Assembly (NCBI RefSeq): GCF_000374125.1 | Contig: NZ_KB893628.1 | Coordinates: 140,910-204,909 of the forward strand | Source of the DNA: Niabella aurantiaca DSM 17617 | Lineage (GTDB): Bacteria; Bacteroidota; Bacteroidia; Chitinophagales; Chitinophagaceae | Direction: 5' to 3' | DNA length: 64,000 nt | Shown: one piece after another, positions 1 to 64,000 of the stretch | How positions within the stretch are numbered: position 1 is the stretch's first letter | Layout of the letters: every line of letters starts with the position of its first letter | The notes under the pieces: model-generated | The model's input: the letters and a program-made list of their open reading frames with translations, nothing else | Database searches by the model: none | What the model was told of the DNA's origin: nothing | Made by a program: the position numbers and the translations under genes

Positions 1-93
1 CTCCGATATACGGTACGAAGGAATGATATTTATTTGTCATTCTGTTTTGCCGGTCCGGCATTCTCTTTTAATTTTACATTCTGTATTAGGAAT

Positions 94-166
94 GCCATCC
101 TAGCTCAGTTGGTAGAGCAGCTGTTTCGTAAATAGCAGGTCGTGGGTTCGAGTCCCATGGTTGGCT
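94..166 (+). tRNA. tRNA-Thr (anticodon CGT)
   Basis: A complete 73-base cloverleaf can be folded: acceptor arms GCCATCC and GGTTGGC, D-arm GCTC/GAGC, anticodon stem GCTGT/ATAGC with loop TTCGTAA (anticodon CGT, reading ACG), and T-arm GTGGG/CCCAT with loop TTCGAGT. The acceptor stem has one T-T mismatch at the fifth pair. CCA is not encoded. It stands alone with no adjacent rRNA. Confidence 0.9.
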
Positions 167-358
167 CATAAGATGTACAGCAGGCAACAGTCTGCTGATC
201 TATGGCAGATCCGGACAGTAAAAAATGGATCGGTGCTTTTGAGGATATTGGATCTCCTGCAGATCAAACACAGAAACCCACACACGCATCAGCGAAAACG
301 ACCCCATAATCACTAAAAAATCACCCGCAGATCGCTGCATATAGTTGCCAGACCCGCA

Positions 359-3300
359 TTATTTAAAATTTCTCGACGGGAACAATTCCCCTTGTACTGC
401 TTTTTGCACGATATCCTTTTCCTTTCCGGAAGGAGGGGTTACGCCCATATAGGAGGTTACCGGAAGCCGGAGCCCGGGCGCGCCCGGTGTGCCGGCCTCT
501 TTCAACAGTGCATTCATATTATAACAGCGCTGTACCACAATATGGATCACTTCGCCTTCTTTCTGTAATTTTCCGGATACCATCAGCAGCTTTGCCTGCA
601 GGATCTCCCTGCGGTATTGCTCAAATACCCGGTGAAAGACCACCAGGTTGGCAATGCCTGTTTCATCCTCCACTGTAATAAAACAAATCCCCGTTGCCGT
701 TTGTGGCCGCTGCCGTACCAATACCAATCCGGCCACACGTACAAAACTGCCGGCCGGCCACTGCTCCAGCATGCGGGCAGGCGCAACATTCCGTTGCTGC
801 AACTGCGGACGTGTAAAGCTTACCGGATGTGCTTTCAAAGACAAAGTGGTACTGCTATAATCCTGCAGCACCTGCTCCGCCGGGCTCAGCTCCGGCAGCT
901 GCACGGCGGGTTCCGTTGCACTCTCAGAAGGCTGCCCCTCAAATGCCCCGGTGGGTTTGTCTGCCAGGGCCGCTACTTCCCAAAGGGCCTGCCGGCGGTC
1001 CAGCCCCAGCGAGCGGAAGGCATCGGCATCTGCAAGATGTTCCAGCGCCGTTTGCGATATTCCTGCATCCGATAACTGAACAATACTGCAGTAGGGATTT
1101 GTTCTCTTTTCGATCAGCAACTGCATTTCTTCCTCCTTCAGCCCCTTCACCTGCCGGAATCCCAGCCGTACCGGGCAATACCGCCCGTTTTTCCCCTCAA
1201 GGGTATTGTCCCAACAGGAGTGGTTCACATCGGCGGGAAGTACTTCCACACCGTGCTTCCGGGCATCGATCACGATCTGTGCCGGACGGTAAAAACCCAT
1301 GGGCTGACTGTTGAGCAAGGCACAGCAAAAAACATCCGGGTAATGATACTTGATCCAGGAGGAGATATATACCAGCAGGGCAAAACTGGCGGCATGACTT
1401 TCCGGGAAACCATAGCTTCCAAATCCTTCCAGCTGTTTAAATACCCGCTCAGCAAAGTCCTTTTCATACCCCTTTTTCACCATGCCGTCTACCAGTTTGG
1501 TACGCCATCTTGTTACCTGGCCCGAAGCTTTAAAGGTAGCCATGCTCCGGCGCAGGCCATCTGCTTCCGCGGGTGTAAATCCGGCCCCAACAATAGCGAT
1601 CTCCATGGCCTGCTCCTGGAAGAGCGGAACACCCCTTGTCCGCTTTAATATCTCTCTTAACTCATTAGAAGGATAGACCTCTTTCTCTTCGCCATTGCGC
1701 CGGCGCAGATAGGGATGCACCATATTGCCCTGTATGGGCCCGGGGCGTACAATGGCCACTTCAATCACCAGGTCGTAAAATTCTTTAGGTCGCAACCGGG
1801 GCAGCATCGACATCTGCGCCCGGCTTTCGATCTGGAATACCCCGATAGTATCGGCCCGGCTGATCATCTTGTATACTTCCGGATCACCTTGTGGAACAGT
1901 AGCCAGCGTCAGCGCAAGCCCATGATGATTTTTGATCCCGTCAAATCCTTTGCGGAGGCAGGTGAGCATCCCCAGGGCCAGCACATCTACTTTTAAGAAT
2001 TTAAGCGCTTCGATATCTTCTTTATTCCATTCGATACAGGTGCGGCCTTCCATACGCGCATTCAGGATCGGGCAGAGGTCTGATAATTTATCCTGCGTGA
2101 TCACAAAGCCCCCGGTATGCTGCCCCAGCTGCCGGGGGAAACCGATGTATTGCCGGGTGAGCTCCAGCGTTTTCAACAGATGCGGGTCATGTGCGGTAAA
2201 CCCTCCGCTCGACTTCCACTTTCCCTCTGCCCAGTCCTGTGTAAATTCATACTCCGATTTTGCCAGGTGGTCCACCGCATCGGCCGATAATCCCATCACC
2301 TTGGCCACATCCCGCACTGCACCCTTCCAGTGCACCTGCGTTACAGTGGCCACAATGCCCGCCCGGTCGCGCCCGTACTTGTCATAAATATATTGCATCA
2401 CTTCCTCGCGCCGCTCATGCTCAAAATCTACATCAATATCCGGTGGTTCATCCCTTTCATCCGACATAAAGCGGGCAAAGAGCAGTTTAATTTCCGCCGG
2501 GTTCACCGACGTAATGCCCAGGCAATAGCAAACCACCGAGTTGGCCGCAGAGCCCCGGCCCTGGCAAAGGATCTCCCTGCTGCGTGCAAAACGTACCAGG
2601 TCATAAACAGTCAGGAAATAGGGCGCATAATTTTTACGCGCCATAAATGCCAGTTCTTCCTTAATAGCAATGTGGATCTCTTCCCGTTTCTCCGGCATCA
2701 TCTCAGCTTTGTCAAATTTTTCCTTTGCGCCCTTCCAAACCAGGTATTCCAGCTCCTGCTGCGGTGTGCGCCCCTCCGTCGTAAGTTCTTCGGGGTATAC
2801 ATAGCTGAGCATCCCCAGGGAGAACTGACAGGCTGCCGCTATTTCCTGTGTACGGGCGATCGCATCGGGATACTGCCGGAACAAGCGCTGCATTTCCTTT
2901 TCATCCTTCAAATGCCGCTCTGCGTTCTGGCAGAGCCGGTAACCGGCCGTTTGTATGGTACATTTTTCGCGGATGCAGGTCAGCACATCCTGCAATTCCC
3001 TTCCTGCCGCTTCATGATAATGCACATCATTGGTGGCTACCATCGGAACACCGTACCGTTCCGCCAGTTGCGCCAGCCTGAACAGTTTCTTCGCGTCATT
3101 GCCCTGGTAGGTACATACCGCCCCCAGGTACAGTTGCTGTCCCAACGCTTTCCTGTATTCCTTTACGGCATCTTTAAATCCCTGGTCCAGGTCAAAGGAT
3201 GCATTTAATTCCGGCGGAGGCACCACAATAAACTTCATGCCTTTTGCATACCGGTACACATCGGCCTTATACAACACAGATTTTCCTTTCTCCGTACGCA

Positions 3301-3589
3301 GGTTCCCTTCCGTTAACAAAGCCGATAGCCGGCTGTATGCCTCCTTATCGGTTGGATAGGTCAACAGGCTGGGACCATCCGCAAGGTCCAGCCGGCAGGC
3401 AGGTATGATCCGCAGGGCCGTGTTCTTTGCCGCAGCATAAGCACGTACCACTCCTGCCAGGGTATTGCGGTCGGTGATGGCAAGGGCCGTATACTTCAGT
3501 TCAATAGCCTGTTTTACCAGCTCCTCGGGATGCGATCCGCCCCGCAGAAAACTAAAGTTGGTCGTAACCTGTAATTCGGTGTAGTGCAT
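359..3589 (-). CDS. dnaE2: Error-prone DNA polymerase III alpha subunit DnaE2 (ImuC)
   Basis: Translesion replicative-type polymerase of 1076 residues, the usual DnaE2 length. The start chosen gives the N-terminus MHYTELQVTTNFSFLRGGSH, the classic DnaE2 PHP-domain start; the reading frame is open for 57 more codons upstream but those overlap imuB. The catalytic acidic motifs are visible as PPDIDVDFEHER (about residue 383) and KVDVLALG (about 533). A C-terminal OB fold lies near residue 960 (VRVAGLVLVRQRPQ). It is the last gene of imuA-imuB-dnaE2, 10 bases after imuB. In this family the polymerase extends past lesions together with ImuA and ImuB and is usually DNA-damage inducible. Confidence 0.96.
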   Translation of the reverse strand: MHYTELQVTTNFSFLRGGSHPEELVKQAIELKYTALAITDRNTLAGVVRAYAAAKNTALRIIPACRLDLADGPSLLTYPTDKEAYSRLSALLTEGNLRTEKGKSVLYKADVYRYAKGMKFIVVPPPELNASFDLDQGFKDAVKEYRKALGQQLYLGAVCTYQGNDAKKLFRLAQLAERYGVPMVATNDVHYHEAAGRELQDVLTCIREKCTIQTAGYRLCQNAERHLKDEKEMQRLFRQYPDAIARTQEIAAACQFSLGMLSYVYPEELTTEGRTPQQELEYLVWKGAKEKFDKAEMMPEKREEIHIAIKEELAFMARKNYAPYFLTVYDLVRFARSREILCQGRGSAANSVVCYCLGITSVNPAEIKLLFARFMSDERDEPPDIDVDFEHERREEVMQYIYDKYGRDRAGIVATVTQVHWKGAVRDVAKVMGLSADAVDHLAKSEYEFTQDWAEGKWKSSGGFTAHDPHLLKTLELTRQYIGFPRQLGQHTGGFVITQDKLSDLCPILNARMEGRTCIEWNKEDIEALKFLKVDVLALGMLTCLRKGFDGIKNHHGLALTLATVPQGDPEVYKMISRADTIGVFQIESRAQMSMLPRLRPKEFYDLVIEVAIVRPGPIQGNMVHPYLRRRNGEEKEVYPSNELREILKRTRGVPLFQEQAMEIAIVGAGFTPAEADGLRRSMATFKASGQVTRWRTKLVDGMVKKGYEKDFAERVFKQLEGFGSYGFPESHAASFALLVYISSWIKYHYPDVFCCALLNSQPMGFYRPAQIVIDARKHGVEVLPADVNHSCWDNTLEGKNGRYCPVRLGFRQVKGLKEEEMQLLIEKRTNPYCSIVQLSDAGISQTALEHLADADAFRSLGLDRRQALWEVAALADKPTGAFEGQPSESATEPAVQLPELSPAEQVLQDYSSTTLSLKAHPVSFTRPQLQQRNVAPARMLEQWPAGSFVRVAGLVLVRQRPQTATGICFITVEDETGIANLVVFHRVFEQYRREILQAKLLMVSGKLQKEGEVIHIVVQRCYNMNALLKEAGTPGAPGLRLPVTSYMGVTPPSGKEKDIVQKAVQGELFPSRNFK

Positions 3590-3599
3590 CAATGTCTTT

Positions 3600-5096
3600 T
3601 TATGCAAAGAATCCGTGAAGAAACCATTGTGGTTTTTCCGCTCCGTAATGACCTGCCCGGAACAGCCAGTACCGGCTGCCTTCCTCATCTTCCACCACAT
3701 AGTAATCGCGTACCTGGTTCTGCTCCAGCCACCATTCCTGTTCAATACGTTCCGGGCCATCTGCTTTTGCTATGTTGTGCACCTTTCCCCGGTAGCGGAA
3801 GAGGAGGGGCGGATAATCCGGTATCGGTGCTGCAACAATGACCGGTTCGGGTTTTGGCAACAGGTATACCGGCCGTGGCCGGTCGCTGCGCCAGGCGGTT
3901 ACGGCTTTTTCAAACAGGCCTGCCGGCATAAAAGAGCGTTCGGGCCAGTAATGTTCGGCCGGCAGGTACCGCTTTATGGCGGCATCTCCCATCCGGCCGG
4001 CGATCCGGTCCAGCAAACCCGCCAGCTCCGTACCGGTATCTGTGCCCCCCAGGGTATTCCAGATAGCTTCCTGCCGGCCCGAAAGCGCTTCCACAGCCGG
4101 GGCCTCCAGCGTAAACATTTCTATGCCCATCCCCGGGACTATTGTTGTGATCTTCGGTTCAAACAGCTTCAGCAGATGCGCCGTATTGCGTACCGGCCGG
4201 TTGGTACCAATAAAAATTTCCTGTGATCCTCCATCCACGGTATCGATCTTAAAAACAGCAGAGCGTAATCCCTTGCCAGCCTGCTGAAGGCCGTGGCAAA
4301 GCTGTTGCAGCAACGTTTCCAATGCAATATCAATGGCCGTCCGGGTATGCACCGGCTCTGCACAGGGTAGCTGTTCTCTGAAAACGGGCGCAGGCTGCAG
4401 GGGTAGGGGTCGCTCCTGTAAATGGCCCAGCGCCTGTGCGATGCGTGTTAACAGCTCCTGCCCGAAACGCCGGCGTAAAACCGTCGCGGGCATCGAAATA
4501 AAGCTGCCGATATGGTTAAAACCCAGCTTTTGCAGCCGCTCCTGCACCGGCGGTTCCAGGCGCAGCGCTGCAGGTGGCAGCAGTTGCAACGCCTCCTGTT
4601 GCTGTTGCGGGGCCACTATCAGATCCTTTCCTCCAAAACGGGCCATTGCCCATGCTGCACCCACCGTATCGGCAATGGCTGCCCTTGAGTGGTAGCCGTT
4701 TTTCTTTAATGATCCGGTAATGGCATCCAGGTAGGGCGGCTCTCCACCCCATAAATGCGGACAGCCGCTGATGTCCAACACGATCCCCTCCGGCGGGTCT
4801 GCCGAAGCAACAGGCGTAAAACGGAGACACCACTCAGCCAGCCCTTTCAGCAGCCGCTCTTCGGTTGCCGGTTTGTAATGGAACAACCGCAGTTCCGGAA
4901 GCATGGCGCTTGCATCGGCCGCTACCATGCCGCGTACGATCCCTTTTTTTACGGCCAGCGGGCCGGCGGCCTTTACCACCAGCCGGCCCCGCTCCGGTAC
5001 CACTACAATAAAAGGGATCTTCCCCAGCTCCGGCCGGAGACGCAATAACCTGTCTGAAAGAAGCGCAGGCAACCATATGGATAAATACCGGCCCAT
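3600..5096 (-). CDS. imuB: ImuB, Y-family polymerase-like mutasome protein
   Basis: 498 residues. The N-terminus (MGRYLSIWLPALLSDRL) matches the Y-family fold, and the palm segment VLDISGCPHLWGGE is the ImuB form of the Y-family D-x-S-G signature. Family members lack polymerase activity and act as a hub joining the beta clamp, ImuA and DnaE2; inactivity here is inferred from the family. It begins one base after the imuA stop codon and ends 10 bases before dnaE2, so the three are almost certainly one transcript. Confidence 0.93.
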   Translation of the reverse strand: MGRYLSIWLPALLSDRLLRLRPELGKIPFIVVVPERGRLVVKAAGPLAVKKGIVRGMVAADASAMLPELRLFHYKPATEERLLKGLAEWCLRFTPVASADPPEGIVLDISGCPHLWGGEPPYLDAITGSLKKNGYHSRAAIADTVGAAWAMARFGGKDLIVAPQQQQEALQLLPPAALRLEPPVQERLQKLGFNHIGSFISMPATVLRRRFGQELLTRIAQALGHLQERPLPLQPAPVFREQLPCAEPVHTRTAIDIALETLLQQLCHGLQQAGKGLRSAVFKIDTVDGGSQEIFIGTNRPVRNTAHLLKLFEPKITTIVPGMGIEMFTLEAPAVEALSGRQEAIWNTLGGTDTGTELAGLLDRIAGRMGDAAIKRYLPAEHYWPERSFMPAGLFEKAVTAWRSDRPRPVYLLPKPEPVIVAAPIPDYPPLLFRYRGKVHNIAKADGPERIEQEWWLEQNQVRDYYVVEDEEGSRYWLFRAGHYGAEKPQWFLHGFFA

Positions 5097-5097
5097 C

Positions 5098-5832
5098 CTA
5101 TACTGCTTTTTTAACAGGAATGGTTATTTCAGGAGCATGGTCTGTACGCACGCAGAATCCCTGGTGCGTCCACTGCACCCGCCAGACACCGGGTTTTCCG
5201 TTGCGTATTTTACATAGTTCCACGTTCCAGCCCGGAAAGCCCACGCCCGGCAGACCCTCCGGAGGGTCACTGGTAAGGGGGCTGATCCGCCAGCGGGATA
5301 CACAGGCCAGGTTTCCTGTTATGCAATTGGTCCGGTGATGGATAAAACCGGTAACCCGGCTTTTTTCTACAGCCAGCTGCAGCCGGCGCGATGCGGTAAA
5401 GGTCAGTTCGCGCACTTCTCCCACAACAGCGGCAAGGCTTTCGCATTTGAGCCCCTCCTCAATGGTCCAAAGCGCTTTCCGGTTATCCGGCGCTTCCACA
5501 AAAATGACCTGGTCCGGCACTACGCCAAAGCTGCTCAACGCCGGTGGAAAAATATTCCGGTGCCCGCTTACCCAAAGACAGGAACCGCCCCGAAGGAGCG
5601 TGCCCAATATCCCGGCTATAAAACCGGCAGTGGCCGCAGCTTCTTCCGCTGTGCTACTAAGTAATTCATGCACAGCACCTACGGGAAATGCCCCGTGTGG
5701 AAACGATTGATTGATGATGCCCAGACCGGGATCCGGGAGCGCTGCATCCAGCGGAGCACGCAATCCCTGCAACTGCAGCAGCTCCTCCTGCAGTTGCTGA
5801 AACCGGATCTTATTGAACAGCGTCTTTGTCAT
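5098..5832 (-). CDS. imuA: ImuA, RecA-like mutasome accessory protein
   Basis: 244 residues with the ImuA pattern: a leading helical segment, FPHGAFPVGAVHELLS, then a RecA/SulA-like core (GGSCLWVSGHRNIFPPAL). Ends KKAV. First gene of the imuA-imuB-dnaE2 operon. No LexA or S24-type repressor gene lies next to it, although two inverted repeats sit just upstream (5873-5910). ImuA is thought to bind RecA and ImuB; that is family knowledge, not visible here. Confidence 0.9.
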   Translation of the reverse strand: MTKTLFNKIRFQQLQEELLQLQGLRAPLDAALPDPGLGIINQSFPHGAFPVGAVHELLSSTAEEAAATAGFIAGILGTLLRGGSCLWVSGHRNIFPPALSSFGVVPDQVIFVEAPDNRKALWTIEEGLKCESLAAVVGEVRELTFTASRRLQLAVEKSRVTGFIHHRTNCITGNLACVSRWRISPLTSDPPEGLPGVGFPGWNVELCKIRNGKPGVWRVQWTHQGFCVRTDHAPEITIPVKKAV

Positions 5833-5872
5833 AACCGAGCTGCGGGCAGCTACTGCTAAGGTACATCAAAAT

Positions 5873-5910
5873 ACTAATATATTTAGTAAGTGGTTGCTAA
5901 ATATATTTGC
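5873..5910. promoter_or_regulatory. Tandem inverted repeats upstream of imuA (candidate damage-response operator)
   Basis: ACTAATATATTTAGT (5873-5887) and GCTAAATATATTTGC (5896-5910) have the same half-site pattern (CTAA...TT.G) and start 23 bases apart, about two helical turns. The nearer one is 41 bases from the imuA start. The position and symmetry suit a repressor site controlling the mutasome operon. Which protein binds is unknown. Confidence 0.5.
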
Positions 5911-5975
5911 TGTTGCTTTGGGGTAACATTTTTTGCCCCGGATGGATATAATAAAAGAAACCAATATTTAAGACA

Positions 5976-6317
5976 ATGAAAACAAAACTTACCCTTTGCC
6001 TAATCTTATTTGCAGCGCAAACCGGTTTTGCGCAGAGCAATAACTCGCGGATTGCAGCCGGATCCGGAATGCCTTCCCGGATCTCCATGAATGTTACGGT
6101 TCCCAAACAGCAACACCGGACCGCAGCTGCGGACAGCACCCGCAATCCTTTATACGAACAGGGCGGAACTTCAGGGGAGAATCCTTTGTTTGAAGGAATT
6201 ATTCAACCGGCACAACACAAAGGCAACCAGCCGAAAAACAGGAAGAATCCTATAAAAAGAGCGCCGGCCGAAAAACGTCACAGCGGCTTAAGAGATGTGG
6301 TAAAGACACAGGTATAG
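5976..6317 (+). CDS. Small secreted hypothetical protein
   Basis: 113 residues, not recognised. It opens with a good Sec signal peptide (MKTKLTLCLILFAAQTGFAQ, cleavage probably after the AQ) and continues as a polar, Pro/Asn/Lys-rich chain with no predicted membrane segment and a basic C-terminus. It is divergent from imuA and its 3' end lies 7 bases from the convergent pirin gene. Probably periplasmic or exported; function unknown. Confidence 0.6.
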   Translation: MKTKLTLCLILFAAQTGFAQSNNSRIAAGSGMPSRISMNVTVPKQQHRTAAADSTRNPLYEQGGTSGENPLFEGIIQPAQHKGNQPKNRKNPIKRAPAEKRHSGLRDVVKTQV

Positions 6318-6324
6318 CTGCAGC

Positions 6325-7197
6325 TTACAGCAAGATCCGTTGCGCGGCCGGAACGGTTGCAATATGCGGCATCCGGCCGGCCCGGTATTGACGGTACAGT
6401 CCGGGGATCGCATCCGCACTGTCTGCAATAAACGGGCCATGCGCCACGATCTTCTCATGTAACGGCGCTCCGGCATAAAGTACCAGCCGTGCTTTTCCTT
6501 CCTTTGCAGCGATCTTTAATGTGCTGGGCGCGGCCTCTTCAAACAGGTCCAGCCATCCCACCTGTTTCTTATGCAGCAGCTGCTCATCTGCGCCCGCTAT
6601 AATCGCACCTTCCAGCATATACACAAATGTGTTGTATTGCGCCGGAATATCCAGTAATGCGGTGGCACCTGCTTCCAGCGAAATATCGGCCACGATCAGC
6701 GGCACATAATTGTGCACCGGCGCTGTAAGCCCGTTCAGCGAACCGCTGTACAACCGGATATGCACACCCTTCTTATCGAGTACCGGTACATGGTTCAGCG
6801 GCAGGTCCTGAACCCTGGGGGCAGCATTCCTGTTCTTGCGGGGCAGGTTCAGCCACAGCTGCAGGAGCCGCAGCCGCAGAGGCCGGTCAATAGTTTCCGT
6901 GTGTACCACACCACTGCCTGCAGTCATCAGCTGAAAATCCCCACTGTGCATTTTGTAGGCCTCATCACCGATCTCTCCTTCCAGGAGCAGCGACACGGTT
7001 TCAAAGCCTGCGTGCGGATGTGCTCCACCCGAGGGGTTGGTATCCTTCTTATCCAGTACATCATCCATCAGGAAGATAAAGGGATCGGAAGCTGTAAAAT
7101 CAGCCCCTACCAGCTGTCGGGCCATATGTCCCGCGCCCAGAAACCCCGGGCGGGCCTCCGGGGTTTCTGTTCTTATGATCTTTCTTTCGGTTTTCAT
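6325..7197 (-). CDS. Pirin family protein
   Basis: 290 residues, a bicupin of the pirin family. The N-terminal cupin carries the metal-binding pattern with GGAHPHAGFETVS and GSGVVHTE, giving the His/His/His/Glu set. Pirins include quercetin 2,3-dioxygenases and redox-sensing cofactors; the substrate cannot be told from sequence. An ATG at 7197 is preferred to the GTG one codon earlier. It follows yceI by 11 bases on the same strand, so the two are probably cotranscribed under the HxlR-type regulator encoded divergently. Confidence 0.9.
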   Translation of the reverse strand: MKTERKIIRTETPEARPGFLGAGHMARQLVGADFTASDPFIFLMDDVLDKKDTNPSGGAHPHAGFETVSLLLEGEIGDEAYKMHSGDFQLMTAGSGVVHTETIDRPLRLRLLQLWLNLPRKNRNAAPRVQDLPLNHVPVLDKKGVHIRLYSGSLNGLTAPVHNYVPLIVADISLEAGATALLDIPAQYNTFVYMLEGAIIAGADEQLLHKKQVGWLDLFEEAAPSTLKIAAKEGKARLVLYAGAPLHEKIVAHGPFIADSADAIPGLYRQYRAGRMPHIATVPAAQRILL

Positions 7198-7208
7198 CAC
7201 AGGGTCTT

Positions 7209-7757
7209 TTATGCAGGAACAGCTACAGCCTGTTTTACCAGCTCCAGCTCACTCTGGATCTTCACTTCTTCACCCAAAGCAATGCCGCCCGTTTCCAATA
7301 CGGAATTGAAATTGATGCCCCACTGGCTGCGCTCTATTTTACCCGTTACAAAGAAACCGGCCCGTTCGCCGCCCCAGGGATCTTTTGTTGTGCCATTGTG
7401 CTCCACTTTCAGCTGCACCGGGTGGGAAATCCCTTTGAGGGTCAGATTCCCTTTTAATGTAAAGGTATCCGCATCCTCCTGTGTGATGTCCGTAGAAACA
7501 AAAGTCAGTTCGGGATAGGTTTCTGCTTCAAAAAAATCCGCATTGCGCAGGTGCGCGTCCCGCTGTTCATTATTGGTTGATACGGAATCCATGCGGGCCG
7601 TAAGTCTTACCTGTGCTTTGCTGAAATCATCGCCGGGCGTAGTTACTTCTACCTGAAAATCGCGGAAAGAGCCCGTTACATTGCTGATCATTAAATGCCG
7701 GATCTTAAAACCCAATTCACTGTGCGTAGGATCCGATAGCCATTTTGTTTGTTCCAT
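7209..7757 (-). CDS. YceI family lipid-binding protein (cytoplasmic form)
   Basis: 182 residues with the full YceI pattern: WLSDPTHSELGFKIRHLM at the start, RDAHLRNADFFEAETYPELT in the middle, and a C-terminal WGINFN segment. YceI folds are lipocalin-like barrels that bind isoprenoid-type lipids. No signal peptide is visible, so it should stay in the cytoplasm, as in many Bacteroidota paralogues. First gene of a yceI-pirin pair whose promoter faces the HxlR-type regulator. Confidence 0.93.
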   Translation of the reverse strand: MEQTKWLSDPTHSELGFKIRHLMISNVTGSFRDFQVEVTTPGDDFSKAQVRLTARMDSVSTNNEQRDAHLRNADFFEAETYPELTFVSTDITQEDADTFTLKGNLTLKGISHPVQLKVEHNGTTKDPWGGERAGFFVTGKIERSQWGINFNSVLETGGIALGEEVKIQSELELVKQAVAVPA

Positions 7758-7780
7758 AATTTATTTTTTTGTTTCGGATA

Positions 7781-7788
7781 CAAAGGTA
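7781..7788 (-). promoter_or_regulatory. Promoter -7 element of yceI-pirin
   Basis: On the minus strand this reads TACCTTTG, an exact match to the Bacteroidota TAnnTTTG element, 23 bases upstream of the yceI start codon. No clear -33 TTTG is seen at the usual spacing. Confidence 0.6.
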
Positions 7789-7807
7789 TTGCAGCCTGCT
7801 TACAAAA

Positions 7808-7852
7808 GGTAAGCACTTAACAAAAGGTAAGTACTATACAACGGGTAAGTGC
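7808..7852. promoter_or_regulatory. Three direct repeats GGTAAGyrC at 18-bp spacing (candidate HxlR operator)
   Basis: GGTAAGCAC, GGTAAGTAC and GGTAAGTGC start at 7808, 7826 and 7844, exactly 18 bases apart. The first also forms a small dyad TAAG-CA-CTTA. They fill the space between the two divergent -7 elements (yceI at 7781-7788, hxlR at 7856-7863), where a regulator could control both transcripts. Confidence 0.65.
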
Positions 7853-7855
7853 CCG

Positions 7856-7863
7856 TATCTTTG
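7856..7863 (+). promoter_or_regulatory. Promoter -7 element of the hxlR-type gene
   Basis: TATCTTTG, exact TAnnTTTG match, 20 bases upstream of the ATG at 7884 and immediately next to the third GGTAAG repeat. Confidence 0.6.
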
Positions 7864-7883
7864 CCATAGAAACGCATACCGAT

Positions 7884-8276
7884 ATGGCAAAAATAAATAG
7901 CTGCTCCGCCGATCTTTCGCCTGAGCAATGCAGCGCAAACCTGCTGGCAGTAGGAGATGCGCTGTATGCGATCGGCGGTAAATGGAAGCTCCGGATCATC
8001 ATAGCCCTGAAGTCGGGCAGCAAACGCTTTAATGAGCTGCAACGGTCCATCGGCGGCATCTCGGCCAAAGCACTTGCAGCCGAACTGAAAGACCTGGAGC
8101 TGAATGGCTTTGTACACCGGCGGGTGTTTACCGGCAGCCCTGTAGTGATCAGTTACGCGCTGACCGAATACGCCGGTACCCTGGGCAACGTACTGGATGC
8201 ACTTGCGGCATGGGGATCCATGCACCGCGAAACCATTAAGAAAAGCATGCGAAAAAATAAACGCGTGGCCTTATAA
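7884..8276 (+). CDS. HxlR family winged-helix transcriptional regulator
   Basis: 130 residues. The HxlR-type DNA-binding core is clear: GDALYAIGGKWKLRIIIALK, then GSKRFNELQRSIGGISAKAL and the wing LNGFVHRRVF. The N-terminal region holds two cysteines (residues 7 and 16), which in some HxlR members sense electrophiles or oxidants; that role is inferred. Divergent from yceI-pirin with three evenly spaced repeats between them, so autoregulation and control of that operon are likely. Confidence 0.93.
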   Translation: MAKINSCSADLSPEQCSANLLAVGDALYAIGGKWKLRIIIALKSGSKRFNELQRSIGGISAKALAAELKDLELNGFVHRRVFTGSPVVISYALTEYAGTLGNVLDALAAWGSMHRETIKKSMRKNKRVAL

Positions 8277-8345
8277 GCGCCATCCGGCGCGTCGTTGTTC
8301 TTTTGGACTTATAAACGGGTAGAAGCCCGTTCTTGCCGGATCTTC

Positions 8346-8362
8346 GAGGCTATGCCTCTTTT
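8346..8362 (+). terminator. Hairpin with T-tract after the HxlR gene
   Basis: GAGGC-TAT-GCCTC followed by TTTT. A second possible stem, AACGGG/CCCGTT, lies just before it at 8312-8329. The 5-bp stem is short, so this is a weak intrinsic terminator call. Confidence 0.4.
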
Positions 8363-8691
8363 GCTAAAATGATCGTTGAACCCCGTTTGTTACAGATGGC
8401 GGCTACAACAAAGCCCAAAGTAGCGGCGATAAAAAGCCCGTACCTTTTTGTGACGATAAGGATGCTCCTGAATCATTTCGAAAACAGTTTCTAAGAAGCC
8501 GGATCTTCTTTGCTGCTTTCCTGCCATCAGCAGACGGTGATGCATGCAGGACATTACCGGCCATTTCCACACCATTGCCTGCTCCGCTACTATGAACCAC
8601 CTGATGCCGGTCCGATTAAACCACCAACAGCATTCGTTAAACCAAATACCTTATTGATCAATTGCCGGCGCCAATCGCCCGGAAGGCCTGC
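8363..8691. other. Gene-free stretch
   Basis: No reading frame here has recognisable protein character, and no repeat beyond the hairpin before it was seen. It separates the HxlR gene from the serine hydrolase promoter. Confidence 0.5.
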
Positions 8692-8699
8692 TACTTTTG
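8692..8699 (+). promoter_or_regulatory. Promoter -7 element of the serine hydrolase gene
   Basis: TACTTTTG, exact TAnnTTTG match, 37 bases before the ATG at 8737. Confidence 0.55.
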
Positions 8700-8736
8700 A
8701 CCTGTAAACATTCTGCAACTCTTAACACAAAACAAA

Positions 8737-9909
8737 ATGAAAACAAAAAACGCAACGATAGCATTGAAACAAATGCTTTATGCAGCCCTCGGCCTGGTGA
8801 TAAGTGCAGGCATCACCTCTTGCCATAAAAACGATTTTCCCATTAAAACAGGTGGCAAAGTTTTTAAGACCGAACTCTTTAAAATGAACCTGCAGCAGCA
8901 ACTGGCCGGTGCCCGGGGCTTCCAGTTCCTCATCATGCAAAATGGCCGGGTGGCCGAAAAAGCGGAATCCGGCATTGGCAGCACGCCGGCTGCGGGAGAT
9001 ATGCCAGCAAACGTAGACGCTTATGTAAACATTGCAAGCGTTACCAAAACCCTTACTGCCATAACCACCATTAAGCTTCTTGAAAAACGTAAACTGGGCA
9101 TCAATACAAAGATCGGCATGTGGCTGCCGAAGTCCTGGGCTCAGCACGAGGATATAAAAAACCTCACTTTTAAAGACCTGCTTACCCATAGCTCCGGCAT
9201 AAGGGGAAGCAACACCAGCTGGGACACGCTGAAAAAAGTAGTGAGCAGCCCCATAACCGCCCCTAAAAAACCGGCAAGCTATTCCAATATCAACTTTGCG
9301 CTGTTTCGTGCCATGCTGCCCAAGATCAACAACCCCGTGGCATTCGGGAACTGGGAGCTGGCCCTTTCTGAAAAAGATTTCGACTCCTGGATGAGCAAAG
9401 AATACATTGCCCTGGTTCAGGAATACGTTTTTGACAAAGCAGGGCTGGGGATCCGCAATTGTAAGCCGGTTGAAAATAAAACCTTCCAGATGCTCAATGA
9501 AGCGCCGGCCCGGCTGGAAGGCCGTTCGCACGGCGACTGGACCGAGCTCTGCGGCGGCGGCGGTTTTGTGCTGACCACCACTGACCTGGCCCGGATCATC
9601 GTATTTTTAACGCATACAGAAGAGCTCCTTTCAAAACAGCAAAAACAAATGATGGATAACGAGCGCCTGGGATGGAACGGGGTATTTGCGGTAACGGGCG
9701 GCACGGCCTATGGTCATGGCGGCGCTTTGTATGTGGACCGGAACGGGGTAAAAGGCCCACAGATAGGCGACATTGGGCTGCAAACACTCATCATCAAACT
9801 TCCCGCCAACGTTGAACTGGCTCTGAGCATCAATTCTGTGGGTGAAGGATGGCGCAATACGAACTCCATTGTAAAAGAAGCCTACAACGCTTCCTGGGTA
9901 GACGAATAA
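8737..9909 (+). CDS. Serine hydrolase, beta-lactamase/class C family, lipoprotein
   Basis: 390 residues. The N-terminus is a lipoprotein signal ending at Cys29 (AGITSC), so it is membrane-anchored in the envelope. The class C-type catalytic set is present: S101-V-T-K104, Y182-S-N184 and H327-G-G. This family covers esterases, D-aminopeptidases and peptidoglycan enzymes rather than true beta-lactamases; the substrate is not predictable. Single-gene unit with its own -7 element and a strong hairpin downstream. Confidence 0.88.
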   Translation: MKTKNATIALKQMLYAALGLVISAGITSCHKNDFPIKTGGKVFKTELFKMNLQQQLAGARGFQFLIMQNGRVAEKAESGIGSTPAAGDMPANVDAYVNIASVTKTLTAITTIKLLEKRKLGINTKIGMWLPKSWAQHEDIKNLTFKDLLTHSSGIRGSNTSWDTLKKVVSSPITAPKKPASYSNINFALFRAMLPKINNPVAFGNWELALSEKDFDSWMSKEYIALVQEYVFDKAGLGIRNCKPVENKTFQMLNEAPARLEGRSHGDWTELCGGGGFVLTTTDLARIIVFLTHTEELLSKQQKQMMDNERLGWNGVFAVTGGTAYGHGGALYVDRNGVKGPQIGDIGLQTLIIKLPANVELALSINSVGEGWRNTNSIVKEAYNASWVDE

Positions 9910-9951
9910 CAGGAATATTAAAATCTTCGTAAACCACGGCCATAAGCACGC

Positions 9952-9984
9952 AACAAGGCGTTTGCAAATTGCAAATGCCTTGTT
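9952..9984. terminator. Bidirectional hairpin terminator
   Basis: AACAAGGC-G-TTTGCAA (9952-9967) pairs with TTGCAAA-T-GCCTTGTT (9969-9984), a 16-bp arm with one G-T pair. It lies between the convergent serine hydrolase and usher-like genes, with A/T-rich flanks on both sides. Confidence 0.7.
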
Positions 9985-10081
9985 TGCATGAATAAGATCC
10001 GGGCGGCAACGCCCTGTCATTGCCTTCCTGACGTTACACCACAAATAAAAGAACCGGAACAGCAATCCACTAACAGGCTTT

Positions 10082-12856
10082 TCAAAATTGGCGGATGTTT
10101 ACTTTCCGGCTATGGTCTGCCAGGCTAAAGATAATAAGCGCGTTGTGCTGCTCTTTTACATCGACCGCTTGCTGCTGGCCGGTAACCAGCTGGCGGCCAT
10201 TGTGTGTATCTACGGAAAAGGTAAACGGTTTTACAGGCAGATTGAACGAAAAGCAGCCCGCAGCATCGGTAAGTGTGGTGCGCCTGTTTCCCTGCTGATC
10301 CGCAGCAATAATGGTAATGCCCTCTAATGATGGCGCCTCCTGTAAATAAGCATTTTTTTCAACCAGGACCTTGCCGGATACGACCACTGTTTTTATCAGT
10401 CCCACCCTGAGCGTTTGGTTGCGTGTTAACGACAATTGCAGTGGTTCGGGCAACCACCACCCGTTTCCGTTCTGTATGCGTAATTGGTAGGTAGCCGGCT
10501 TCAGATTTGTAAACGATACTTTTCCTTTCCGGTTACTTCTTGCCAGGGATCTGTCCAGCCCGGCAATTACATTTTCAACAGGTACCTCGTCTTTATCCCA
10601 GATGCCATTTGCATTTGCATCGCCAAAAAACAGAAAGGAAAGGCTCTTATATCCGGGAGCATTTTTCTGCATAAATGATTTTGTAATGCTTAGCTGCGCC
10701 TGCAAAAAGTTATAATGCGGGTGCTGCGGGTAGGTATTGTAGCTAACCTGTGCGGCGGCTACCCAGGTATTGCCAAAATGAAAACCCAGCTTGCTTTGGA
10801 GGGCATGCGACCAGCCCCCGGAGTAACCGTAATAGCTGAGGTTATGAGCAGCTTCGGCCTCCAGCTTCTTTTTCAGGGCAAAAAAATGTACATACGGACC
10901 AAGGGCATATTGCCGGAACTGCCCCCGCTGCCAGGGCATGGGCTCCTGCATCAGGTAATAAGGATTGTGCTGCAACAGGGCGTTGAAGCCTACCAGCCGG
11001 TTATTATAATTGAGCCGCCACTGCCATACCGGATAGTTCTTATGCTGCAGATAAGCGTTATTGCTTCGCACCTTTCCATAATCTGTTGTGAGCATCAATG
11101 AGTGGCCCTTTTTGCTGTAGGAAACATCGGCGGCCCCGTGCCAGGAGGCTGAACGCAGCACCAGCTCCGCACCGGCTACTGTCTGATGGAGCTCCTGCGT
11201 AAAAAAATAGGGGTGTATATTCAGAAGCCAGTGGCCCATTGCTGTTATAAAGCCGGCCTGGTATTGGGTCGTTTTTGTAGTGAAGCCGGCCGGATAATAG
11301 TACCCCAGGTAACTGGGACGGTTGCTTACCACTTCGTAGTGTACAAAAATATGCCGGCGCGTATTAAGGTGGTAATCCATATGTTCCTGCAGTAACAGCG
11401 CCCCCCGCCTGAGGCCTCCATAATACGGCGAGCTGTAATAATTGTCGGAAAGCAGGCTCCACCTGCCGGCCTGGTACCGGTAGCGGATGCCGCCGGCATA
11501 TCCTTTTTTTGCAGTTGTTTTATCCCCGGAAAGCATTTCATGGCTGTAGCCCGCTTCTACCTGCAGCATTTGATCGCCGTTGAGTTGCCAGCCGGCCCTT
11601 GTGCTTGCCAAACCTTTTTGTACGCCGGTCAGCGGGTCCTTTTCTGTAAGGAATATCATCCTGCTGCTGTTGTTCCGGCCGGAATGTGTATAGCTTCCCG
11701 CCCAAACCGCAGCGCCTTCCCGCTGCGCATTCACTTCCGAAAACAACAGGTAATTATTTTTAATATAATACCCGCTTACTGCATCTCCGGAGTCCAGGAA
11801 AACAGAAGCTTTTATTCCTTTACCAAATAAAGAATAATCAAGCTCTTCCGATATATTGCCCGCCTGTATGCCGAAGTATTTGTTACTGTAAGCGATCCAG
11901 GAATCGAACATTTCTGCACCGGAAAATGGCTTACGGTAATAATTAAGATTCAGGTGATAGCGGAGCGTATCGTTGTCCGAGGGCTGTATAGTACCCCTGG
12001 TGCTTATTTGATGATAGCTGAACCCGTTGTTGGTGCTCCAGTAACTGAGCTGCGCCATATTGTTCGCCAATGAAGCACCGGTATTGCTGATGGTCATTGC
12101 GCTCTTTTCGCTGCCCAGGGTCAGGACTTTTGTATACGCTGTTGCCAGCTCTTCGCCGGAGGATGGGTCTACGGCCCGGATGACCAGGTTAAAATCCGGC
12201 GCATAGTTTTGAACAAGCCTGTTCCGTAAATTAAGCGTGAGCCACTGCTGGCCTCCCGGTGGCAACGTAATCATCCGGTCATTGTCGACGGCCGTTAGCC
12301 CCCCGGGATAGGATTGAAGCAGCAGGCGGAAGGTAATGCTTTGATAACCATTATTCACACAGTGTAGCTGCACCCTTCCTTCGTTGGAAGAAGCGCTCAG
12401 GTAATTAGCGGTATTGGCCGACGAAAGGAAAAGCGGCCGTTCGGATGGGGTGCTGATGAAAAAGGACGCCTGTACAAAACCTGCTTCCCCGGCAACCAGG
12501 TACGTTGCTATTATTTTATTGCCTTTCGCTCGGAGCAGGGCAGCGCCCGCCAGGTATTTTACAAACAACTGTCTCTTTTCGCCGGCACCCAGCCGCACGG
12601 TATCCGGCAACCCGATCAGGGCAAGGGAATCGTGAGCGTCGCTCACCAGGACCAGCGGGTTTTTTGTATGGTTGCTGATCAGCAGCTTATTGGAAAACGT
12701 TTCGCCATAACGGGTAACAACGGTATCCGCCGCAAAAGAAAAAGATACTTTTTGCTGCTGGCCGAAAGAAAAAACAGCGGGCAAAAAGGCGCAAAACAAC
12801 AGCAGCCATTTTCTATATAAAGAAAAGAAAACACATAAGGAATATTTGCTCAGCAA
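10082..12856 (-). CDS. Usher-like outer-membrane protein with C-terminal SdrD-B-like domain
   Basis: About 924 residues. A signal peptide (core WLLLFCAFLPAVFSFGQ) is followed by two Ig-like beta domains (roughly residues 35-250), a long Tyr/Trp-rich region of alternating strands typical of an outer-membrane barrel (about 255-720), a Ca-binding SdrD-B-like segment (GDANANGIWDKDE) and a final carboxypeptidase-regulatory-like domain. The layout is analogous to fimbrial ushers and it is divergent from pilin, chaperone and tip-like genes. There is no in-frame ATG before the signal peptide: TTG at 12854-12856 is chosen because a -7-like element (TTACTTTG at 12898-12905) would put an earlier TTG (12907) outside the mRNA. 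Usher function is inferred, not proven by homology here. Confidence 0.7.
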   Translation of the reverse strand: MLSKYSLCVFFSLYRKWLLLFCAFLPAVFSFGQQQKVSFSFAADTVVTRYGETFSNKLLISNHTKNPLVLVSDAHDSLALIGLPDTVRLGAGEKRQLFVKYLAGAALLRAKGNKIIATYLVAGEAGFVQASFFISTPSERPLFLSSANTANYLSASSNEGRVQLHCVNNGYQSITFRLLLQSYPGGLTAVDNDRMITLPPGGQQWLTLNLRNRLVQNYAPDFNLVIRAVDPSSGEELATAYTKVLTLGSEKSAMTISNTGASLANNMAQLSYWSTNNGFSYHQISTRGTIQPSDNDTLRYHLNLNYYRKPFSGAEMFDSWIAYSNKYFGIQAGNISEELDYSLFGKGIKASVFLDSGDAVSGYYIKNNYLLFSEVNAQREGAAVWAGSYTHSGRNNSSRMIFLTEKDPLTGVQKGLASTRAGWQLNGDQMLQVEAGYSHEMLSGDKTTAKKGYAGGIRYRYQAGRWSLLSDNYYSSPYYGGLRRGALLLQEHMDYHLNTRRHIFVHYEVVSNRPSYLGYYYPAGFTTKTTQYQAGFITAMGHWLLNIHPYFFTQELHQTVAGAELVLRSASWHGAADVSYSKKGHSLMLTTDYGKVRSNNAYLQHKNYPVWQWRLNYNNRLVGFNALLQHNPYYLMQEPMPWQRGQFRQYALGPYVHFFALKKKLEAEAAHNLSYYGYSGGWSHALQSKLGFHFGNTWVAAAQVSYNTYPQHPHYNFLQAQLSITKSFMQKNAPGYKSLSFLFFGDANANGIWDKDEVPVENVIAGLDRSLARSNRKGKVSFTNLKPATYQLRIQNGNGWWLPEPLQLSLTRNQTLRVGLIKTVVVSGKVLVEKNAYLQEAPSLEGITIIAADQQGNRRTTLTDAAGCFSFNLPVKPFTFSVDTHNGRQLVTGQQQAVDVKEQHNALIIFSLADHSRKVNIRQF

Positions 12857-12971
12857 GTTATAAGATTGTTTGGTTGTAGAGGGGGTTACTCCCGGGCAAA
12901 GTAACAAAACCCCTTTTAATTTAAAGGCAATAGCAGCAGAATAATTTTTTTTCTGCAGAATGTTTTTTCTC

Positions 12972-12979
12972 TATTTTTG
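12972..12979 (+). promoter_or_regulatory. Promoter -7 element of the pilin-chaperone operon
   Basis: TATTTTTG, exact TAnnTTTG match, 33 bases before the ATG at 13013. It excludes an in-frame start at 12977, which falls inside the element. Confidence 0.6.
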
Positions 12980-13012
12980 ATTTTACAACGCTCATCTAAA
13001 ACTAAGTTGTTT

Positions 13013-13561
13013 ATGAAAAGAATTTGCAAGCTGGCAGCTTCGGTTGCCCTGATCTGCGGGTGCACAGTTACCGCCACCCACGCCCAAACCACCGGTACAA
13101 CAGAACTTAATGTTGTCATTAACCCCCTGCTCAGCATCACGGTAAACGATGCGGAGGTTCCGCTGGCCTTTACAACGCTGGCCGATTACCAGACGGACGG
13201 GGCATCGGCGGAGATGACCGGTCATCTGACCATTACCAGCATTTTGCCTTACACGGTAAGCCTTGCCGCCAATACAGCTACGCTCAGCGGTACAGGCACA
13301 AACACCGATGAGATCAATGCATCTGCGGTAACAGTTACAGCACCGGCCTCTACCAACAATAGCGCCCTGCCCGGCAACGATCTGAAAACGATCAGTGCGC
13401 TTTCGATGACCGCCCAGGATCTCATCACCGGCTCTTATGCACTGGCGGCCCCTGCTGATGTTACCTACTCCATTCCCCAGTCGAAAGTGGTTGCCGAGAT
13501 CCTGGGAAAAACGCCGGATACTTATACTGCAGTGCTCACTTATTCCATTACCAATCCTTAA
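13013..13561 (+). CDS. Pilin-like secreted subunit
   Basis: 182 residues, starting MKRICKLAASVALICGCTVT with cleavage near THAQ. The mature chain begins with an alternating hydrophobic strand (TTELNVVINPLLSI) and ends with PDTYTAVLTYSITNP, a beta strand of the kind that completes pilin-type Ig folds. Thr/Ala/Ser-rich, no Cys in the mature part. The last 30 residues resemble the C-terminus of the 462-residue protein two genes on. CS1/DUF4402-like fimbrial subunits have this shape; assignment as the main fibre subunit is an inference from this and the neighbouring chaperone. Confidence 0.7.
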   Translation: MKRICKLAASVALICGCTVTATHAQTTGTTELNVVINPLLSITVNDAEVPLAFTTLADYQTDGASAEMTGHLTITSILPYTVSLAANTATLSGTGTNTDEINASAVTVTAPASTNNSALPGNDLKTISALSMTAQDLITGSYALAAPADVTYSIPQSKVVAEILGKTPDTYTAVLTYSITNP

Positions 13562-13580
13562 ATAGCCCGACAAAAGAAAC

Positions 13581-14447
13581 GTGTTTTTCATTCCTCAAAA
13601 AAATAGTCTCATACAAAACCGGAACGTGCTGCGTAGTTCCGGTTTTATTTTGACGCTCATTGTATTATCAACGCTTCTGGGTTTTAAAACAATGCATGCG
13701 CAGGGGGTATCGGTTACCCCATCCCGCATTTTTTTCAGCACCCCGGCCGGGCAATCCGCCACCAGGCAGATAAAGATCTCCAATACCGATAAGGCCGTGC
13801 TTATATTAAATGCCCGGCTTAAAGATTGGTACCGCGATAGCCTTGGAAACAAGATCTATGCAGAGGCCGGCAGCCTTCCGGCTTCCAACGCCCGCTGGAT
13901 GCGGGTGGATCCGCTGCAGCTTGTTTTACAGCCGGGTGAAACCAAAGAAGTGACCGTTTCGATACAGGTGCCGGAACAACCCGTACCGGTAACCAACAGC
14001 ATGCTTTTTCTGAGCCAGGTAAATGAACGGAAACCCGTGACCGGCCTGGATGCCTCCGGTAAAAAAGTAGCGGTGATCATAAAAGTAGAAGTTGGGGTCC
14101 ATCTTTATAATACGCTACCCGGACTTGGCCGGAAAGATCTTGAATTTACAACCTTTGGCGATAACGGTTTTATAACTGATTCCATCAGGCAGCTGGTCAT
14201 CACCATCCGCAACAACGGCGAAGTGCCTACGGACGCAACGCTCCGTTTTGAGCTGACCAATAAAAGTTCCGGCGATAACATCCGGTTGCCGTCCAGGGCT
14301 ATTTCTATGCTGCCGGGTTCCGTGCAGGTAATTCCTATAAATGTGCCCGCGCGCCTGAGCAAAGGCAGGTACCAGGCCGCAGCCATTTTAGACAGTGGCG
14401 ACGGCACCGACCTGAAAGTGGCGCAAAAAGAAATAACGTATGAATAG
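13581..14447 (+). CDS. PapD-like periplasmic chaperone
   Basis: 288 residues from a GTG at 13581 (a second GTG at 13626 is possible). Signal peptide ends near TMHAQ. The mature protein has two Ig-like domains: the first starts GVSVTPSRIFFSTPAGQSAT and contains ILNARLKDWYRD and a proline-rich hinge loop, the second ends KGRYQAAAILDSGD. This is the layout of fimbrial chaperones, which cap subunits in the periplasm by donating a strand. It lies 19 bases after the pilin-like gene and overlaps the next gene by 8 bases, so the three form one operon. Confidence 0.75.
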   Translation: MFFIPQKNSLIQNRNVLRSSGFILTLIVLSTLLGFKTMHAQGVSVTPSRIFFSTPAGQSATRQIKISNTDKAVLILNARLKDWYRDSLGNKIYAEAGSLPASNARWMRVDPLQLVLQPGETKEVTVSIQVPEQPVPVTNSMLFLSQVNERKPVTGLDASGKKVAVIIKVEVGVHLYNTLPGLGRKDLEFTTFGDNGFITDSIRQLVITIRNNGEVPTDATLRFELTNKSSGDNIRLPSRAISMLPGSVQVIPINVPARLSKGRYQAAAILDSGDGTDLKVAQKEITYE

Positions 14448-15828
14448 AAAGCGTTTCAGCGTTCTGCTCCTGTGCTGTTTTTTTTTGCCGGCGGTCAGGG
14501 CGCAGAACCCAACGCTGATCATTAACAGCGACAATATTTCCGGCGAAGTATCCACCAGCAACGCATCTTTTACGGCCAACAGCTGCTTACTTGCCCTGGG
14601 GGCCAAAATACAGGTGCAGGCCAACGCAGATTTTTCTCCGGCGCTAAACCCTTCCATATTATCCAAGATCAAACTGCTTGTTACCGCAATCGGGCCCAAT
14701 ATCAGTCTTGGCGGTTCGGCCACGGAACAGCCCTTGAGCACCTCCAGCCAGCCCCTGTATTCCGCGCTTCTGACCTTGCTCAGCAGCGGTGGGGTAACCA
14801 TCCGTTACCGCATTCCACAAACGGAGATGGTCCACTATGCCTGGAAGGCGGGCACCTATACCACCAATCTTAGTTTTACAACTCCCGGGGGCACGCTTTG
14901 CCTGGGCACCAGCACGTACCCCGCCAGTCTTAGTGTAGTGGTAACCCCGTTCATAAACTTTCCGGTCCCTTCAGGGCCCACACTTACAGTGAACGACCTC
15001 AACTATTTTCGTACTGCTACGCTGAGTGGCAGCACCATCCTGCCATCTGTTTATACCGTACCGCTGGGACTGCGGGTAAAAACGGGGGCCGCCAATTTTG
15101 CTTACAGCGATGGTTATCCTGGTGCCACTAATCCCAATACCGGTACGGACCAGGTATCTGCAAAGATCCCGGCTCCCGTTCCCGGCCCCGCCATTGCCCT
15201 GAACACCACCTACCAGGATCTGTCGCCGGCGGGCGGGTTTGCTGTCCCGGAAGGCAATACACAAAACAACACGGTCAGTTATACCATAAGCCCTGCCAAC
15301 CTGAAAGCCGGGTTTATTCAAAAAGGCACTTATACCGTTCCTCTTTATTTTGAGGCTTTTGATGCAGGTACCGTTCCCCAGGTAAGCACCATAGCTCAAC
15401 CATCTGCGCTTACCGTTAACGTGGAGGACATGGGTGAACTGCTCGTGCACAACAACGAAGCCTCCCTGTCTTTTAGCGACATAAACGACTATACAAATGG
15501 CGTCAGCACCAGCATAGCGAATGCTCTTACGATCAGCAAGACCACGCCCTATGACGTTTATGTACGCTCCTCTTCGCCCAGCCTGGCGAGTGGCAGCAAT
15601 ACGATCCCTGTTGGCTGCATTGCTATCGGACCGGGCAACGGCGATCCTTCCGTATCCACCATTTCGCTTTCTGCCGTATCTCAAAAGATCATCTCCGCGG
15701 CGGCGCCGGTAATTGACCGGCAGGTAGCCCTTCAATACAGTATCGGACCGGATAAAGTAGAACAGGTGCTTGGCAAGCCGCCCGGTACCTATACCACCAC
15801 GGTAACGTATAGCTTTGTGGCGTTGTAA
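14440..15828 (+). CDS. Three-domain pilin-like protein (probable fibre tip or adhesin)
   Basis: 462 residues with a signal peptide ending near VRAQ. Three domains can be traced, each closing with a GTYT strand: AGTYTTNLSF (from 138), KGTYTVPLYF (from 296) and PGTYTTTVTYSF (from 449). The last domain resembles the single-domain subunit upstream. The first domain holds a Cys pair (49 and 154). A longer subunit with one domain like the repeating pilin suggests a tip adhesin. It overlaps the chaperone gene by 8 bases. No terminator was identified after it. Confidence 0.68.
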   Translation: MNRKRFSVLLLCCFFLPAVRAQNPTLIINSDNISGEVSTSNASFTANSCLLALGAKIQVQANADFSPALNPSILSKIKLLVTAIGPNISLGGSATEQPLSTSSQPLYSALLTLLSSGGVTIRYRIPQTEMVHYAWKAGTYTTNLSFTTPGGTLCLGTSTYPASLSVVVTPFINFPVPSGPTLTVNDLNYFRTATLSGSTILPSVYTVPLGLRVKTGAANFAYSDGYPGATNPNTGTDQVSAKIPAPVPGPAIALNTTYQDLSPAGGFAVPEGNTQNNTVSYTISPANLKAGFIQKGTYTVPLYFEAFDAGTVPQVSTIAQPSALTVNVEDMGELLVHNNEASLSFSDINDYTNGVSTSIANALTISKTTPYDVYVRSSSPSLASGSNTIPVGCIAIGPGNGDPSVSTISLSAVSQKIISAAAPVIDRQVALQYSIGPDKVEQVLGKPPGTYTTTVTYSFVAL

Positions 15829-15971
15829 CGGACCGGCGTCCAAAGATCGGAACCTTTGTCTTATGGCGAATACCTGCTGCATAACAGCCCCGTAGAGATG
15901 TTTGCTATAACCTCAGATCTTCAGTTCGCTAAAACCCCATACTCCAAATGGATGTTTCGACGGAAGAGCGC

Positions 15972-16229
15972 TCATTCTGATGCTGCTTCCTCTTTCCCGC
16001 TCATATGCTTCCGCAGCTGTTGCTCGCGGTCTGCATCCCAATAAGCATTCTGCTGCGGGTATGCTTTGTCTGCAATAATGATCCAGTTGCGATGACCCAG
16101 CAGCGGCAGCTGGTCCCGGAACTGTTCCTGCCACCCGGCGGTCTTATTGCCCGGAATATCCGGCTGCCGGCAGGCGGCAACACAAAGGATGAACCCTATT
16201 GCTGCAATAGAAGATCGAACATATTTCAT
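15972..16229 (-). CDS. Short lipoprotein, possibly a truncated RbsD/FucU-like protein
   Basis: 85 residues with a lipoprotein signal (FILCVAAC, Cys20). The segment LPLLGHRNWIIIADKAYPQQ resembles the opening of secreted RbsD/FucU (sugar mutarotase-like) proteins of Bacteroidota, but those are longer; here an unrelated charged tail ends the chain. It sits 25 bases after the GH116 gene on the same strand and would be cotranscribed. Either a truncated remnant or an independent small lipoprotein. The family link is from memory of the motif and is uncertain. Confidence 0.5.
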   Translation of the reverse strand: MKYVRSSIAAIGFILCVAACRQPDIPGNKTAGWQEQFRDQLPLLGHRNWIIIADKAYPQQNAYWDADREQQLRKHMSGKEEAASE

Positions 16230-16254
16230 TTCCTTTTTTTATTTGTGTACGCTT

Positions 16255-18960
16255 TCAGCTGATGTGAATGATCAGCGATTGTCCGGCGCTGAGGATTGCA
16301 GCTTTTTCTAATTCAATGATGATATCGGCTTCTTTCCGGCGGAAGGTCGCCGGTATTTTTTTCCCGTCCGACAGCACCACAATCGTTTGTGCTTTTCTGT
16401 TTACAAAAGAAAGCGCGCGGAGCCGGAGCCTTCCGTATTTTACCCGGATGGCGCAGGTCTGTTTTCCGTTTTTCGTCTGCTGCTCATAGGTTCCCCAGCC
16501 TTCAGCGGCAGTGAACGGCGCTTTAAAATGTGCTTCGCCCCATTTTGGTGCGAACCGGATATATCCCCCGGGGCCATGGTACTCAAACCCGCAGGCCGCA
16601 ATGAAAGTGCCGTAACTGGCCATGGCGCGGGCGTAATGATCGCTGCATTCAATTTCGTTGAAGGGGTTTCTTTTGGCCGCATGATACCGGTCGTGAATGG
16701 CCCTTGTAAGCACCAGCGCTTCATCTGTCATGCCTTCCGCCATCATATGACTGGCTACCTGGTGCTCAAACCCACTCATGCATTCATGGAAATAGCCCAG
16801 CTGCCAGGTTACATTATTCCCATAGGGCTTTTCTTCGTTCCTGGGATTGGTATTCATCACCATGCCCCCTTCGCCCGGCAGGGCATAAGGACGGCCACCG
16901 GTATGTGTTTGAATATAGGGCCCCACATCCGGAGCAAAATTATATTTCCAGAGCGCCCGTAAGGCCGATCGTGTTTTTTCCCTGTTCCAAAGCCTTCCTA
17001 TGCCCACCTGATGCGCCCAGCTTTGACCATACACCTGGTCTATATGACAGGTATTGTAGGAGCCCAGCTTCTTTCTTCCCTGCACCGGATCCGGCCGGTG
17101 TATAAAATACTCGCCGTTAAATAAATGTTCTTCCATATTCCTGCAACCTTTCTGTACGTAGGCATTGCAGACAGCTGCAAACGCCGGGTCATTCATTTCC
17201 GCTGCCATCAGCGCCGCGGCTTTAGCGGCGGCAATGCAGAGGCCCACGATCCAGGCGATCTCGCCTTCCCATACGGCATCCAGGGTATTCTCCATCGGCG
17301 TATCCGTCATGCCATCTCCGTTTTTATCCTGTGCCAGCATAAACCGGGTCGCTTTTTTTATCTGGCCCCAATTATCGTTCAGGAACCGGTTGTCCGGGCT
17401 CATCTGGTGTTCGCGGTAAATGCGCAGGATGGTACCGGCCTGCCCGTCTATAGCGGGGCGGCTTTCATACTCTGCCCTGAAAATAATTCCGCCATCTTCT
17501 TTCATTGCGATGCCCAGATCCGTCCGCTGCCGGGCGTCTCTTTCCAGCGATGGAAATATCCGGCCCATGGCCTGGGCATATTGCCACACATGCGTGCAGG
17601 TACCTTCGCAGGCGTTTACCCCTTCCCAGGCCCAAAAGCGGCCATTGGCAAACCGATAGGTATTGGCTGTGGCCAGGGTGCCGATATTTAAAAAAGTCCG
17701 CTCCAGGAGCCAGTGCGGCAATGTGGAATCATAGTAGGTCTGATGCCACAAAAGGGTTTGTGCATGCAGGGTTTGAAATTTCCCGGCTACATAGGCGCCA
17801 ACTTCTGCAGCATTTTTATGCTGCACGCCAAAATAATAGCCCTCGCCGCTGGTCACTTCTTTAAGCCGGTTCAGCTTTTGCAACGGGTGGTTAAAATGCC
17901 AGCTGATCACAAAATCCACCCGTTCCGTTTTACCGGCGTCCAGGGTCCTGGACGTGGCAATACTGCCGATCAGTTTTTCCAGCGGACCGCAGGCTGCAAG
18001 GGCCTCATTCGCTTCTGTAAACCCCTCCTGCGTAAGCGGCCAAAGGCGGGCGTTCGTATTTACCGTTGCGTCCTTTCCGATATAGGTAAGGCAGGTAGAG
18101 CCGGCATCACGCTGCCGGCCGGCCTCCGCTTTATCCGGTTTGAATACGGAATACGTGCTGGTAAACTTTTCATTCCTGATGGCCGTGTTCTGCTTTGTGC
18201 CGTCGCCTTCCTTTGCGGTTATTTTCTGCGCACCATTCTCCAGCCAGCCAAGTACAGCGGTCTTTACCTGCGTTCCGGTTTTGTTCTTTAGCTGTATCGA
18301 ATATATAGTGGAGGGCAATGAGGAATTGGCTGCATCCAATGGAATAAAGATGCCCCCGGCCTTTACAATGACCTCTACCGGAAAACCGGGGTCGCTGTAA
18401 TGAATCGTTGCCACGGGGTAGGTGGCTTCAAACCGGATCTCTTCCCAGTCTTCTTCCTTCAGCTCTTTAATATGTATACCCTTACCGGTTTGTACCATAA
18501 TGGCAAAGCCCTGCGCCAGTACTCTTTTATTGTCCGCAATTGCCGGTTCCACATAGCTGGCCCCGTCGCGGTTGCGGACCTTTACTTCTTTGGTGCCGTC
18601 ATTCCACAAAACCGTTTTGGGATCTATGCCTTCCCGGTCGTCGTTATAAACCCCCCATAGCCACAGACGGCCATCACCACCCAGGTACACCGTTCCCGTA
18701 TGCAGGCCACCGGCGGGCATGCCGATGTACTTCAGCTCATTCCTGCTTTTCAGATAAGTGGTTGGCCTGCCTCTTTCATATAATGACCGGACCCATTGCG
18801 CATCCAGTCCTTTTTTTGCAGGAATGTTATGAACAGGGAAGGCCCCGGCCGGCGCGGAAAGCAGCTTTGCCCAGGAAGGAAGGTTTAATGCAATAAGGCC
18901 GGTAGTGGTCAAACCTGTTTGCTTTATAAACTGCCGGCGCGATGGATGCTGTTGCTTCAT
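16255..18960 (-). CDS. GH116 family glycoside hydrolase (GBA2-like), Tat-exported
   Basis: 901 residues. The N-terminus has a twin-arginine signal (SRRQFIKQTG). After it comes the GH116 N-terminal beta domain (RNELKYIGMPAGGLHTGTVY, residues about 70-400) and an alpha/alpha-barrel catalytic region (GRFWAWEGVNACEGTCTHVW, LDAVWEGEIAWIVGLCIAA). GH116 enzymes are retaining beta-glucosidases, beta-xylosidases or glucosylceramidases; specificity cannot be read here. A short lipoprotein follows on the same strand. Likely periplasmic. Confidence 0.88.
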   Translation of the reverse strand: MKQQHPSRRQFIKQTGLTTTGLIALNLPSWAKLLSAPAGAFPVHNIPAKKGLDAQWVRSLYERGRPTTYLKSRNELKYIGMPAGGLHTGTVYLGGDGRLWLWGVYNDDREGIDPKTVLWNDGTKEVKVRNRDGASYVEPAIADNKRVLAQGFAIMVQTGKGIHIKELKEEDWEEIRFEATYPVATIHYSDPGFPVEVIVKAGGIFIPLDAANSSLPSTIYSIQLKNKTGTQVKTAVLGWLENGAQKITAKEGDGTKQNTAIRNEKFTSTYSVFKPDKAEAGRQRDAGSTCLTYIGKDATVNTNARLWPLTQEGFTEANEALAACGPLEKLIGSIATSRTLDAGKTERVDFVISWHFNHPLQKLNRLKEVTSGEGYYFGVQHKNAAEVGAYVAGKFQTLHAQTLLWHQTYYDSTLPHWLLERTFLNIGTLATANTYRFANGRFWAWEGVNACEGTCTHVWQYAQAMGRIFPSLERDARQRTDLGIAMKEDGGIIFRAEYESRPAIDGQAGTILRIYREHQMSPDNRFLNDNWGQIKKATRFMLAQDKNGDGMTDTPMENTLDAVWEGEIAWIVGLCIAAAKAAALMAAEMNDPAFAAVCNAYVQKGCRNMEEHLFNGEYFIHRPDPVQGRKKLGSYNTCHIDQVYGQSWAHQVGIGRLWNREKTRSALRALWKYNFAPDVGPYIQTHTGGRPYALPGEGGMVMNTNPRNEEKPYGNNVTWQLGYFHECMSGFEHQVASHMMAEGMTDEALVLTRAIHDRYHAAKRNPFNEIECSDHYARAMASYGTFIAACGFEYHGPGGYIRFAPKWGEAHFKAPFTAAEGWGTYEQQTKNGKQTCAIRVKYGRLRLRALSFVNRKAQTIVVLSDGKKIPATFRRKEADIIIELEKAAILSAGQSLIIHIS

Positions 18961-19074
18961 GTATGTTCAATATTTAAAGATTCTTTAAATGCCCGCTATA
19001 ACCGGAGGATCAAATGCCTGTATCGTCCCCCGGAATTAGCCGATATGATTTCAGCACTGAATTGATTCAATATT

Positions 19075-19464
19075 TTATCCGCCTGCAAACCTGCTACCAG
19101 AAAGGAAGTGTATTGCCGGCTCAGGGGCACTTTGTCTGCGCGGGATCTGTATTTTTTCCCAAAGGATATCGGCAAACAGCTTTTCTTTAGCAGCGGCCCT
19201 GAAAAAGTCGATGCTTTTATTATAGGCTATCTTAAACAAAAACCCATCAAAGTGCTCAATGCCCGGCAGTAATTCCCGGGCGACCCACAGCTTTAAAAAA
19301 ACATCCATTACCAGCTCTTCTGCAACTTCCTTTGATTTTACGATCTTGAAAATATACTGGTAGATCCGGAAATGATACCTTTCATAAAGCTCCTTAAAAG
19401 CATTTTCGTTCCCCAATGAACATTGCCTTAATAGTTCGGTATTATTTGCAGGTACTGATGTCAC
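19075..19464 (-). pseudogene. ECF sigma factor lacking region 4 (truncated)
   Basis: 129 residues from a GTG. Region 2 is intact and typical of Bacteroidota ECF factors (NAFKELYERYHFRIYQYIF, then FDGFLFKIAYNKSIDFFRAA), but after residue about 108 the chain ends in an unrelated tail. No region 4 helix-turn-helix is found in any frame downstream before the GH116 gene. Without region 4 it cannot recognise a -35-type element, so it is probably a relic; the break seems to be a deletion rather than a simple frameshift. Confidence 0.7.
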
Positions 19465-19590
19465 GTTCCTAATGTAATTAAAATATTCTTTTCAGCAAGT
19501 TTTTCAAACTGCCCCTGTTCTTTGCTGCATTGCGGCCCAGGGCGCCGAAAATACAAAAACGCATACATTTTGATCCGCTTTCTTATTTCC

Positions 19591-20562
19591 TTAAGGGTGA
19601 ATATATTTTTTGATGATGTAATCCGTAAGAGGCTTCAGCCTCAGGTGCCGGTCAACAGGATGATGTCCATCCGATGTATAAAACTCAATCGCGCCGTTCA
19701 CTTTCACATACCAGATCCCGTCCTTAACACCGGAGGTGATGGTGTCCGGCCGCGTTATTTTCCTGAAGTGCCGGAGCCTGACCGTGTCCAGGGCAATGAC
19801 CAATACATCGCCCATCTTCCGGCTGCAGGAAACCTGCTGGTAATGATCACCGGCCCAATACATACAGGCTTCCTGTGCAGGTAAGGCACTTTCCAGGGAG
19901 CCCGCCGCGCCGTGGTCTTTCCCAGCCCGGTAAATAAATATGCCGGCAAAGACCAACAGGGCACCGGCAATGAGCAGGTCTCTTATTTTAAGAGAAATGG
20001 CCGCCCGGGAAGCATTGTTTTTTTCCGGATAGGAAGACCCTCCCGGTTGGAAGACCGGCATGCTGTCCTTATCCGGTCCATCCTGCTCTTTTCCTGTTCC
20101 CGCGCTCACAGGTGTTGCTTCGTTGTAAACCGGTCGTTCGGGCTGAGCTGCTCCTTCCGCATCTCCTTTTCCTGTTTGCCCCATCTCCGTTATTGCTGTT
20201 TCCGCATCATAATTTTTCCCCAGTTCGTATGGTCTGGGCTCAAAACCGATCAGCCAGGCCAGCAACTCAATATTTTTATCGTCCGTATCCCTGGTCTTCT
20301 TTCTGAGAAATTTTACCAGGGGTTTAAAACGGTCTGTTTCGCATCGCTTTATTGCTTTTAAACGAGCCCCTTCATCTCCAGCCTGTCCAAAAAATACAGA
20401 GAACATGCGTTCGTCCTTCCGCTGGTATTCCACATTGTAAATAGCCATGCATTCCGCCTTCAGCTTGGCCGGGGTAGGGTGTGTCAGGCGTGGAGAAAGT
20501 GCACCCGCTGCCCTTTTTTTCTCATAAGCCTGCAGGACCCGTTTTGTATAATCAGCAAGCAT
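19591..20562 (-). CDS. Single-pass membrane protein of unknown function
   Basis: About 323 residues from the ATG at 20562 (an in-frame TTG lies three codons earlier). A charged, helical cytoplasmic part (1-210) is followed by one membrane helix (DLLIAGALLVFAGIFIYRAG) and a C-terminal domain with Cys/Trp/Asp residues (YWAGDHYQQVSC, KITRPDTITSG) ending in a strongly conserved-looking FYTSDGHHPVDRHLRLKPLT. I do recall similar unnamed proteins in Bacteroidota but not a function. A truncated sigma gene lies downstream on the same strand, so a signalling link is possible but unproved. Confidence 0.72.
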   Translation of the reverse strand: MLADYTKRVLQAYEKKRAAGALSPRLTHPTPAKLKAECMAIYNVEYQRKDERMFSVFFGQAGDEGARLKAIKRCETDRFKPLVKFLRKKTRDTDDKNIELLAWLIGFEPRPYELGKNYDAETAITEMGQTGKGDAEGAAQPERPVYNEATPVSAGTGKEQDGPDKDSMPVFQPGGSSYPEKNNASRAAISLKIRDLLIAGALLVFAGIFIYRAGKDHGAAGSLESALPAQEACMYWAGDHYQQVSCSRKMGDVLVIALDTVRLRHFRKITRPDTITSGVKDGIWYVKVNGAIEFYTSDGHHPVDRHLRLKPLTDYIIKKYIHP

Positions 20563-20589
20563 CCTCAACAATTATCCCGTAAAACTAAC

Positions 20590-20653
20590 GGAATTTATGG
20601 AATTCATCCGGCATTTCCGGAATCCCAACAGAATGTCCGGAATTACCGGAACC
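20590..20653. repeat. Cluster of five GGAA(T/C) boxes with 9-20-20-9 spacing
   Basis: GGAATT, GGAATT, GGAATC, GGAATT and GGAACC begin at 20590, 20599, 20619, 20639 and 20648. Three are preceded by CC, and TTCCGGAA at 20615-20622 is a perfect 8-bp palindrome. The near-helical spacing and the place just upstream of the 19591-20562 gene suggest a regulator binding array. Confidence 0.45.
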
Positions 20654-20751
20654 AACTATTAATCAACGCATTACACGAATATATCTTCGTCCTCGGAATC
20701 AGTTGTCTGCTCATTAGCTAAGAGCACTCCTGTACAGAGCTGGTTTCATCA

Positions 20752-20820
20752 GGGCATTGAAAAAGCGGCGGCAGATAACCGGCTTTGGGAAGCGTTTACC
20801 GGCTTCCGCGATCAATGCCC
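20752..20820. other. Long inverted repeat able to fold as a structured RNA or cruciform
   Basis: GGGCATTGA (20752-20760) pairs perfectly with TCAATGCCC (20812-20820). Inside, GGAAGC (20788-20793) can pair with GCTTCC (20802-20807), and ACCGGCTT occurs twice (20778 and 20798). There is no coding frame across it. Could be a small RNA, a leader or a mobile hairpin element. Confidence 0.45.
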
Positions 20821-20837
20821 CACTACTTCCCAAACGC

Positions 20838-20855
20838 GTAAGAAGCGCTTCTTAC
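20838..20855. repeat. Perfect 18-bp palindrome
   Basis: GTAAGAAGCGCTTCTTAC reads the same on both strands. It lies 18 bases after the larger inverted repeat and about 75 bases upstream of a 54-codon reading frame and 375 bases before the histidine kinase gene. Operator-like. Confidence 0.5.
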
Positions 20856-20928
20856 CGCATTTAAATCCCTGCGCCATACGGCCTTATGGCCCGGCTGCAG
20901 TATTTCCTAAAATTTAAAACAATTAAAG

Positions 20929-21093
20929 ATGATAGAGTTAATTCTCGCTTTTTTCCTGTCGCTGTGGCCCAACCACGCGCATACAAACGCAAACCATAAC
21001 AATGGGGTACAGGTAACCGCCCAGGACGGCTCAACCGATACGGGCGGAGAAACGGAACCGATTCCGCCTACCCCTCCGCCGCCTAAGCCATAA
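20929..21093 (+). CDS. Small hypothetical protein with proline-rich tail
   Basis: 54 residues: a hydrophobic start (MIELILAFFLSLWP), a His/Asn-rich middle, and the tail PIPPTPPPPKP. A hydrophobic N-terminus plus polyproline end looks like a small exported or membrane-tethered peptide. Not recognised. It precedes the kinase gene in the same orientation. Too short to be certain it is translated. Confidence 0.35.
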   Translation: MIELILAFFLSLWPNHAHTNANHNNGVQVTAQDGSTDTGGETEPIPPTPPPPKP

Positions 21094-21230
21094 GCGGCAC
21101 CGAAGATAAGCGGCTGTATCAAAGCCGGCCGGCCTTTGCCGTCCGGAATGGTGCAGCCCTTATTTTTTTAACCCGGCTTCAATACCCGGGAAGTGTACAT
21201 TTTTTTTTTACTTTTAGGCTAAAAGCTGTT

Positions 21231-22874
21231 TTGGGAAAACGATCCTTTCTTTTACCGCTGTTGCTTGCAGCCTTCTGTTTCCTCAGATGCGACCGTTCAC
21301 GCAAAACGATACCCATTATTACAACCAATGATTATAAAAAAGGGGAGTCCTTTTATAAAACAAAAAGCGATTCAGCTTTTTATTATTTCAACAGGGCGGC
21401 TGTCAATTCCCCGGACAGCATACAGATTGCCATGGCATATACTTATATGGCGATCATTCAATCCAACGCCGGCGATTATTTCGGCAGCCAGGAGAATCTG
21501 TTACGCTCCTTAAGATACCTGAATGAACAAAAGGAAAAAGACCGCTATTGTCTTTTATCAAATTATAATGAGCTGGGCCGTACCAGTTCCAATCTGAAAA
21601 ATTACGATGCCGCTATCGGGTACTACGACCAGGCCCTGCGGCTCATAAAAGATGATAACACCAGGATCATCGCTTTAAGCAATAAAGCAGTTACTTATCA
21701 GAAAAAGCAGCAATATGCAGCGGCCATTTCTATTTACCGGTCGATCATTGATGATACAAAAGAAGACAAAAAGAGATATGCCCGCATTTTATCCAATATG
21801 GCCAATGCCAAATGGCTGCAGGATCCCAGCTACAACGCCGCGCCCGAGTTACTGACCGCCCTGCAGATCCACAAAAACGAAAAGAATGAATGGGGGTTGA
21901 ATGCCAGTTACGCCCACCTGTCCGATTACTACTCCCGCTTCCACCCGGATTCCGCACTGATCTATGCAGGCAATATGTATGCGGTAGCGCAGCGGCTTGG
22001 CAGCCCGGATGACGAAGTGGAAGCGCTGCAAAAATTAATTGCCCTGAGTCCGGCAGATGCGGCAAAAAAATACTTTGCCCGTTACCTGTATTTAAACGAC
22101 AGCCTGCAAACCGGCCGGAACAATGCCAAAAACCAGTTTGCGCTTATCCGTTATGATGTAGAAAAGAACAAAATGCGGATCCTGAGTCTGCAAAAAGAAA
22201 ATGCGGAAAAAAGGTTCCGCATCCTCCTTCAGCGGGCAGCCCTCCTGGGCACCATCCTCCTCGCAGCGGTAGCGCTCTTTTGGTACCGGCGGCAAAAACA
22301 GCGGGCCATCCGCGAACAGCGGTTAAAAACATCCCAGAAAGTACACGATGTTGTTGCCAACGGCCTTTACCGGATAATGACAGATATTGAGAACCAAAAA
22401 ACAATCGAAAAAGAGCTCTTACTTGATAAGATGGAAATCCTGTATGAGCATTCGCGCAATATATCTTATGAACAACCGGAATCCGTCACCCAGGATTTTC
22501 AAAAATCGGTCATTGGGCTGCTGGAATCCTTTGCCACCGAAACAACCAGCGTATCGATCGTGGGCAATGACCGGGAAACGTGGGACAAAGTGCCCCGGCA
22601 GGTCAAAAAGGAGCTGGATCACATCCTGCAGGAGCTGATGACCAATATGAAAAAGCACAGTTCGGCAGAAAACGTGGTCCTCAGATTTGAGCTGCAGGCC
22701 GGCCGGTTGATCGTGCAATATACCGACGACGGCATCGGCATGGCCCCGGGTTCAACCTATGGTAATGGATTAACAAATACGGAAAACCGTATCCAGCATG
22801 TTGGCGGCCATCTTATTTTTGATAAGAAAACATCAAAAGGGGTGAAGATTCAACTATACATTCCAATTGCTTAA
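21231..22874 (+). CDS. TPR-containing sensor histidine kinase
   Basis: 547 residues, apparently starting at a TTG (no ATG or GTG in frame before the signal segment). An N-terminal signal leads to a periplasmic TPR-like array (about 50-300, e.g. YDAAIGYYDQALRL), then one membrane helix (LLGTILLAAVALFWY), a HisKA_3-type dimer domain (KVHDVVANGLYRIM, His near 371) and an HATPase with ELMTNMKKHSS, DDGIGMAPG and GNGLTNTENRI. This is the NarL-type kinase form common in Bacteroidota. Six bases before the response regulator gene, with which it forms a two-component pair. Confidence 0.9.
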   Translation: MGKRSFLLPLLLAAFCFLRCDRSRKTIPIITTNDYKKGESFYKTKSDSAFYYFNRAAVNSPDSIQIAMAYTYMAIIQSNAGDYFGSQENLLRSLRYLNEQKEKDRYCLLSNYNELGRTSSNLKNYDAAIGYYDQALRLIKDDNTRIIALSNKAVTYQKKQQYAAAISIYRSIIDDTKEDKKRYARILSNMANAKWLQDPSYNAAPELLTALQIHKNEKNEWGLNASYAHLSDYYSRFHPDSALIYAGNMYAVAQRLGSPDDEVEALQKLIALSPADAAKKYFARYLYLNDSLQTGRNNAKNQFALIRYDVEKNKMRILSLQKENAEKRFRILLQRAALLGTILLAAVALFWYRRQKQRAIREQRLKTSQKVHDVVANGLYRIMTDIENQKTIEKELLLDKMEILYEHSRNISYEQPESVTQDFQKSVIGLLESFATETTSVSIVGNDRETWDKVPRQVKKELDHILQELMTNMKKHSSAENVVLRFELQAGRLIVQYTDDGIGMAPGSTYGNGLTNTENRIQHVGGHLIFDKKTSKGVKIQLYIPIA

Positions 22875-22880
22875 ATCAAC

Positions 22881-23546
22881 ATGATCAAAAAAATTCTTAT
22901 CGTCGAAGACTATGAAAGTTATAACCTTTCTGTACAAAAAACCCTGGAGGAGCTGGGCATCGCGGATCCCGACTACGTATATTATTGTGACGATGCCCTG
23001 ATGCGCATCCAGAAAGCCGTACAGGCGGGCCAGTCCTATGATCTGCTCATTACAGATCTCCATTTTGAAGAAGATCACCGCAAACAGAAGCTCTCCGGCG
23101 GAGCGGCGCTCATAGCGGCCGCCCGGGAGATACAGCCCGACCTGAAAGTACTGGTATTTTCGGTAACCGGTATGCCCGCAGCCATAAAAACGCTCTTTGA
23201 TCAACAGGAGATCGATGGTTACGTTTGTAAAGGCAGGGGAGATGCCAAGGAGCTCAAGCTTGCAATAGAGCAGATCAGCCAGCACCAGCGCCACTTTCCG
23301 CGGCAGCAGCTGCAACAGCTCAAGCAAAAAAATGCCCACAATTTCACCCCGCTGGATATTGTCCTGGTTTCCTGCCTGGCCAAGGGAATGCATCAAAAGG
23401 ACATTCCCGCATACCTGCAGCGAAAGCAACTCCGGCCTTCAGGCCTAAGCAGTATTGAAAAACGGCTTAAGATCATGAAAGACGCATTCAACTTCTCCAA
23501 GAACGAGCAGTTGATCGCCTTTTGCAAGGACAAAGGGATCATATGA
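22881..23546 (+). CDS. Response regulator
   Basis: 221 residues. Receiver domain at 1-125 with acidic pair E9-D10, phosphoacceptor D59 (LLITDLHF) and K near 117 (YVCKG). The C-terminal part (150-221, TPLDIVLVSCLAKGMHQKDIPAYL) is a LuxR-like helix-turn-helix of the divergent kind paired with TPR kinases in Bacteroidota. Partner of the kinase 6 bases upstream. The genes under its control are not evident. Confidence 0.9.
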   Translation: MIKKILIVEDYESYNLSVQKTLEELGIADPDYVYYCDDALMRIQKAVQAGQSYDLLITDLHFEEDHRKQKLSGGAALIAAAREIQPDLKVLVFSVTGMPAAIKTLFDQQEIDGYVCKGRGDAKELKLAIEQISQHQRHFPRQQLQQLKQKNAHNFTPLDIVLVSCLAKGMHQKDIPAYLQRKQLRPSGLSSIEKRLKIMKDAFNFSKNEQLIAFCKDKGII

Positions 23547-23590
23547 TCTTTTCCAGCCGCATCTGCTTCCTGTAACACGATCCGTTGCCT

Positions 23591-23622
23591 CGGATACCCG
23601 CTCCGCCGGCAGCGGGTATCCG
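23591..23622 (+). terminator. Strong hairpin after the two-component genes
   Basis: CGGATACCCGCT (23591-23602) and AGCGGGTATCCG (23611-23622) form a perfect 12-bp stem with an 8-base loop, 44 bases after the response regulator stop. There is no immediate T-run, so it may stop transcription with a helper or protect the mRNA end. Confidence 0.6.
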
Positions 23623-23659
23623 CCGTCTCCATTTGCCTGTAAAAAATACCGGCCGCGTC

Positions 23660-23707
23660 TTTTTACGGAAATCCGTAAAAAAGGTCGGTTTCGCCATTCT
23701 ATTTTTG
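23660..23707 (+). promoter_or_regulatory. Palindrome plus -7 promoter element
   Basis: TTTTTACGGA (23660-23669) and TCCGTAAAAA (23672-23681) are a perfect 10-bp inverted repeat around AA. The -7 element TATTTTTG (exact TAnnTTTG) follows at 23700-23707. Together they look like a regulated promoter facing the frameshifted gene at 23875. Confidence 0.45.
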
Positions 23708-23874
23708 GATCCATCATAAAAAACAGTACCATGAGCCAGCGATGCGATGTTTTTACAGCCGCGCAAAACAAGCGCGATCACCCAGCACAAGGTCCGGTCC
23801 GTGCGTGGCTTCCTGCAATTAGAAACCGGGCGTATCATTGCTGCTGCCCATGCCATAACAATAAATAGCGGAAA

Positions 23875-24118
23875 ATGAAATTCGGATCCAGAACGCCCTC
23901 CTTAAAAAAAGCGCATTGCCGCCCGTGCCTCTTTGAAACGGTATGCCAGGCATTCACTGGGGTTGAAAGCGCCAAAAGGGTGGGGATGGTTAACCAATCC
24001 CAAACAGGCCGCTTATAACAAGGTGTATCATAAAACCACAACGGGCTGTTGCGTACTGTTCCTTTCACTAACCGGTATTTCACTGTTACCGATCCTGTTC
24101 ATTTTTAAACCCCGATAA
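23875..24118 (+). pseudogene. Frameshifted small basic membrane protein
   Basis: From the ATG at 23875 the frame reads MKFGSRTPSLKK up to an A7 run (23904-23910). Dropping one A lets the chain go on as RIAARASLKRYARHSLGLKA and to KPR at 24118, giving about 80 residues: a basic N-half, the segment KGWGWLTNPKQAAYNKVYHK, and a hydrophobic end (VLFLSLTGISLLPILFIF). I recall small unnamed Bacteroidota proteins with this pattern. The needed shift is +1, so the usual -1 slippage at A-runs does not rescue it. Either a real single-base insertion or a homopolymer sequencing error. Confidence 0.6.
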
Positions 24119-24551
24119 CGCCAGCCGGATGCGGGCTCCATAAAACAGCAACCAATATCCTATATACCGGCGGAACAGGCACACTGTTTTGCCACAGCCG
24201 TTAGCCCATACCTGTGAAAAACACCTTAATAACGATGTTGCTTTTACTTGCGCTGCGCATGTTCCATACAAATTGTACTGCTACCGTTGTTCAGGTCTGT
24301 AACAGCACGCCGTTGAAAAATATCATTATAAGGAAAGTTGCCGGGGGTAACAAACCGTAAATACCGGAGCATAAAAATCCCGCCGGACGCGTTACAAATG
24401 AGAGCAGCCCATCAGGCATTCTCAATAATATGCGCTGCAGGTAATCCAACGGTCAAAAACAATCCGCCACACACCGGCATAGCGTTTCCTGAACTGTGCA
24501 GGTGCCGTCTGCCGGACCTGTTGTCTGTTTTCCATGGCGCTAAAGAGCGCC
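24119..24551. other. Gene-free stretch
   Basis: No reading frame with protein character on either strand and no clear terminator. Only very short open frames occur. Confidence 0.5.
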
Positions 24552-26288
24552 TTATAGCTCTTCTTTAGCAATAACTACCTTAGAATATTCTTTTACCCCC
24601 TCCTGATCCACCGATACGATACGGATGTATAATTTCCGGTTTTCCATATAACCGATCTCCGCACTTTTGGTACAGGACCCTGTTGCGATCACGCAGCCCA
24701 GCAAAAAGATAAATGCGCTCCTTCGTTTGGACAAAAGCATCCCCGGAAGCAGTAATAACAATACAATAAAGGGTACGACCATCCATCCGTGAGAAAGCTT
24801 ATTCCGGTTTTGTTCAAAGGCATAGCGGCGGGTAGCGGCGCCATCGCCGTCAACAGCTTTAGCAGACACCCGGCCGAGCGTCTGAAAATCCTCGCCATTC
24901 ACCGAGGCCTGCACTTCAAAGTAATCATTATTTGTTTCGGCAACGGTGGTCCACTGCACTTTAAGGGCGTCTCTGCCCAGGATCGCCGAGATGGGTCCGA
25001 AGGTTACGGATAGTGCCGCCGTGGTCGTTACATTTACCGGGTTATTGATGGCGGTAGCCGCCTGGTAATAACTACTTCCATTATCCTCAATGACCATCAC
25101 CCGGTAGCCCGTTGTAGCAGACAGTCCCGTTACATTTACCGTATTACCGGTACCGCTATAGATACAGAACCATCCGCTGGAACCGATCTGGGATCCGCTT
25201 CCAAACAGTGTATTTGCCGTATAGACCGTTCCGTTTGCAGGAGAAGCGGTTCCTGTGCTACCGGCCCTCATAAACACGGATCTGCGTACCCCACTGCCAT
25301 TGGTCCAGCTGATGGTGGTACTGCTTGCGGTTGTGCCCGTGAAGCTGATATTGCTGGCAGGGACCTCCGGTATGGTCAGGAGATGCTTTAATGCCCCACC
25401 GCTGCCGCTGCTGCCGGTAACAAAATAAATGTTTTTACTGTTTAGCGCTACAACGCCCCATGGATAAAAATCAGACCCCAACTCCAGGTCGGTAATTTTT
25501 ACAGGAGTCCCCCCGCCTCCGCTGTACAGGTTGAGGACATATGTGGATCCGTTATATTCCGCAACATACAGATTACCCTGAGGATCCAGTGCAACAGATG
25601 AGGAATATTTATTTGAAGAAATGGTTGTGTGAGCCGTATAATTGCTGGACTCCGTAAAATGATACACTGCACCTAAATCGCCGGCATTGCTATTAAAACC
25701 ATCCGTTACATAAATATCCCCATTAGGGGCAAAAGCCAGCCCGGTAGGCACCTGATATCCGGAGTCGACGACAAGTCCGTGGTATAACTGCGTGCCCGCG
25801 GCGCTCCCCGCTGGGTATTTTACGATGGCATAGTCGCTGGTTGCCGATGCATATTCCAGCGTATAAAGGTTATCAGCCGCATCAATGACCAAAGCAGAAT
25901 AATAATTGCCACTTACCAACGTTGTGGCCGTTCCATAACTACCTGCCGAACTGTTATAGGGCAGTTTAATGATATTGTTAGCAGCATAGGAAGCCACGTA
26001 TATATCGCCATTGGAAGCCACCGCCACTCCCCAGGGGTACCCGTTCGATACATATGGAAGCCCGCCAAGGATCACCTGCGGGCTGCCGGCCCCATTCGTA
26101 TATTTAATAAGGTCATAGCGGTCGGATCCTGCATTATAGCGGGTTGTATAAATATTTCCTGAAGCGTCTTTGGTCAGCGCTGTATAATACCCGCCTGATT
26201 CTATAGTGGTAACAGTTTGGGCAATAACAAAAACGGGAACACAAAATAAAACAACGAGAAAGACCAAAAATATAAATTTCCGTCTCAT
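24552..26288 (-). CDS. NHL-repeat surface protein with two internal membrane segments near the C-terminus
   Basis: 578 residues. Signal peptide (to VIAQ), then a six-bladed NHL/Vgb-like propeller (about 25-310; repeats such as NGDIYVASYAANNIIKLPY and QGNLYVAEYNG), an FN3-like domain (315-425), and a C-terminal domain that starts like T9SS cargo tails (ALKVQWTTVAETNNDYFEVQ). That last domain is interrupted by two hydrophobic stretches (WMVVPFIVLLLLLPGML; FIFLLGCVIATGSC) before resuming as IRIVSVDQEGVKEYSKVV. Likely envelope-anchored. Last gene of the minus-strand block behind the SUS locus, 273 bases after FecR, so perhaps separately transcribed. Confidence 0.75.
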   Translation of the reverse strand: MRRKFIFLVFLVVLFCVPVFVIAQTVTTIESGGYYTALTKDASGNIYTTRYNAGSDRYDLIKYTNGAGSPQVILGGLPYVSNGYPWGVAVASNGDIYVASYAANNIIKLPYNSSAGSYGTATTLVSGNYYSALVIDAADNLYTLEYASATSDYAIVKYPAGSAAGTQLYHGLVVDSGYQVPTGLAFAPNGDIYVTDGFNSNAGDLGAVYHFTESSNYTAHTTISSNKYSSSVALDPQGNLYVAEYNGSTYVLNLYSGGGGTPVKITDLELGSDFYPWGVVALNSKNIYFVTGSSGSGGALKHLLTIPEVPASNISFTGTTASSTTISWTNGSGVRRSVFMRAGSTGTASPANGTVYTANTLFGSGSQIGSSGWFCIYSGTGNTVNVTGLSATTGYRVMVIEDNGSSYYQAATAINNPVNVTTTAALSVTFGPISAILGRDALKVQWTTVAETNNDYFEVQASVNGEDFQTLGRVSAKAVDGDGAATRRYAFEQNRNKLSHGWMVVPFIVLLLLLPGMLLSKRRSAFIFLLGCVIATGSCTKSAEIGYMENRKLYIRIVSVDQEGVKEYSKVVIAKEEL

Positions 26289-26561
26289 AAACTAAATTTT
26301 AGAAGGCTTACAAAAATGACCCTGATACGGTCTTACGAGGTTACATGTTCAGAGCGACTGCCAAAAATAATAAGTTTTCAGCATTCCGTCGGGAATAATT
26401 TCAAAAGAGGCTGCTCCAGAATGGAGCCAAGGGTGCAACCAAAACGGAAACAATTTGGGTGGGTAAAATCATTAATAAGAAACACCGTCTCCGGGTTGTC
26501 CGGGCTTACTATATATTTACACTTGCTCTTGCAGCACCAAACATCATTAAAAATGTGCAGG

Positions 26562-27626
26562 TTAATTTGGTCTGACGATCACGGTATGCGCTTCAATGCT
26601 GTAATGCAGATCATGCAATCTGCAAATAAGATCACATATAAATTTCAGGTCATCGCTTTCCAGAAACACACCGGTAAATAATTTTTCCCCGATACCGGGT
26701 GCATTTTTATGATCGATCGTTACTCCAAATTTTTCCTCAATTTGCCGGAACACTTCCTTTAAAGGCTGGTTCTTAAATACCAGTCTTGTGCCCTTTTTGG
26801 TGAGCGTATCCCCGGGTGCCGGTAATACGGGCTTTTTTTCGTTCTTCTTTACGGCGGGGATCGAGGCTGCCGGATGCGTCAGGAAATAATTACGAAACTG
26901 CCTGTTGTTTACAATCAGCTGATCGCCCGGATGCAGCACTACATGCATGTGTTCATCCTTACTGTGCTGCGGCGATACCTTTACAATACCTTCCTTCAGG
27001 ATTACCGATACCCGCCGATCATCCAGAACCGATACCAGGAACTGCGTGCCCAAAGCCGTTGTAGCGATACCGGAAGCACATACTGTAAAAGGCCGCGTTT
27101 TATCTTTATGCACCTTAAATCCTGCCTTACCTTTTAAATAGAGTGCTCTGCTGTTCTTTTCAAACGACGGCAGATATTGAAGCCGGCTGTTGGGATAAAG
27201 GGTAACCACTGATCGGTCCGGCAGGTCTATCCGCATCGCGTTACCCGTTTTATTCTCTATCATTTTCAGCACTCCGGCAACGCTCGTATGGGCCATTGCA
27301 TCTTTTCCCCGTGCTGATGTATCCATCAGGCGCTTTAAGCCCGTCCAAACTAGCAGGCCGATCACTGCAGCCGCAGCAGTGTATCGCAGCACTTCTGCTA
27401 TTGAGACTGGTTTTTTTTTCCTGTATTTTTCCCTGATGTGCTGCAATATCCTGTCGCTCACAGTTGTGCTCAATTGCTTTTCAGGGCTGGTGAGCCACGC
27501 TTTTACCGGAAGATACTGCTCCAACTCGCCGGGATTTTCTCTAAAGAACCGATCAACGGCCACGGCCTCCGCATCTGTACATTGGTTTTTAAAAAACCGT
27601 TCTATTAAGTCTTTACCGGGCTTCAT
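26562..27626 (-). CDS. FecR family anti-sigma regulator
   Basis: 354 residues: a cytoplasmic anti-sigma N-domain (1-80), one membrane helix (about 85-100, AAAAVIGLLVWTG), the FecR periplasmic domain (GNAMRIDLPDRSVVTLYPNS, then FKVHKDKTRPFTVCASGIAT) and a C-terminal DUF4974/STN-like domain (NQPLKEVFRQIEEKFGVTI). FecR relays TonB-receptor state to its ECF sigma factor. Its likely partner is the sigma gene at 34778-35311, about 7 kb upstream on the same strand; normally they are adjacent. Confidence 0.93.
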   Translation of the reverse strand: MKPGKDLIERFFKNQCTDAEAVAVDRFFRENPGELEQYLPVKAWLTSPEKQLSTTVSDRILQHIREKYRKKKPVSIAEVLRYTAAAAVIGLLVWTGLKRLMDTSARGKDAMAHTSVAGVLKMIENKTGNAMRIDLPDRSVVTLYPNSRLQYLPSFEKNSRALYLKGKAGFKVHKDKTRPFTVCASGIATTALGTQFLVSVLDDRRVSVILKEGIVKVSPQHSKDEHMHVVLHPGDQLIVNNRQFRNYFLTHPAASIPAVKKNEKKPVLPAPGDTLTKKGTRLVFKNQPLKEVFRQIEEKFGVTIDHKNAPGIGEKLFTGVFLESDDLKFICDLICRLHDLHYSIEAHTVIVRPN

Positions 27627-27660
27627 GTAACACGGAGCTTTTGATAAAATGTTTTTGCTG

Positions 27661-28503
27661 CTACTCAGTTATAATGATATCCGCTGTAACCGGCAGGTGG
27701 TCCATATCATTTAGTTTGGTATATGGAGCGGAAACATTCATGATCTTAATATTCTTGCTGGTAATAATATTATCAATATGGCGGTTGGGGCCATCTTTCA
27801 TACGATCCAGCTTAACGCCTCCGGAAGCCGTTACAAACCAGCCCTGTGCTCCACCGTTGGCAATATTGAACCCCGCAGCCGGAAAGCGTAATATCTCTGC
27901 ATCCGAGGAATTGGTATCCCCAAAGCAGATGAAATATTTATATTTTTTCAGCGTTGCAATAATAGAATCCAGTGCTGCAGCATGCCCCTTCACCTGCCAG
28001 GGTATATGCGTGGAAATAACCTGGATTGTCTTATTCCCGATCTTCAGATCGCCGATCAGGGCATAATAATCCCCAAACCAATACTTTTGACGAAGGTTGG
28101 ACAAGCGATAATTGGTAGCAATGCCGTTATAGATCCAGGTATGTTCATCTCCAAAATAAATATTATTATAGTACGGTTTTAAAAGCTCATCTGCCGCTTT
28201 GAATGTACTATCCTGGTCAAAGTACCTGTTCCATTCCTGAACAGCCAGCAGATCAAGGCTCTGCTCGCCTATCCAGTTTCTCCAGCTCAGCAGTTCCTGT
28301 CTTATATACTTTCCTGTCACCTCTTTATCTGCGGGATATTGAGCTTTCCCTCTCACTTCAAGTCCGCCTTTCATACCCTGGTTAAAATGCCCCACATTGT
28401 AGGTTCCTACTCTTAATTTAACAGGAAGGCCGTTTTCGGATTGTGCCATCGCGCCCGATAGATATAGCAACCCAGCCAGTGTAAAAATCAGTTTCTTTCT
28501 CAT
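27661..28503 (-). CDS. Secreted endonuclease/exonuclease/phosphatase-family enzyme
   Basis: 280 residues with a signal peptide ending SGAMAQ. EEP-fold signatures in order: LRVGTYNVGHFN, LDLLAVQEWNRYFDQ (metal-binding Glu), VISTHIPWQ, ICFGDTNSSDAE, and DMDHLPVTADI (catalytic His). In SUS loci such enzymes are often phosphodiesterases or sphingomyelinase-like; the substrate is unknown here. Lies between the dead isomerase and fecR, 34 bases before fecR. Confidence 0.88.
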   Translation of the reverse strand: MRKKLIFTLAGLLYLSGAMAQSENGLPVKLRVGTYNVGHFNQGMKGGLEVRGKAQYPADKEVTGKYIRQELLSWRNWIGEQSLDLLAVQEWNRYFDQDSTFKAADELLKPYYNNIYFGDEHTWIYNGIATNYRLSNLRQKYWFGDYYALIGDLKIGNKTIQVISTHIPWQVKGHAAALDSIIATLKKYKYFICFGDTNSSDAEILRFPAAGFNIANGGAQGWFVTASGGVKLDRMKDGPNRHIDNIITSKNIKIMNVSAPYTKLNDMDHLPVTADIIITE

Positions 28504-28541
28504 ATCCTTTTAAATAAATATTGTAACAAAATAAATCATTA

Positions 28542-29103
28542 TTATTTACTATCCACGCCGAGTGCCCGTACAAAAGACTGGTACAAGCTTTCATAACAAG
28601 GTTTAAAATCACTTACATCCCTCTACTTGGATTCATACATGAACGGGCCGTTATGCCCTACTGCATTCAGTGCCATCAGTATCGCTACCCAGTCGTTATG
28701 TCCCTCTCCGCTGCATGGGAAAAAATGATTTTCAGCCTTGTCGGTACCATCCGCAACGTGTAGTGTTTTTAAACGGGCGCTCATCGCCTTAACTGCCTTA
28801 TTCAGTTCAATTGCCGATCGAATCATCTGGCGCTTTTTTGGCTGCTTTTATATTGCTTATAATCTCCGTATCCGTAAAGCGAAAGTTGCGGGCTGAATCT
28901 ACATACGCATTTAAGCTGGTTTCAATATAATCGATGCCGTTGGCCCTCGCCTTAGACAATAATTCCGGGGTGATCTTATTAATCCCGATGGAAAACCCCA
29001 AATGCAATCGTGGTGGCGCCAGCTGGCTTTTTGCCTTCAGACCAAACAGCCCGCTGCATACCATAACTGTAACCAGAAAACAATATCGCTTTATCATAAT
29101 CAT
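28542..29103 (-). pseudogene. Sugar phosphate isomerase/epimerase, disrupted
   Basis: The 5' part (29103 to about 28810) encodes a signal peptide and the start of an AP-endonuclease-2-type TIM barrel (FSIGINKITPELLSKARANG, IDYIETSLNAYVD). After AAKKA the frame is lost; about half the barrel is missing. The 3' part resumes in another frame (ARLKTLHVADGTDKAENHFF, GHNDWVAILMALN, FMYESK), meets an in-frame TAG (28623-28625), then continues RDVSDFKPCYESLYQSF to the true end at 28542. So there is an internal deletion with frame change plus a nonsense mutation. Confidence 0.85.
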
Positions 29104-29335
29104 TTATTCCAAATTGAGACCGGGAGTCATCCCAGGTTTTATTACCGGTAATACCTGTTGAATGCCACAGGGATGGATCCTCCCCGCCGCACTTTAAAGA
29201 TCCGACCTAAAAGATTGCCACCGGGTGTTGCGTAAAGAGCCTTTGCACCTCCCCCGTAGCAACTTCTGATCCGCCTTAATACACTATTGCAGGCCGGAAA
29301 TTCCGATGCCCCTGGATAAACAACAGGCAAAAAAA

Positions 29336-29971
29336 CTATGGCCGGGCCTGGTTCACGGTCAGCGAGTCCCTGAGATTGGTTCCCAGTATATCCGTATAGC
29401 TGAGATAAATCTTCCCGGATCGCGCTTCGGTCGTTTCATTTGCTGCCACGCCAAAAGATATTTTGCCGTCGGCTATCTGAGGACCGGAGATCCAGTTGCT
29501 ACCGGCGTTATAGGTGTAGGCTACGTTTATCACATCCAGGGAAAATTTGGTGTTGATGGAAGTTTCAACAGGACCGCCTGCGGCGGGAACCGCTACCGAT
29601 GTGGCCGCAATGGTCAGCGCGGGCGTAATAACACCTCTTTGTCCCAATTTAAGGGTATCCGTTTTACCTCCCGCTTTAAAAAGAAGCGTGGTGGCGCGCG
29701 GATAATCAGAAATATTGTCCGATACTGAAACGATCGCGTACCCGGTTCCATCACCGGATCCCTTCCGGATCATGATCCAGGGGGCATCTTCCCGATTTTC
29801 CATGGTCCATTTATGATCTGAATAGACAACGATCCTGGTCGTGTCCGCCGGAGCATTGAGGATAACAAATCTTGAGTCAAGACCCAGGTCCGTATTAAAG
29901 ACGGTATCCTCTTTTTCACACCCGGCAAACAGCAGCGTCAAAAAAGCGAAGAATAATATGAATCGATTCAT
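29336..29971 (-). CDS. BACON-domain surface lipoprotein of the SUS locus
   Basis: 211 residues. Lipoprotein signal with Cys18 (LLFAGCEKED). Two beta domains follow: residues about 35-110 end SDYPRATTLLFKAGGKTDTL and 118-208 end in ARSGKIYLSYTDILG...LTVNQ, the BACON pattern. Such proteins sit on the cell surface beside SusD and are thought to bind glycans or mucin. Starts 12 bases after the susD stop, so cotranscribed. Confidence 0.85.
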   Translation of the reverse strand: MNRFILFFAFLTLLFAGCEKEDTVFNTDLGLDSRFVILNAPADTTRIVVYSDHKWTMENREDAPWIMIRKGSGDGTGYAIVSVSDNISDYPRATTLLFKAGGKTDTLKLGQRGVITPALTIAATSVAVPAAGGPVETSINTKFSLDVINVAYTYNAGSNWISGPQIADGKISFGVAANETTEARSGKIYLSYTDILGTNLRDSLTVNQARP

Positions 29972-29983
29972 AGTCTTAAATTT

Positions 29984-31489
29984 TTATTGATTATAGGCAT
30001 CATTGGTTAATATTCCCCCTGAGCGGTCAACCTCTGTTTGTGGTACCGGGTAATATTCGTGGTAAGGTCTCAGATTCGTCTGGATGGCATCTACCTCGGC
30101 CGCAGCAGTGGCGCTTACACGGGTATAGAAATCGCCCCAGCGTACCAGGTCCCATTTACGGCCATATTCTCCAAACAATTCCCTTGCACGTTCTTTTTTC
30201 AGCTCTTCCCGGAACGCATCCTTACCCGGATACGCCGCAAGCACAAAGCCGGTGTTCGCCCTTGCCTTTACCTGGTTGATGGCATCCATGGCCGTAGCAG
30301 GGTCGTTCATTTCGTTGGCCGCCTCTGCTAACATCAGCAAGGCATCAGCAAACCGGAAAACCTTCTGGTTATTATTATCCTGTTGCAGGCTCATGTTCGG
30401 GCACCAGAACTTGGGTCCGGGCCAGGGTTTTCCCGTAAAATTGTTAGACTTGGGCCTGTTGAACCATACGCCCTCGTAGGTATAGGCCAGTGTAGTATTC
30501 TTTCTCGGATCGGTGTCATTATACAAAGACATAAGATAATCCGTGGGTGTTGCCGCGGTAAAAGTAGTGGTGGTCGTGCCGAGCTGTGTAATGGTAACCC
30601 CATCATAAACGGCTCCTGAAGCCCGCGCCGGGGTCATCTGGGTAGCCACATTGCTGATTTTTATGGTCCCCGAATATTGTACTTCAAAAATAGATTCCGC
30701 TTTATTCCTGTTGCGAAACCAGGTGTCCGTCAGTGCGTATTGGGAGAGCGCTCCATAAATGTCTTTCAACTTTTGCATCGCGTCAATACATACATCCCAT
30801 TTTTTATTCCAGAGGGCCATTTTACCGATCAGCATATAGGCCAGTGGCGCTCCGATCCTGTTATCGGCAATAGATGAACTTTTTGTTTGCGGCATAACGG
30901 GCGCCCATTTATGAAGGTCGGCAATCAGGCTATCCCTGATAACGACTGCCGACATGCGGCCCATTTGCGCTACTTCCATTAATGCATCGAAACTGGCGCT
31001 TGCATCACTTGTATAGTAAGGCACGTCGCCAAACATACAGGTAAGTATATAATAATACAGTGCACGCATAATTGCGGCTTCTCCAATTAAAGCAGGCTTC
31101 TTTTCCTCCGCAATCGAGGCAGAATGCTGAATACCGGCAATGGTAGCATTACAAACCATGATGCCGTTATAGGCCGAGGTCCAGATGCCGTCGCCCACTC
31201 CGGGGTTGGAGGGAGACATGCCGAAGGACTGGTCTACACCGCCGTTCGTCAGATAGGACAGGTCGCTGGTATATTCCGTTGCCATCATCAAATCGCCTCT
31301 ATATATATTATATAGCTTAAGGTAGCAGGCGTTTACAGCAGATAGTGCCTGCGCTTCTGTTTGATAAAAGTTATCCGAATTGAGAAAGCTCTGTGGTTTT
31401 TCTTCCAAAAATTTCGTACAACTCCCAATGGTAAGGCCTACGATTGCCAGGCCGGCGAGTGCATATATTTTTATTTGTTTCATGTCCAT
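29984..31489 (-). CDS. SusD/RagB family nutrient-binding outer-membrane lipoprotein
   Basis: 501 residues (a second ATG two codons on is equally good). Lipoprotein Cys24 (LTIGSC), followed by FLEEKPQSFLNSDNFYQTEA, the SusD start pattern, TPR-like helices, and the C-terminal signature FREELKKERARELFGEYGRKWDLVRWG. Its ATG overlaps the susC TAA by one base. Partner of the SusC transporter; the ligand cannot be deduced. Confidence 0.95.
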   Translation of the reverse strand: MDMKQIKIYALAGLAIVGLTIGSCTKFLEEKPQSFLNSDNFYQTEAQALSAVNACYLKLYNIYRGDLMMATEYTSDLSYLTNGGVDQSFGMSPSNPGVGDGIWTSAYNGIMVCNATIAGIQHSASIAEEKKPALIGEAAIMRALYYYILTCMFGDVPYYTSDASASFDALMEVAQMGRMSAVVIRDSLIADLHKWAPVMPQTKSSSIADNRIGAPLAYMLIGKMALWNKKWDVCIDAMQKLKDIYGALSQYALTDTWFRNRNKAESIFEVQYSGTIKISNVATQMTPARASGAVYDGVTITQLGTTTTTFTAATPTDYLMSLYNDTDPRKNTTLAYTYEGVWFNRPKSNNFTGKPWPGPKFWCPNMSLQQDNNNQKVFRFADALLMLAEAANEMNDPATAMDAINQVKARANTGFVLAAYPGKDAFREELKKERARELFGEYGRKWDLVRWGDFYTRVSATAAAEVDAIQTNLRPYHEYYPVPQTEVDRSGGILTNDAYNQ

Positions 31490-34400
31490 TAGAATTTTAA
31501 TTCAGCAGTAAAAGTGATTGTTCTGTTCGGAGGAAATGATCCGTTATCTACACGGCGCAGTGTAGAAGAAGTGCCGCTTGTATTCACTTCCGGATCGTAC
31601 CCGATATAATTCTTCAATAGCAACAGGTTATTTCCGTTCAATGAAAGCGCCAATGATCTGAGCTTTGATGCTGTTAATTTTGTAAGATCAAACGTGTATC
31701 CGATGGACGCCGCTTTTAAACGAAAGAAGCTTGCATCATATACAAACCGGTCATTGGGGATATCATCTTTAGAATCGGTCCTGGGAATGTCTGAATCAGG
31801 ATTGCGCACCTCGTGATACCGGTTTACCATAAGCTCCTGCTGGTTATTGAGGTACACCCCCGTCATATTGAACATCCCCCCGGGATAATACATATCGCCT
31901 CCCACAGAATAGTTGAAGAAAATCGAAAGAAATGCATTTTTATACCGGAATGTGTTTTGCAAACCGCCATACAGGTCCGGATCAGCATCCCCCAGCATTA
32001 TCATATCATCACTATTCATTAACCCATCGTTATTCTGATCAATATAACGCTGGCGCCCCGGAACCAAATATGCTGCTGAAGCCGATACATATTTCTTATC
32101 GATCTGATTTTGGATAATCTCATCCTGGTTTTTCCACACACCTCCATACTCAAAACCGTAAATAGCATTTAGCGGGTAGCCCGCCTGGTAGCCATTGATC
32201 ATGTATTGCGCGCCATAGGTATAGGTATTGGTAACCACTCTTCCAACCAGGCCGATGTCGTCTACCATTTGTTGGTTATGTGCAGCAGTAAAGCTGGCAG
32301 ACCAGCCAAAATCACTTTTTCGTATTACATCATAATTAATGGTCAGCTCAATTCCCTTATTGGAGGTTTTACCAAAGTTCATCAATCTGGAAGAAAAACC
32401 CGTTTGCGTAGGCATCTGCACACTCAGCAGGAGATCCGAAGTATTGCTCTTATAGGCATCGAGTGTGACTTCAAGGCGTTTACGGAATAAGGAAAGGTCA
32501 AGCCCTGCGTTATAGGTGGTGGTCTTTTCCCATTTTAAACCGGCATTGGCAATACCCGAAGGATAAAACGCTACAGGCTGTGCTCCCCCGAACAAATACC
32601 CGGATGTGGTAGCACTCAGGCGGCTGAGCGACTGGTAGCGCGAAATGGCGTCGTTACCCGATGTACCCGCGCTGAGGCGAACCGCAAAATCACTCAGGCC
32701 GGAGTTTTTCATAAAGTTTTCGTTCAACACATTCCACCGGACAGCTGCTGATGGAAAATAAGCCCATTTGTTGTTGGCAGCAAAGTTGGAGGCTCCATCC
32801 CTGCGCAAAGTAGCCGTCAGGTAATATTTCCGTGCATAATTATAATTAAGGCGGGCGAGGTGCGATACGCGCGTTTGTAATTCTTTTGCACCGCTTACGT
32901 TAAGCTTCTGTTTATCCGGTATGGAACCGATATCCCAAAGCGCCGTCTCATCGCTGTAATAACCACTGCCACTTATGGAAACCCGGTAGAAATTCCGCAT
33001 CTGTACGGTGAACCCATACATTGCCTCGAAATTATGTCCGGTTCCGAATGTGTTCTTGTAGGTAACCGTATTTTCATTCAGCAGGTTGTCATTTTGATTG
33101 ATGCTTTTAGAAGTAGCATTCCCTGCGGTGGCACGGCTGGGCATGGTAGACGGAACCAGCGCATTGTTATTGATATCATATTTGGAATAAGAAATTGAGG
33201 CATGTGCCATGACGTTTTTAATCGGTGTTATATCAACATACACCATGGAAGTAAGCGTTCCTGTTTGCGTTGTATTCTTTCGCAGTGTCGCATCAAACAA
33301 AGGCAGGTCGGATACCCCTCCTGAATAGTTTTGTGAGTTCCAGCTGTTCAGCGTGCCATCGGGGTTATAGATCGGAACCACGGGAGCTACCGATACAAAA
33401 GATACGCTCCAGTTGTTATAGGCGCCTAAGTAACGCATTGGCTGCTCCTGTGTGCTGTTGGAGTACGCTATACGGATACCGGCTTTAGCGTATTTGCTCA
33501 ATGTCTGATCGAGGTTCGTACGAAACTGGTAGCGTTTGAATTCGCTGCCGAGAATAACCCCGGCAATTTTGTCGTAGCCGCCCGAAATAAAGAACCTGGT
33601 GTTCTTATTGCCGCCCGAAACGGCTAATGAATAATTGGAAAAAGGCGCACTGCGGGTAAGAGCGTGCTGCCAGTCGGAGCCCCCGCCAAGTGAAAGGGGG
33701 TCAGGATAGGGGTAATCCTCAAGTGGTTTTGTCCGGTTGGCCGCACTGGCATAATAGTAACGGTCGTTGATCAGCTGCGCAAATTCAGTAGCATCCATCA
33801 GGTCGAGGTACCCCGCCATTTTTGCAAAGCCCTGGGATGTTCTTACCGTAAAATCTGTTTTGCCGTTTTTGCTAATGCCACTTTTCGTGGTGATGATAAT
33901 GACACCGTTGGCACCACGGGAACCATAGATGGCAGTAGAAGACGCATCCTTCAATACACTGATGCTGGCAATATCCGAGGGATTCAGGTCGTTCAGATTA
34001 TTGATACCATCCATCACTCCGTCTACAACGTATAAAGGCTCATTGTCAGCCGAAATAGATCTTGTTCCGCGTATCCGAACGGTGGTACCAGAGCCGGGGG
34101 CTCCATCTGTAGACATGAATTCCGCTCCGGCGATCCTTCCCGCAAGCATCTGGTCTACACGCGGAACGGGTATGTTCTCGAGGTCCTGTACTTTAACGGA
34201 GGAAACGGCGCCGGTAAGATCACGTTTCCTTACGCTGCCGTAGCCCACCGCCACTACTTCCACCTTCTCAAGATCGCCGGTTTTGTTTACCAGCCGTACC
34301 AATAATGCACTCTGGGTCTTTTTCAGCACTACATTTTTTTCAATATAGGTTTCATAACCCACATAGCTGCAGTAAAGGTCATAGGTCCCGTCCTGATTCA

Positions 34401-34614
34401 GGTTGTCCAGGCTAAAGGAGCCTTCCTTATTGGTGAGTGTTGAGGCCATATCCGCCCTTCCCTGCCGGGCCACAACGGAAACCATTTCAAGCGGGTTTCC
34501 CTGTTCATCCAGAACCGTACCCTTTACTTGGGCAGACTGCGCTGCAGCGTTCAAAGCAACGGCCAGGGAAAAAAAAGTAAACAGTGTTCTGAATAACATT
34601 TTTTGTATTTTCAT
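31489..34614 (-). CDS. SusC/RagA family TonB-dependent outer-membrane transporter
   Basis: 1041 residues from the ATG at 34614 (signal to NAAAQ). Domains: carboxypeptidase-regulatory-like domain (about 30-110, VKGTVLDEQGNPLEMVSVVA), a plug with the SusC signature (GYGSVRKRDLTGAVSSV; PLYVVDGVMDGINNLN; SISVLKDASSTAIYGSRGAN) and a 22-strand barrel ending TFTAELKF. There is no extra STN domain at the N-terminus, so sigma control would need FecR by another route than the classical STN contact. One-base overlap with susD. Confidence 0.96.
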   Translation of the reverse strand: MKIQKMLFRTLFTFFSLAVALNAAAQSAQVKGTVLDEQGNPLEMVSVVARQGRADMASTLTNKEGSFSLDNLNQDGTYDLYCSYVGYETYIEKNVVLKKTQSALLVRLVNKTGDLEKVEVVAVGYGSVRKRDLTGAVSSVKVQDLENIPVPRVDQMLAGRIAGAEFMSTDGAPGSGTTVRIRGTRSISADNEPLYVVDGVMDGINNLNDLNPSDIASISVLKDASSTAIYGSRGANGVIIITTKSGISKNGKTDFTVRTSQGFAKMAGYLDLMDATEFAQLINDRYYYASAANRTKPLEDYPYPDPLSLGGGSDWQHALTRSAPFSNYSLAVSGGNKNTRFFISGGYDKIAGVILGSEFKRYQFRTNLDQTLSKYAKAGIRIAYSNSTQEQPMRYLGAYNNWSVSFVSVAPVVPIYNPDGTLNSWNSQNYSGGVSDLPLFDATLRKNTTQTGTLTSMVYVDITPIKNVMAHASISYSKYDINNNALVPSTMPSRATAGNATSKSINQNDNLLNENTVTYKNTFGTGHNFEAMYGFTVQMRNFYRVSISGSGYYSDETALWDIGSIPDKQKLNVSGAKELQTRVSHLARLNYNYARKYYLTATLRRDGASNFAANNKWAYFPSAAVRWNVLNENFMKNSGLSDFAVRLSAGTSGNDAISRYQSLSRLSATTSGYLFGGAQPVAFYPSGIANAGLKWEKTTTYNAGLDLSLFRKRLEVTLDAYKSNTSDLLLSVQMPTQTGFSSRLMNFGKTSNKGIELTINYDVIRKSDFGWSASFTAAHNQQMVDDIGLVGRVVTNTYTYGAQYMINGYQAGYPLNAIYGFEYGGVWKNQDEIIQNQIDKKYVSASAAYLVPGRQRYIDQNNDGLMNSDDMIMLGDADPDLYGGLQNTFRYKNAFLSIFFNYSVGGDMYYPGGMFNMTGVYLNNQQELMVNRYHEVRNPDSDIPRTDSKDDIPNDRFVYDASFFRLKAASIGYTFDLTKLTASKLRSLALSLNGNNLLLLKNYIGYDPEVNTSGTSSTLRRVDNGSFPPNRTITFTAELKF

Positions 34615-34777
34615 CTTCTGCAAAATTTAATAAGTCCGGCTGGTCCATAACCTTGTTATGCCCTGTATGCCCACCATCTTATCTTGGTAAGGGCACTTTA
34701 TACCGGGAATGACACAGAAGATTCGAACAAGAATGCGTTTACCCCTATCCGTTAACAATTTGATAATTCAATAAGGC

Positions 34778-35311
34778 TCACAGACCCATGATAAAGCAGA
34801 GCGCGGCCGCTTTTCTTACTACTTTTAGTGCTTTTGAGATATGGTTTTCAACCGTTTTGGGCGAAACAGATAAATGATCTGCTATTTGCAGGTGGGTAAG
34901 GCCTCCTTCACGGCTAAGGATGAAGATCTTTTTGCATTGGGGAGGCAGGCTTTCGATCGCTTCCTGTACTTTTTCAACCAGTTGTTTATCAGCGGCCGGG
35001 TCGCGGGCAATAACAGCATCAGCATTTTGTTTTATGGCATCGAGGGCGCTGCGCTCAATCGCTTTTCTGCGCAATATGTCTATCAGAACAGACCGGGCAA
35101 TTCTTGCAATCTGCACTTCTATCGGAAACGAAGAGGATAGTTCCGATCTTTTTTCCCACACCTTAACAAAACTCATCTGGACAACCTCTTCTGCCAGATC
35201 GTCTGAAGCTGTATTTCTTAGCACATAGAAATAAAATCTATTATGATATTTATGATATACTTCTTCAAAAATAAGTTTGTTTCCTCGTTTTATCTCTGAA
35301 ACATAATCCAT
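34778..35311 (-). CDS. ECF RNA polymerase sigma factor
   Basis: 177 residues, full length. Region 2: NKLIFEEVYHKYHNRFYFYV and DDLAEEVVQMSFVKVWEKR. Region 4: ESLPPQCKKIFILSREGGLT and HLQIADHLSVSPKTVENHIS. Bacteroidota SUS-type ECF factor, directly upstream of susC on the same strand (163 bases). Its anti-sigma is probably the FecR at 26562-27626 at the other end of the locus. Confidence 0.95.
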   Translation of the reverse strand: MDYVSEIKRGNKLIFEEVYHKYHNRFYFYVLRNTASDDLAEEVVQMSFVKVWEKRSELSSSFPIEVQIARIARSVLIDILRRKAIERSALDAIKQNADAVIARDPAADKQLVEKVQEAIESLPPQCKKIFILSREGGLTHLQIADHLSVSPKTVENHISKALKVVRKAAALCFIMGL

Positions 35312-35773
35312 AATACGGGCCGCAAGTTACTAAACCACGAAAAATGCCAGGTTAAATTATGGTTAAGCGATGCCACAAAAACTCTATTGTCATTCCATCA
35401 GATCATGAGGCAACCATCACACGGATCCCCGGGTGGCAGCTTGCAGGATCTCAAATGTTCATTATTAATATGGGTGCTTCTGAATTCTTTATCATCCTCT
35501 TTGTACGTAAGAGTTACAAGATCTTCTTTTTGTACGGGATCTGCAGTACCAGAAGGCTGCTTCCCGTGCATCCTTTCGATCCGATCTCCGGACACAAAAA
35601 TGCTTCCGGCTCTATGACCGGCGGTATATCGGAACCAAAGGCAGGTCTTCCGGACAAGCACAACATTGCTTGCACTGCGCCCCCGGTAACTGTTATTTGA
35701 TCCAATAGAAACCGCCGTTCACCGACGGCTTGTTTGTTTTGCCGATCCATCCTCTTTCCTTTGGTGTCAGGTA
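35312..35773. other. Gene-free stretch between sigma gene and C1 peptidase
   Basis: Minus-strand frames up to 87 codons exist but none shows a recognisable domain or signal. No repeat or strong hairpin was seen. Confidence 0.45.
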
Positions 35774-35815
35774 ATGTTCACCACCCCGAAGAGGATGAAT
35801 AAAATAACCCATCTT

Positions 35816-36976
35816 ATGAACAAAAATCAAATAGCCTGCTTCGCTTTCTGCATCTGCCTGCTGGCATGCCACCAAAAATCAAAAAAGCCGGCAGCGCCGG
35901 AGGCACCGGCAAGTAAATACGTCTTTACGAGTATCAAAGAAATGCCGGCCTTACCGGTTACGGATCAGAACAGCTCGGGAACCTGCTGGAGCTTTTCCAC
36001 AGCTTCGTTTCTGGAGACCGAAATCATACGTCTCAAGGGCGAAAAAATAAAGTTGTCTGAAATGTTTTTTGTCCGGGGCGCCTATCTGTTAAAGGCCCGG
36101 AATTACATCCTGCGGCAAGGCACGGCCCGTTTTACCGAAGGTGGGCTTAATCATGATCCCCTTATTACGGCGGCATTCTTTGGGATCCTTCCGGAATCTG
36201 CCTATACCGGACTTATCAACGGTCAGACCCGGCACAATCATTTTAAAATGTTTGCGGAACTGGAAGATTCGGTAAAAAGATATGCAAGCCCTGCGAATAA
36301 ACGGGGTGTCGCCTGGAAGCAGGAAGTACCCCATATAATGGATAAATATATGGGCGGCGTACCGGACTCTTTCCAATATAACGGTAATACCTATACCGCA
36401 AAAAGCTTCCTGGCTTATACGAAGCTAAACCCTGACGATTACATCACCATCACTTCATTTACCCATGTTCCTTTTTACAAACCGTTTGTATTGAGTATTC
36501 CCGCCAACTGGGCAGATCAGAAATATCAGAATCTGCCTTTAGACGAATTCATCGACAACATCAATCATGCGATTGACGCGGGGTACTCATTAGCGCTGGA
36601 TCTGGATGGCACTGAGCCTACCTTTACATCAGAGCTGGGAGTGATTCCTGAAGATCCCGGGGACAATAAACGCATCCTGTACGACATATTGCCGGAAAAG
36701 AAAATCACCCAGAAAATGCGCCAGGATGCGTTTGAAAACTTTGAGACCACCGATGATCATCTGGTACATATCGTAGGAAAGGCAAAGGATCAGCAAGGCA
36801 ACATTTATTATAAGTGTAAAAACTCCTGGGGTCCAAAAGCCGGCAGGCATGGCTACCTGTATCTCAGCATCCCCTATATAAGAATGAAAGGAATTTCAGT
36901 GTTATTACATAAACAGGGTCTGACAAAGCAAACCGTACAAAAGCTTTCCGTCTTTCTAAATACGGTTAAGTTCTAA
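35816..36976 (+). CDS. Lipoprotein C1 (papain/bleomycin-hydrolase-type) cysteine peptidase
   Basis: 386 residues from the ATG at 35816, which gives a lipoprotein signal with Cys18 (CICLLACHQ). The papain-type catalytic set is visible: Gln/Cys in TDQNSSGTCWSFSTASFLET (Cys57), His in TTDDHLVHIVG (about 315), and Asn in CKNSWGPKAG (about 335). Length and spacing fit aminopeptidase C/bleomycin hydrolase relatives exported in Bacteroidota. Single gene, anchored in the envelope. Confidence 0.9.
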   Translation: MNKNQIACFAFCICLLACHQKSKKPAAPEAPASKYVFTSIKEMPALPVTDQNSSGTCWSFSTASFLETEIIRLKGEKIKLSEMFFVRGAYLLKARNYILRQGTARFTEGGLNHDPLITAAFFGILPESAYTGLINGQTRHNHFKMFAELEDSVKRYASPANKRGVAWKQEVPHIMDKYMGGVPDSFQYNGNTYTAKSFLAYTKLNPDDYITITSFTHVPFYKPFVLSIPANWADQKYQNLPLDEFIDNINHAIDAGYSLALDLDGTEPTFTSELGVIPEDPGDNKRILYDILPEKKITQKMRQDAFENFETTDDHLVHIVGKAKDQQGNIYYKCKNSWGPKAGRHGYLYLSIPYIRMKGISVLLHKQGLTKQTVQKLSVFLNTVKF

Positions 36977-37036
36977 ATTTTCGTTGCAGGTTCTCCCGGG
37001 AAAATACATTCCGGTCGCCTGCACAAAAAGGGTCTA

Positions 37037-37273
37037 CTAATACTTTATGCATACATCAGTCAATTTAAATTCGAATCGAACATAATTGAACTGACCACCG
37101 TGTCCTGAAACATATTTTATACGGCTCGGATCGATATGTTGGATGATTGTTGAGCGTTACTGTTGTAATTGTTCAATGTCCTTGAAGCCGATCATACTAA
37201 TCCGGTCTTTGATATAGCACCATATTTTAGCAGCATTGAATCCGGGGCTATAAGGAATAGAAAAATCAAAGCA
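37037..37273 (-). pseudogene. Transposase C-terminal remnant (IS630-type)
   Basis: The minus strand reads FDFSIPYSPGFNAAKIWCYI then KDRISMIGFKDIEQLQQ, an in-frame TAA, and after it STIIQHIDPSRIKYVSGH, ending at a TAG at 37037. This matches the end of DDE transposases of the IS630 kind (PPYSPELNPAEKIW...). No N-terminal part, no inverted repeats and an internal stop, so a dead fragment. Confidence 0.65.
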
Positions 37274-37476
37274 ACATTCGGTAGTATTTCAATGTCTATT
37301 CGATAGTACGCATGTGCACACCAATAGAAAGAGGGAATATCCTAAAATGTGTATGTTGCTGTCCGGTTTATTGGTAAAACAGCGCCGTATTGTGTCACCG
37401 GTCAAGCGGTTGGGTTGGAAGACAAATCTTTCCGGAACAATAATTTCTGACCCAGGCGGTGGCAAGCTCCACTATT

Positions 37477-37842
37477 TCATCTTTCTTCCAATCGTTTTGT
37501 TATCGATTCCACAGCAATCGCGTTAATCTTTCTCCAATTGCGCTTCCCGGTAGACAATATTATATCCTTTGGTATTGTGTGGGAAATGAACAATTCCACA
37601 TCATCCGGAGCCCTGGCCTCTAATGGTACAAAAAGGACCGCCACATCACCATTGAATCCCGCCGATTTGTCGACCAGGCCATCCGGAGTAAAATGACCAT
37701 ACAGTGGTTTTGCCGTATAATGTCCGTAAAGACGCTGCTTAATTTTGAGGTCATGAAAACTATCGCGATGCAATGGATAACGGAAATAATACCCAATGCG
37801 CCGCGACTTTCGAAGCTCCGTCAGATCAAGATCATCAATCAT
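37477..37842 (-). CDS. Hypothetical protein, accessory cluster
   Basis: 121 residues, not recognised; no signal or membrane segment. Contains a basic N-half and the segment VAVLFVPLEARAPDDVELFI. Its ATG overlaps the stop of the upstream frame (ATGA at 37839-37842), which implies coupled translation in a small operon of unknown proteins. In a transposase-marked region. Confidence 0.45.
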   Translation of the reverse strand: MIDDLDLTELRKSRRIGYYFRYPLHRDSFHDLKIKQRLYGHYTAKPLYGHFTPDGLVDKSAGFNGDVAVLFVPLEARAPDDVELFISHTIPKDIILSTGKRNWRKINAIAVESITKRLEER

Positions 37843-38222
37843 AACAACAAAGTTCCAGCTTTATTTTTGTTCAACGAAATTGTAGCCATTGAAACCACCC
37901 CAACGGAGCTGGTTAAAAAGATCGTACCCTTTCTTTCCGGGAATTCCAGGATGAGTTTTTTTGAACCGCCCACAAAGTACCAGACACCCAACAAAATGCA
38001 GGTAGAGTAGGTTGGATGGTTGACGGCTCCCATGTAGGCAAAAGGATATTTTCCGAAAATTTGTAGAAAAGAATTCAGGTCTTCTTTATCGACAGAAGGC
38101 AATCGGCGAATCAGTTGTGGTAAAACCAGGCCTGAAAGTGAAATAAATACTGGCAGAAATTCTCAAAATGTTCACTGTCCCAAAAAATCTTTTTCCGAAA
38201 GCAAATCGTCAATATTATTCAC
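37839..38222 (-). pseudogene. Hypothetical protein broken by two compensating frameshifts
   Basis: From a GTG at 38222 the frame reads VNNIDDLLSEKDF to a T6 run. Removing one T there continues WDSEHFENFCQYLFHFQAWF-YH; then adding one base near 38113 continues LIRRLPSVDKEDLNSFLQIF to the stop at 37839 (about 128 residues in all). The GTG overlaps the stop of the frame before (38215-38376), and the end overlaps the next gene. Not recognised. The two shifts cancel, so only about 20 codons are affected; sequencing error or decay are both possible. Confidence 0.5.
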
Positions 38223-38376
38223 CTACTGTATTTCCTTTTCTAATCCCTTTGTCGAGAAAGGCCCTTACGTCCCTGGCTACCCAAATAAAACCATTCGGGA
38301 TCTTTCTATGTACGCCAATCGCGGATACATCCCTGAAGTTAAGATGCTCTATTATTGAGGAATTTTCGTTTTCCAA
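38215..38376 (-). CDS. Short hypothetical protein, first of the overlapping trio
   Basis: About 53 residues from a TTG (no ATG in frame), including SIIEHLNFRDVSAIGVHRKI and WVARDVRAFLDKG. The stop overlaps the GTG of the next frame by 8 bases. Not recognised. Kept because the codon character continues through the start/stop overlap and the spacing is operon-like; the 5' end may be lost. Confidence 0.3.
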   Translation of the reverse strand: MENENSSIIEHLNFRDVSAIGVHRKIPNGFIWVARDVRAFLDKGIRKGNTVGE

Positions 38377-38464
38377 TCCATAACATTCCCCTCTGTCTCA
38401 AAGAGCAGCTTATTTTATATGTTGTATTATGTTTATTTCAAACAGCAGAGGAGTTGTCGTCTGG

Positions 38465-39178
38465 CTATCTTCCATTTGATTTACGAATATCTTTTGCCCT
38501 GTTAAAAGCTGCCAGGCAGCTATCTAATGGCTTGCCTTCTTTATAAATGCAATCACAAAACTCGCAAGCTCCGGGATTTTTATCACATTGATTTCTACAC
38601 TCCGCTTCAGAGTTGCCCGGTCCAATCTCCCATAAATACGAAGTACCGATTATTACAAAAGCCAGGAGTGCTACACAAGATCCAAAGAATATAACCCGAA
38701 GACGAAATCCAAAGGGCTTTTTTAATACATATGGTTCAACTTTGGGCTGCCTGTATGGTGAAAGATATTTTAAACGGTCATAATTCCAAATTAATAAAAA
38801 TAAACAGGCTAACAACAACATAGTACAGGCCCGGGTGCCCGCAAATCGTGTAGCATACGTGAGCACACATATATTTACTATCATAGGGAAATACATGAGC
38901 ACACCGAGAAAAGAAGTTCTGGGAATCAGAATTAATATTGCAATAATAATTTGAGTTATGCCAATAAATGTATAATAATAGCCGGTCAAATATAGTGCAT
39001 CAAAATAATGCCCTAACGGGTTATTAGCCGGCAATCCTTCAGCGAAACGCTGGCCCATGATTTTAACTAAACCTGTCGGAAAGAAACTCGCAGCCAATCC
39101 AATACGACAAAAAAGTGCGAACCCCTGAAACCATTTGTCAGACTTTGCTTCGTGGTATATTTTTTCAATCCCGTTCAT
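38465..39178 (-). CDS. DoxX-like multi-pass membrane protein with Cys-rich C-terminus
   Basis: 237 residues from ATG at 39178 (MNGIEKIYHEAKSDKWFQGF). Four or five membrane helices (e.g. GYYYTFIGITQIIIAILILI; ACTMLLLACLFLLIWNY; RVIFFGSCVALLAFVII). The N-terminal pattern FPTGLVKIMGQRF is DoxX-like. After the last helix comes a soluble tail with six cysteines (ECRNQCDKNPGACEFCDCIY). More AT-rich than the genes around it. 89 bases after another small membrane protein. Confidence 0.72.
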   Translation of the reverse strand: MNGIEKIYHEAKSDKWFQGFALFCRIGLAASFFPTGLVKIMGQRFAEGLPANNPLGHYFDALYLTGYYYTFIGITQIIIAILILIPRTSFLGVLMYFPMIVNICVLTYATRFAGTRACTMLLLACLFLLIWNYDRLKYLSPYRQPKVEPYVLKKPFGFRLRVIFFGSCVALLAFVIIGTSYLWEIGPGNSEAECRNQCDKNPGACEFCDCIYKEGKPLDSCLAAFNRAKDIRKSNGR

Positions 39179-39267
39179 AACTGCATATGAATTGTGTAGT
39201 ACCGAATCCTTTCTAGAAGTTGCTTCAACCGCCGAAATGCGTAGTGTAATACACCGTCCGTTAAAAT

Positions 39268-39585
39268 TTATGTTTTTTTGCGAACCTTTATGATACGGAT
39301 AAGATAATAGATAACCAATGCTATGACAGTCCAGTACGCAGCGCAGACAAGCACCCGAATGGGTGGAGCTGGGTCGGGATCGTTGAATATTGGCGCCAAG
39401 GGTCCTACTAAAACAATTTTGACGGGGTATACAATGTTGGCTAAAGTACGCTTCCAGGCTACCGGTGAATCCATCCCAGGAAACCAATCGCCGTTTACGG
39501 GCATCAAAATTAAATTAGTAATCCCTTGAAAGACAAACGCTGAAACGAGAAAGATAATGACAAACTTTTTTAATGAAATTTTCAT
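39268..39585 (-). CDS. Small two-helix membrane protein
   Basis: 105 residues. Helices at about 8-28 (FVIIFLVSAFVFQGITNLIL) and 78-98 (VLVCAAYWTVIALVIYYLI) flank a loop with WFPGMDSPVAW. Not recognised. Probably cotranscribed with the DoxX-like gene. AT-rich like its neighbour, consistent with acquisition. Confidence 0.62.
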   Translation of the reverse strand: MKISLKKFVIIFLVSAFVFQGITNLILMPVNGDWFPGMDSPVAWKRTLANIVYPVKIVLVGPLAPIFNDPDPAPPIRVLVCAAYWTVIALVIYYLIRIIKVRKKT

Positions 39586-39666
39586 ATATTAATTTTTGTG
39601 TTCAAAAGTACTTTGGAATACAAAGTTAATGCGCGCACTTTGCATTTCAAAATATTTCCCGCTTGT

Positions 39667-39951
39667 TCAGCAAAAAAACCTGTGAAGAAAGTACAGATTA
39701 ATATTGCTTTTTGTGATTTTCATTAGCATTGCCAAAGGATAAAGAATGCGATCCTTTTGCATCACTTTTATTTTACTCCTATGGCTTTCGTCGATTCTGA
39801 ATCCAATAACCATGTAATAGTCCTTCCAACCACAACTTCTTGCATACGCTCTAATTGCGTACCCTTTCAGTTCGCGGGAGCATTTAAATTGCTCCGCCAA
39901 AAAGATGTAATCTGCATATTTCGGCCGCTTCCACAATCGATCAATTAGCAC
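39667..39951 (-). pseudogene. PAPS-reductase-like fragment
   Basis: 94 codons from a GTG. CSRELKGYAIRAYARSCGWK then YYMVIGFRIDESHR, and LYPLAMLMKITKSNIN, are in the order found in phage- and plasmid-type phosphoadenosine-phosphosulfate reductase/FAD-synthetase-like proteins. The nucleotide-binding N-terminal part and the C-terminal Cys motif are missing. Probable remnant of mobile DNA. The family call rests on motif recall. Confidence 0.4.
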
Positions 39952-40130
39952 ATGAGACAGAATGCGCTTAGGGGTATCGCACCTTTTTTGCCGGAAGCGC
40001 TGATATGCCGGCGTCTGATCTTCCCATAGAAGGAGCGGCTACAATCCAGCCTAAATAATGCACTCCCCTGTTTGGGTAGCCCCGTATGCCGGCAAGGGCA
40101 CCAACAGTTATATTGTTGTTATATACGTCC

Positions 40131-41150
40131 CTATTGCCGTTGCAGTTCTTTTTGCTGCTTTTTTTCTTCCTTTTTGCGTTGTTTTTCCTGTCGTCTGAAA
40201 TAGCCCCGGAACAGGAAATTGTGCCGCACTGCTTCCATATTCTCATCCAGTTTGCCGGTACTGCTTTCCAGGTTCCGAATCGTTTGTTGCAACTGCCGGG
40301 CTGTAACAGAATCATTCAGCAGCACACCGGCTGGCGATTCGTCACTGTTAAGACGGCCTTTGACATCCGTAGTTACCGACTGAAGATCGTGTGCCACCTG
40401 GTTTGCCCGCGTCGCTACTTCCTGTAACTGGGTGGCGGTATTTCTGAGTCTGCTGAATACAACGGTGTCACTTACAAGGTCATTGGCCAGTACACCCGGA
40501 CGTTGCAATCTGGCGGTGTATCCCGTAAGGTCCCTGGTGAACTGTTGGGTATTGCCGGCTGTTTTATGCAGGATCGCCAGTGTCCGATCCAGCTGCTCGT
40601 AAACGGATGAATCTTTCATCAATTTCCCCAGTGAGCCTTTCCCCGCAACAAGATTTTCCATGATGTCTTTGAGATTACCGGTAATGGCCACCAGGTTCTT
40701 ATTGTTTACCTGGAGCGTATTCATGATTTCATCCGTACTGATGCTGGGTTCCACGATGATTACGTCTCCGTCTTCGATAGGTGCGGTTTGAGCGGTGCCG
40801 CCATCGAGAGCGATGATCTTATTGCCTACCAGTCCGTCGGCGCTTATCCGCGCCCTCACATCTTTGTGAATAAACGGGCGGGCATTCTTATCGATATTCA
40901 TCAGCACCTCGATCCGGCTGAGATCCATAAAGGTGATCTTTTTGATGGTCCCCACTTTTACACCGGAATACCAGATATTATTACCCCTGGAAAGACCACC
41001 CACATCATGAAAGATGGCTTTTATCTGCACCGATTGTATGAATGCCTTCTTTTGTCCGCCCAAAATCAGGATGGCGGTAGCAAAAATGATCAGCCCTAAA
41101 ATAATAAAAATGCCTACAGTAGTCGCCCTTCTTGAATCAGCTGTTTTCAT
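40131..41150 (-). CDS. mlaD: MlaD family protein (MCE domain), lipid transport substrate-binding subunit
   Basis: 339 residues: one N-terminal membrane helix (TVGIFIILGLIIFATAILIL), an MCE domain (about 38-115, IKAIFHDVGGLSRGNNIWYS, GLVGNKIIALDGG) and a long helical tail (130-320) ending in a Lys/Gln-rich stretch. The helical tail suits a tube-forming MCE protein that spans the periplasm. Third gene of mlaE-mlaF-mlaD, 3 bases after mlaF. Confidence 0.93.
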   Translation of the reverse strand: MKTADSRRATTVGIFIILGLIIFATAILILGGQKKAFIQSVQIKAIFHDVGGLSRGNNIWYSGVKVGTIKKITFMDLSRIEVLMNIDKNARPFIHKDVRARISADGLVGNKIIALDGGTAQTAPIEDGDVIIVEPSISTDEIMNTLQVNNKNLVAITGNLKDIMENLVAGKGSLGKLMKDSSVYEQLDRTLAILHKTAGNTQQFTRDLTGYTARLQRPGVLANDLVSDTVVFSRLRNTATQLQEVATRANQVAHDLQSVTTDVKGRLNSDESPAGVLLNDSVTARQLQQTIRNLESSTGKLDENMEAVRHNFLFRGYFRRQEKQRKKEEKKQQKELQRQ

Positions 41151-41153
41151 ATA

Positions 41154-41927
41154 TTATTGAATAAAGTTATACTCATAAAATTCGCGGATCAGCGCTTCAT
41201 CAGAACCGAACACATCGTTAAAGTTGCCCTGTCGTATAAACCGTCCTTCTTTCAGTACGGCGATCGTGTCGCCCGTAGATTTGGCGCAGGTGAGATCATG
41301 TGTAATAATGATGGAGCTTGTCTTGAACCGGTGCTGTACTTCATTGATCAGGTCATTGATCTCCGTGCAGGTAATGGGATCCAATCCGGCCGTAGGTTCA
41401 TCATACAACATGATCTCCGGACGGAGTATAAGCGTGCGGCCAATACCGATGCGCTTGCGCTGCCCGCCGGAAAGCTCGGCCGGCATCTGGCCGATGGTAT
41501 GGGAAAGCCCGATGGCTTCCAGCACCATCTCTATACGTTTATCGCGCTCTTTACGGCTCATGCCCGGTTCGTTCCGCTTCAGCGGGAAGGCCAGGTTCTC
41601 GCCTACCGTCATGCTGTCATATAATGCCCCGTGCTGAAAACAGAAGCCTACTTTCAGGCGCAGGTCACGCAGTGCGTGGGCATCCAGTTCCGGTACCTCC
41701 TGTCCCAGTACAGTTACCGTTCCGGCATCAGGATACAGCAATCCGACGATCACTTTTATCAAAACGGACTTACCTGTTCCGGAGCGCCCCAGCACCACGA
41801 TGTTTTCGCCGCGATGCAAATCCAGGTCTACCCCGCGCAGTACGTGATTGCTGCCAAACGACTTGTACAGACCTCTGATAGAGATCACTGTTTGCTGCCT
41901 GTCGATATCGGGAATAAAAGATTTCAT
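41154..41927 (-). CDS. mlaF: MlaF, ABC transporter ATPase for phospholipid transport
   Basis: 257 residues. Walker A GRSGTGKS, Q-loop region CFQHGALYD, signature ELSGGQRKRIGIG, Walker B MLYDEPTAGLDP, and switch His in IITHD. The sequence is of the Mla subclass (DSMTVGENLAFPL). Two bases after mlaE and 3 before mlaD, so one operon. Moves phospholipids between inner and outer membranes by family knowledge; direction debated. Confidence 0.95.
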   Translation of the reverse strand: MKSFIPDIDRQQTVISIRGLYKSFGSNHVLRGVDLDLHRGENIVVLGRSGTGKSVLIKVIVGLLYPDAGTVTVLGQEVPELDAHALRDLRLKVGFCFQHGALYDSMTVGENLAFPLKRNEPGMSRKERDKRIEMVLEAIGLSHTIGQMPAELSGGQRKRIGIGRTLILRPEIMLYDEPTAGLDPITCTEINDLINEVQHRFKTSSIIITHDLTCAKSTGDTIAVLKEGRFIRQGNFNDVFGSDEALIREFYEYNFIQ

Positions 41928-41929
41928 AG

Positions 41930-42721
41930 CTAACGTATCATATTCACCAGTTGAACAATAATCACTTCTTCTATAAAGATCAGGAACATGGAAACCACTA
42001 CCGATACATTGGCAGATTTGCCGACGCCCTCGGTGCCCTGGGAGGCATGAAAGCCCTGATAACAGCTGACAATACCGATCGTAAACCCATACACCAGCGC
42101 TTTCACCAGTGAGGCGGCAAGATCCAGGAACGAAATATTGGTAAATGCATTCTGTATAAACGTGTCCATACTTGTCTGTTCATTGAGATGAATGTCCACA
42201 AAAGCACCAACGAGCGCTATCAACCCGTTATAGCACATCAGCAGCGGCAGGCATATAGTGCAGGCCAGCACCCGCGTCATGACCAGGTACTTGAACGGGT
42301 TGATGGCCGAAACCTCCATCGCATCGATCTGCTCCGTAACTTTCATGGAAGCCAGTTCCGCACCGATGCTCGATCCTACACGGCCGGCACAGATCAGCGC
42401 CGTTACCAGGGGGGCCAATGCCCGCACGATGGCAATCGATATCAGCGAAGGCAACCAGGACGTGGCCCCGAACTCCGCCAGGGAAGGACGTGATTGTTTC
42501 GTGAACACCAGCCCGGTAATAAAGCCGGTAAGACTGATCAGCGGCAGCGATCTGTTGCCGATATAAAAACACTGGCGGATGAATTCCCGCGTTTCAAAAG
42601 GGCGGCGCAGCACTTCCCGGAAAAACCGGCTGATAAACCCGAAGATTTCGTAAACAGTAATAAAGAAACCGTCGACCTGCTTCGAAATAACCGGTTTGTC
42701 TGATTGTTCAATAGGTTCCAT
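41930..42721 (-). CDS. mlaE: MlaE family ABC transporter permease
   Basis: 263 residues with the MlaE core: FIGNRSLPLISLTGFITGLV (residues about 52-71), the strongly conserved PLVTALICAGRVGSSIGAEL and SMKVTEQIDAMEVSAINPF, and LPLLMCYNGLIALVGAF. Five to six membrane helices. First gene of the mla operon. Confidence 0.95.
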   Translation of the reverse strand: MEPIEQSDKPVISKQVDGFFITVYEIFGFISRFFREVLRRPFETREFIRQCFYIGNRSLPLISLTGFITGLVFTKQSRPSLAEFGATSWLPSLISIAIVRALAPLVTALICAGRVGSSIGAELASMKVTEQIDAMEVSAINPFKYLVMTRVLACTICLPLLMCYNGLIALVGAFVDIHLNEQTSMDTFIQNAFTNISFLDLAASLVKALVYGFTIGIVSCYQGFHASQGTEGVGKSANVSVVVSMFLIFIEEVIIVQLVNMIR

Positions 42722-42991
42722 TACCAGGTTTTAACTTTAAAAAACAGCGGACGATACACTTCATTATTAAATACAATATAAAGTAAGAACCAGGATCTTG
42801 GTTCGGTACGGTCCGCTGAACAACTACCATTTTAATTAAGTGAATTTAACATAACAGGCACCAAGAATAAAATTAATTCCGGGTTAATTTTTGCAGTTCG
42901 GTTAAAAGTACCGGTCACCGGCTGTGCCTGGGGTGTTTTTGATCATCAAGCGACTCCAGGTGCCTCTCTGAAGCAAAAGCCCGGAAACACA

Positions 42992-43305
42992 ATGCTTCTG
43001 GGCCATTTTCAAGGGAAGCTATCCGGACAGATGAGTGGTCTTGGATTCTCTTCAAAGGAGCAAGCAGCACTCACTACGCTTACACTTGACGTGGTAAAAT
43101 CATCGGAAATTGAAGGAGAGCAACTGAATTATGAACCGGTTCGATCTTCCATCGGAAGACGATTGGGAATAAATGCCGCGAGACCTATTCCTTCCAGCAG
43201 AAGTGTTGAAGGAGTGTAGAGATGATGCTGGGTGCCAGCCAGAACTATAAAAAACCAATGACCGAAGAACGATTATCTGGCTGGCATGCGGCCCTGCGAC
43301 ATCTG
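42992..43305 (+). pseudogene. Fic family protein (DUF4172) N-terminal remnant
   Basis: Reads LLGHFQGKLSGQMSGLGFSS, then VKSSEIEGEQLNYEPVRSSI and GRRLGINAARPIP, all typical of the N-terminal domain of DUF4172/Fic proteins. At 43216-43220 a single base is missing (GAGTG-TAGAG); restoring it continues VEMMLGASQNYKKPMTEERL and SGWHAAL. After WHAAL the match ends, and no Fic catalytic HPFxDGN motif follows. So a frameshift and 3' loss. Confidence 0.8.
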
Positions 43306-43541
43306 TGCTTTCTGAAAACAACCATGTATATTTTTGCGGGAACCCGGTTAGAACCACGCCTGGATCGTTTTGCAGGCGTTTGGCACCCCCGGTGTAACAT
43401 TTTTTACATTTCAATAAATTCAGTCTGTTCTGCTAATAAGTATTATAGCATAATTATGCAATCACCCTAATGTATGGCAAATTGTATGGCAAGTGCTAAA
43501 ACTAAAAAGAGCTACATTTCTGTAACTCTTTGATTCTTAGG

Positions 43542-43615
43542 CTCCCCCTGCCCGACTTGAACGGGCGACCCTCTGATTAACAGTCAGATGCTCTAACCAA
43601 CTGAGCTAAGGAGGA
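43542..43615 (-). tRNA. tRNA-Asn (anticodon GTT)
   Basis: Minus-strand cloverleaf of 74 bases: acceptor TCCTCCT/AGGGGGA, D-arm GCTC/GAGC, anticodon stem TCTGA/TCAGA with loop CTGTTAA (GTT), T-arm GCCCG/CGGGC with loop TTCAAGT, discriminator G. CCA not encoded. Confidence 0.95.
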
Positions 43616-43655
43616 ATTTTGCTCAATCTGCTTTCTTTCACATGATTGAGGGCTG

Positions 43656-43663
43656 CAAAAATA
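43656..43663 (-). promoter_or_regulatory. Promoter -7 element of tRNA-Asn
   Basis: Minus strand TATTTTTG, exact TAnnTTTG, 40 bases upstream of the tRNA 5' end. Confidence 0.5.
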
Positions 43664-43708
43664 AGGATATTTTTATTTGAAAAAGAATTATTTGGATAAC
43701 TTTTTTTG

Positions 43709-44599
43709 CTACCGGTGCTGCTGGTACAGCAAGGGTGGTAAACGCCCGGACAGATGATCAAGAACTGCTTCTTCCACCGGGATCAATGCCGCCAGCAGTT
43801 CCTCCAGTTGCTGCAGGGTTCGCACTCCTGCGGCAACGCTGGTAACTGCCGGGTGCCGCAGCACATATTGCAGGGCAATCTGCTGAGGCGTATAACGGTC
43901 TGTTAATGACCGGATGGCCTCATGCAGCCGTTTTACCTCTTCTTCGCGATATCCCAAATACTCCTTTGATGGCTTATCGATCAGCAAGCCCTGCGCCAGG
44001 GCGCCACGCACCAAAACGCCTTTATTGTGCTCTTTTAATAAGGGGAGTACGGTTTCTTCCGGCCGCCGGTCCAGCAGGCTGTACTGCATCATTACCGATT
44101 CGATGGACGAGCGCTTTACATACTCCCGGATCACATTCGGGCGGATGCTGCTGATGCCGTAGTGCCGGATCTTTCCCTGTTGCTTCAGCGTTTCAAATGC
44201 CTCTATGGTATCGGCGATGTTATCCTCAATCGTGCCGCCATGCAATTGGTACAGGTCAATATAATCCGTTTGCAGCCGTTTAAGACTTTTTTCTGCACAG
44301 GCCAAGATATAGTCGCGGCGCGGGTTCCAGTCCCAGCCTGTGCCATCTGCGCGCCATTGGTTGCCCGCTTTGGTGGCCAGAAAAATCTTCTTTCGAACCG
44401 GCTTTAATGCCTGGCCCACCAGCTTTTCATTTTCTCCTTTTTCATAAAGATCCGCGGTATCAAAAAAATTGATCCCCCGGTCAACGGCCTCCTGTATCAA
44501 CTGCATGCTCTCTGCCTTTGTATTGCCGGCTAATGACATACAGCCAAAACCGAGGGCAGATACCCGGTAACCGGTGGCCCCTAAAACACGATACTCCAT
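43709..44599 (-). CDS. Aldo/keto reductase
   Basis: 296 residues from ATG at 44599 (MEYRVLGATGYRVSALGFGC). The catalytic tetrad is visible: Asp and Tyr in FFDTADLYEKGENE, Lys in IFLATKAGN, His in LYQLHGG. NADPH-binding residues near the C-terminus (AAGVRTLQQLEE). Substrate unknown. Divergent from a MarR regulator gene 187 bases away, which may control it. Confidence 0.93.
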   Translation of the reverse strand: MEYRVLGATGYRVSALGFGCMSLAGNTKAESMQLIQEAVDRGINFFDTADLYEKGENEKLVGQALKPVRKKIFLATKAGNQWRADGTGWDWNPRRDYILACAEKSLKRLQTDYIDLYQLHGGTIEDNIADTIEAFETLKQQGKIRHYGISSIRPNVIREYVKRSSIESVMMQYSLLDRRPEETVLPLLKEHNKGVLVRGALAQGLLIDKPSKEYLGYREEEVKRLHEAIRSLTDRYTPQQIALQYVLRHPAVTSVAAGVRTLQQLEELLAALIPVEEAVLDHLSGRLPPLLYQQHR

Positions 44600-44786
44600 A
44601 TCAATAAATTTTAAACTGCAATGACGCATCCGGGGACCTCTCACCGGCAAAAGCAAAGTTTCCCTTAAAATGCATCACAAATGTTTGTTTGTATCTCTTT
44701 TTTCTATAATTTCCACGGTAAAGTTAAGCAGGAATCCAGAACCCGATCAATATGCATGAGCTGTTCCGAAAAGCAAAAAACTAAAT

Positions 44787-45245
44787 ATGAGATCTATGTC
44801 CATTGAGGAAAAAATAAACCAACGACAATTCAAAAGCAGCTACCATAAGCTGGCACTCAATCTGATCTATACAACCGGCAGCCTCCAGGCCTTTTTAAAA
44901 GCGGGGTTTAAAAAAGAAGACCTTACCCTGCAGCAATACAATATTCTGAGGATCCTGAGAGGGAACCTTCCCAAACCTCTTTCTACCTTGCAGATAAGGG
45001 CACGGATGATGGACAAGATGAGCGACACCAGTCGCATTGTGGACCGGCTGGTCTCTAAAAGCCTGGTCACAAAAAGCATCAATACGATCGACAACCGCCT
45101 GGTTGACGTGGTCATTACTCCCGAAGGGCTGAAAAAACTGGCCCTGCTGGATAAGACCGAAGACCGCATTGCGGAATTTTTCAGCGCGGTGAGCACAGAG
45201 GAAGCAGAGAACATCAGCTTTCTCCTGGATAAATTGCACGGCTGA
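44787..45245 (+). CDS. MarR family transcriptional regulator
   Basis: 152 residues (an ATG three codons in is also possible). Winged helix: LTLQQYNILRILRG, STLQIRARMMDKMSDTSRIV (recognition helix) and wing INTIDNRLVDVVITPEGLK. Divergent from the aldo/keto reductase. Typical ligands are small phenolic or oxidant molecules; not known here. Confidence 0.92.
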   Translation: MRSMSIEEKINQRQFKSSYHKLALNLIYTTGSLQAFLKAGFKKEDLTLQQYNILRILRGNLPKPLSTLQIRARMMDKMSDTSRIVDRLVSKSLVTKSINTIDNRLVDVVITPEGLKKLALLDKTEDRIAEFFSAVSTEEAENISFLLDKLHG

Positions 45246-45290
45246 TAACAGGGTTTTTTAATCCCCCCCGTTGGGCTACATTTGTAGACT

Positions 45291-46514
45291 ATGACATCGA
45301 TCCGTTTTTTTCTTATTGCCCTTGCAACAACTCTTTTTAGTTATACTCCCTGCTTTGCGCAGCAACCGCAGTATGAGTTCCGTGGCGTGTGGATCGCTAC
45401 AGTATTGGGTATCGACTGGCCACCGCAAAATGCCAGCGTAGCACAGCAAAAAGCAGAATTCATCCGTCAGCTGGATCTGCACAAACGAAATGGCATGAAT
45501 GCCATCATCGCCCAGGTAAGACCCAGTGGAGACGCCTTTTATCCGTCGCCCTATGAACCCTGGAGCCAATGGTTAACAGGCGTGCAGGGTAGGGCTCCGG
45601 TTCCATTCTATGATCCGCTGGCCTTTATGATACAGGAAACACACAAACGGGGCATGGAATTTCATGCATGGTTAAATCCGTACAGAGCAGAGTTTTCCAT
45701 TGGAAAATCCTCCATTGCTTCGGACAATATGATCCGCAAAAGACCCGACTGGTTCGTCACCTACGGTACCACGCGTTATTTTAATCCTTCCAATAAACAG
45801 GTACAGCAATTTGTGATCGACGTGGTAAAGGACATCGTGCGCCGCTATGATGTGGATGGCATTCACATGGACGATTATTTTTACCCTTATCCCATAGGAT
45901 CCAAACCTTTTCCGGACGACTATGCCTATAAAAAATCCGGTACTTCGCTCAGCAAGGCTGATTGGAGAAGAAGCAATGTGGACTCTATGATCCGGAATCT
46001 GAATATTGCCATAAAAACAGTAAAGCCCTGGTGCAAATTCGGGATCAGTCCCTTTGCCGTATGGAGGAATGCCTCGCAGGATCCGGAAGGAAGCAATACA
46101 AAAGCCGGCATGACCAACTACGATGACCTCTATGCCGATATCCTATTATGGCTGAAAAAAGGATGGATCGACTACGTAACACCGCAGTTGTACCGGGAAA
46201 TCGGCGACCGCCTGATCGCTTATGAAACCATGGTAGACTGGTGGGGCAAACACAGCTATGGCCGCCACGTGTACATCGGACACGGAATCTACCGCTACTA
46301 TGAAACCAACGCTAACTGGAAAAAACCCTCGCAGATACCGGAACAGATACGGATACTGCGCAGCAATCCAAAGATCCAGGGCAGTGTTTATTTTAACAGC
46401 AAAAGCTTTGATAAGAACCCGGCAGGGTGGAACGACTCCCTGAGAAATAATTACTACCGGATTCCGGCAAAGGTGCCCCCCATGCCCTGGCTTCCGCAAA
46501 GGCCCGGTAGCTGA
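45291..46514 (+). CDS. GHL10 family glycoside hydrolase-like protein
   Basis: 407 residues with a signal peptide ending PCFAQ. GHL10/DUF187 signatures: EFRGVWIATVLGIDWPPQ, NAIIAQVRPSGDAFYPS, FHAWLNPYRA, DVDGIHMDDYFYPYP (conserved acidic residues) and FGISPFAVWRN. Members hydrolyse envelope or peptidoglycan-related glycans in the periplasm (as DigH does). Convergent with asnS across a shared terminator. Confidence 0.93.
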   Translation: MTSIRFFLIALATTLFSYTPCFAQQPQYEFRGVWIATVLGIDWPPQNASVAQQKAEFIRQLDLHKRNGMNAIIAQVRPSGDAFYPSPYEPWSQWLTGVQGRAPVPFYDPLAFMIQETHKRGMEFHAWLNPYRAEFSIGKSSIASDNMIRKRPDWFVTYGTTRYFNPSNKQVQQFVIDVVKDIVRRYDVDGIHMDDYFYPYPIGSKPFPDDYAYKKSGTSLSKADWRRSNVDSMIRNLNIAIKTVKPWCKFGISPFAVWRNASQDPEGSNTKAGMTNYDDLYADILLWLKKGWIDYVTPQLYREIGDRLIAYETMVDWWGKHSYGRHVYIGHGIYRYYETNANWKKPSQIPEQIRILRSNPKIQGSVYFNSKSFDKNPAGWNDSLRNNYYRIPAKVPPMPWLPQRPGS

Positions 46515-46648
46515 GGGTCCTGGTTTCAACTCCTGAGTGCTTCGTTTTATAACCCGCGATACCGGTTAAATAAACAGTAATTAGAGCCCGTCTGCAGATT
46601 ATCGGCTGTTCACTCCTGATACGCGGAATTGGCCACCCGAATCCATTA

Positions 46649-46683
46649 GAAAAGGACAAGTTATAAACAACCTTGTCCTTTTC
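46649..46683. terminator. Bidirectional intrinsic terminator
   Basis: GAAAAGGACAAG (46649-46660) and CTTGTCCTTTTC (46672-46683) form a perfect 12-bp stem with an 11-base loop. A-run on one side and T-run on the other serve both convergent genes (45291 and 46755). Confidence 0.85.
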
Positions 46684-46754
46684 TATATCAGAGCTCAAAG
46701 ATTTCAGTCGTAATACAGCTCTTCCATCACATTGTTCTTGTTTTAAAAATTCCC

Positions 46755-48194
46755 TTAGAATTCCGCACTCTTGGGTGTACGCGGAAAGGCGATCACATCC
46801 CGGATATTACCCATGCCGGTTACAAACTGGATCATCCGCTCAAAACCAAGCCCGAAGCCCGAATGCGGAACAGTTCCGAAACGGCGGGTATCCAGATACC
46901 ACCAAAGCTCTTCCTCGGGTATGCCCATTTTTTCCATCTTTTCCAGTAACACATCCAGCCGCTCTTCCCGCTGAGAACCCCCAACAATTTCCCCGATGCC
47001 GGGGGCCAGGATGTCCATCGCTGCTACCGTTTTCCCATCCTCGTTGATGCGCATATAAAAGGCTTTGATGGATGCCGGATAATTCATCAGGATGACCGGC
47101 TTTTTGAAATGCTTTTCTACCAGGTAGCGTTCATGCTCACTCTGTAGATCCATACCCCAGCCGGTAACAGGGTACTGGAATTTCTTTTTCTTATTGTAAT
47201 TACTTTCTTCCAGGATGTCGATGGCTTCCGTATAGGACAGGCGCTGAAAATCGTTGTTCAGTACAAATTCCAGCTTCTCGATCAGCCCCATCTCACTCCG
47301 TTTATCCAGGGGCAGCTGCTTTTCTTCATCCGTCAGGCGCTGGGTCAGGAAATCAAGATCTTCCCGGTTGTTTTCCAATACATAACGGATAATATACTTA
47401 ATAAACTCTTCAGCAAGATTGGCATTGTCTTCCAGGTCATAAAAGGCCATTTCCGGTTCAATCATCCAAAACTCGGCCAGATGCCGGGCCGTATTGCTGT
47501 TTTCTGCCCGGAAAGTGGGTCCAAAAGTATAGATTTCTCCAAAAGCTGTTGCCCCCAATTCCCCTTCCAATTGACCACTCACGGTCAAATTAGTCGATTT
47601 TCCAAAAAAATCTTCTTTAAAGTTAACAGATCCATCCTCATTTCGGGGTGTCTTTTCAAACGGGAGGGTGGTAACCCGGAACATTTCCCCGGCCCCTTCA
47701 GCATCGCTGGCAGTAATGATGGGCGTATGCAGGTAAACAAATCCTTTATCATTGAAAAATTTATGTACGGCAAATGCCAGGGCATGCCGCACACGAAAAA
47801 CAGCCCCAAACGTATTGGTGCGGAAGCGCAGGTGGGCCTTTTCCCTTAAAAATTCAAGAGAGTGTTTTTTAGGTTGCAGGGGATAGGCTTCTGCATCAGA
47901 ATCGCCCAGTATCTCGATGGTTTCGGCCTTCACCTCTAGCTTCTGGCCTTTTCCTACAGAAGGAACAACGGTACCGGTTACTTTAAGGGAGGCTGATGTG
48001 GTGATCCGCTTTAATAAGGATTCATCAAACATGCCTAAAGTAGCCACCACCTGCAAATTGGTATTGGTAGATCCGTCGTTCAAAGCGATAAACTGGTTAT
48101 TCCTGAAAGTACGTACCCATCCCATTACGGTTACTTGCTGTGCTGCCGGCTCCTGTTGCAGGAGTTCTTTGATTTTGATCCTTTTGTTAAACAT
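46755..48194 (-). CDS. asnS: Asparaginyl-tRNA synthetase
   Basis: 479 residues, normal length. N-terminal OB fold ([20 protein letters not shown]), class II motif 2 ([20 protein letters not shown]), and motif 3 ([12 protein letters not shown]), ending PRTPKSAEF, the usual AsnS end. The FDLED-type residues (MAFYDLEDN) separate it from AspS. Own promoter (48214-48221). A tRNA-Asn gene lies 3 kb away. Confidence 0.97.
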
Positions 48195-48213
48195 ATTGCT
48201 ATTTCTTGAGCGG

Positions 48214-48221
48214 CAAAGATA
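48214..48221 (-). promoter_or_regulatory. Promoter -7 element of asnS
   Basis: Minus strand TATCTTTG, exact TAnnTTTG, 19 bases before the ATG, so the leader is about 12-14 bases. Confidence 0.6.
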
Positions 48222-48488
48222 ATCACAACAGTGGTTTTGTCTTTCATCATCCGCTCCCGATTCCTGTAACAGGCACCAATGCAGGTATTACATGACTATT
48301 TTTGGGTCTAAATACCGTCGGTAGCCGGGTTAAAAAGCCGCTTAACGGGTTTTTCCGTCGGCCCCGCCCCTCAAAATTTAAATGCATTCCCTTGTGTGGC
48401 GCGTGGAGACGGCCTGCCTGATTCGTGTCCCTACGAATCAGAAAAATGTTATATCCCCGGCTTTACGTATCCCACCGCCTGTTCTCAT

Positions 48489-48496
48489 TATCTTTG
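48489..48496 (+). promoter_or_regulatory. Promoter -7 element of the CapA-like gene
   Basis: TATCTTTG, exact TAnnTTTG, only 5 bases before the first of two tandem ATG codons (48502 and 48505). A leaderless or near-leaderless mRNA is implied. Confidence 0.55.
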
Positions 48497-48501
48497 TACC
48501 A

Positions 48502-49596
48502 ATGATGCGACTGCTTTTTGTTATAGCCGCTGACCTTTTGATAATTGGATGCAATGATCCCCGGCCAACGCCGACCGCACCCACCGCCATACAAAAGGGA
48601 TTGCCCGCTGAAAAAAAAGAGCTGGTAACCATTACTGCTGTTGGCGACCTGATGCTGGGTTCCGATTATCCAAATGATCTGAGAATGCCCCAAAGAAACA
48701 TCCTGCTCCCCCTGGCGGACTCTTTAAAAGCCGGAGATTTTCTCATCGGAAACCTGGAAGGGGTGATCACGGATGCCGCTGTTCCCGAAAAAAAATGCAT
48801 CAACCCAAAGAACTGTTACGCCTTCCGGATGCCCCCAGGAACGGAACACTATTTTAAAGAAGCCGGTTTCGACTTTCTGAGTCTTGCCAATAACCACTCC
48901 GGTGATTTCGGAAATTCCGGGCTAGTCCAGACCATGTCTTTACTGAAAAAAAGCGGCATCGGCTACGCCGGTATTAAATACCACCAGGCCCACAGGATCA
49001 TAAAGAAAAACGGGGTCCGCTATGGCGTGATTGCCGCAGGTTTTGGCTGGCGGCATTTACACGTAAGTCAGCCACATCAGGTAACACAGGTGATCGGCAG
49101 GATAAAAGACAGTACAGACCTGCTGATCGTCTATTTTCACGGAGGCGCAGAAGGCGACAGTATGGACCGGGTAGTAAAGCGAAAAGAACGCTTTCGCGGG
49201 GAAGACAGAGGTGATGTGCATGCCTTTGCCCGGTCCTGTATCGATGCCGGTGCCGACCTCGTACTGGGAAGCGGACCGCATGTTGCCCGGGGCATTGAAT
49301 TATACCGGCAAAAGCTGATCGCATATAGCCTCGGAAACTACGCCACTTACGGCTCTATAAGCCTCCGGGGCCCGATGGGTGTTGCTCCTATACTCCGGAT
49401 CCGGCTGAACAAAAACGGGAATTTTACAGACGGGGAGATCCTCTCCACCATTCAGCTGCCCGGAAACGACCAGACCCCCCGGCTGGATCCGGCAAAAACA
49501 GTAGCGCTCCGGATGCTGCAGCTCAGCAAAAGCGATTTTCCGCAAAGCCCGTTAAGAATTACCCAAAAAGGAGAGATAATGATTAAAAATTTTTGA
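48502..49596 (+). CDS. CapA family lipoprotein (metallophosphatase-like)
   Basis: 364 residues from the first of two adjacent ATGs (MMRLLFVIAADLLIIGC); the open frame runs 40 codons further upstream but lies beyond the promoter. Lipoprotein Cys is 17. CapA/PGA_cap motifs: ITAVGDLMLGSD, DFLIGNLEGVI, FLSLANNHSGDFG, VYFHGG, DLVLGSGPHVARGIE, AYSLGNYATYG. These are calcineurin-like metal-binding signatures. CapA relatives take part in poly-gamma-glutamate or envelope polymer handling; the job here is unknown. Confidence 0.9.
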   Translation: MMRLLFVIAADLLIIGCNDPRPTPTAPTAIQKGLPAEKKELVTITAVGDLMLGSDYPNDLRMPQRNILLPLADSLKAGDFLIGNLEGVITDAAVPEKKCINPKNCYAFRMPPGTEHYFKEAGFDFLSLANNHSGDFGNSGLVQTMSLLKKSGIGYAGIKYHQAHRIIKKNGVRYGVIAAGFGWRHLHVSQPHQVTQVIGRIKDSTDLLIVYFHGGAEGDSMDRVVKRKERFRGEDRGDVHAFARSCIDAGADLVLGSGPHVARGIELYRQKLIAYSLGNYATYGSISLRGPMGVAPILRIRLNKNGNFTDGEILSTIQLPGNDQTPRLDPAKTVALRMLQLSKSDFPQSPLRITQKGEIMIKNF

Positions 49597-49762
49597 TTTT
49601 AGGGAAAAGATAGTAATTTTGCTGAAGAAATGACCCTATAACATATGATCATCTCTGCTGAATGATAATATCAATTATCATTTGTCAATCCAAAAAACTT
49701 GAATTCTTTACCAAATTATTACCACATTTAAGATTTAATCTTTTGATTAATCCCGCACATTT

Positions 49763-51481
49763 ATGTATGATATTTTACAATTGAACGATATGCTCGTTCC
49801 TGAACTGTTAGACATTGCCGAACAGTTAAAGATTCCTAATGCCAAAAAATTGAACAAACAGGATTTAGTCTACAAAATCCTGGACAGCCAGGCTGTAACA
49901 GGATCGAAAGCTTCCGCCGGAGAACGCCCCAAAAGAAAACGCATTGTGAAAGCCACTACTTCCATTGGTACAGAAGAAGCTTTTGTAGAAGAAGAAGGAA
50001 AGGATGAAGAACCTGCTGAAAAAACAGTAAAAGCACCGGCTAAAAAAGCTGCTGCAAAAAAATCTGCATCTAAAGCAGCCGCACCAGCCAAGAAAGCAGC
50101 CGCTAAAAAGGCTGCACCCAAAAAGGAAGAAGAACCGGTAGCAAAGGAACCCGCCGTTCCTGCTGCAAAAAATGGTAGCGATCCGGAAGAAGAAACCGTA
50201 TTCAAAACCGATGCCGCCACAGAAGCCTTTATACTACAGGCTTTGAAGGCAACAGAAAAATACGATATCCCTGTTGTTCCGGCCGCAACAGAAGATACAG
50301 ACTTTCCTGTTGAAAATAAAATATACGCATCCAAGAAAGATCAAAACCCTTCCTTTAATGTAGAGTTCGATGGGATGATCCTGAGCGAAGGCGTTTTGGA
50401 AATGATGCCGGATGGTTATGGCTTCCTCCGGTCCTCTGATTACAATTATCTTTCAAGTCCGGATGATGTTTATGTGTCTCCGTCTCAGATAAAATTATTT
50501 GGTTTAAAAACCGGTGACACCATTCATGGTGCTGTACGTCCTCCCAAAGAAGGTGAAAAATATTTTGCCCTTTTAAAAGTGGATACCATCAACGGTAAAA
50601 AGCCCGATGAGGTAAGAGACCGCGTACCGTTCGACTACCTGACACCCCTGTTCCCTTACGAAAAACTGAACCTGTTCACACGTCCTTCAGACCTGTCTAC
50701 ACGGATCATCGATCTTTTTACACCGATCGGTAAGGGGCAGCGTGGATTGATCGTGGCCCAGCCAAAAACCGGTAAAACCATGCTGTTGAAGGCTGTAGCC
50801 AACGCCATTGCAGAAAATCACCCAGAGTGCTATTTAATGGTGGTGCTGGTGGATGAACGCCCGGAAGAGGTAACCGATATGGAGCGCAGCGTAAAGGCAG
50901 AGGTCATTGCTTCTACCTTTGATGAACCTGCAGAAAAGCATGTTAAGGTTTCTACCGTCGCTTTGCAAAAAGCAAAACGTCTTGTTGAATGCGGTCATGA
51001 CGTAGTGATCCTGCTGGACTCTATTACTCGCCTGGCGCGCGCACACAATACCGTGTCACCAGCATCTGGTAAGGTTTTGAGCGGTGGGGTAGAAGCAAAC
51101 GCTATGCAAAAGCCAAAACAATTTTTTGGTGCAGCGCGTAAGATTGAGAACGGTGGTTCCCTGACCATCCTCGCAACAGCGCTGATCGATACCGGAAGTA
51201 AAATGGACGAAGTGATCTTTGAGGAATTCAAAGGAACCGGTAATATGGAACTGCAGCTGGACAGAAGGCTCTCCAACAAACGGGTTTACCCGGCCATTGA
51301 TCTGACAGCATCTTCAACCAGAAGGGACGATCTGTTGCTGGACAGGGACGTTTTACAACGGATGAATTTATTGCGTGTGTACCTGGCGGATATGAAGACA
51401 GAAGAAGCGATGACAGAATTGCTTCGCCGTATGAAAGGCACAAAAAGCAATGAAGAGTTTCTGGCAAGCATGAATTCTTAA
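49763..51481 (+). CDS. rho: Transcription termination factor Rho
   Basis: 572 residues, longer than the 420-residue core. Rho_N at 1-45 ([20 protein letters not shown]). Then a Lys/Ala-rich insert (about 65-130, runs like [10 protein letters not shown]), a cold-shock-type RNA-binding domain ([35 protein letters not shown]) and the ATPase with Walker A ([15 protein letters not shown]), Walker B ([14 protein letters not shown]) and Q/R loops. Basic inserts of this type are known in Bacteroidota Rho. The 166-base upstream gap has the dyad TTAATC-TTTT-GATTAA (49735-49750). A strong terminator follows. Confidence 0.97.
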
Positions 51482-51511
51482 ACGGATCGCTCAATACTTT
51501 TTTAACAGGCG

Positions 51512-51541
51512 ATGCGGGCCCCTCGGGGATCCCGCATTTTT
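51512..51541 (+). terminator. Intrinsic terminator after rho
   Basis: ATGCGGG (51512-51518) pairs with CCCGCAT (51531-51537), with an inner CCCC-TC-GGGG stem, followed by TTTT. Long GC-rich hairpin directly after the rho stop. Confidence 0.85.
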
Positions 51542-51610
51542 CATTTTTAATGCGCGCTGTATCTAAAAATAAAATGTTCCGGACCCTCTGCTATTCATCC
51601 GCAGATCCGT

Positions 51611-51618
51611 TACTTTTG
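51611..51618 (+). promoter_or_regulatory. Promoter -7 element of the Nudix-type regulator
   Basis: TACTTTTG, exact TAnnTTTG, 61 bases before the ATG at 51680. The leader is AT-rich with TTGTCATTTTGAAAATT. Confidence 0.5.
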
Positions 51619-51679
51619 CCGGTATAACAATATTAATTGTCATTTTGAAAATTCTAATTTAGAAAACCCGGACACTTTT

Positions 51680-52387
51680 ATGGCAGCAAAATATAGTAAT
51701 CAATCGCGTTACACCGTAGCGGTGGATTGTATTGTTTTTGGATATGACGGAAAGAACCTGAAGATCCTGCTTGTTAAGCGCGCGCTTATCCCGTTAAAAG
51801 GCAGGTGGAGCCTGATGGGCGGTTTTGTTGCAAAGAATGAAAGCGCCGACCAGGCTGCAAGCCGCATCCTTGCTGCCTTAACCGGTTTAACCAATGTGTA
51901 CCAGGAGCAGTTTTATACGTTTACCGACCCTGGCAGAGATACCCAGGAGCGCACGATCTCCATTGCTTATTTTTCACTGATCGATATAAAAAAATATAAG
52001 GAATCCATAAGCGATGCCTACCAGGCCGAATGGTTTTCGATAAAGGATTTTCCGAACCTTATCTTTGACCACCAAGCAATGGTAAAAATGGCAAAAAAGC
52101 GGCTCCAGTACAAAGCCACATCCCATGCCATTCTCTTTGAATTGCTTCCTGATAAATTTACGCTTCCGCTGCTGCAAAGCCTCTTTGAAGACGTATATGA
52201 GACCAGCTTTGATAAGGGGAACTTTAGCCGTAAAATGCTTTCTACCGGCCTGTTGCTGAAACAACGGGATAAGGATAAAACAGGGTCAAAAAAGGGCGCC
52301 TATTTTTATAAGCTGGACCGTAAAAATTATCAGCAAAATTTACATAAGATCTTAAAGCTGGTACCCAACCCCAATAGTATTTTATAA
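51680..52387 (+). CDS. Nudix-domain transcriptional regulator (NrtR/AraR-like)
   Basis: 235 residues: a Nudix fold (about 10-145) plus a C-terminal winged helix (150-225, FTLPLLQSLFEDVYETSFDK; FSRKMLSTGLLLKQRDKDKT). The Nudix box GFVAKNESADQAASRILAAL keeps the first Glu and the Arg but lacks the catalytic Glu pair after Arg, so hydrolysis is unlikely. Regulators with this layout sense ADP-ribose or sugars (NrtR, AraR). No sugar or NAD gene adjoins, though nadA and nadD lie 5-10 kb on. Confidence 0.88.
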   Translation: MAAKYSNQSRYTVAVDCIVFGYDGKNLKILLVKRALIPLKGRWSLMGGFVAKNESADQAASRILAALTGLTNVYQEQFYTFTDPGRDTQERTISIAYFSLIDIKKYKESISDAYQAEWFSIKDFPNLIFDHQAMVKMAKKRLQYKATSHAILFELLPDKFTLPLLQSLFEDVYETSFDKGNFSRKMLSTGLLLKQRDKDKTGSKKGAYFYKLDRKNYQQNLHKILKLVPNPNSIL

Positions 52388-52464
52388 GTGGGCGGGGCTT
52401 CAACCTGGGATAAAAAATGATCCCTTGCCCGAATGCACAGAACCCGGTTGTACCCCGGATCTTT

Positions 52465-53805
52465 TCAGAACGCATCCGTTGTTCCTTCGGGAATGGTTTG
52501 CCTCACCGGCAGCTGTACAAAAAAAGTTGTTCCTCTCTTCTCTTCGGTTTCAAACCAGATCTCCCCATTCTGCGCCAATGTATATTCCTTGCAAAGATAC
52601 AAACCAAGACCCACACCCTTTTCATTCATGGTACCATAAGTAGACCCGATGTTGAGGGAAAAGATCCGGTCCCTGATATGAGCCTCTATCCCTTTTCCAC
52701 TATCTTTTACAGTAAGGATCATATGGGTGGCATCGCCCGCAGCGGTAATGTAAATACTGCCCCCGGGATCAGTAAATTTGATGGCATTGCCAATGAGGTT
52801 CCGCACAATTACCTGCAGCATGGCGGCATTGACCATTGCCATAACAGCCGGGTCAATACTTTTAAAAACGCGGATGTTTTTACGCAAGGCTTCGGGCTCT
52901 AATAAAATTATGGTTGGTTGAATCACCGCCGCAATAGATTCGCGGCATATTTCCGGCCTTCTTTTGTGCAGCTGGTCTTTCGACCATACTAGGATATTCG
53001 AGAGCATTTCCTGGGTATTGTGAACAGTGGTGGAAAGCATTCGCTCCACAATCCCGCGCTCATCATCAGGAAGCTGCTCTGATTGGATCATCTCCAGATA
53101 CGCCGAGATCGAATGCAACGGAGACCGGAGATCATGCGAGAGGATGGAAAAGAGTTTATTCTTTTCGCGGTCCAGCTCTTCCAGGGCCTCTGTTTTTTCA
53201 GTCGCCTTTTGCTTCTCCCGGTAATAGGCTTCCTTCAGGTAATACAGCCCGATGAATATTACGATCAGGCAGATGGTCACCGTAGAACCCTGGTCAATAA
53301 TAATGCTCCGAAGCCCATCGTAAGTTTGCCTTACCGCATCCGGATGATATAACTCATACAGCATATTGCCCCACACAGCAGCCATCACCAGCAGGAACCA
53401 AAGAAAATAATGTTTTTTTGAAGCAACGATCATTAGCAGGAAAAGCAGCAGGGTATAAGACAGCAGGCTGGCTCCACGGACTCCGTCGCTGTAAAAATAA
53501 TTCCATATAAATAACCCGATCGAAAGCACCGATACGATCGTAACGGTGTACCGGTACATTCCGCGGAACCGGGAGAGGTAATACAGAAACAGCAGCAGCA
53601 GGGTAATGCCCGTAAAAACATACGCTGTAAAATGCAGCCCAACATAAAAATTAAAAGGGATATTGTAAGCACATATGATTATGCCCAACACACAAAATGT
53701 ATGAAGGATCCGCATTTCCAGGTTTGTGTTTACAGACGCTCCAACCAGGAACACATAGCATTGCAATAATTTTTTTACACTTTTCCGAAACAGGCCGCTT
53801 TGCAT
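52465..53805 (-). CDS. Membrane sensor histidine kinase
   Basis: 446 residues from the ATG at 53805. Five or six N-terminal membrane helices (about 25-195), a coiled coil (YYREKQKATEKTEALEELD), HisKA with FSILSHDLRSPLHSISAYLE, then HATPase motifs NLIGNAIKFTD, KDSGKGIEAH and KGVGLGLYLCKEY. No response regulator gene adjoins, so it is an orphan kinase. The helix bundle resembles 7TM-type sensor inputs; signal unknown. Confidence 0.93.
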   Translation of the reverse strand: MQSGLFRKSVKKLLQCYVFLVGASVNTNLEMRILHTFCVLGIIICAYNIPFNFYVGLHFTAYVFTGITLLLLFLYYLSRFRGMYRYTVTIVSVLSIGLFIWNYFYSDGVRGASLLSYTLLLFLLMIVASKKHYFLWFLLVMAAVWGNMLYELYHPDAVRQTYDGLRSIIIDQGSTVTICLIVIFIGLYYLKEAYYREKQKATEKTEALEELDREKNKLFSILSHDLRSPLHSISAYLEMIQSEQLPDDERGIVERMLSTTVHNTQEMLSNILVWSKDQLHKRRPEICRESIAAVIQPTIILLEPEALRKNIRVFKSIDPAVMAMVNAAMLQVIVRNLIGNAIKFTDPGGSIYITAAGDATHMILTVKDSGKGIEAHIRDRIFSLNIGSTYGTMNEKGVGLGLYLCKEYTLAQNGEIWFETEEKRGTTFFVQLPVRQTIPEGTTDAF

Positions 53806-53929
53806 ATCAGAACGATACAACGTGAAAACCCGGAGGTCTTTCCCAATTAAAAAATGTAAAGATACTTATAATAAAATGCGCGGAAAGAATGGTCCTTCTG
53901 CGCATTTCCCAACTCCTGTTCCCCTGTTC

Positions 53930-54259
53930 TCAGGGTTTCACGCCTTCCGCATTGGGCGCCGCGGTTGCATCTGCTGTATCCCCTCCGGACTCTTTATTTC
54001 CAAAAAGGTCATTCATCCATTTTTCAGCTCCCGGAAAATGTTCCTTTAAAGAATCCATTCCCTTCGTGGCTAGCTCGGAGAAATAATCCTTTGCCTGCTC
54101 CGCAGATTTTGAAGCTTCTTCTTTTAATTTATTCGCTTTCTCCTTTAAATTATTCATCATCTTTTCTTTTTCCTCATCAGTCATGCTGGTATATTTTCCG
54201 GCAGCCAGGCCCGCCAGGGCACCCAGTATAAAGGTGGCGATATGCTTATTGTTTACCAT
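53930..54259 (-). CDS. YtxH-like small envelope protein
   Basis: 109 residues: N-terminal glycine-zipper helix (FILGALAGLAAGKYTSM), then an amphipathic Lys/Glu coiled coil (about 27-70), and an acidic tail. This is the YtxH/gas-vesicle-protein-like form linked to envelope stress. Separated from the S46 peptidase by 49 bases on the same strand; may share its transcript. Confidence 0.78.
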   Translation of the reverse strand: MVNNKHIATFILGALAGLAAGKYTSMTDEEKEKMMNNLKEKANKLKEEASKSAEQAKDYFSELATKGMDSLKEHFPGAEKWMNDLFGNKESGGDTADATAAPNAEGVKP

Positions 54260-54308
54260 GGGAAATCGTTTTAAAAGTGAATAAATAGATATTTAAATAT
54301 ACAAAAAT

Positions 54309-56486
54309 TTACAGGTTATTCCCGGTTCCGGTAACCGCCAGCTTCATTTCTTTCAACAGGTGTCCCGCACCGGCATATTTATCAATGATAAACAACACGT
54401 AGCGGATATCTACCATAATATTCCGGCAAATAGAAGCGTCATAATGGATATCGCTCATCGTGCCTTCCCATACACGGTCAAAATTGATCCCTATCAGGTT
54501 GCCGTTCGCATCCAGCGCCGGGCTGCCGCTATTGCCGCCGGTGGTATGATTGGAAGCAATAAAACATACCGGCATCCGGTAGCCACCGGATGCATCATGT
54601 ACCCCATAACGGCCATAGTCCTTTTTCATATATAACCGGCGCAATTTTTCGGGAACATCAAACTCGTAATCACCCGGGATGTATTTTTCCATAACCCCAT
54701 CCAGGTATGTGCTATAGCCATAGCTTACTCCGTCTGCCGGATGATATCCATCTACCTTGCCAAAGCCCACCCGCATAGTGCTGTTGGCATCGGGGTAAAT
54801 TTTTTTATCGGTTAGCACCTCTGTTTGCGCCTGCATGTATTTCCGCTGCAAACCATTGATCCGCGCCTGCAGCTCATTAAGCTTTGGGGTAACTTCGTTA
54901 TTATACAGGTCCGCCATTGCTAAGACCAGCAGGGCTGTCGGATCTGTTTCCAATGCCCGGTAAAGTTCTCGGGGATCGGACCGCACCCCATCCAGTACTT
55001 TTGCCGGATCGAGAAAAATACTGTGATCATATAAAGCAGCGGCCCACCGTTGATAGTCTTTTCCATACTGCTCAAATTGCCGTTTAGCAACCGGCACTAT
55101 ATACGCCGCCTGTTGTTTTTCCATGTACACCGGAAGCAGGGCTGCAAAAATTTCCCTATCTACCTCTGTACTGAAGTTCTTATACAGCTCGGTCAGCTTT
55201 TCCAGCTGTGCACTTTGCTCTTTACCATACCCGGGCTTTCCGGTAGCCGCCTGCAAAGCCCGCAAACGGTTTATGATCCCAAACAATTCGATCTTGCTGA
55301 TCGTTTCCAGATAATAGTCTCGTGTAAGCCCATAGGGCGCTATTTCTTTATATACATCATTCAATTCCTGCAAGACATTCCCGTATTTTTTATAAAGACT
55401 TTCACTTGCTTGCAGCCGTTTTTGAAAATCTGTTTCATACAATTGCTTCTTTTGCACAGCCCCCGTACGTGTAAGCCCCAGTATTTCTCCCTGCCACTTT
55501 TTCCACGCGTTGGAAATGCCCGCATATTTAGAGGCATATTTTATTTTCAGCTCTTCATCTGCGCGCATATAGTTTTTCATAACGCCCAGAGCCTTATCCC
55601 TGATCAGGATCTTCGCCGGGTCATTCAGCTCCACGATCTGCCTTACCGCTTCACTGGGAAGATACTCAGACGTACGGCCGGGAAAACCAAAGATCATGGT
55701 AAAATCATCCTGCTTCATTCCCTGCAGGGATATGGTCAGCGCTCTTTTCGGAACATAAGGAACATTATCCGGTGAATATGCGGCCGGGCGGTTATCTTTT
55801 CCGGCATAGATCCTGAAAACGCTGAAATCTCCGGTATGCCTGGGCCACATCCAGTTATCCGAGTCCTGCCCGAAATTTCCAATACTGGAAGGCGGGGCGC
55901 CAACCAGCCGTATATCCTTAAAGGTCTCCGTTACAAAAAGATAGTATTTATTCCCTTCAAAAAACGGGCTGACAAAGGCGTTTTCAAAATCACCCAATAC
56001 CGTGGTCCGTTTCAGTTCATTGATATTCCGGTCGATCATGCTTTGGCGGTCACGTTCTTCCATTGCTAAATTTACCCCTTTTAATACACGGTCCGATACA
56101 TCGTCGATCCTGACAATAAACGTCACAAACAGATCTTCATTGGGCAGCTCTTCCGCAAGATTCCGCGCCCAGAAGCCGTCCCTGATATAGTTTTTGTCCA
56201 GTGTTGCATGTCTTTGTATGGATCCAAAACCACAATGGTGATTGGTCAGCACCAGCCCTTTTTCTGAAACAACCTCTCCCGTACAAAATCCACCGAAGTT
56301 TACGATCGCATCTTTCAGGCTGCCTTTATTAATATCATAAATGTCTTTTGCGGTTATCTTCATACCCAGCTGCTGCATCCGTTGCTCATTAAGGCTTTCC
56401 AGCAGCTGCGGTAACCACATTCCTTCATCGGCTTTTGCCAGGCCCATGCACATCAATCCGGCCGCCAGGCCGAAAATTTTTTTCAT
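54309..56486 (-). CDS. S46 family dipeptidyl-peptidase, DPP11-type
   Basis: 725 residues from the ATG at 56486 (MKKIFGLAAGLMCMGLAKAD; the open frame extends 15 codons upstream). Chymotrypsin-like catalytic residues: His in LVLTNHHCGFGSIQ, Asp in WMWPRHTGDFSVFRIYAG, Ser in TTGGNSGSPALDANG. The S1-pocket segment reads INFDRVWEGTMSDI, with Arg at the place that gives DPP11 its Asp/Glu preference, where DPP7 has Gly. Periplasmic, feeds dipeptide uptake. Last minus-strand gene before the proposed origin. Confidence 0.92.
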   Translation of the reverse strand: MKKIFGLAAGLMCMGLAKADEGMWLPQLLESLNEQRMQQLGMKITAKDIYDINKGSLKDAIVNFGGFCTGEVVSEKGLVLTNHHCGFGSIQRHATLDKNYIRDGFWARNLAEELPNEDLFVTFIVRIDDVSDRVLKGVNLAMEERDRQSMIDRNINELKRTTVLGDFENAFVSPFFEGNKYYLFVTETFKDIRLVGAPPSSIGNFGQDSDNWMWPRHTGDFSVFRIYAGKDNRPAAYSPDNVPYVPKRALTISLQGMKQDDFTMIFGFPGRTSEYLPSEAVRQIVELNDPAKILIRDKALGVMKNYMRADEELKIKYASKYAGISNAWKKWQGEILGLTRTGAVQKKQLYETDFQKRLQASESLYKKYGNVLQELNDVYKEIAPYGLTRDYYLETISKIELFGIINRLRALQAATGKPGYGKEQSAQLEKLTELYKNFSTEVDREIFAALLPVYMEKQQAAYIVPVAKRQFEQYGKDYQRWAAALYDHSIFLDPAKVLDGVRSDPRELYRALETDPTALLVLAMADLYNNEVTPKLNELQARINGLQRKYMQAQTEVLTDKKIYPDANSTMRVGFGKVDGYHPADGVSYGYSTYLDGVMEKYIPGDYEFDVPEKLRRLYMKKDYGRYGVHDASGGYRMPVCFIASNHTTGGNSGSPALDANGNLIGINFDRVWEGTMSDIHYDASICRNIMVDIRYVLFIIDKYAGAGHLLKEMKLAVTGTGNNL

Positions 56487-56531
56487 TGAGATCATCATTT
56501 CCAAAATTATAAGACGGGAAAGATAAGGCAA

Positions 56532-57073
56532 TTTATAGTACTTACATACATTCGTTTTTTAAAAGTTTTTTTGGTTTTCCAGCCCTAAAAAGCATCTTTT
56601 TGTCCCCAAACCTATGTGTATTATCCATAGATAATGTGTATAACCCTTTGTGGAACGTGTATGTGAAATGTATTACTGGCTGAAATTTTCGTCTCTGCGC
56701 TTCCGCTTTCTATTTTTGGTTAACAGCTGCCATTTTATACCAGCAATATTAACATAGTGTAAATTTAATATGTCCTTTCCTTTTTGTAAACACCTCAGAA
56801 TCCACATTTCTGTTAATAAATACCCGTAATCTATAAGATTCGTAACTTCATCATGTGAATATGTGTTGAATATATGTGGGTAACCAAAAATCCGGAAAAA
56901 ATAAAACTCGTGAATAACCCGGTTATCCACTAATCCACAGCCGTAATAATAATAGATTATTTTAAATAAATAATTAATATAAATATTATTAAAAAGAGAA
57001 AAAAGGAGTTTAAAAAAACTTTGATTTTTTATTGAGCTTGGTTGTATCATTGCAGGGATAAAATTTTTCAATT
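56532..57073. other. Candidate chromosomal replication origin (oriC)
   Basis: 540 bases without a gene. Five one-mismatch matches to the DnaA box TTATCCACA: 56621-56629 (TTATCCATA), 56635-56643 (minus, TTATACACA), 56875-56883 (minus, TTACCCACA), 56923-56931 (TTATCCACT), 56931-56939 (TAATCCACA). The next 60 bases (56941-57000) hold only 6 G or C, a possible unwinding element. Plus-strand base skew turns here: 48661-48720 in the plus-strand CapA gene has 11 G and 20 C, while 58681-58740 in a plus-strand gene has 27 G and 7 C. Flanking genes point away on both sides. Confidence 0.65.
57020..57052 (+). promoter_or_regulatory. Promoter of nadA
   Basis: TTTG at 57020-57023 and TATCATTG (one mismatch to TAnnTTTG) at 57045-57052, spacer 21 bases, matching the Bacteroidota -33/-7 layout; ATG at 57074. 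Confidence 0.55.
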
Positions 57074-58084
57074 ATGGACGCAGGTAGCTTGGAAGCAGCA
57101 AAGAATGGTTTGGATCAGAAAGGTTTTCTGGATGTGACAGTTGATCCGAAACTGGATCTGTTTGAAGAAATTGAAAAATTGAAGAAGGAAAAAAATGCGG
57201 TGGTACTGGCGCATTATTACCAGGAGCCTGAGATACAGGATATTGCGGATTATATCGGCGATAGCCTCGGATTGGCACAGGAGGCGCAAAAGACGAATGC
57301 GGATATGATCGTGTTTGCCGGGGTTCATTTTATGGCAGAAACCGCCAAGATCCTGAATCCAACAAAGAAAGTGGTGATCCCCGACTTTAAAGCCGGTTGC
57401 TCCCTGAGCGATAGCTGCCCGCCACCCTTGTTTCAGAAGTTTAAAGAGCAGCATCCGGATCATGTGGTGGTGAGCTATATTAACTGCAGTGCGGGCATTA
57501 AGGCTTTGAGCGATGTGATCGTTACCAGTAGCAACGCCCGGATCATCGTGGAAAGTTTTCCGAAAGACCAGAAGATTATTTTTGCGCCGGATAAGAACCT
57601 GGGCGCCTACATTAATAAGGTTACGGGAAGGAATATGTTGCTGTGGAACGGCGCATGTATGGTGCATGAAATATTTAGCCTGGAGAAAATCACCCGGTTA
57701 AAACACCAGCATCCCAATGCCAAACTGATTGCTCATCCCGAGTGTGAGGAACCGCTGCTGCGATTGGCGGATTATATCGGATCCACTACCGGCCTTCTGA
57801 AATACACGAAGCAGGATGACGCAAAAGAATACATTGTAGCAACAGAAACGGGCATCCTGCACCAGATGGAAAAAGCCAGCCCCGGTAAGGTGTTCATCCC
57901 GGCTCCCCCGGACAACAGCTGCGCCTGCAATGATTGTCCGCATATGAAAAGGAACACATTGGAGAAACTCTATCTGTGCATGAAATATGAATTACCGGAT
58001 ATCATTATGGATGAGTCATTACGGCTTGCCGCTAAGAAACCCATCGACCGGATGCTTGAGATCAGCGCAGCTGCAGGATTGTAA
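57074..58084 (+). CDS. nadA: Quinolinate synthase A
   Basis: 336 residues. NadA makes quinolinate from iminoaspartate and dihydroxyacetone phosphate in NAD synthesis. Motifs: [33 protein letters not shown], and the three [4Fe-4S] cysteines in [18 protein letters not shown] and CNDCPHMK. Full length. nadD, for a later step, is 4 kb downstream; nadB and nadC are not in the window. Confidence 0.97.
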
Positions 58085-58102
58085 CCGTTTTACAAAACAG
58101 GA

Positions 58103-59293
58103 ATGTTCAGGTGTTTTGCCATCATTACAGGAATACTCGTATTTTTTCCGTTTGTCTCTTTTTCACAGGGAACTTTTGAATGGAGCCAGCATAGGATTGA
58201 ATTGAAGAAGGGACTCCGGTTTTCGTTGAAGATTCCTGCCGGATACCAGATCCACGTGGCGGCGCAGGGACTGGAGCGTCCGCGTTTTTTTTCTAAAAGC
58301 CCGGATGGAAGATTGTTTGTTACGGATATGCACAATAGGGGTGATAACAAAAAGGGCAGGGTGCTTATCCTGAATAAATGGAATCCCAAAACGAAAACCT
58401 TCGATGGCGTCACTACTTTTTTAGAAGGACTGCACAATCCCAACCAGGTAGCTTTTTATACAATAGGGCAACAAACCTATATTTATATTGCAGAAACGGG
58501 GAAGTTGAGTTATTATGAATATACTGCCGGGGACTCAGTGGCTGTGGGAAAACCGGTGGTCATTGCGACATTTCCGGATTACGGACTGAGCTATAAGTAT
58601 GGCGGATGGCATCTTACACGCAGTATCGCCTTTCATAAAAGTAAGGTCTATGTAAGTGTTGGCAGCAGCTGTGATGCGTGTGTAGAGAAGGAGGAGGTGC
58701 GGGCGGTTGTTTTGGAGATGGATCCGGACGGAGGTCATCAGCGGGTTTTTGCGCGGGGTATCCGGAATGCAGTAGGCATAAAATGGGTAAATAGTGCTCT
58801 TTGGGTTACGCATATGGGCAGGGATAACCGCGGACCAGATCAGCCGGAAGAATTATTTCATACAGTGGAGGAGAACGGATTTTATGGATGGCCGTATTAT
58901 TATCAGTATAAAAAGAGGATCATTGCCGATACACAGTTTGTAAAACGTGCCCGTTCAGCGTTTGTACACAAACCAGCAGTTGCGCCCTATGCTTTTAAGG
59001 CGCATGCTGCTCCGTTGGGATTTGAACGGATGCATGACTTTAAAGATCCGCTCCTGAACAACAGTTTCCTGGTAGCATTGCATGGAAGCACCAGTGTGTG
59101 GCGGCAGCGGGGAAATGCCATTGTACAGCTGATGCCGGACGGCACATACAGAGAGATTATCAGTGGCTTTCTTCAGGGAAAGACCGAAGACCGGAGATAT
59201 GGACGTCCTTGTGACATCATACAATGGGATGATCGTTCATTTTTTATCAGCGATGATAAGAATGGGATCATTTATTTTTTAGAAAAGCGCTGA
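58103..59293 (+). CDS. Secreted PQQ-type sugar (sorbosone) dehydrogenase-like propeller protein
   Basis: 396 residues with a signal peptide (to VSFSQ). A six-bladed beta propeller of the GDH/L-sorbosone dehydrogenase type: RPRFFSKSPDGRLFVTDMHN, SIAFHKSKVYVSVGSSCDAC, VFARGIRNAVGIKWVN, THMGRDNRGPDQPEEL, FLVALHGST. PQQ binding is not certain. Starts 18 bases after nadA, so probably cotranscribed. Confidence 0.85.
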   Translation: MFRCFAIITGILVFFPFVSFSQGTFEWSQHRIELKKGLRFSLKIPAGYQIHVAAQGLERPRFFSKSPDGRLFVTDMHNRGDNKKGRVLILNKWNPKTKTFDGVTTFLEGLHNPNQVAFYTIGQQTYIYIAETGKLSYYEYTAGDSVAVGKPVVIATFPDYGLSYKYGGWHLTRSIAFHKSKVYVSVGSSCDACVEKEEVRAVVLEMDPDGGHQRVFARGIRNAVGIKWVNSALWVTHMGRDNRGPDQPEELFHTVEENGFYGWPYYYQYKKRIIADTQFVKRARSAFVHKPAVAPYAFKAHAAPLGFERMHDFKDPLLNNSFLVALHGSTSVWRQRGNAIVQLMPDGTYREIISGFLQGKTEDRRYGRPCDIIQWDDRSFFISDDKNGIIYFLEKR

Positions 59294-59371
59294 CCAGGAA
59301 ACGGATTCTTTATTAAACTTTATTGTAACAAAATAATTAACTTTATTTGCACCTGTTAAACCATTTGTTTT

Positions 59372-60127
59372 ATGAAATTACTGGAGAATAAAATAGCCAT
59401 AGTTACGGGGGCAGCACGAGGGATTGGTGAAGCAATAGTAGATACATTTGCCGGGCAGGGCGCAGCTGTTGCTTTTTCCTATGTAAGCGACCGGAGTGCT
59501 GAAAAGGCGAATGCGTTGGTTGATAAATGGGCGGGAAAGGGAGTAAGGATCAAAGCGTGGCAGAGTAATGCGGGGGATATGCAGGCTTGCGAATCCTTTG
59601 TTGCGGAAGTACTGGAAGAATTTGGAACGATCGATATCTGTGTGAACAATGCGGGTATCTCTAAGGATAATTTATTGCTGCGTATGACGCAGGAACAATG
59701 GGAATCGGTGTTACAGGTAAATCTCAACAGTGTATTCTACATGACCAAACAGGTAATCAAGCCAATGATGAAGGCAAAGCGTGGGAGTATCATTAATATG
59801 AGTTCGGTAATCGGAGTGATGGGAAATGCAGGCCAAGCCAGTTATGCAGCCAGTAAGGCAGGGATCATCGGGTTTACAAAAAGTGTGGCAAAAGAGTTGG
59901 GTAGTCGCAATATTCGGTGCAACGCTATTGCCCCGGGGTTTGTGGAAACAGATATGACCAGTTACCTGCATGATGGGGATGCTTCTTCTAAGTACCTTGC
60001 AGATATTCCTTTGGGAAAATTTGCAAAGGCGACGGATATCGCCAACACGGCTTTATTTTTGGCTTCAGATATGGGATCCTATATAACGGGTCAAACGATT
60101 AGTGTTTGCGGAGGGCTGAATATTTAA
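59372..60127 (+). CDS. fabG: 3-oxoacyl-[acyl-carrier-protein] reductase
   Basis: 251 residues, classical SDR. NADPH loop VTGAARGIGEAIV, NNAGISKDNLLLRM, catalytic Ser in INMSSVIGVMGNAGQ, Tyr/Lys in SYAASKAGIIGFTKS, and PGFVETDMT. The NNAGI-x-DNLLLRM segment is the FabG hallmark. No other fatty acid genes adjoin. Confidence 0.93.
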   Translation: MKLLENKIAIVTGAARGIGEAIVDTFAGQGAAVAFSYVSDRSAEKANALVDKWAGKGVRIKAWQSNAGDMQACESFVAEVLEEFGTIDICVNNAGISKDNLLLRMTQEQWESVLQVNLNSVFYMTKQVIKPMMKAKRGSIINMSSVIGVMGNAGQASYAASKAGIIGFTKSVAKELGSRNIRCNAIAPGFVETDMTSYLHDGDASSKYLADIPLGKFAKATDIANTALFLASDMGSYITGQTISVCGGLNI

Positions 60128-60491
60128 AAGAGACGGTTGATGCCTTTACCGTCGTTTCATTAGTAACGTTATTGCTTCACTTCATTATGATTTATTAGAT
60201 CGTGCAGTTTGAAACAGGTCTGTTCTTTACAGGCGATTTTGAGGACAACATGGATTTGCTGAAGGACCGGATTGCGGTTGTTACAAAAAAAGTATTTTAT
60301 TTTTAGCTAATGTATTGGCCGCAGTTTTGCGGTGCGCAGGTTTTTTTTCAGCTGGGTTTTGGTGATTCCCGCAAATTCCTTTGCGAAGTATCTGTTTAAA
60401 AGTAGTACCTTTTGTGGAAAATTTCGTGGTAAGTTGGTTTTGCATATTTTTATCAGTGGAGTTTCAAAACTGAATCATTGAATTGTCCGGA
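60128..60491. other. Gene-free stretch between fabG and chrA
   Basis: Begins with a weak hairpin, GACGGT (60132-60137) with ACCGTC (60148-60153), which could end fabG transcription. On the minus strand 60307-60420 reads RYFAKEFAGITKTQLKKNLR before a stop, possibly a relic, but no family was secured. Confidence 0.4.
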
Positions 60492-61727
60492 ATGTTGCTG
60501 AGGCATTTACATTTTTTAAAACTGGTGCTGTTGCATGGCTTAACTGCCTTTGGCGGACCTCAGGCGCATCTGGCCATGATGATGAAAACTTTTGTGAAGC
60601 AGACTCCTTATATAACGGAAAAGGAGCTGATGGAATACAATGCATTCTGCCAGTTGCTTCCGGGAGCATCATCTACTCAAACATTAACGCTGATCGGGTT
60701 TAAAAGAGGGGGCGTGCCACTGGCAATTCTCACTTTACTGGTCTGGATCCTGCCCGCGTGCAGCATTATGGGTGGGCTGTCTTTTTTAGTGAATTATTTG
60801 ACCGGTGAAGAAAGCCTGAACATTTTTCGGTTCATCGTGCCCATGGCTGCGGGGTTTTTGATTTATGCCTGTGTTTCAGCTTTTCCCTATTCTGTAAATA
60901 ATATGATCACTTTTGTGATAGCCTTTTTGGCGGGGTTGATCACTTTTTTGTTTTTCGGAAGACCGTTTATTGTGCCGGTGCTTATCGTTGCGGGAGGGGT
61001 TGTTACCAACCTGAGTAAGAAAAGGATCCCGCAGGTGGTGGTAAGACCGGGTAAAATACAATGGTGGAATATCTGGCTTTTTGCCATCATCTTTATTCTT
61101 GCCGGTATTTTCAGTGAGTTGGCCCGGAAAAACGAGTGGGAGTATAGGAAACCGGTGAATCTTTTTGAGAATACGTACCGGATGGGCAGCCTGGTTTTTG
61201 GAGGGGGCAATGTTCTGATGCCGATCATGTATGAGCAGTACAGCGTGCGGCCGGAAGAAGTTAAAGTAAAGAACCCGAACGCGATAAAAATAGATAAGGA
61301 AGAAATGCTTACGGGTATTGGTCTGGTTCGGGCAATGCCAGGTCCGGTTTTTTCGATATCTTCTTATACAGGCGGATTGGCCTTAAAAGATATGGGTGCG
61401 TCTATGCAGGTGGTCGGTGCTGTAATTGGGATGGCGGGTATTTTTTTGCCGAGTGCCTTGTTGGTGCTTTTTTTCTTTCCCATCTGGAATATGTTGAAAA
61501 AATATTCGGTGATCTACCGGTCGCTGGAAGGGATCAACGCATCGGTAATGGGTATCATGATGGGGTCTACGGTGTACATTATGAAAGATCTTTCGATATT
61601 CAATTTTCAGGCGCTGGAACTAACCAACCTCGCCGTGGTACTGGGTACCTCGGCAATATTGATCTTTACGAAGATCCCTGCTCCTGTTCTGGTATTTCTT
61701 TGTTTAATGCTAGGCTATTTTCTATAA
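60492..61727 (+). CDS. chrA: Chromate transporter family protein (ChrA)
   Basis: 411 residues from the ATG at 60492. Two CHR halves: the first with [18 protein letters not shown] and [20 protein letters not shown], the second with [17 protein letters not shown] and [20 protein letters not shown]. About ten membrane helices. Long-chain two-domain form. Chromate export is family knowledge; many members have unknown substrates. Overlaps the 3' end of nadD (convergent) by 13 bases. Confidence 0.92.
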
Positions 61728-62287
61728 TAGCCTGCTTTTTCAATTTCTTCGATAACTGTGTCCGGAAGCAGATAGCGGATGGACTTTTTAGCTTTGATCA
61801 GCCGGCGGATGTCGGTGGCTGAAATCTCCAGAAATGGAGCCTGCAATAAAGTTGTTTTATTTCCAATATTGGCATTTATAGAGAAACCTGGTCGATTGTA
61901 TATTAATATAATAAAGTTTTCTAATATAAATGAATAGTTTTTCCATTTTTGAATATTTTGAAAGCTATCGCTGCCAAGTATGATCGAAAATTCGTGCTGC
62001 GGATACTTTTCCGATAAATGTGTAAGGGTAACAGCGGTATAAGAAGGCCGGGGAAGGGTGAACTCTATATCAGTTGCCTGCATGCGGATATCATTGTCAA
62101 TGGCCAGCCGGGTCAGATGAAGCCGTTGGTTTTCATTCAGCAGGGAAGCAGTTTCTTTCAACGGATTGTGAGGGGATACTACAAACCATATGCGGTCTAC
62201 CAGTTCTTCATTGAGTACATGATTGGCAATGATGAGGTGTGCATGGTGTATGGGATTAAAGGAGCCAAAGAACAAGCCGATTTTCAT
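61715..62287 (-). CDS. nadD: Nicotinate-nucleotide adenylyltransferase
   Basis: 190 residues, adenylyltransferase fold. [20 protein letters not shown] (nucleotide-binding GxFxPxHxxH) and [10 protein letters not shown] (ISSTxxR), with [11 protein letters not shown] and [10 protein letters not shown]. Makes deamido-NAD from NaMN. Nine bases after feoA on the same strand, so the two may be cotranscribed. Confidence 0.96.
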
Positions 62288-62296
62288 AGTTCAGGA

Positions 62297-62539
62297 TCAG
62301 TTTATGGAATCAACAACAATAAATCGGGCTTCATCAAGGCGGAGGCTCAGGGTGTAACCCGCTACGGAAATGGAGATAGGATCGTTAAGAGGGGCTATTT
62401 TTATGATCTCGATTTCCTCACCGGGGAGGCAGCCCATTTCCATCAGTTTCAGAAAGATCTCTTCTGTTGTAAATTTCTGTATACGCGCACGTTGCCCGGG
62501 CTTTAAATCGGAAAGGAGGATTTCTTTTTGTTGTTCCAT
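62297..62539 (-). CDS. feoA: FeoA family protein
   Basis: 80 residues, an SH3-like FeoA domain: LSDLKPGQRARIQKF, KLMEMGCLPGEEIEIIKIAP, and YTLSLRLDEARFIVV. FeoA assists the FeoB ferrous-iron transporter, but no feoB is in the window. Confidence 0.9.
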   Translation of the reverse strand: MEQQKEILLSDLKPGQRARIQKFTTEEIFLKLMEMGCLPGEEIEIIKIAPLNDPISISVAGYTLSLRLDEARFIVVDSIN

Positions 62540-62591
62540 CTTGCAAATCTAACTATTGTAGGTTGTGTTTTATTTACGAATTTTGAAAAAT

Positions 62592-63035
62592 ATGAATCTG
62601 CAGCATTTACCCCAGGTAACTTTCTCTTTTCATAAAAGAACAACGCTTAATAAACGGAATCGGTTGAAAGGGTTTCTTATATCCCTGTTTCAGGAGAACA
62701 AGCAGGAGCTGGAGCGTCTGCATTATGTGTTTTGTGATGATGTAGAGATCCTGGAGATTAACCGGCAATATTTAGAACATGATTACTATACAGATATCAT
62801 CACTTTTGATATGCGGGAGAAGGAATCCGAACCAATGAGTGCAGATATCTTTATCAGTGTAGATACGGTCCGGTCAAACGCTATATTGGTGAATGAGCCT
62901 TTTTACAGGGAGCTTCACCGGGTCATCTTTCATGGGGCTCTGCATTTGTGTGGATATAACGACAAAACAAGTGAAGAACAGGGAATCATGCGAAGAATGG
63001 AAGAACACCATCTTGAAAAATATGGATTTAAATAG
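62592..63035 (+). CDS. ybeY: Endoribonuclease YbeY (16S rRNA maturation)
   Basis: 147 residues from the ATG at 62592. YbeY core: YLEHDYYTDIITFDM, SADIFISVDTVRSNA, FHGALHLCGYNDKTSEE. Two zinc His are present (HGALH); the usual third (GYDH) is replaced, GYND, as is common in Bacteroidota. Divergent from feoA. Followed by parS-like sites. Confidence 0.93.
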   Translation: MNLQHLPQVTFSFHKRTTLNKRNRLKGFLISLFQENKQELERLHYVFCDDVEILEINRQYLEHDYYTDIITFDMREKESEPMSADIFISVDTVRSNAILVNEPFYRELHRVIFHGALHLCGYNDKTSEEQGIMRRMEEHHLEKYGFK

Positions 63036-63036
63036 C

Positions 63037-63052
63037 TGTTCCACGTGAAACC
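63037..63052. promoter_or_regulatory. parS-like site 1
   Basis: TGTTCCACGTGAAACC, a match to the bacterial parS consensus TGTTnCACGTGAAACA with one terminal difference. Begins 2 bases after the ybeY stop. Confidence 0.75.
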
Positions 63053-63132
63053 AAGATCATCATATCTGTATCTGGAGGAAGTTATTCGAGTCGTTCCATG
63101 TAAAATCTCTTAATAGTAGAGATTTATTTTTT

Positions 63133-63148
63133 TGTTCCACGTGAAACG
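63133..63148. promoter_or_regulatory. parS-like site 2
   Basis: TGTTCCACGTGAAACG, same core as site 1. A decayed copy, CGTTCCATGTAAAATC, lies between them at 63092-63107. Confidence 0.75.
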
Positions 63149-63588
63149 TTTTTTTAATAGGAATGGATCTTTTGTAGAGGATCTTGCTGATCGGTGCTCA
63201 GAAAATTTAATGGTAATGAGGGATGTAATAATGAGGCGATATTAATTTTAATGGCGGGTGGTATCCTAAATGGTTTGCGGATATGACTGGTGCCACGGGC
63301 AATGTGCCTACTGACGGAACAATAAGTTTATTAGGATGATTTGACATCGCGGCTGAAAGCTGATCGTTGGTTGATACATGCTTGTTTTTAAAAGGTGTAT
63401 CCGGAATATAAAATAGCTCTGTTTGGATAGACTTATTTTCCTGCAATAGAAGATGTTCTTGGTGCTTGTTTAAACGATGGTAATATCCGGGTATTCCCAG
63501 ACCAGACCCGGGTGTTTTATGTGGTATTCATTTTGTTTTTTTTTGCGATCACCGCTCTATGGCAATTGTAAGCATTGAATAGATTAAC

Positions 63589-63604
63589 TGTTTCACGTGG
63601 AACA
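63589..63604. promoter_or_regulatory. parS-like site 3
   Basis: TGTTTCACGTGGAACA, a near-perfect dyad around CACGTG, 91 bases before mnmG. With sites 1 and 2 it makes three ParB sites in 570 bases. The rest of 63053-63694 has no convincing gene. Confidence 0.78.
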
Positions 63605-63681
63605 CCAGAATCGGTCGAAAACAGTATGCTCCCTGAGAATGTGTTGAAAAGGATTAAGAAACACTTGTAAAGGGAATGACT

Positions 63682-63689
63682 TAATTTTG
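63682..63689 (+). promoter_or_regulatory. Promoter -7 element of mnmG
   Basis: TAATTTTG, exact TAnnTTTG, 5 bases before the ATG at 63695, the same near-leaderless spacing as the CapA-like gene. Confidence 0.55.
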
Positions 63690-63694
63690 CAGCC

Positions 63695-64000
63695 ATGTTT
63701 CCAGAATATGATATAATTGTTGTGGGCGCCGGGCATGCGGGCTGTGAAGCCGCCGCTGCTGCTGCCAATATGGGCTCAAAAACCCTGTTGGTGACCATGA
63801 ATATGCAGACCATTGCACAAATGAGTTGCAATCCCGCTATGGGTGGTATTGCAAAGGGGCAGATCGTGCGGGAAATTGATGCCCTGGGTGGTTATTCGGG
63901 GATTGTTACCGATCTCTCTATGATCCAGTTCCGGATGCTTAACCGGTCAAAAGGTCCTGCTATGTGGAGCCCCAGAGCTCAGAGTGATCGTATGCTTTTT
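63695..64000 (+). CDS. mnmG: tRNA uridine-5-carboxymethylaminomethyl modification enzyme MnmG (GidA), 5' part
   Basis: The first 102 codons, cut by the window end. FAD-binding GxGxxG-type motif ([19 protein letters not shown]), then [20 protein letters not shown] and DALGG, the GidA/MnmG hallmark. Modifies the wobble uridine of tRNA with MnmE. gidA is an origin-linked gene in many bacteria. Confidence 0.96.

Follow-up and report, generated by a model that had tools for sequence, protein, structure and literature searches.

A proposed chromosomal origin of replication with a basal-unwinding-type core beside nadA in Niabella aurantiaca

Does replication of the chromosome of Niabella aurantiaca DSM 17617 begin in an intergenic gap upstream of nadA that has no dnaA beside it? 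Judging from the features of the sequence, we believe that it very probably does, which would make this gap oriC, the origin from which the chromosome is replicated. The window, by which we mean the whole 64,000-nucleotide stretch analysed, is C4:140910-204909 of a 5.93-Mb draft assembly in 25 contigs. As a preliminary description of this DNA had it, the genes that flank the gap diverge; Peptidase_S46 is encoded by the minus strand, nadA by the plus strand (Table 1). The name DPP11 that it gave to the peptidase did not hold up, however, as the sole NCBIfam match is to a DPP7 model, at 650.8 bits and below the cut-off of 1200. It was right that no dnaA adjoins the gap; an adjacent dnaA is frequent at bacterial origins but not required of them. 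The dnaA gene sits on another contig, at C1:76134, with dnaN on C2, parB on C23, and a second, weak DnaA-domain match at C1:1053765; the gap itself is on C4. The NadA encoded in the window shares 96% identity with its counterpart in Niabella drilacis (L046) and 93% with that in N. pedocola (L047), which places the genome among the Niabella-like Chitinophagaceae. The L046 locus, from N. drilacis DSM 25811, has the same core. Two genes of NAD synthesis, nadA and nadD, lie close together at the proposed origin.

Table 1. Features of the proposed origin and its surroundings, in window coordinates
Feature	Position	Strand	Remarks
S46-family dipeptidyl peptidase gene (Peptidase_S46)	54309..56489	-	PF10459; divergent neighbour of the gap
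Proposed oriC, intergenic	56532..57073		about 540 bases between the S46 peptidase gene (-) and nadA (+)
DnaA box TTATCCATA	56621..56629	+	1 mismatch
DnaA box TTATACACA	56635..56643	-	1 mismatch
DnaA box TTACCCACA	56875..56883	-	1 mismatch; 48 bases ahead of the core box
Core DnaA box 1, TTATCCACT	56923..56931	+	1 mismatch
Core DnaA box 2, TAATCCACA	56931..56939	+	1 mismatch; one-base overlap with box 1
Spacer GCC, box 2 to trios	56940..56942	+	cumulative GC-skew minimum of the window at 56942
Four DnaA-trios	56943..56954	-	plus strand GTA ATA ATA ATA, i.e. 3'-NAT-5' on the minus strand
AT-rich tract, probable DNA unwinding element	56944..57003		3 G/C in 60
Probable nadA promoter: TTTG, 21 bases, TATCATTG	57020..57052	+	presumed function; after the AT-rich tract
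nadA, quinolinate synthase	57074..58084	+	PF02445; conserved neighbour of the proposed origin
nadD	61715..62287		about 5 kb from nadA; TIGR00482 match above cut-off
parS-like site	63037..63052	+	2 mismatches
parS-like site	63133..63148	+	2 mismatches
parS-like site	63589..63604	+	1 mismatch
mnmG/gidA, start (622 aa)	63695..64000	+	PF01134, TIGR00136; extends past the window end

DnaA boxes were sought as TTATCCACA with one mismatch allowed, and also with two. The five one-mismatch boxes in about 320 bases that had been claimed are there, exactly five of them, spanning 319 bases, and none is a perfect match. This clustering is well beyond chance: none of 1000 dinucleotide shuffles of the gap contained five boxes (mean 0.21, maximum 3), and two-mismatch boxes number 12, against a mean of 2.6 in 300 shuffles. 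The entire window holds 20 one-mismatch boxes, never more than two per 400 bases outside the gap, and among 24 other stretches of the genome (0.47 Mb) the densest cluster is three in 400 bases, reached once, the remaining stretches having one or two. That single cluster, in C4:40001-60000, might be a titration site. The abundance of boxes extends to relatives. Within 700 bases upstream of nadA, 60 of 76 named relatives' loci have at least three one-mismatch boxes and 70 have at least two, with 0 to 1.0 expected; two boxes are present in 10 loci, one in 5 and none in 1. Individual positions recur as well. Many relatives have a minus-strand box at about -437 from nadA, matching the one at 56635, and where a relative, of this genus or another, retains both boxes, the core box is preceded at 47-49 bases by the nearest minus-strand outer box; the box at 56621 has no counterpart at the same place in the relatives compared. 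When 14 of 17 same-genus gaps were aligned, the longest run of invariant columns was TTATCCAC of core box 1. The same 14 gaps share two further strongly conserved blocks, at 56598-56609 (TTTTGTCCCCAA) and 56650-56679 (GTGGAACGTGTATGTGAAAT), which are not clear DnaA boxes and are perhaps weak DnaA sites or sites for another factor.

Within the gap lies a core, 56923-56954, in which TTATCCACT overlaps TAATCCACA and is followed by GCC, by GTA ATA ATA ATA, and then by the AT-rich tract. In the part of the published account drawn on here, a basal unwinding system (BUS) is built from a DnaA box or a pair of them, a spacer no longer than 16 bases, and three or more trios whose central A is on the other strand; the trios are 3'-NAN-5', often 3'-GAT-5', and their distance from the first box peaks at 10-13 bases (PMC8287927). 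The gap has two overlapping core boxes, trios that begin 11 bases from the first box and 3 from the second, and four 3'-NAT-5' trios that are conserved in relatives. The core thus has the anatomy of a BUS, from which DnaA-dependent strand opening is predicted. The AT-rich stretch of 60 bases said to follow the boxes is real and even poorer in G/C than the six that had been counted (three, 56944-57003), a probable unwinding region next to the boxes; within the 64 kb, 60-base windows with at most four G/C start only at 56943-56946.

The GC skew turns in the same place. From -0.16 in 55001-57000 it rises to between +0.16 and +0.22 in the windows that start at 57001 and beyond, and over the 64 kb the cumulative curve reaches its minimum inside the core of the gap, on the last base ahead of the trios. 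The preliminary description had held that the skew turns irrespective of gene direction, and the ten genes compared bear this out. Plus-strand genes have skews of +0.036 and -0.003 to the left of the gap (n=2) and of +0.12 to +0.30 to its right (n=5), and the plus-strand skews of minus-strand genes are -0.07 and -0.17 on the left (n=2) and +0.19 on the right (n=1); the turn therefore follows place, not gene direction. The plus-strand genes on the left are close to zero rather than distinctly negative; the preliminary description had drawn on 60-base samples, with 11 G to 20 C in a plus-strand gene on the left and 27 G to 7 C in one on the right. On the scale of the genome, skew was sampled on 5 of the 25 contigs, whose orientation is arbitrary. 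Four C4 stretches to the left of the window come out at -0.03 to -0.04, the stretch at the right end of that contig, which partly overlaps the window, at +0.12, and all 19 stretches from C1, C2, C3 and C5 are positive as oriented.

Genomes in a single contig allow the turn to be placed on a whole chromosome, using 20-kb skew samples and locating the far end of the arms from the same data. In three such genomes of the same genus, two arms meet at the nadA gap, in accordance with 20/20 samples in G004, 19/20 in G008 and 17/20 in G009, where two of the misfits are at zero and one is opposed. The skew turns back roughly halfway round the chromosome in G008 and G009; in G004 it does so at about 41% of the chromosome, by the shorter way. 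In G020, a single-contig genome of another genus, the skew is weak, with positive samples at 3.06-3.55 Mb ahead of nadA at 3.71 Mb, and therefore does not single out the gap. Where named loci extend about 10 kb both ways (n=49), the nadA side has the higher skew in 48 and the sign changes from negative to positive across the gap in 39; in only 25 is the cumulative minimum within 1 kb of where nadA starts.

Is this core peculiar to the gap, and is it kept by relatives? A strict BUS pattern, ATNCACANNNNTARTARTARTA, was derived from a listing of cores upstream of nadA in relatives, with the reversed pattern as control. In the 5.93-Mb genome it matches once, in the gap, and the control does not match at all. 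It occurs in 24/32 Chitinophagaceae genomes, as opposed to 6/116 from other families of the order (control 1/148), and in 23 of the 24 family genomes that carry it, it lies directly upstream of nadA on the same strand, L209 being the exception; the other 8/32 are without the strict pattern. Seven of the 32 (six with a match) had served to write the pattern, and leaving these out, 18/25 match, 17 of the 18 beside nadA. Across 296 genomes of the phylum, a set that partly overlaps that of the order, it is present in 10/11 of the family and 3/285 others (control 4/296). Outside the family the strict pattern is therefore at chance level, and we do not claim it for Bacteroidota.

A wider form, made up of the box tail, spacer and four trios, was sought in nadA loci with 100 or more upstream bases, 108 of 110 in all (our own included; 80 named, some species twice). 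It is present in 84/108, compared with 3/2160 shuffles, and among the 24 loci that miss it, many have a core with small changes. The core was not found upstream of nadA in G017, G027, L074, L077, L097 and L112; L070 and L118 both have a core near nadA, and the family genome G033 gave no nadA match. Three loci from other families of the order, L223, L225 and L227, have a real-looking core with an AT-rich tract but no nadA in the 3-kb locus, and these are probably origins in other gene neighbourhoods.

Sites for ParB loading, parS, are usually found near bacterial origins, commonly though not universally. We searched for the consensus with up to two mismatches, and for its reversed pattern as control. 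The only parS-like sites in the genome are the three at 63037-63604, between ybeY and mnmG and 6.1-6.7 kb from the core; the reversed pattern has none. The stretch between ybeY and mnmG that harbours them comprises about 660 bases without a clear gene. Proximity of parS to the proposed origin is seen in this genome and, with exceptions, in relatives. Each of the 10 relatives chosen carries parS-like sites downstream of the nadA start, at a distance of 3.8-11.2 kb; in these 10, 31/44 parS-like places are near nadA and 13/44 elsewhere, and the reversed pattern gives 21 places, so that single two-mismatch sites weigh little. The site near nadA in G020 is a weak one, with two mismatches like two others elsewhere in that genome. 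Of the named loci that extend 10 kb or more on the nadA side (n=55), a parS-like site is present there in 28 (27 of them within 10 kb) and absent from the stretch examined in 27; 2 of 55 have one on the other side, and the reversed pattern occurs on the nadA side in 0/55.

Overall, these observations support the preliminary interpretation of the gap as oriC. This reading is favoured because the box cluster, the AT-rich tract and the skew minimum of the window fall together; because the BUS-type core is unique in the genome and much of the family retains its architecture upstream of nadA; because the skew turns at the gap in three single-contig genomes of the same genus; and because the only parS-like sites of the genome are 6.1-6.7 kb off, just ahead of mnmG. 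The sequence elements themselves, their uniqueness and conservation, the turn in skew and the clustering of the parS-like sites are established here.

How such an origin would operate we infer from what has been published on Bacillus and other bacteria; this goes for the binding of DnaA, the way the DNA is opened, the departure of forks in both directions and the part played by parS. For opening from core boxes over trios, the basis is work in Bacillus, in those parts of PMC8287927 and PMC10721633 that we draw upon. DnaA, encoded elsewhere in the genome, would bind the tandem core boxes at 56923-56939 as well as the outer ones, and an ATP-DnaA filament would grow from the core boxes over the four minus-strand trios at 56943-56954, stretching that strand and opening the AT-rich tract at 56944-57003. 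Helicases would then load, and two forks would depart, one through the S46 peptidase gene and the other through nadA. The outer boxes would contribute affinity and timing, as none of the boxes matches perfectly, and ParB on the parS-like sites 6.1-6.7 kb off may help to separate the new origins.

DnaA boxes are also found in promoters and at titration sites, and the gap contains a conserved promoter-like element for nadA. The cluster might then be a regulatory region bound by DnaA, for titration or for control of nadA or the peptidase gene, with the true origin elsewhere, for example near dnaA. We consider this very unlikely, as the skew turns at the gap both in this window and in three single-contig relatives, parS-like sites cluster nearby, and titration needs neither trios nor an AT-rich tract. 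An origin at dnaA itself was considered and rejected: the six boxes in the surrounding 20 kb are scattered, no two of them lying within 400 bases, and the skew there is positive overall (+0.117), with no minimum at dnaA.

Inversions flip skew too, and the assembly is a draft in 25 contigs, so the turn might mark an inversion breakpoint or an assembly join to which the box cluster is coincidental. We find this scarcely credible when G004, G008 and G009 all show the identical turn at this gap, the skew rises across the gap in 48/49 named loci, and boxes and trios are conserved across much of the family. The indistinct skew of G020, and the family members without a core beside nadA, would be more readily accommodated if the gap were one of two origins or a former origin now disused; the single occurrence of the BUS pattern in the genome, the strong local skew and the complete core, the last two of which argue for present use, make this, too, exceedingly improbable. 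An active oriC in the gap is the reading that we retain.

How does this proposed oriC compare with known origins? That of Bacillus is located at dnaA/dnaN, unlike the Niabella gap, which adjoins nadA. In E. coli, oriC lies beside gidA (mnmG). The oriC of Yersinia is likewise placed between gidA and mioC in the part of PMC10225481 that concerns us. The Niabella locus resembles these enterobacterial origins in having mnmG nearby and no adjacent dnaA, and differs from them in that mnmG is 6.6 kb off, with nadA, nadD, ybeY and the parS-like sites between. In its core the resemblance is to the BUS of Bacillus subtilis oriC, which has two tandem DnaA boxes, a short spacer and at least three adjoining trios (PMC8287927, PMC10721633, in the passages relevant here); the 11 bases from first core box to trios fall inside the 10-13 peak given in the same portion of PMC8287927. 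Unlike those of B. subtilis, the Niabella trios are 3'-NAT-5' with few 3'-GAT-5', and the core is known here from sequence alone. The kinds of evidence (a skew minimum, a box cluster, an indicator gene and trios) are those used for origins predicted by Ori-Finder and DoriC, as set out in the relevant portion of PMC10225481.

The locus is very probably an ordinary oriC of a known kind in an unusual, family-conserved place, and what is apparently new is its position beside nadA, shared by much of the family, and the completeness of its BUS-type core. Among the papers listed in literature searches, none describes, in its title or the opening of its abstract, an origin in Chitinophagaceae or beside nadA; DoriC may already contain origins for closed genomes of the family. 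For the family, the gap supplies an origin at sequence level with a specific opening element, for which nadA replaces dnaA as the indicator gene, and on which coverage-based growth estimates, genome rotation and replication studies in Chitinophagaceae could be anchored. It also offers a BUS-type core from a phylum other than that of the Bacillus model, usable for an unwinding assay.

The putative nadA promoter is close to the -33/-7 type of Bacteroidota, and GTA(T/A)CATTGCA is present in 14/14 aligned same-genus gaps. For the divergent S46 peptidase gene, a further conserved block at 56733-56773, TTTTATACC..AATATTAACATAGTGTAAATTTAATATG, is perhaps the promoter. Many genera elsewhere in the family have an AT-rich tract that seemingly extends to the nadA start codon, and transcription and opening would therefore share the same DNA there. 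One might go further and suppose that origin and NAD synthesis are coupled, with nadA transcription and opening competing or cooperating, and that a second trio-like tract serves as a second point of entry for opening or helicase loading; this combined proposal is speculative, and we think it unlikely. How dual helicase loading is arranged is not understood, according to the part of PMC10721633 that treats it, and a second tract, if it is an entry point, could bear on how the two helicases are loaded.

The tract in question, TATTATTAA at 56984-56992, lies at the far end of the AT-rich region and has similar but directionally ambiguous counterparts in relatives. A three-base rhythm was looked for in the 60 bases after the trios in 62 de-duplicated tracts (of 85), which are related to each other. 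Runs of at least three TAN occur in 43/62 tracts, compared with 15.0 expected from shuffles, and runs of NTA equally in 43, compared with 14.2. The rhythm is real, but with TAN and NTA counts equal its direction is indistinguishable, and a mirror-image second set of trios was accordingly rejected. Matches of 9/11 to the trio tract are found inverted in 31/62, direct in 28/62, as the complement in 26/62 and in plain reverse in 15/62.
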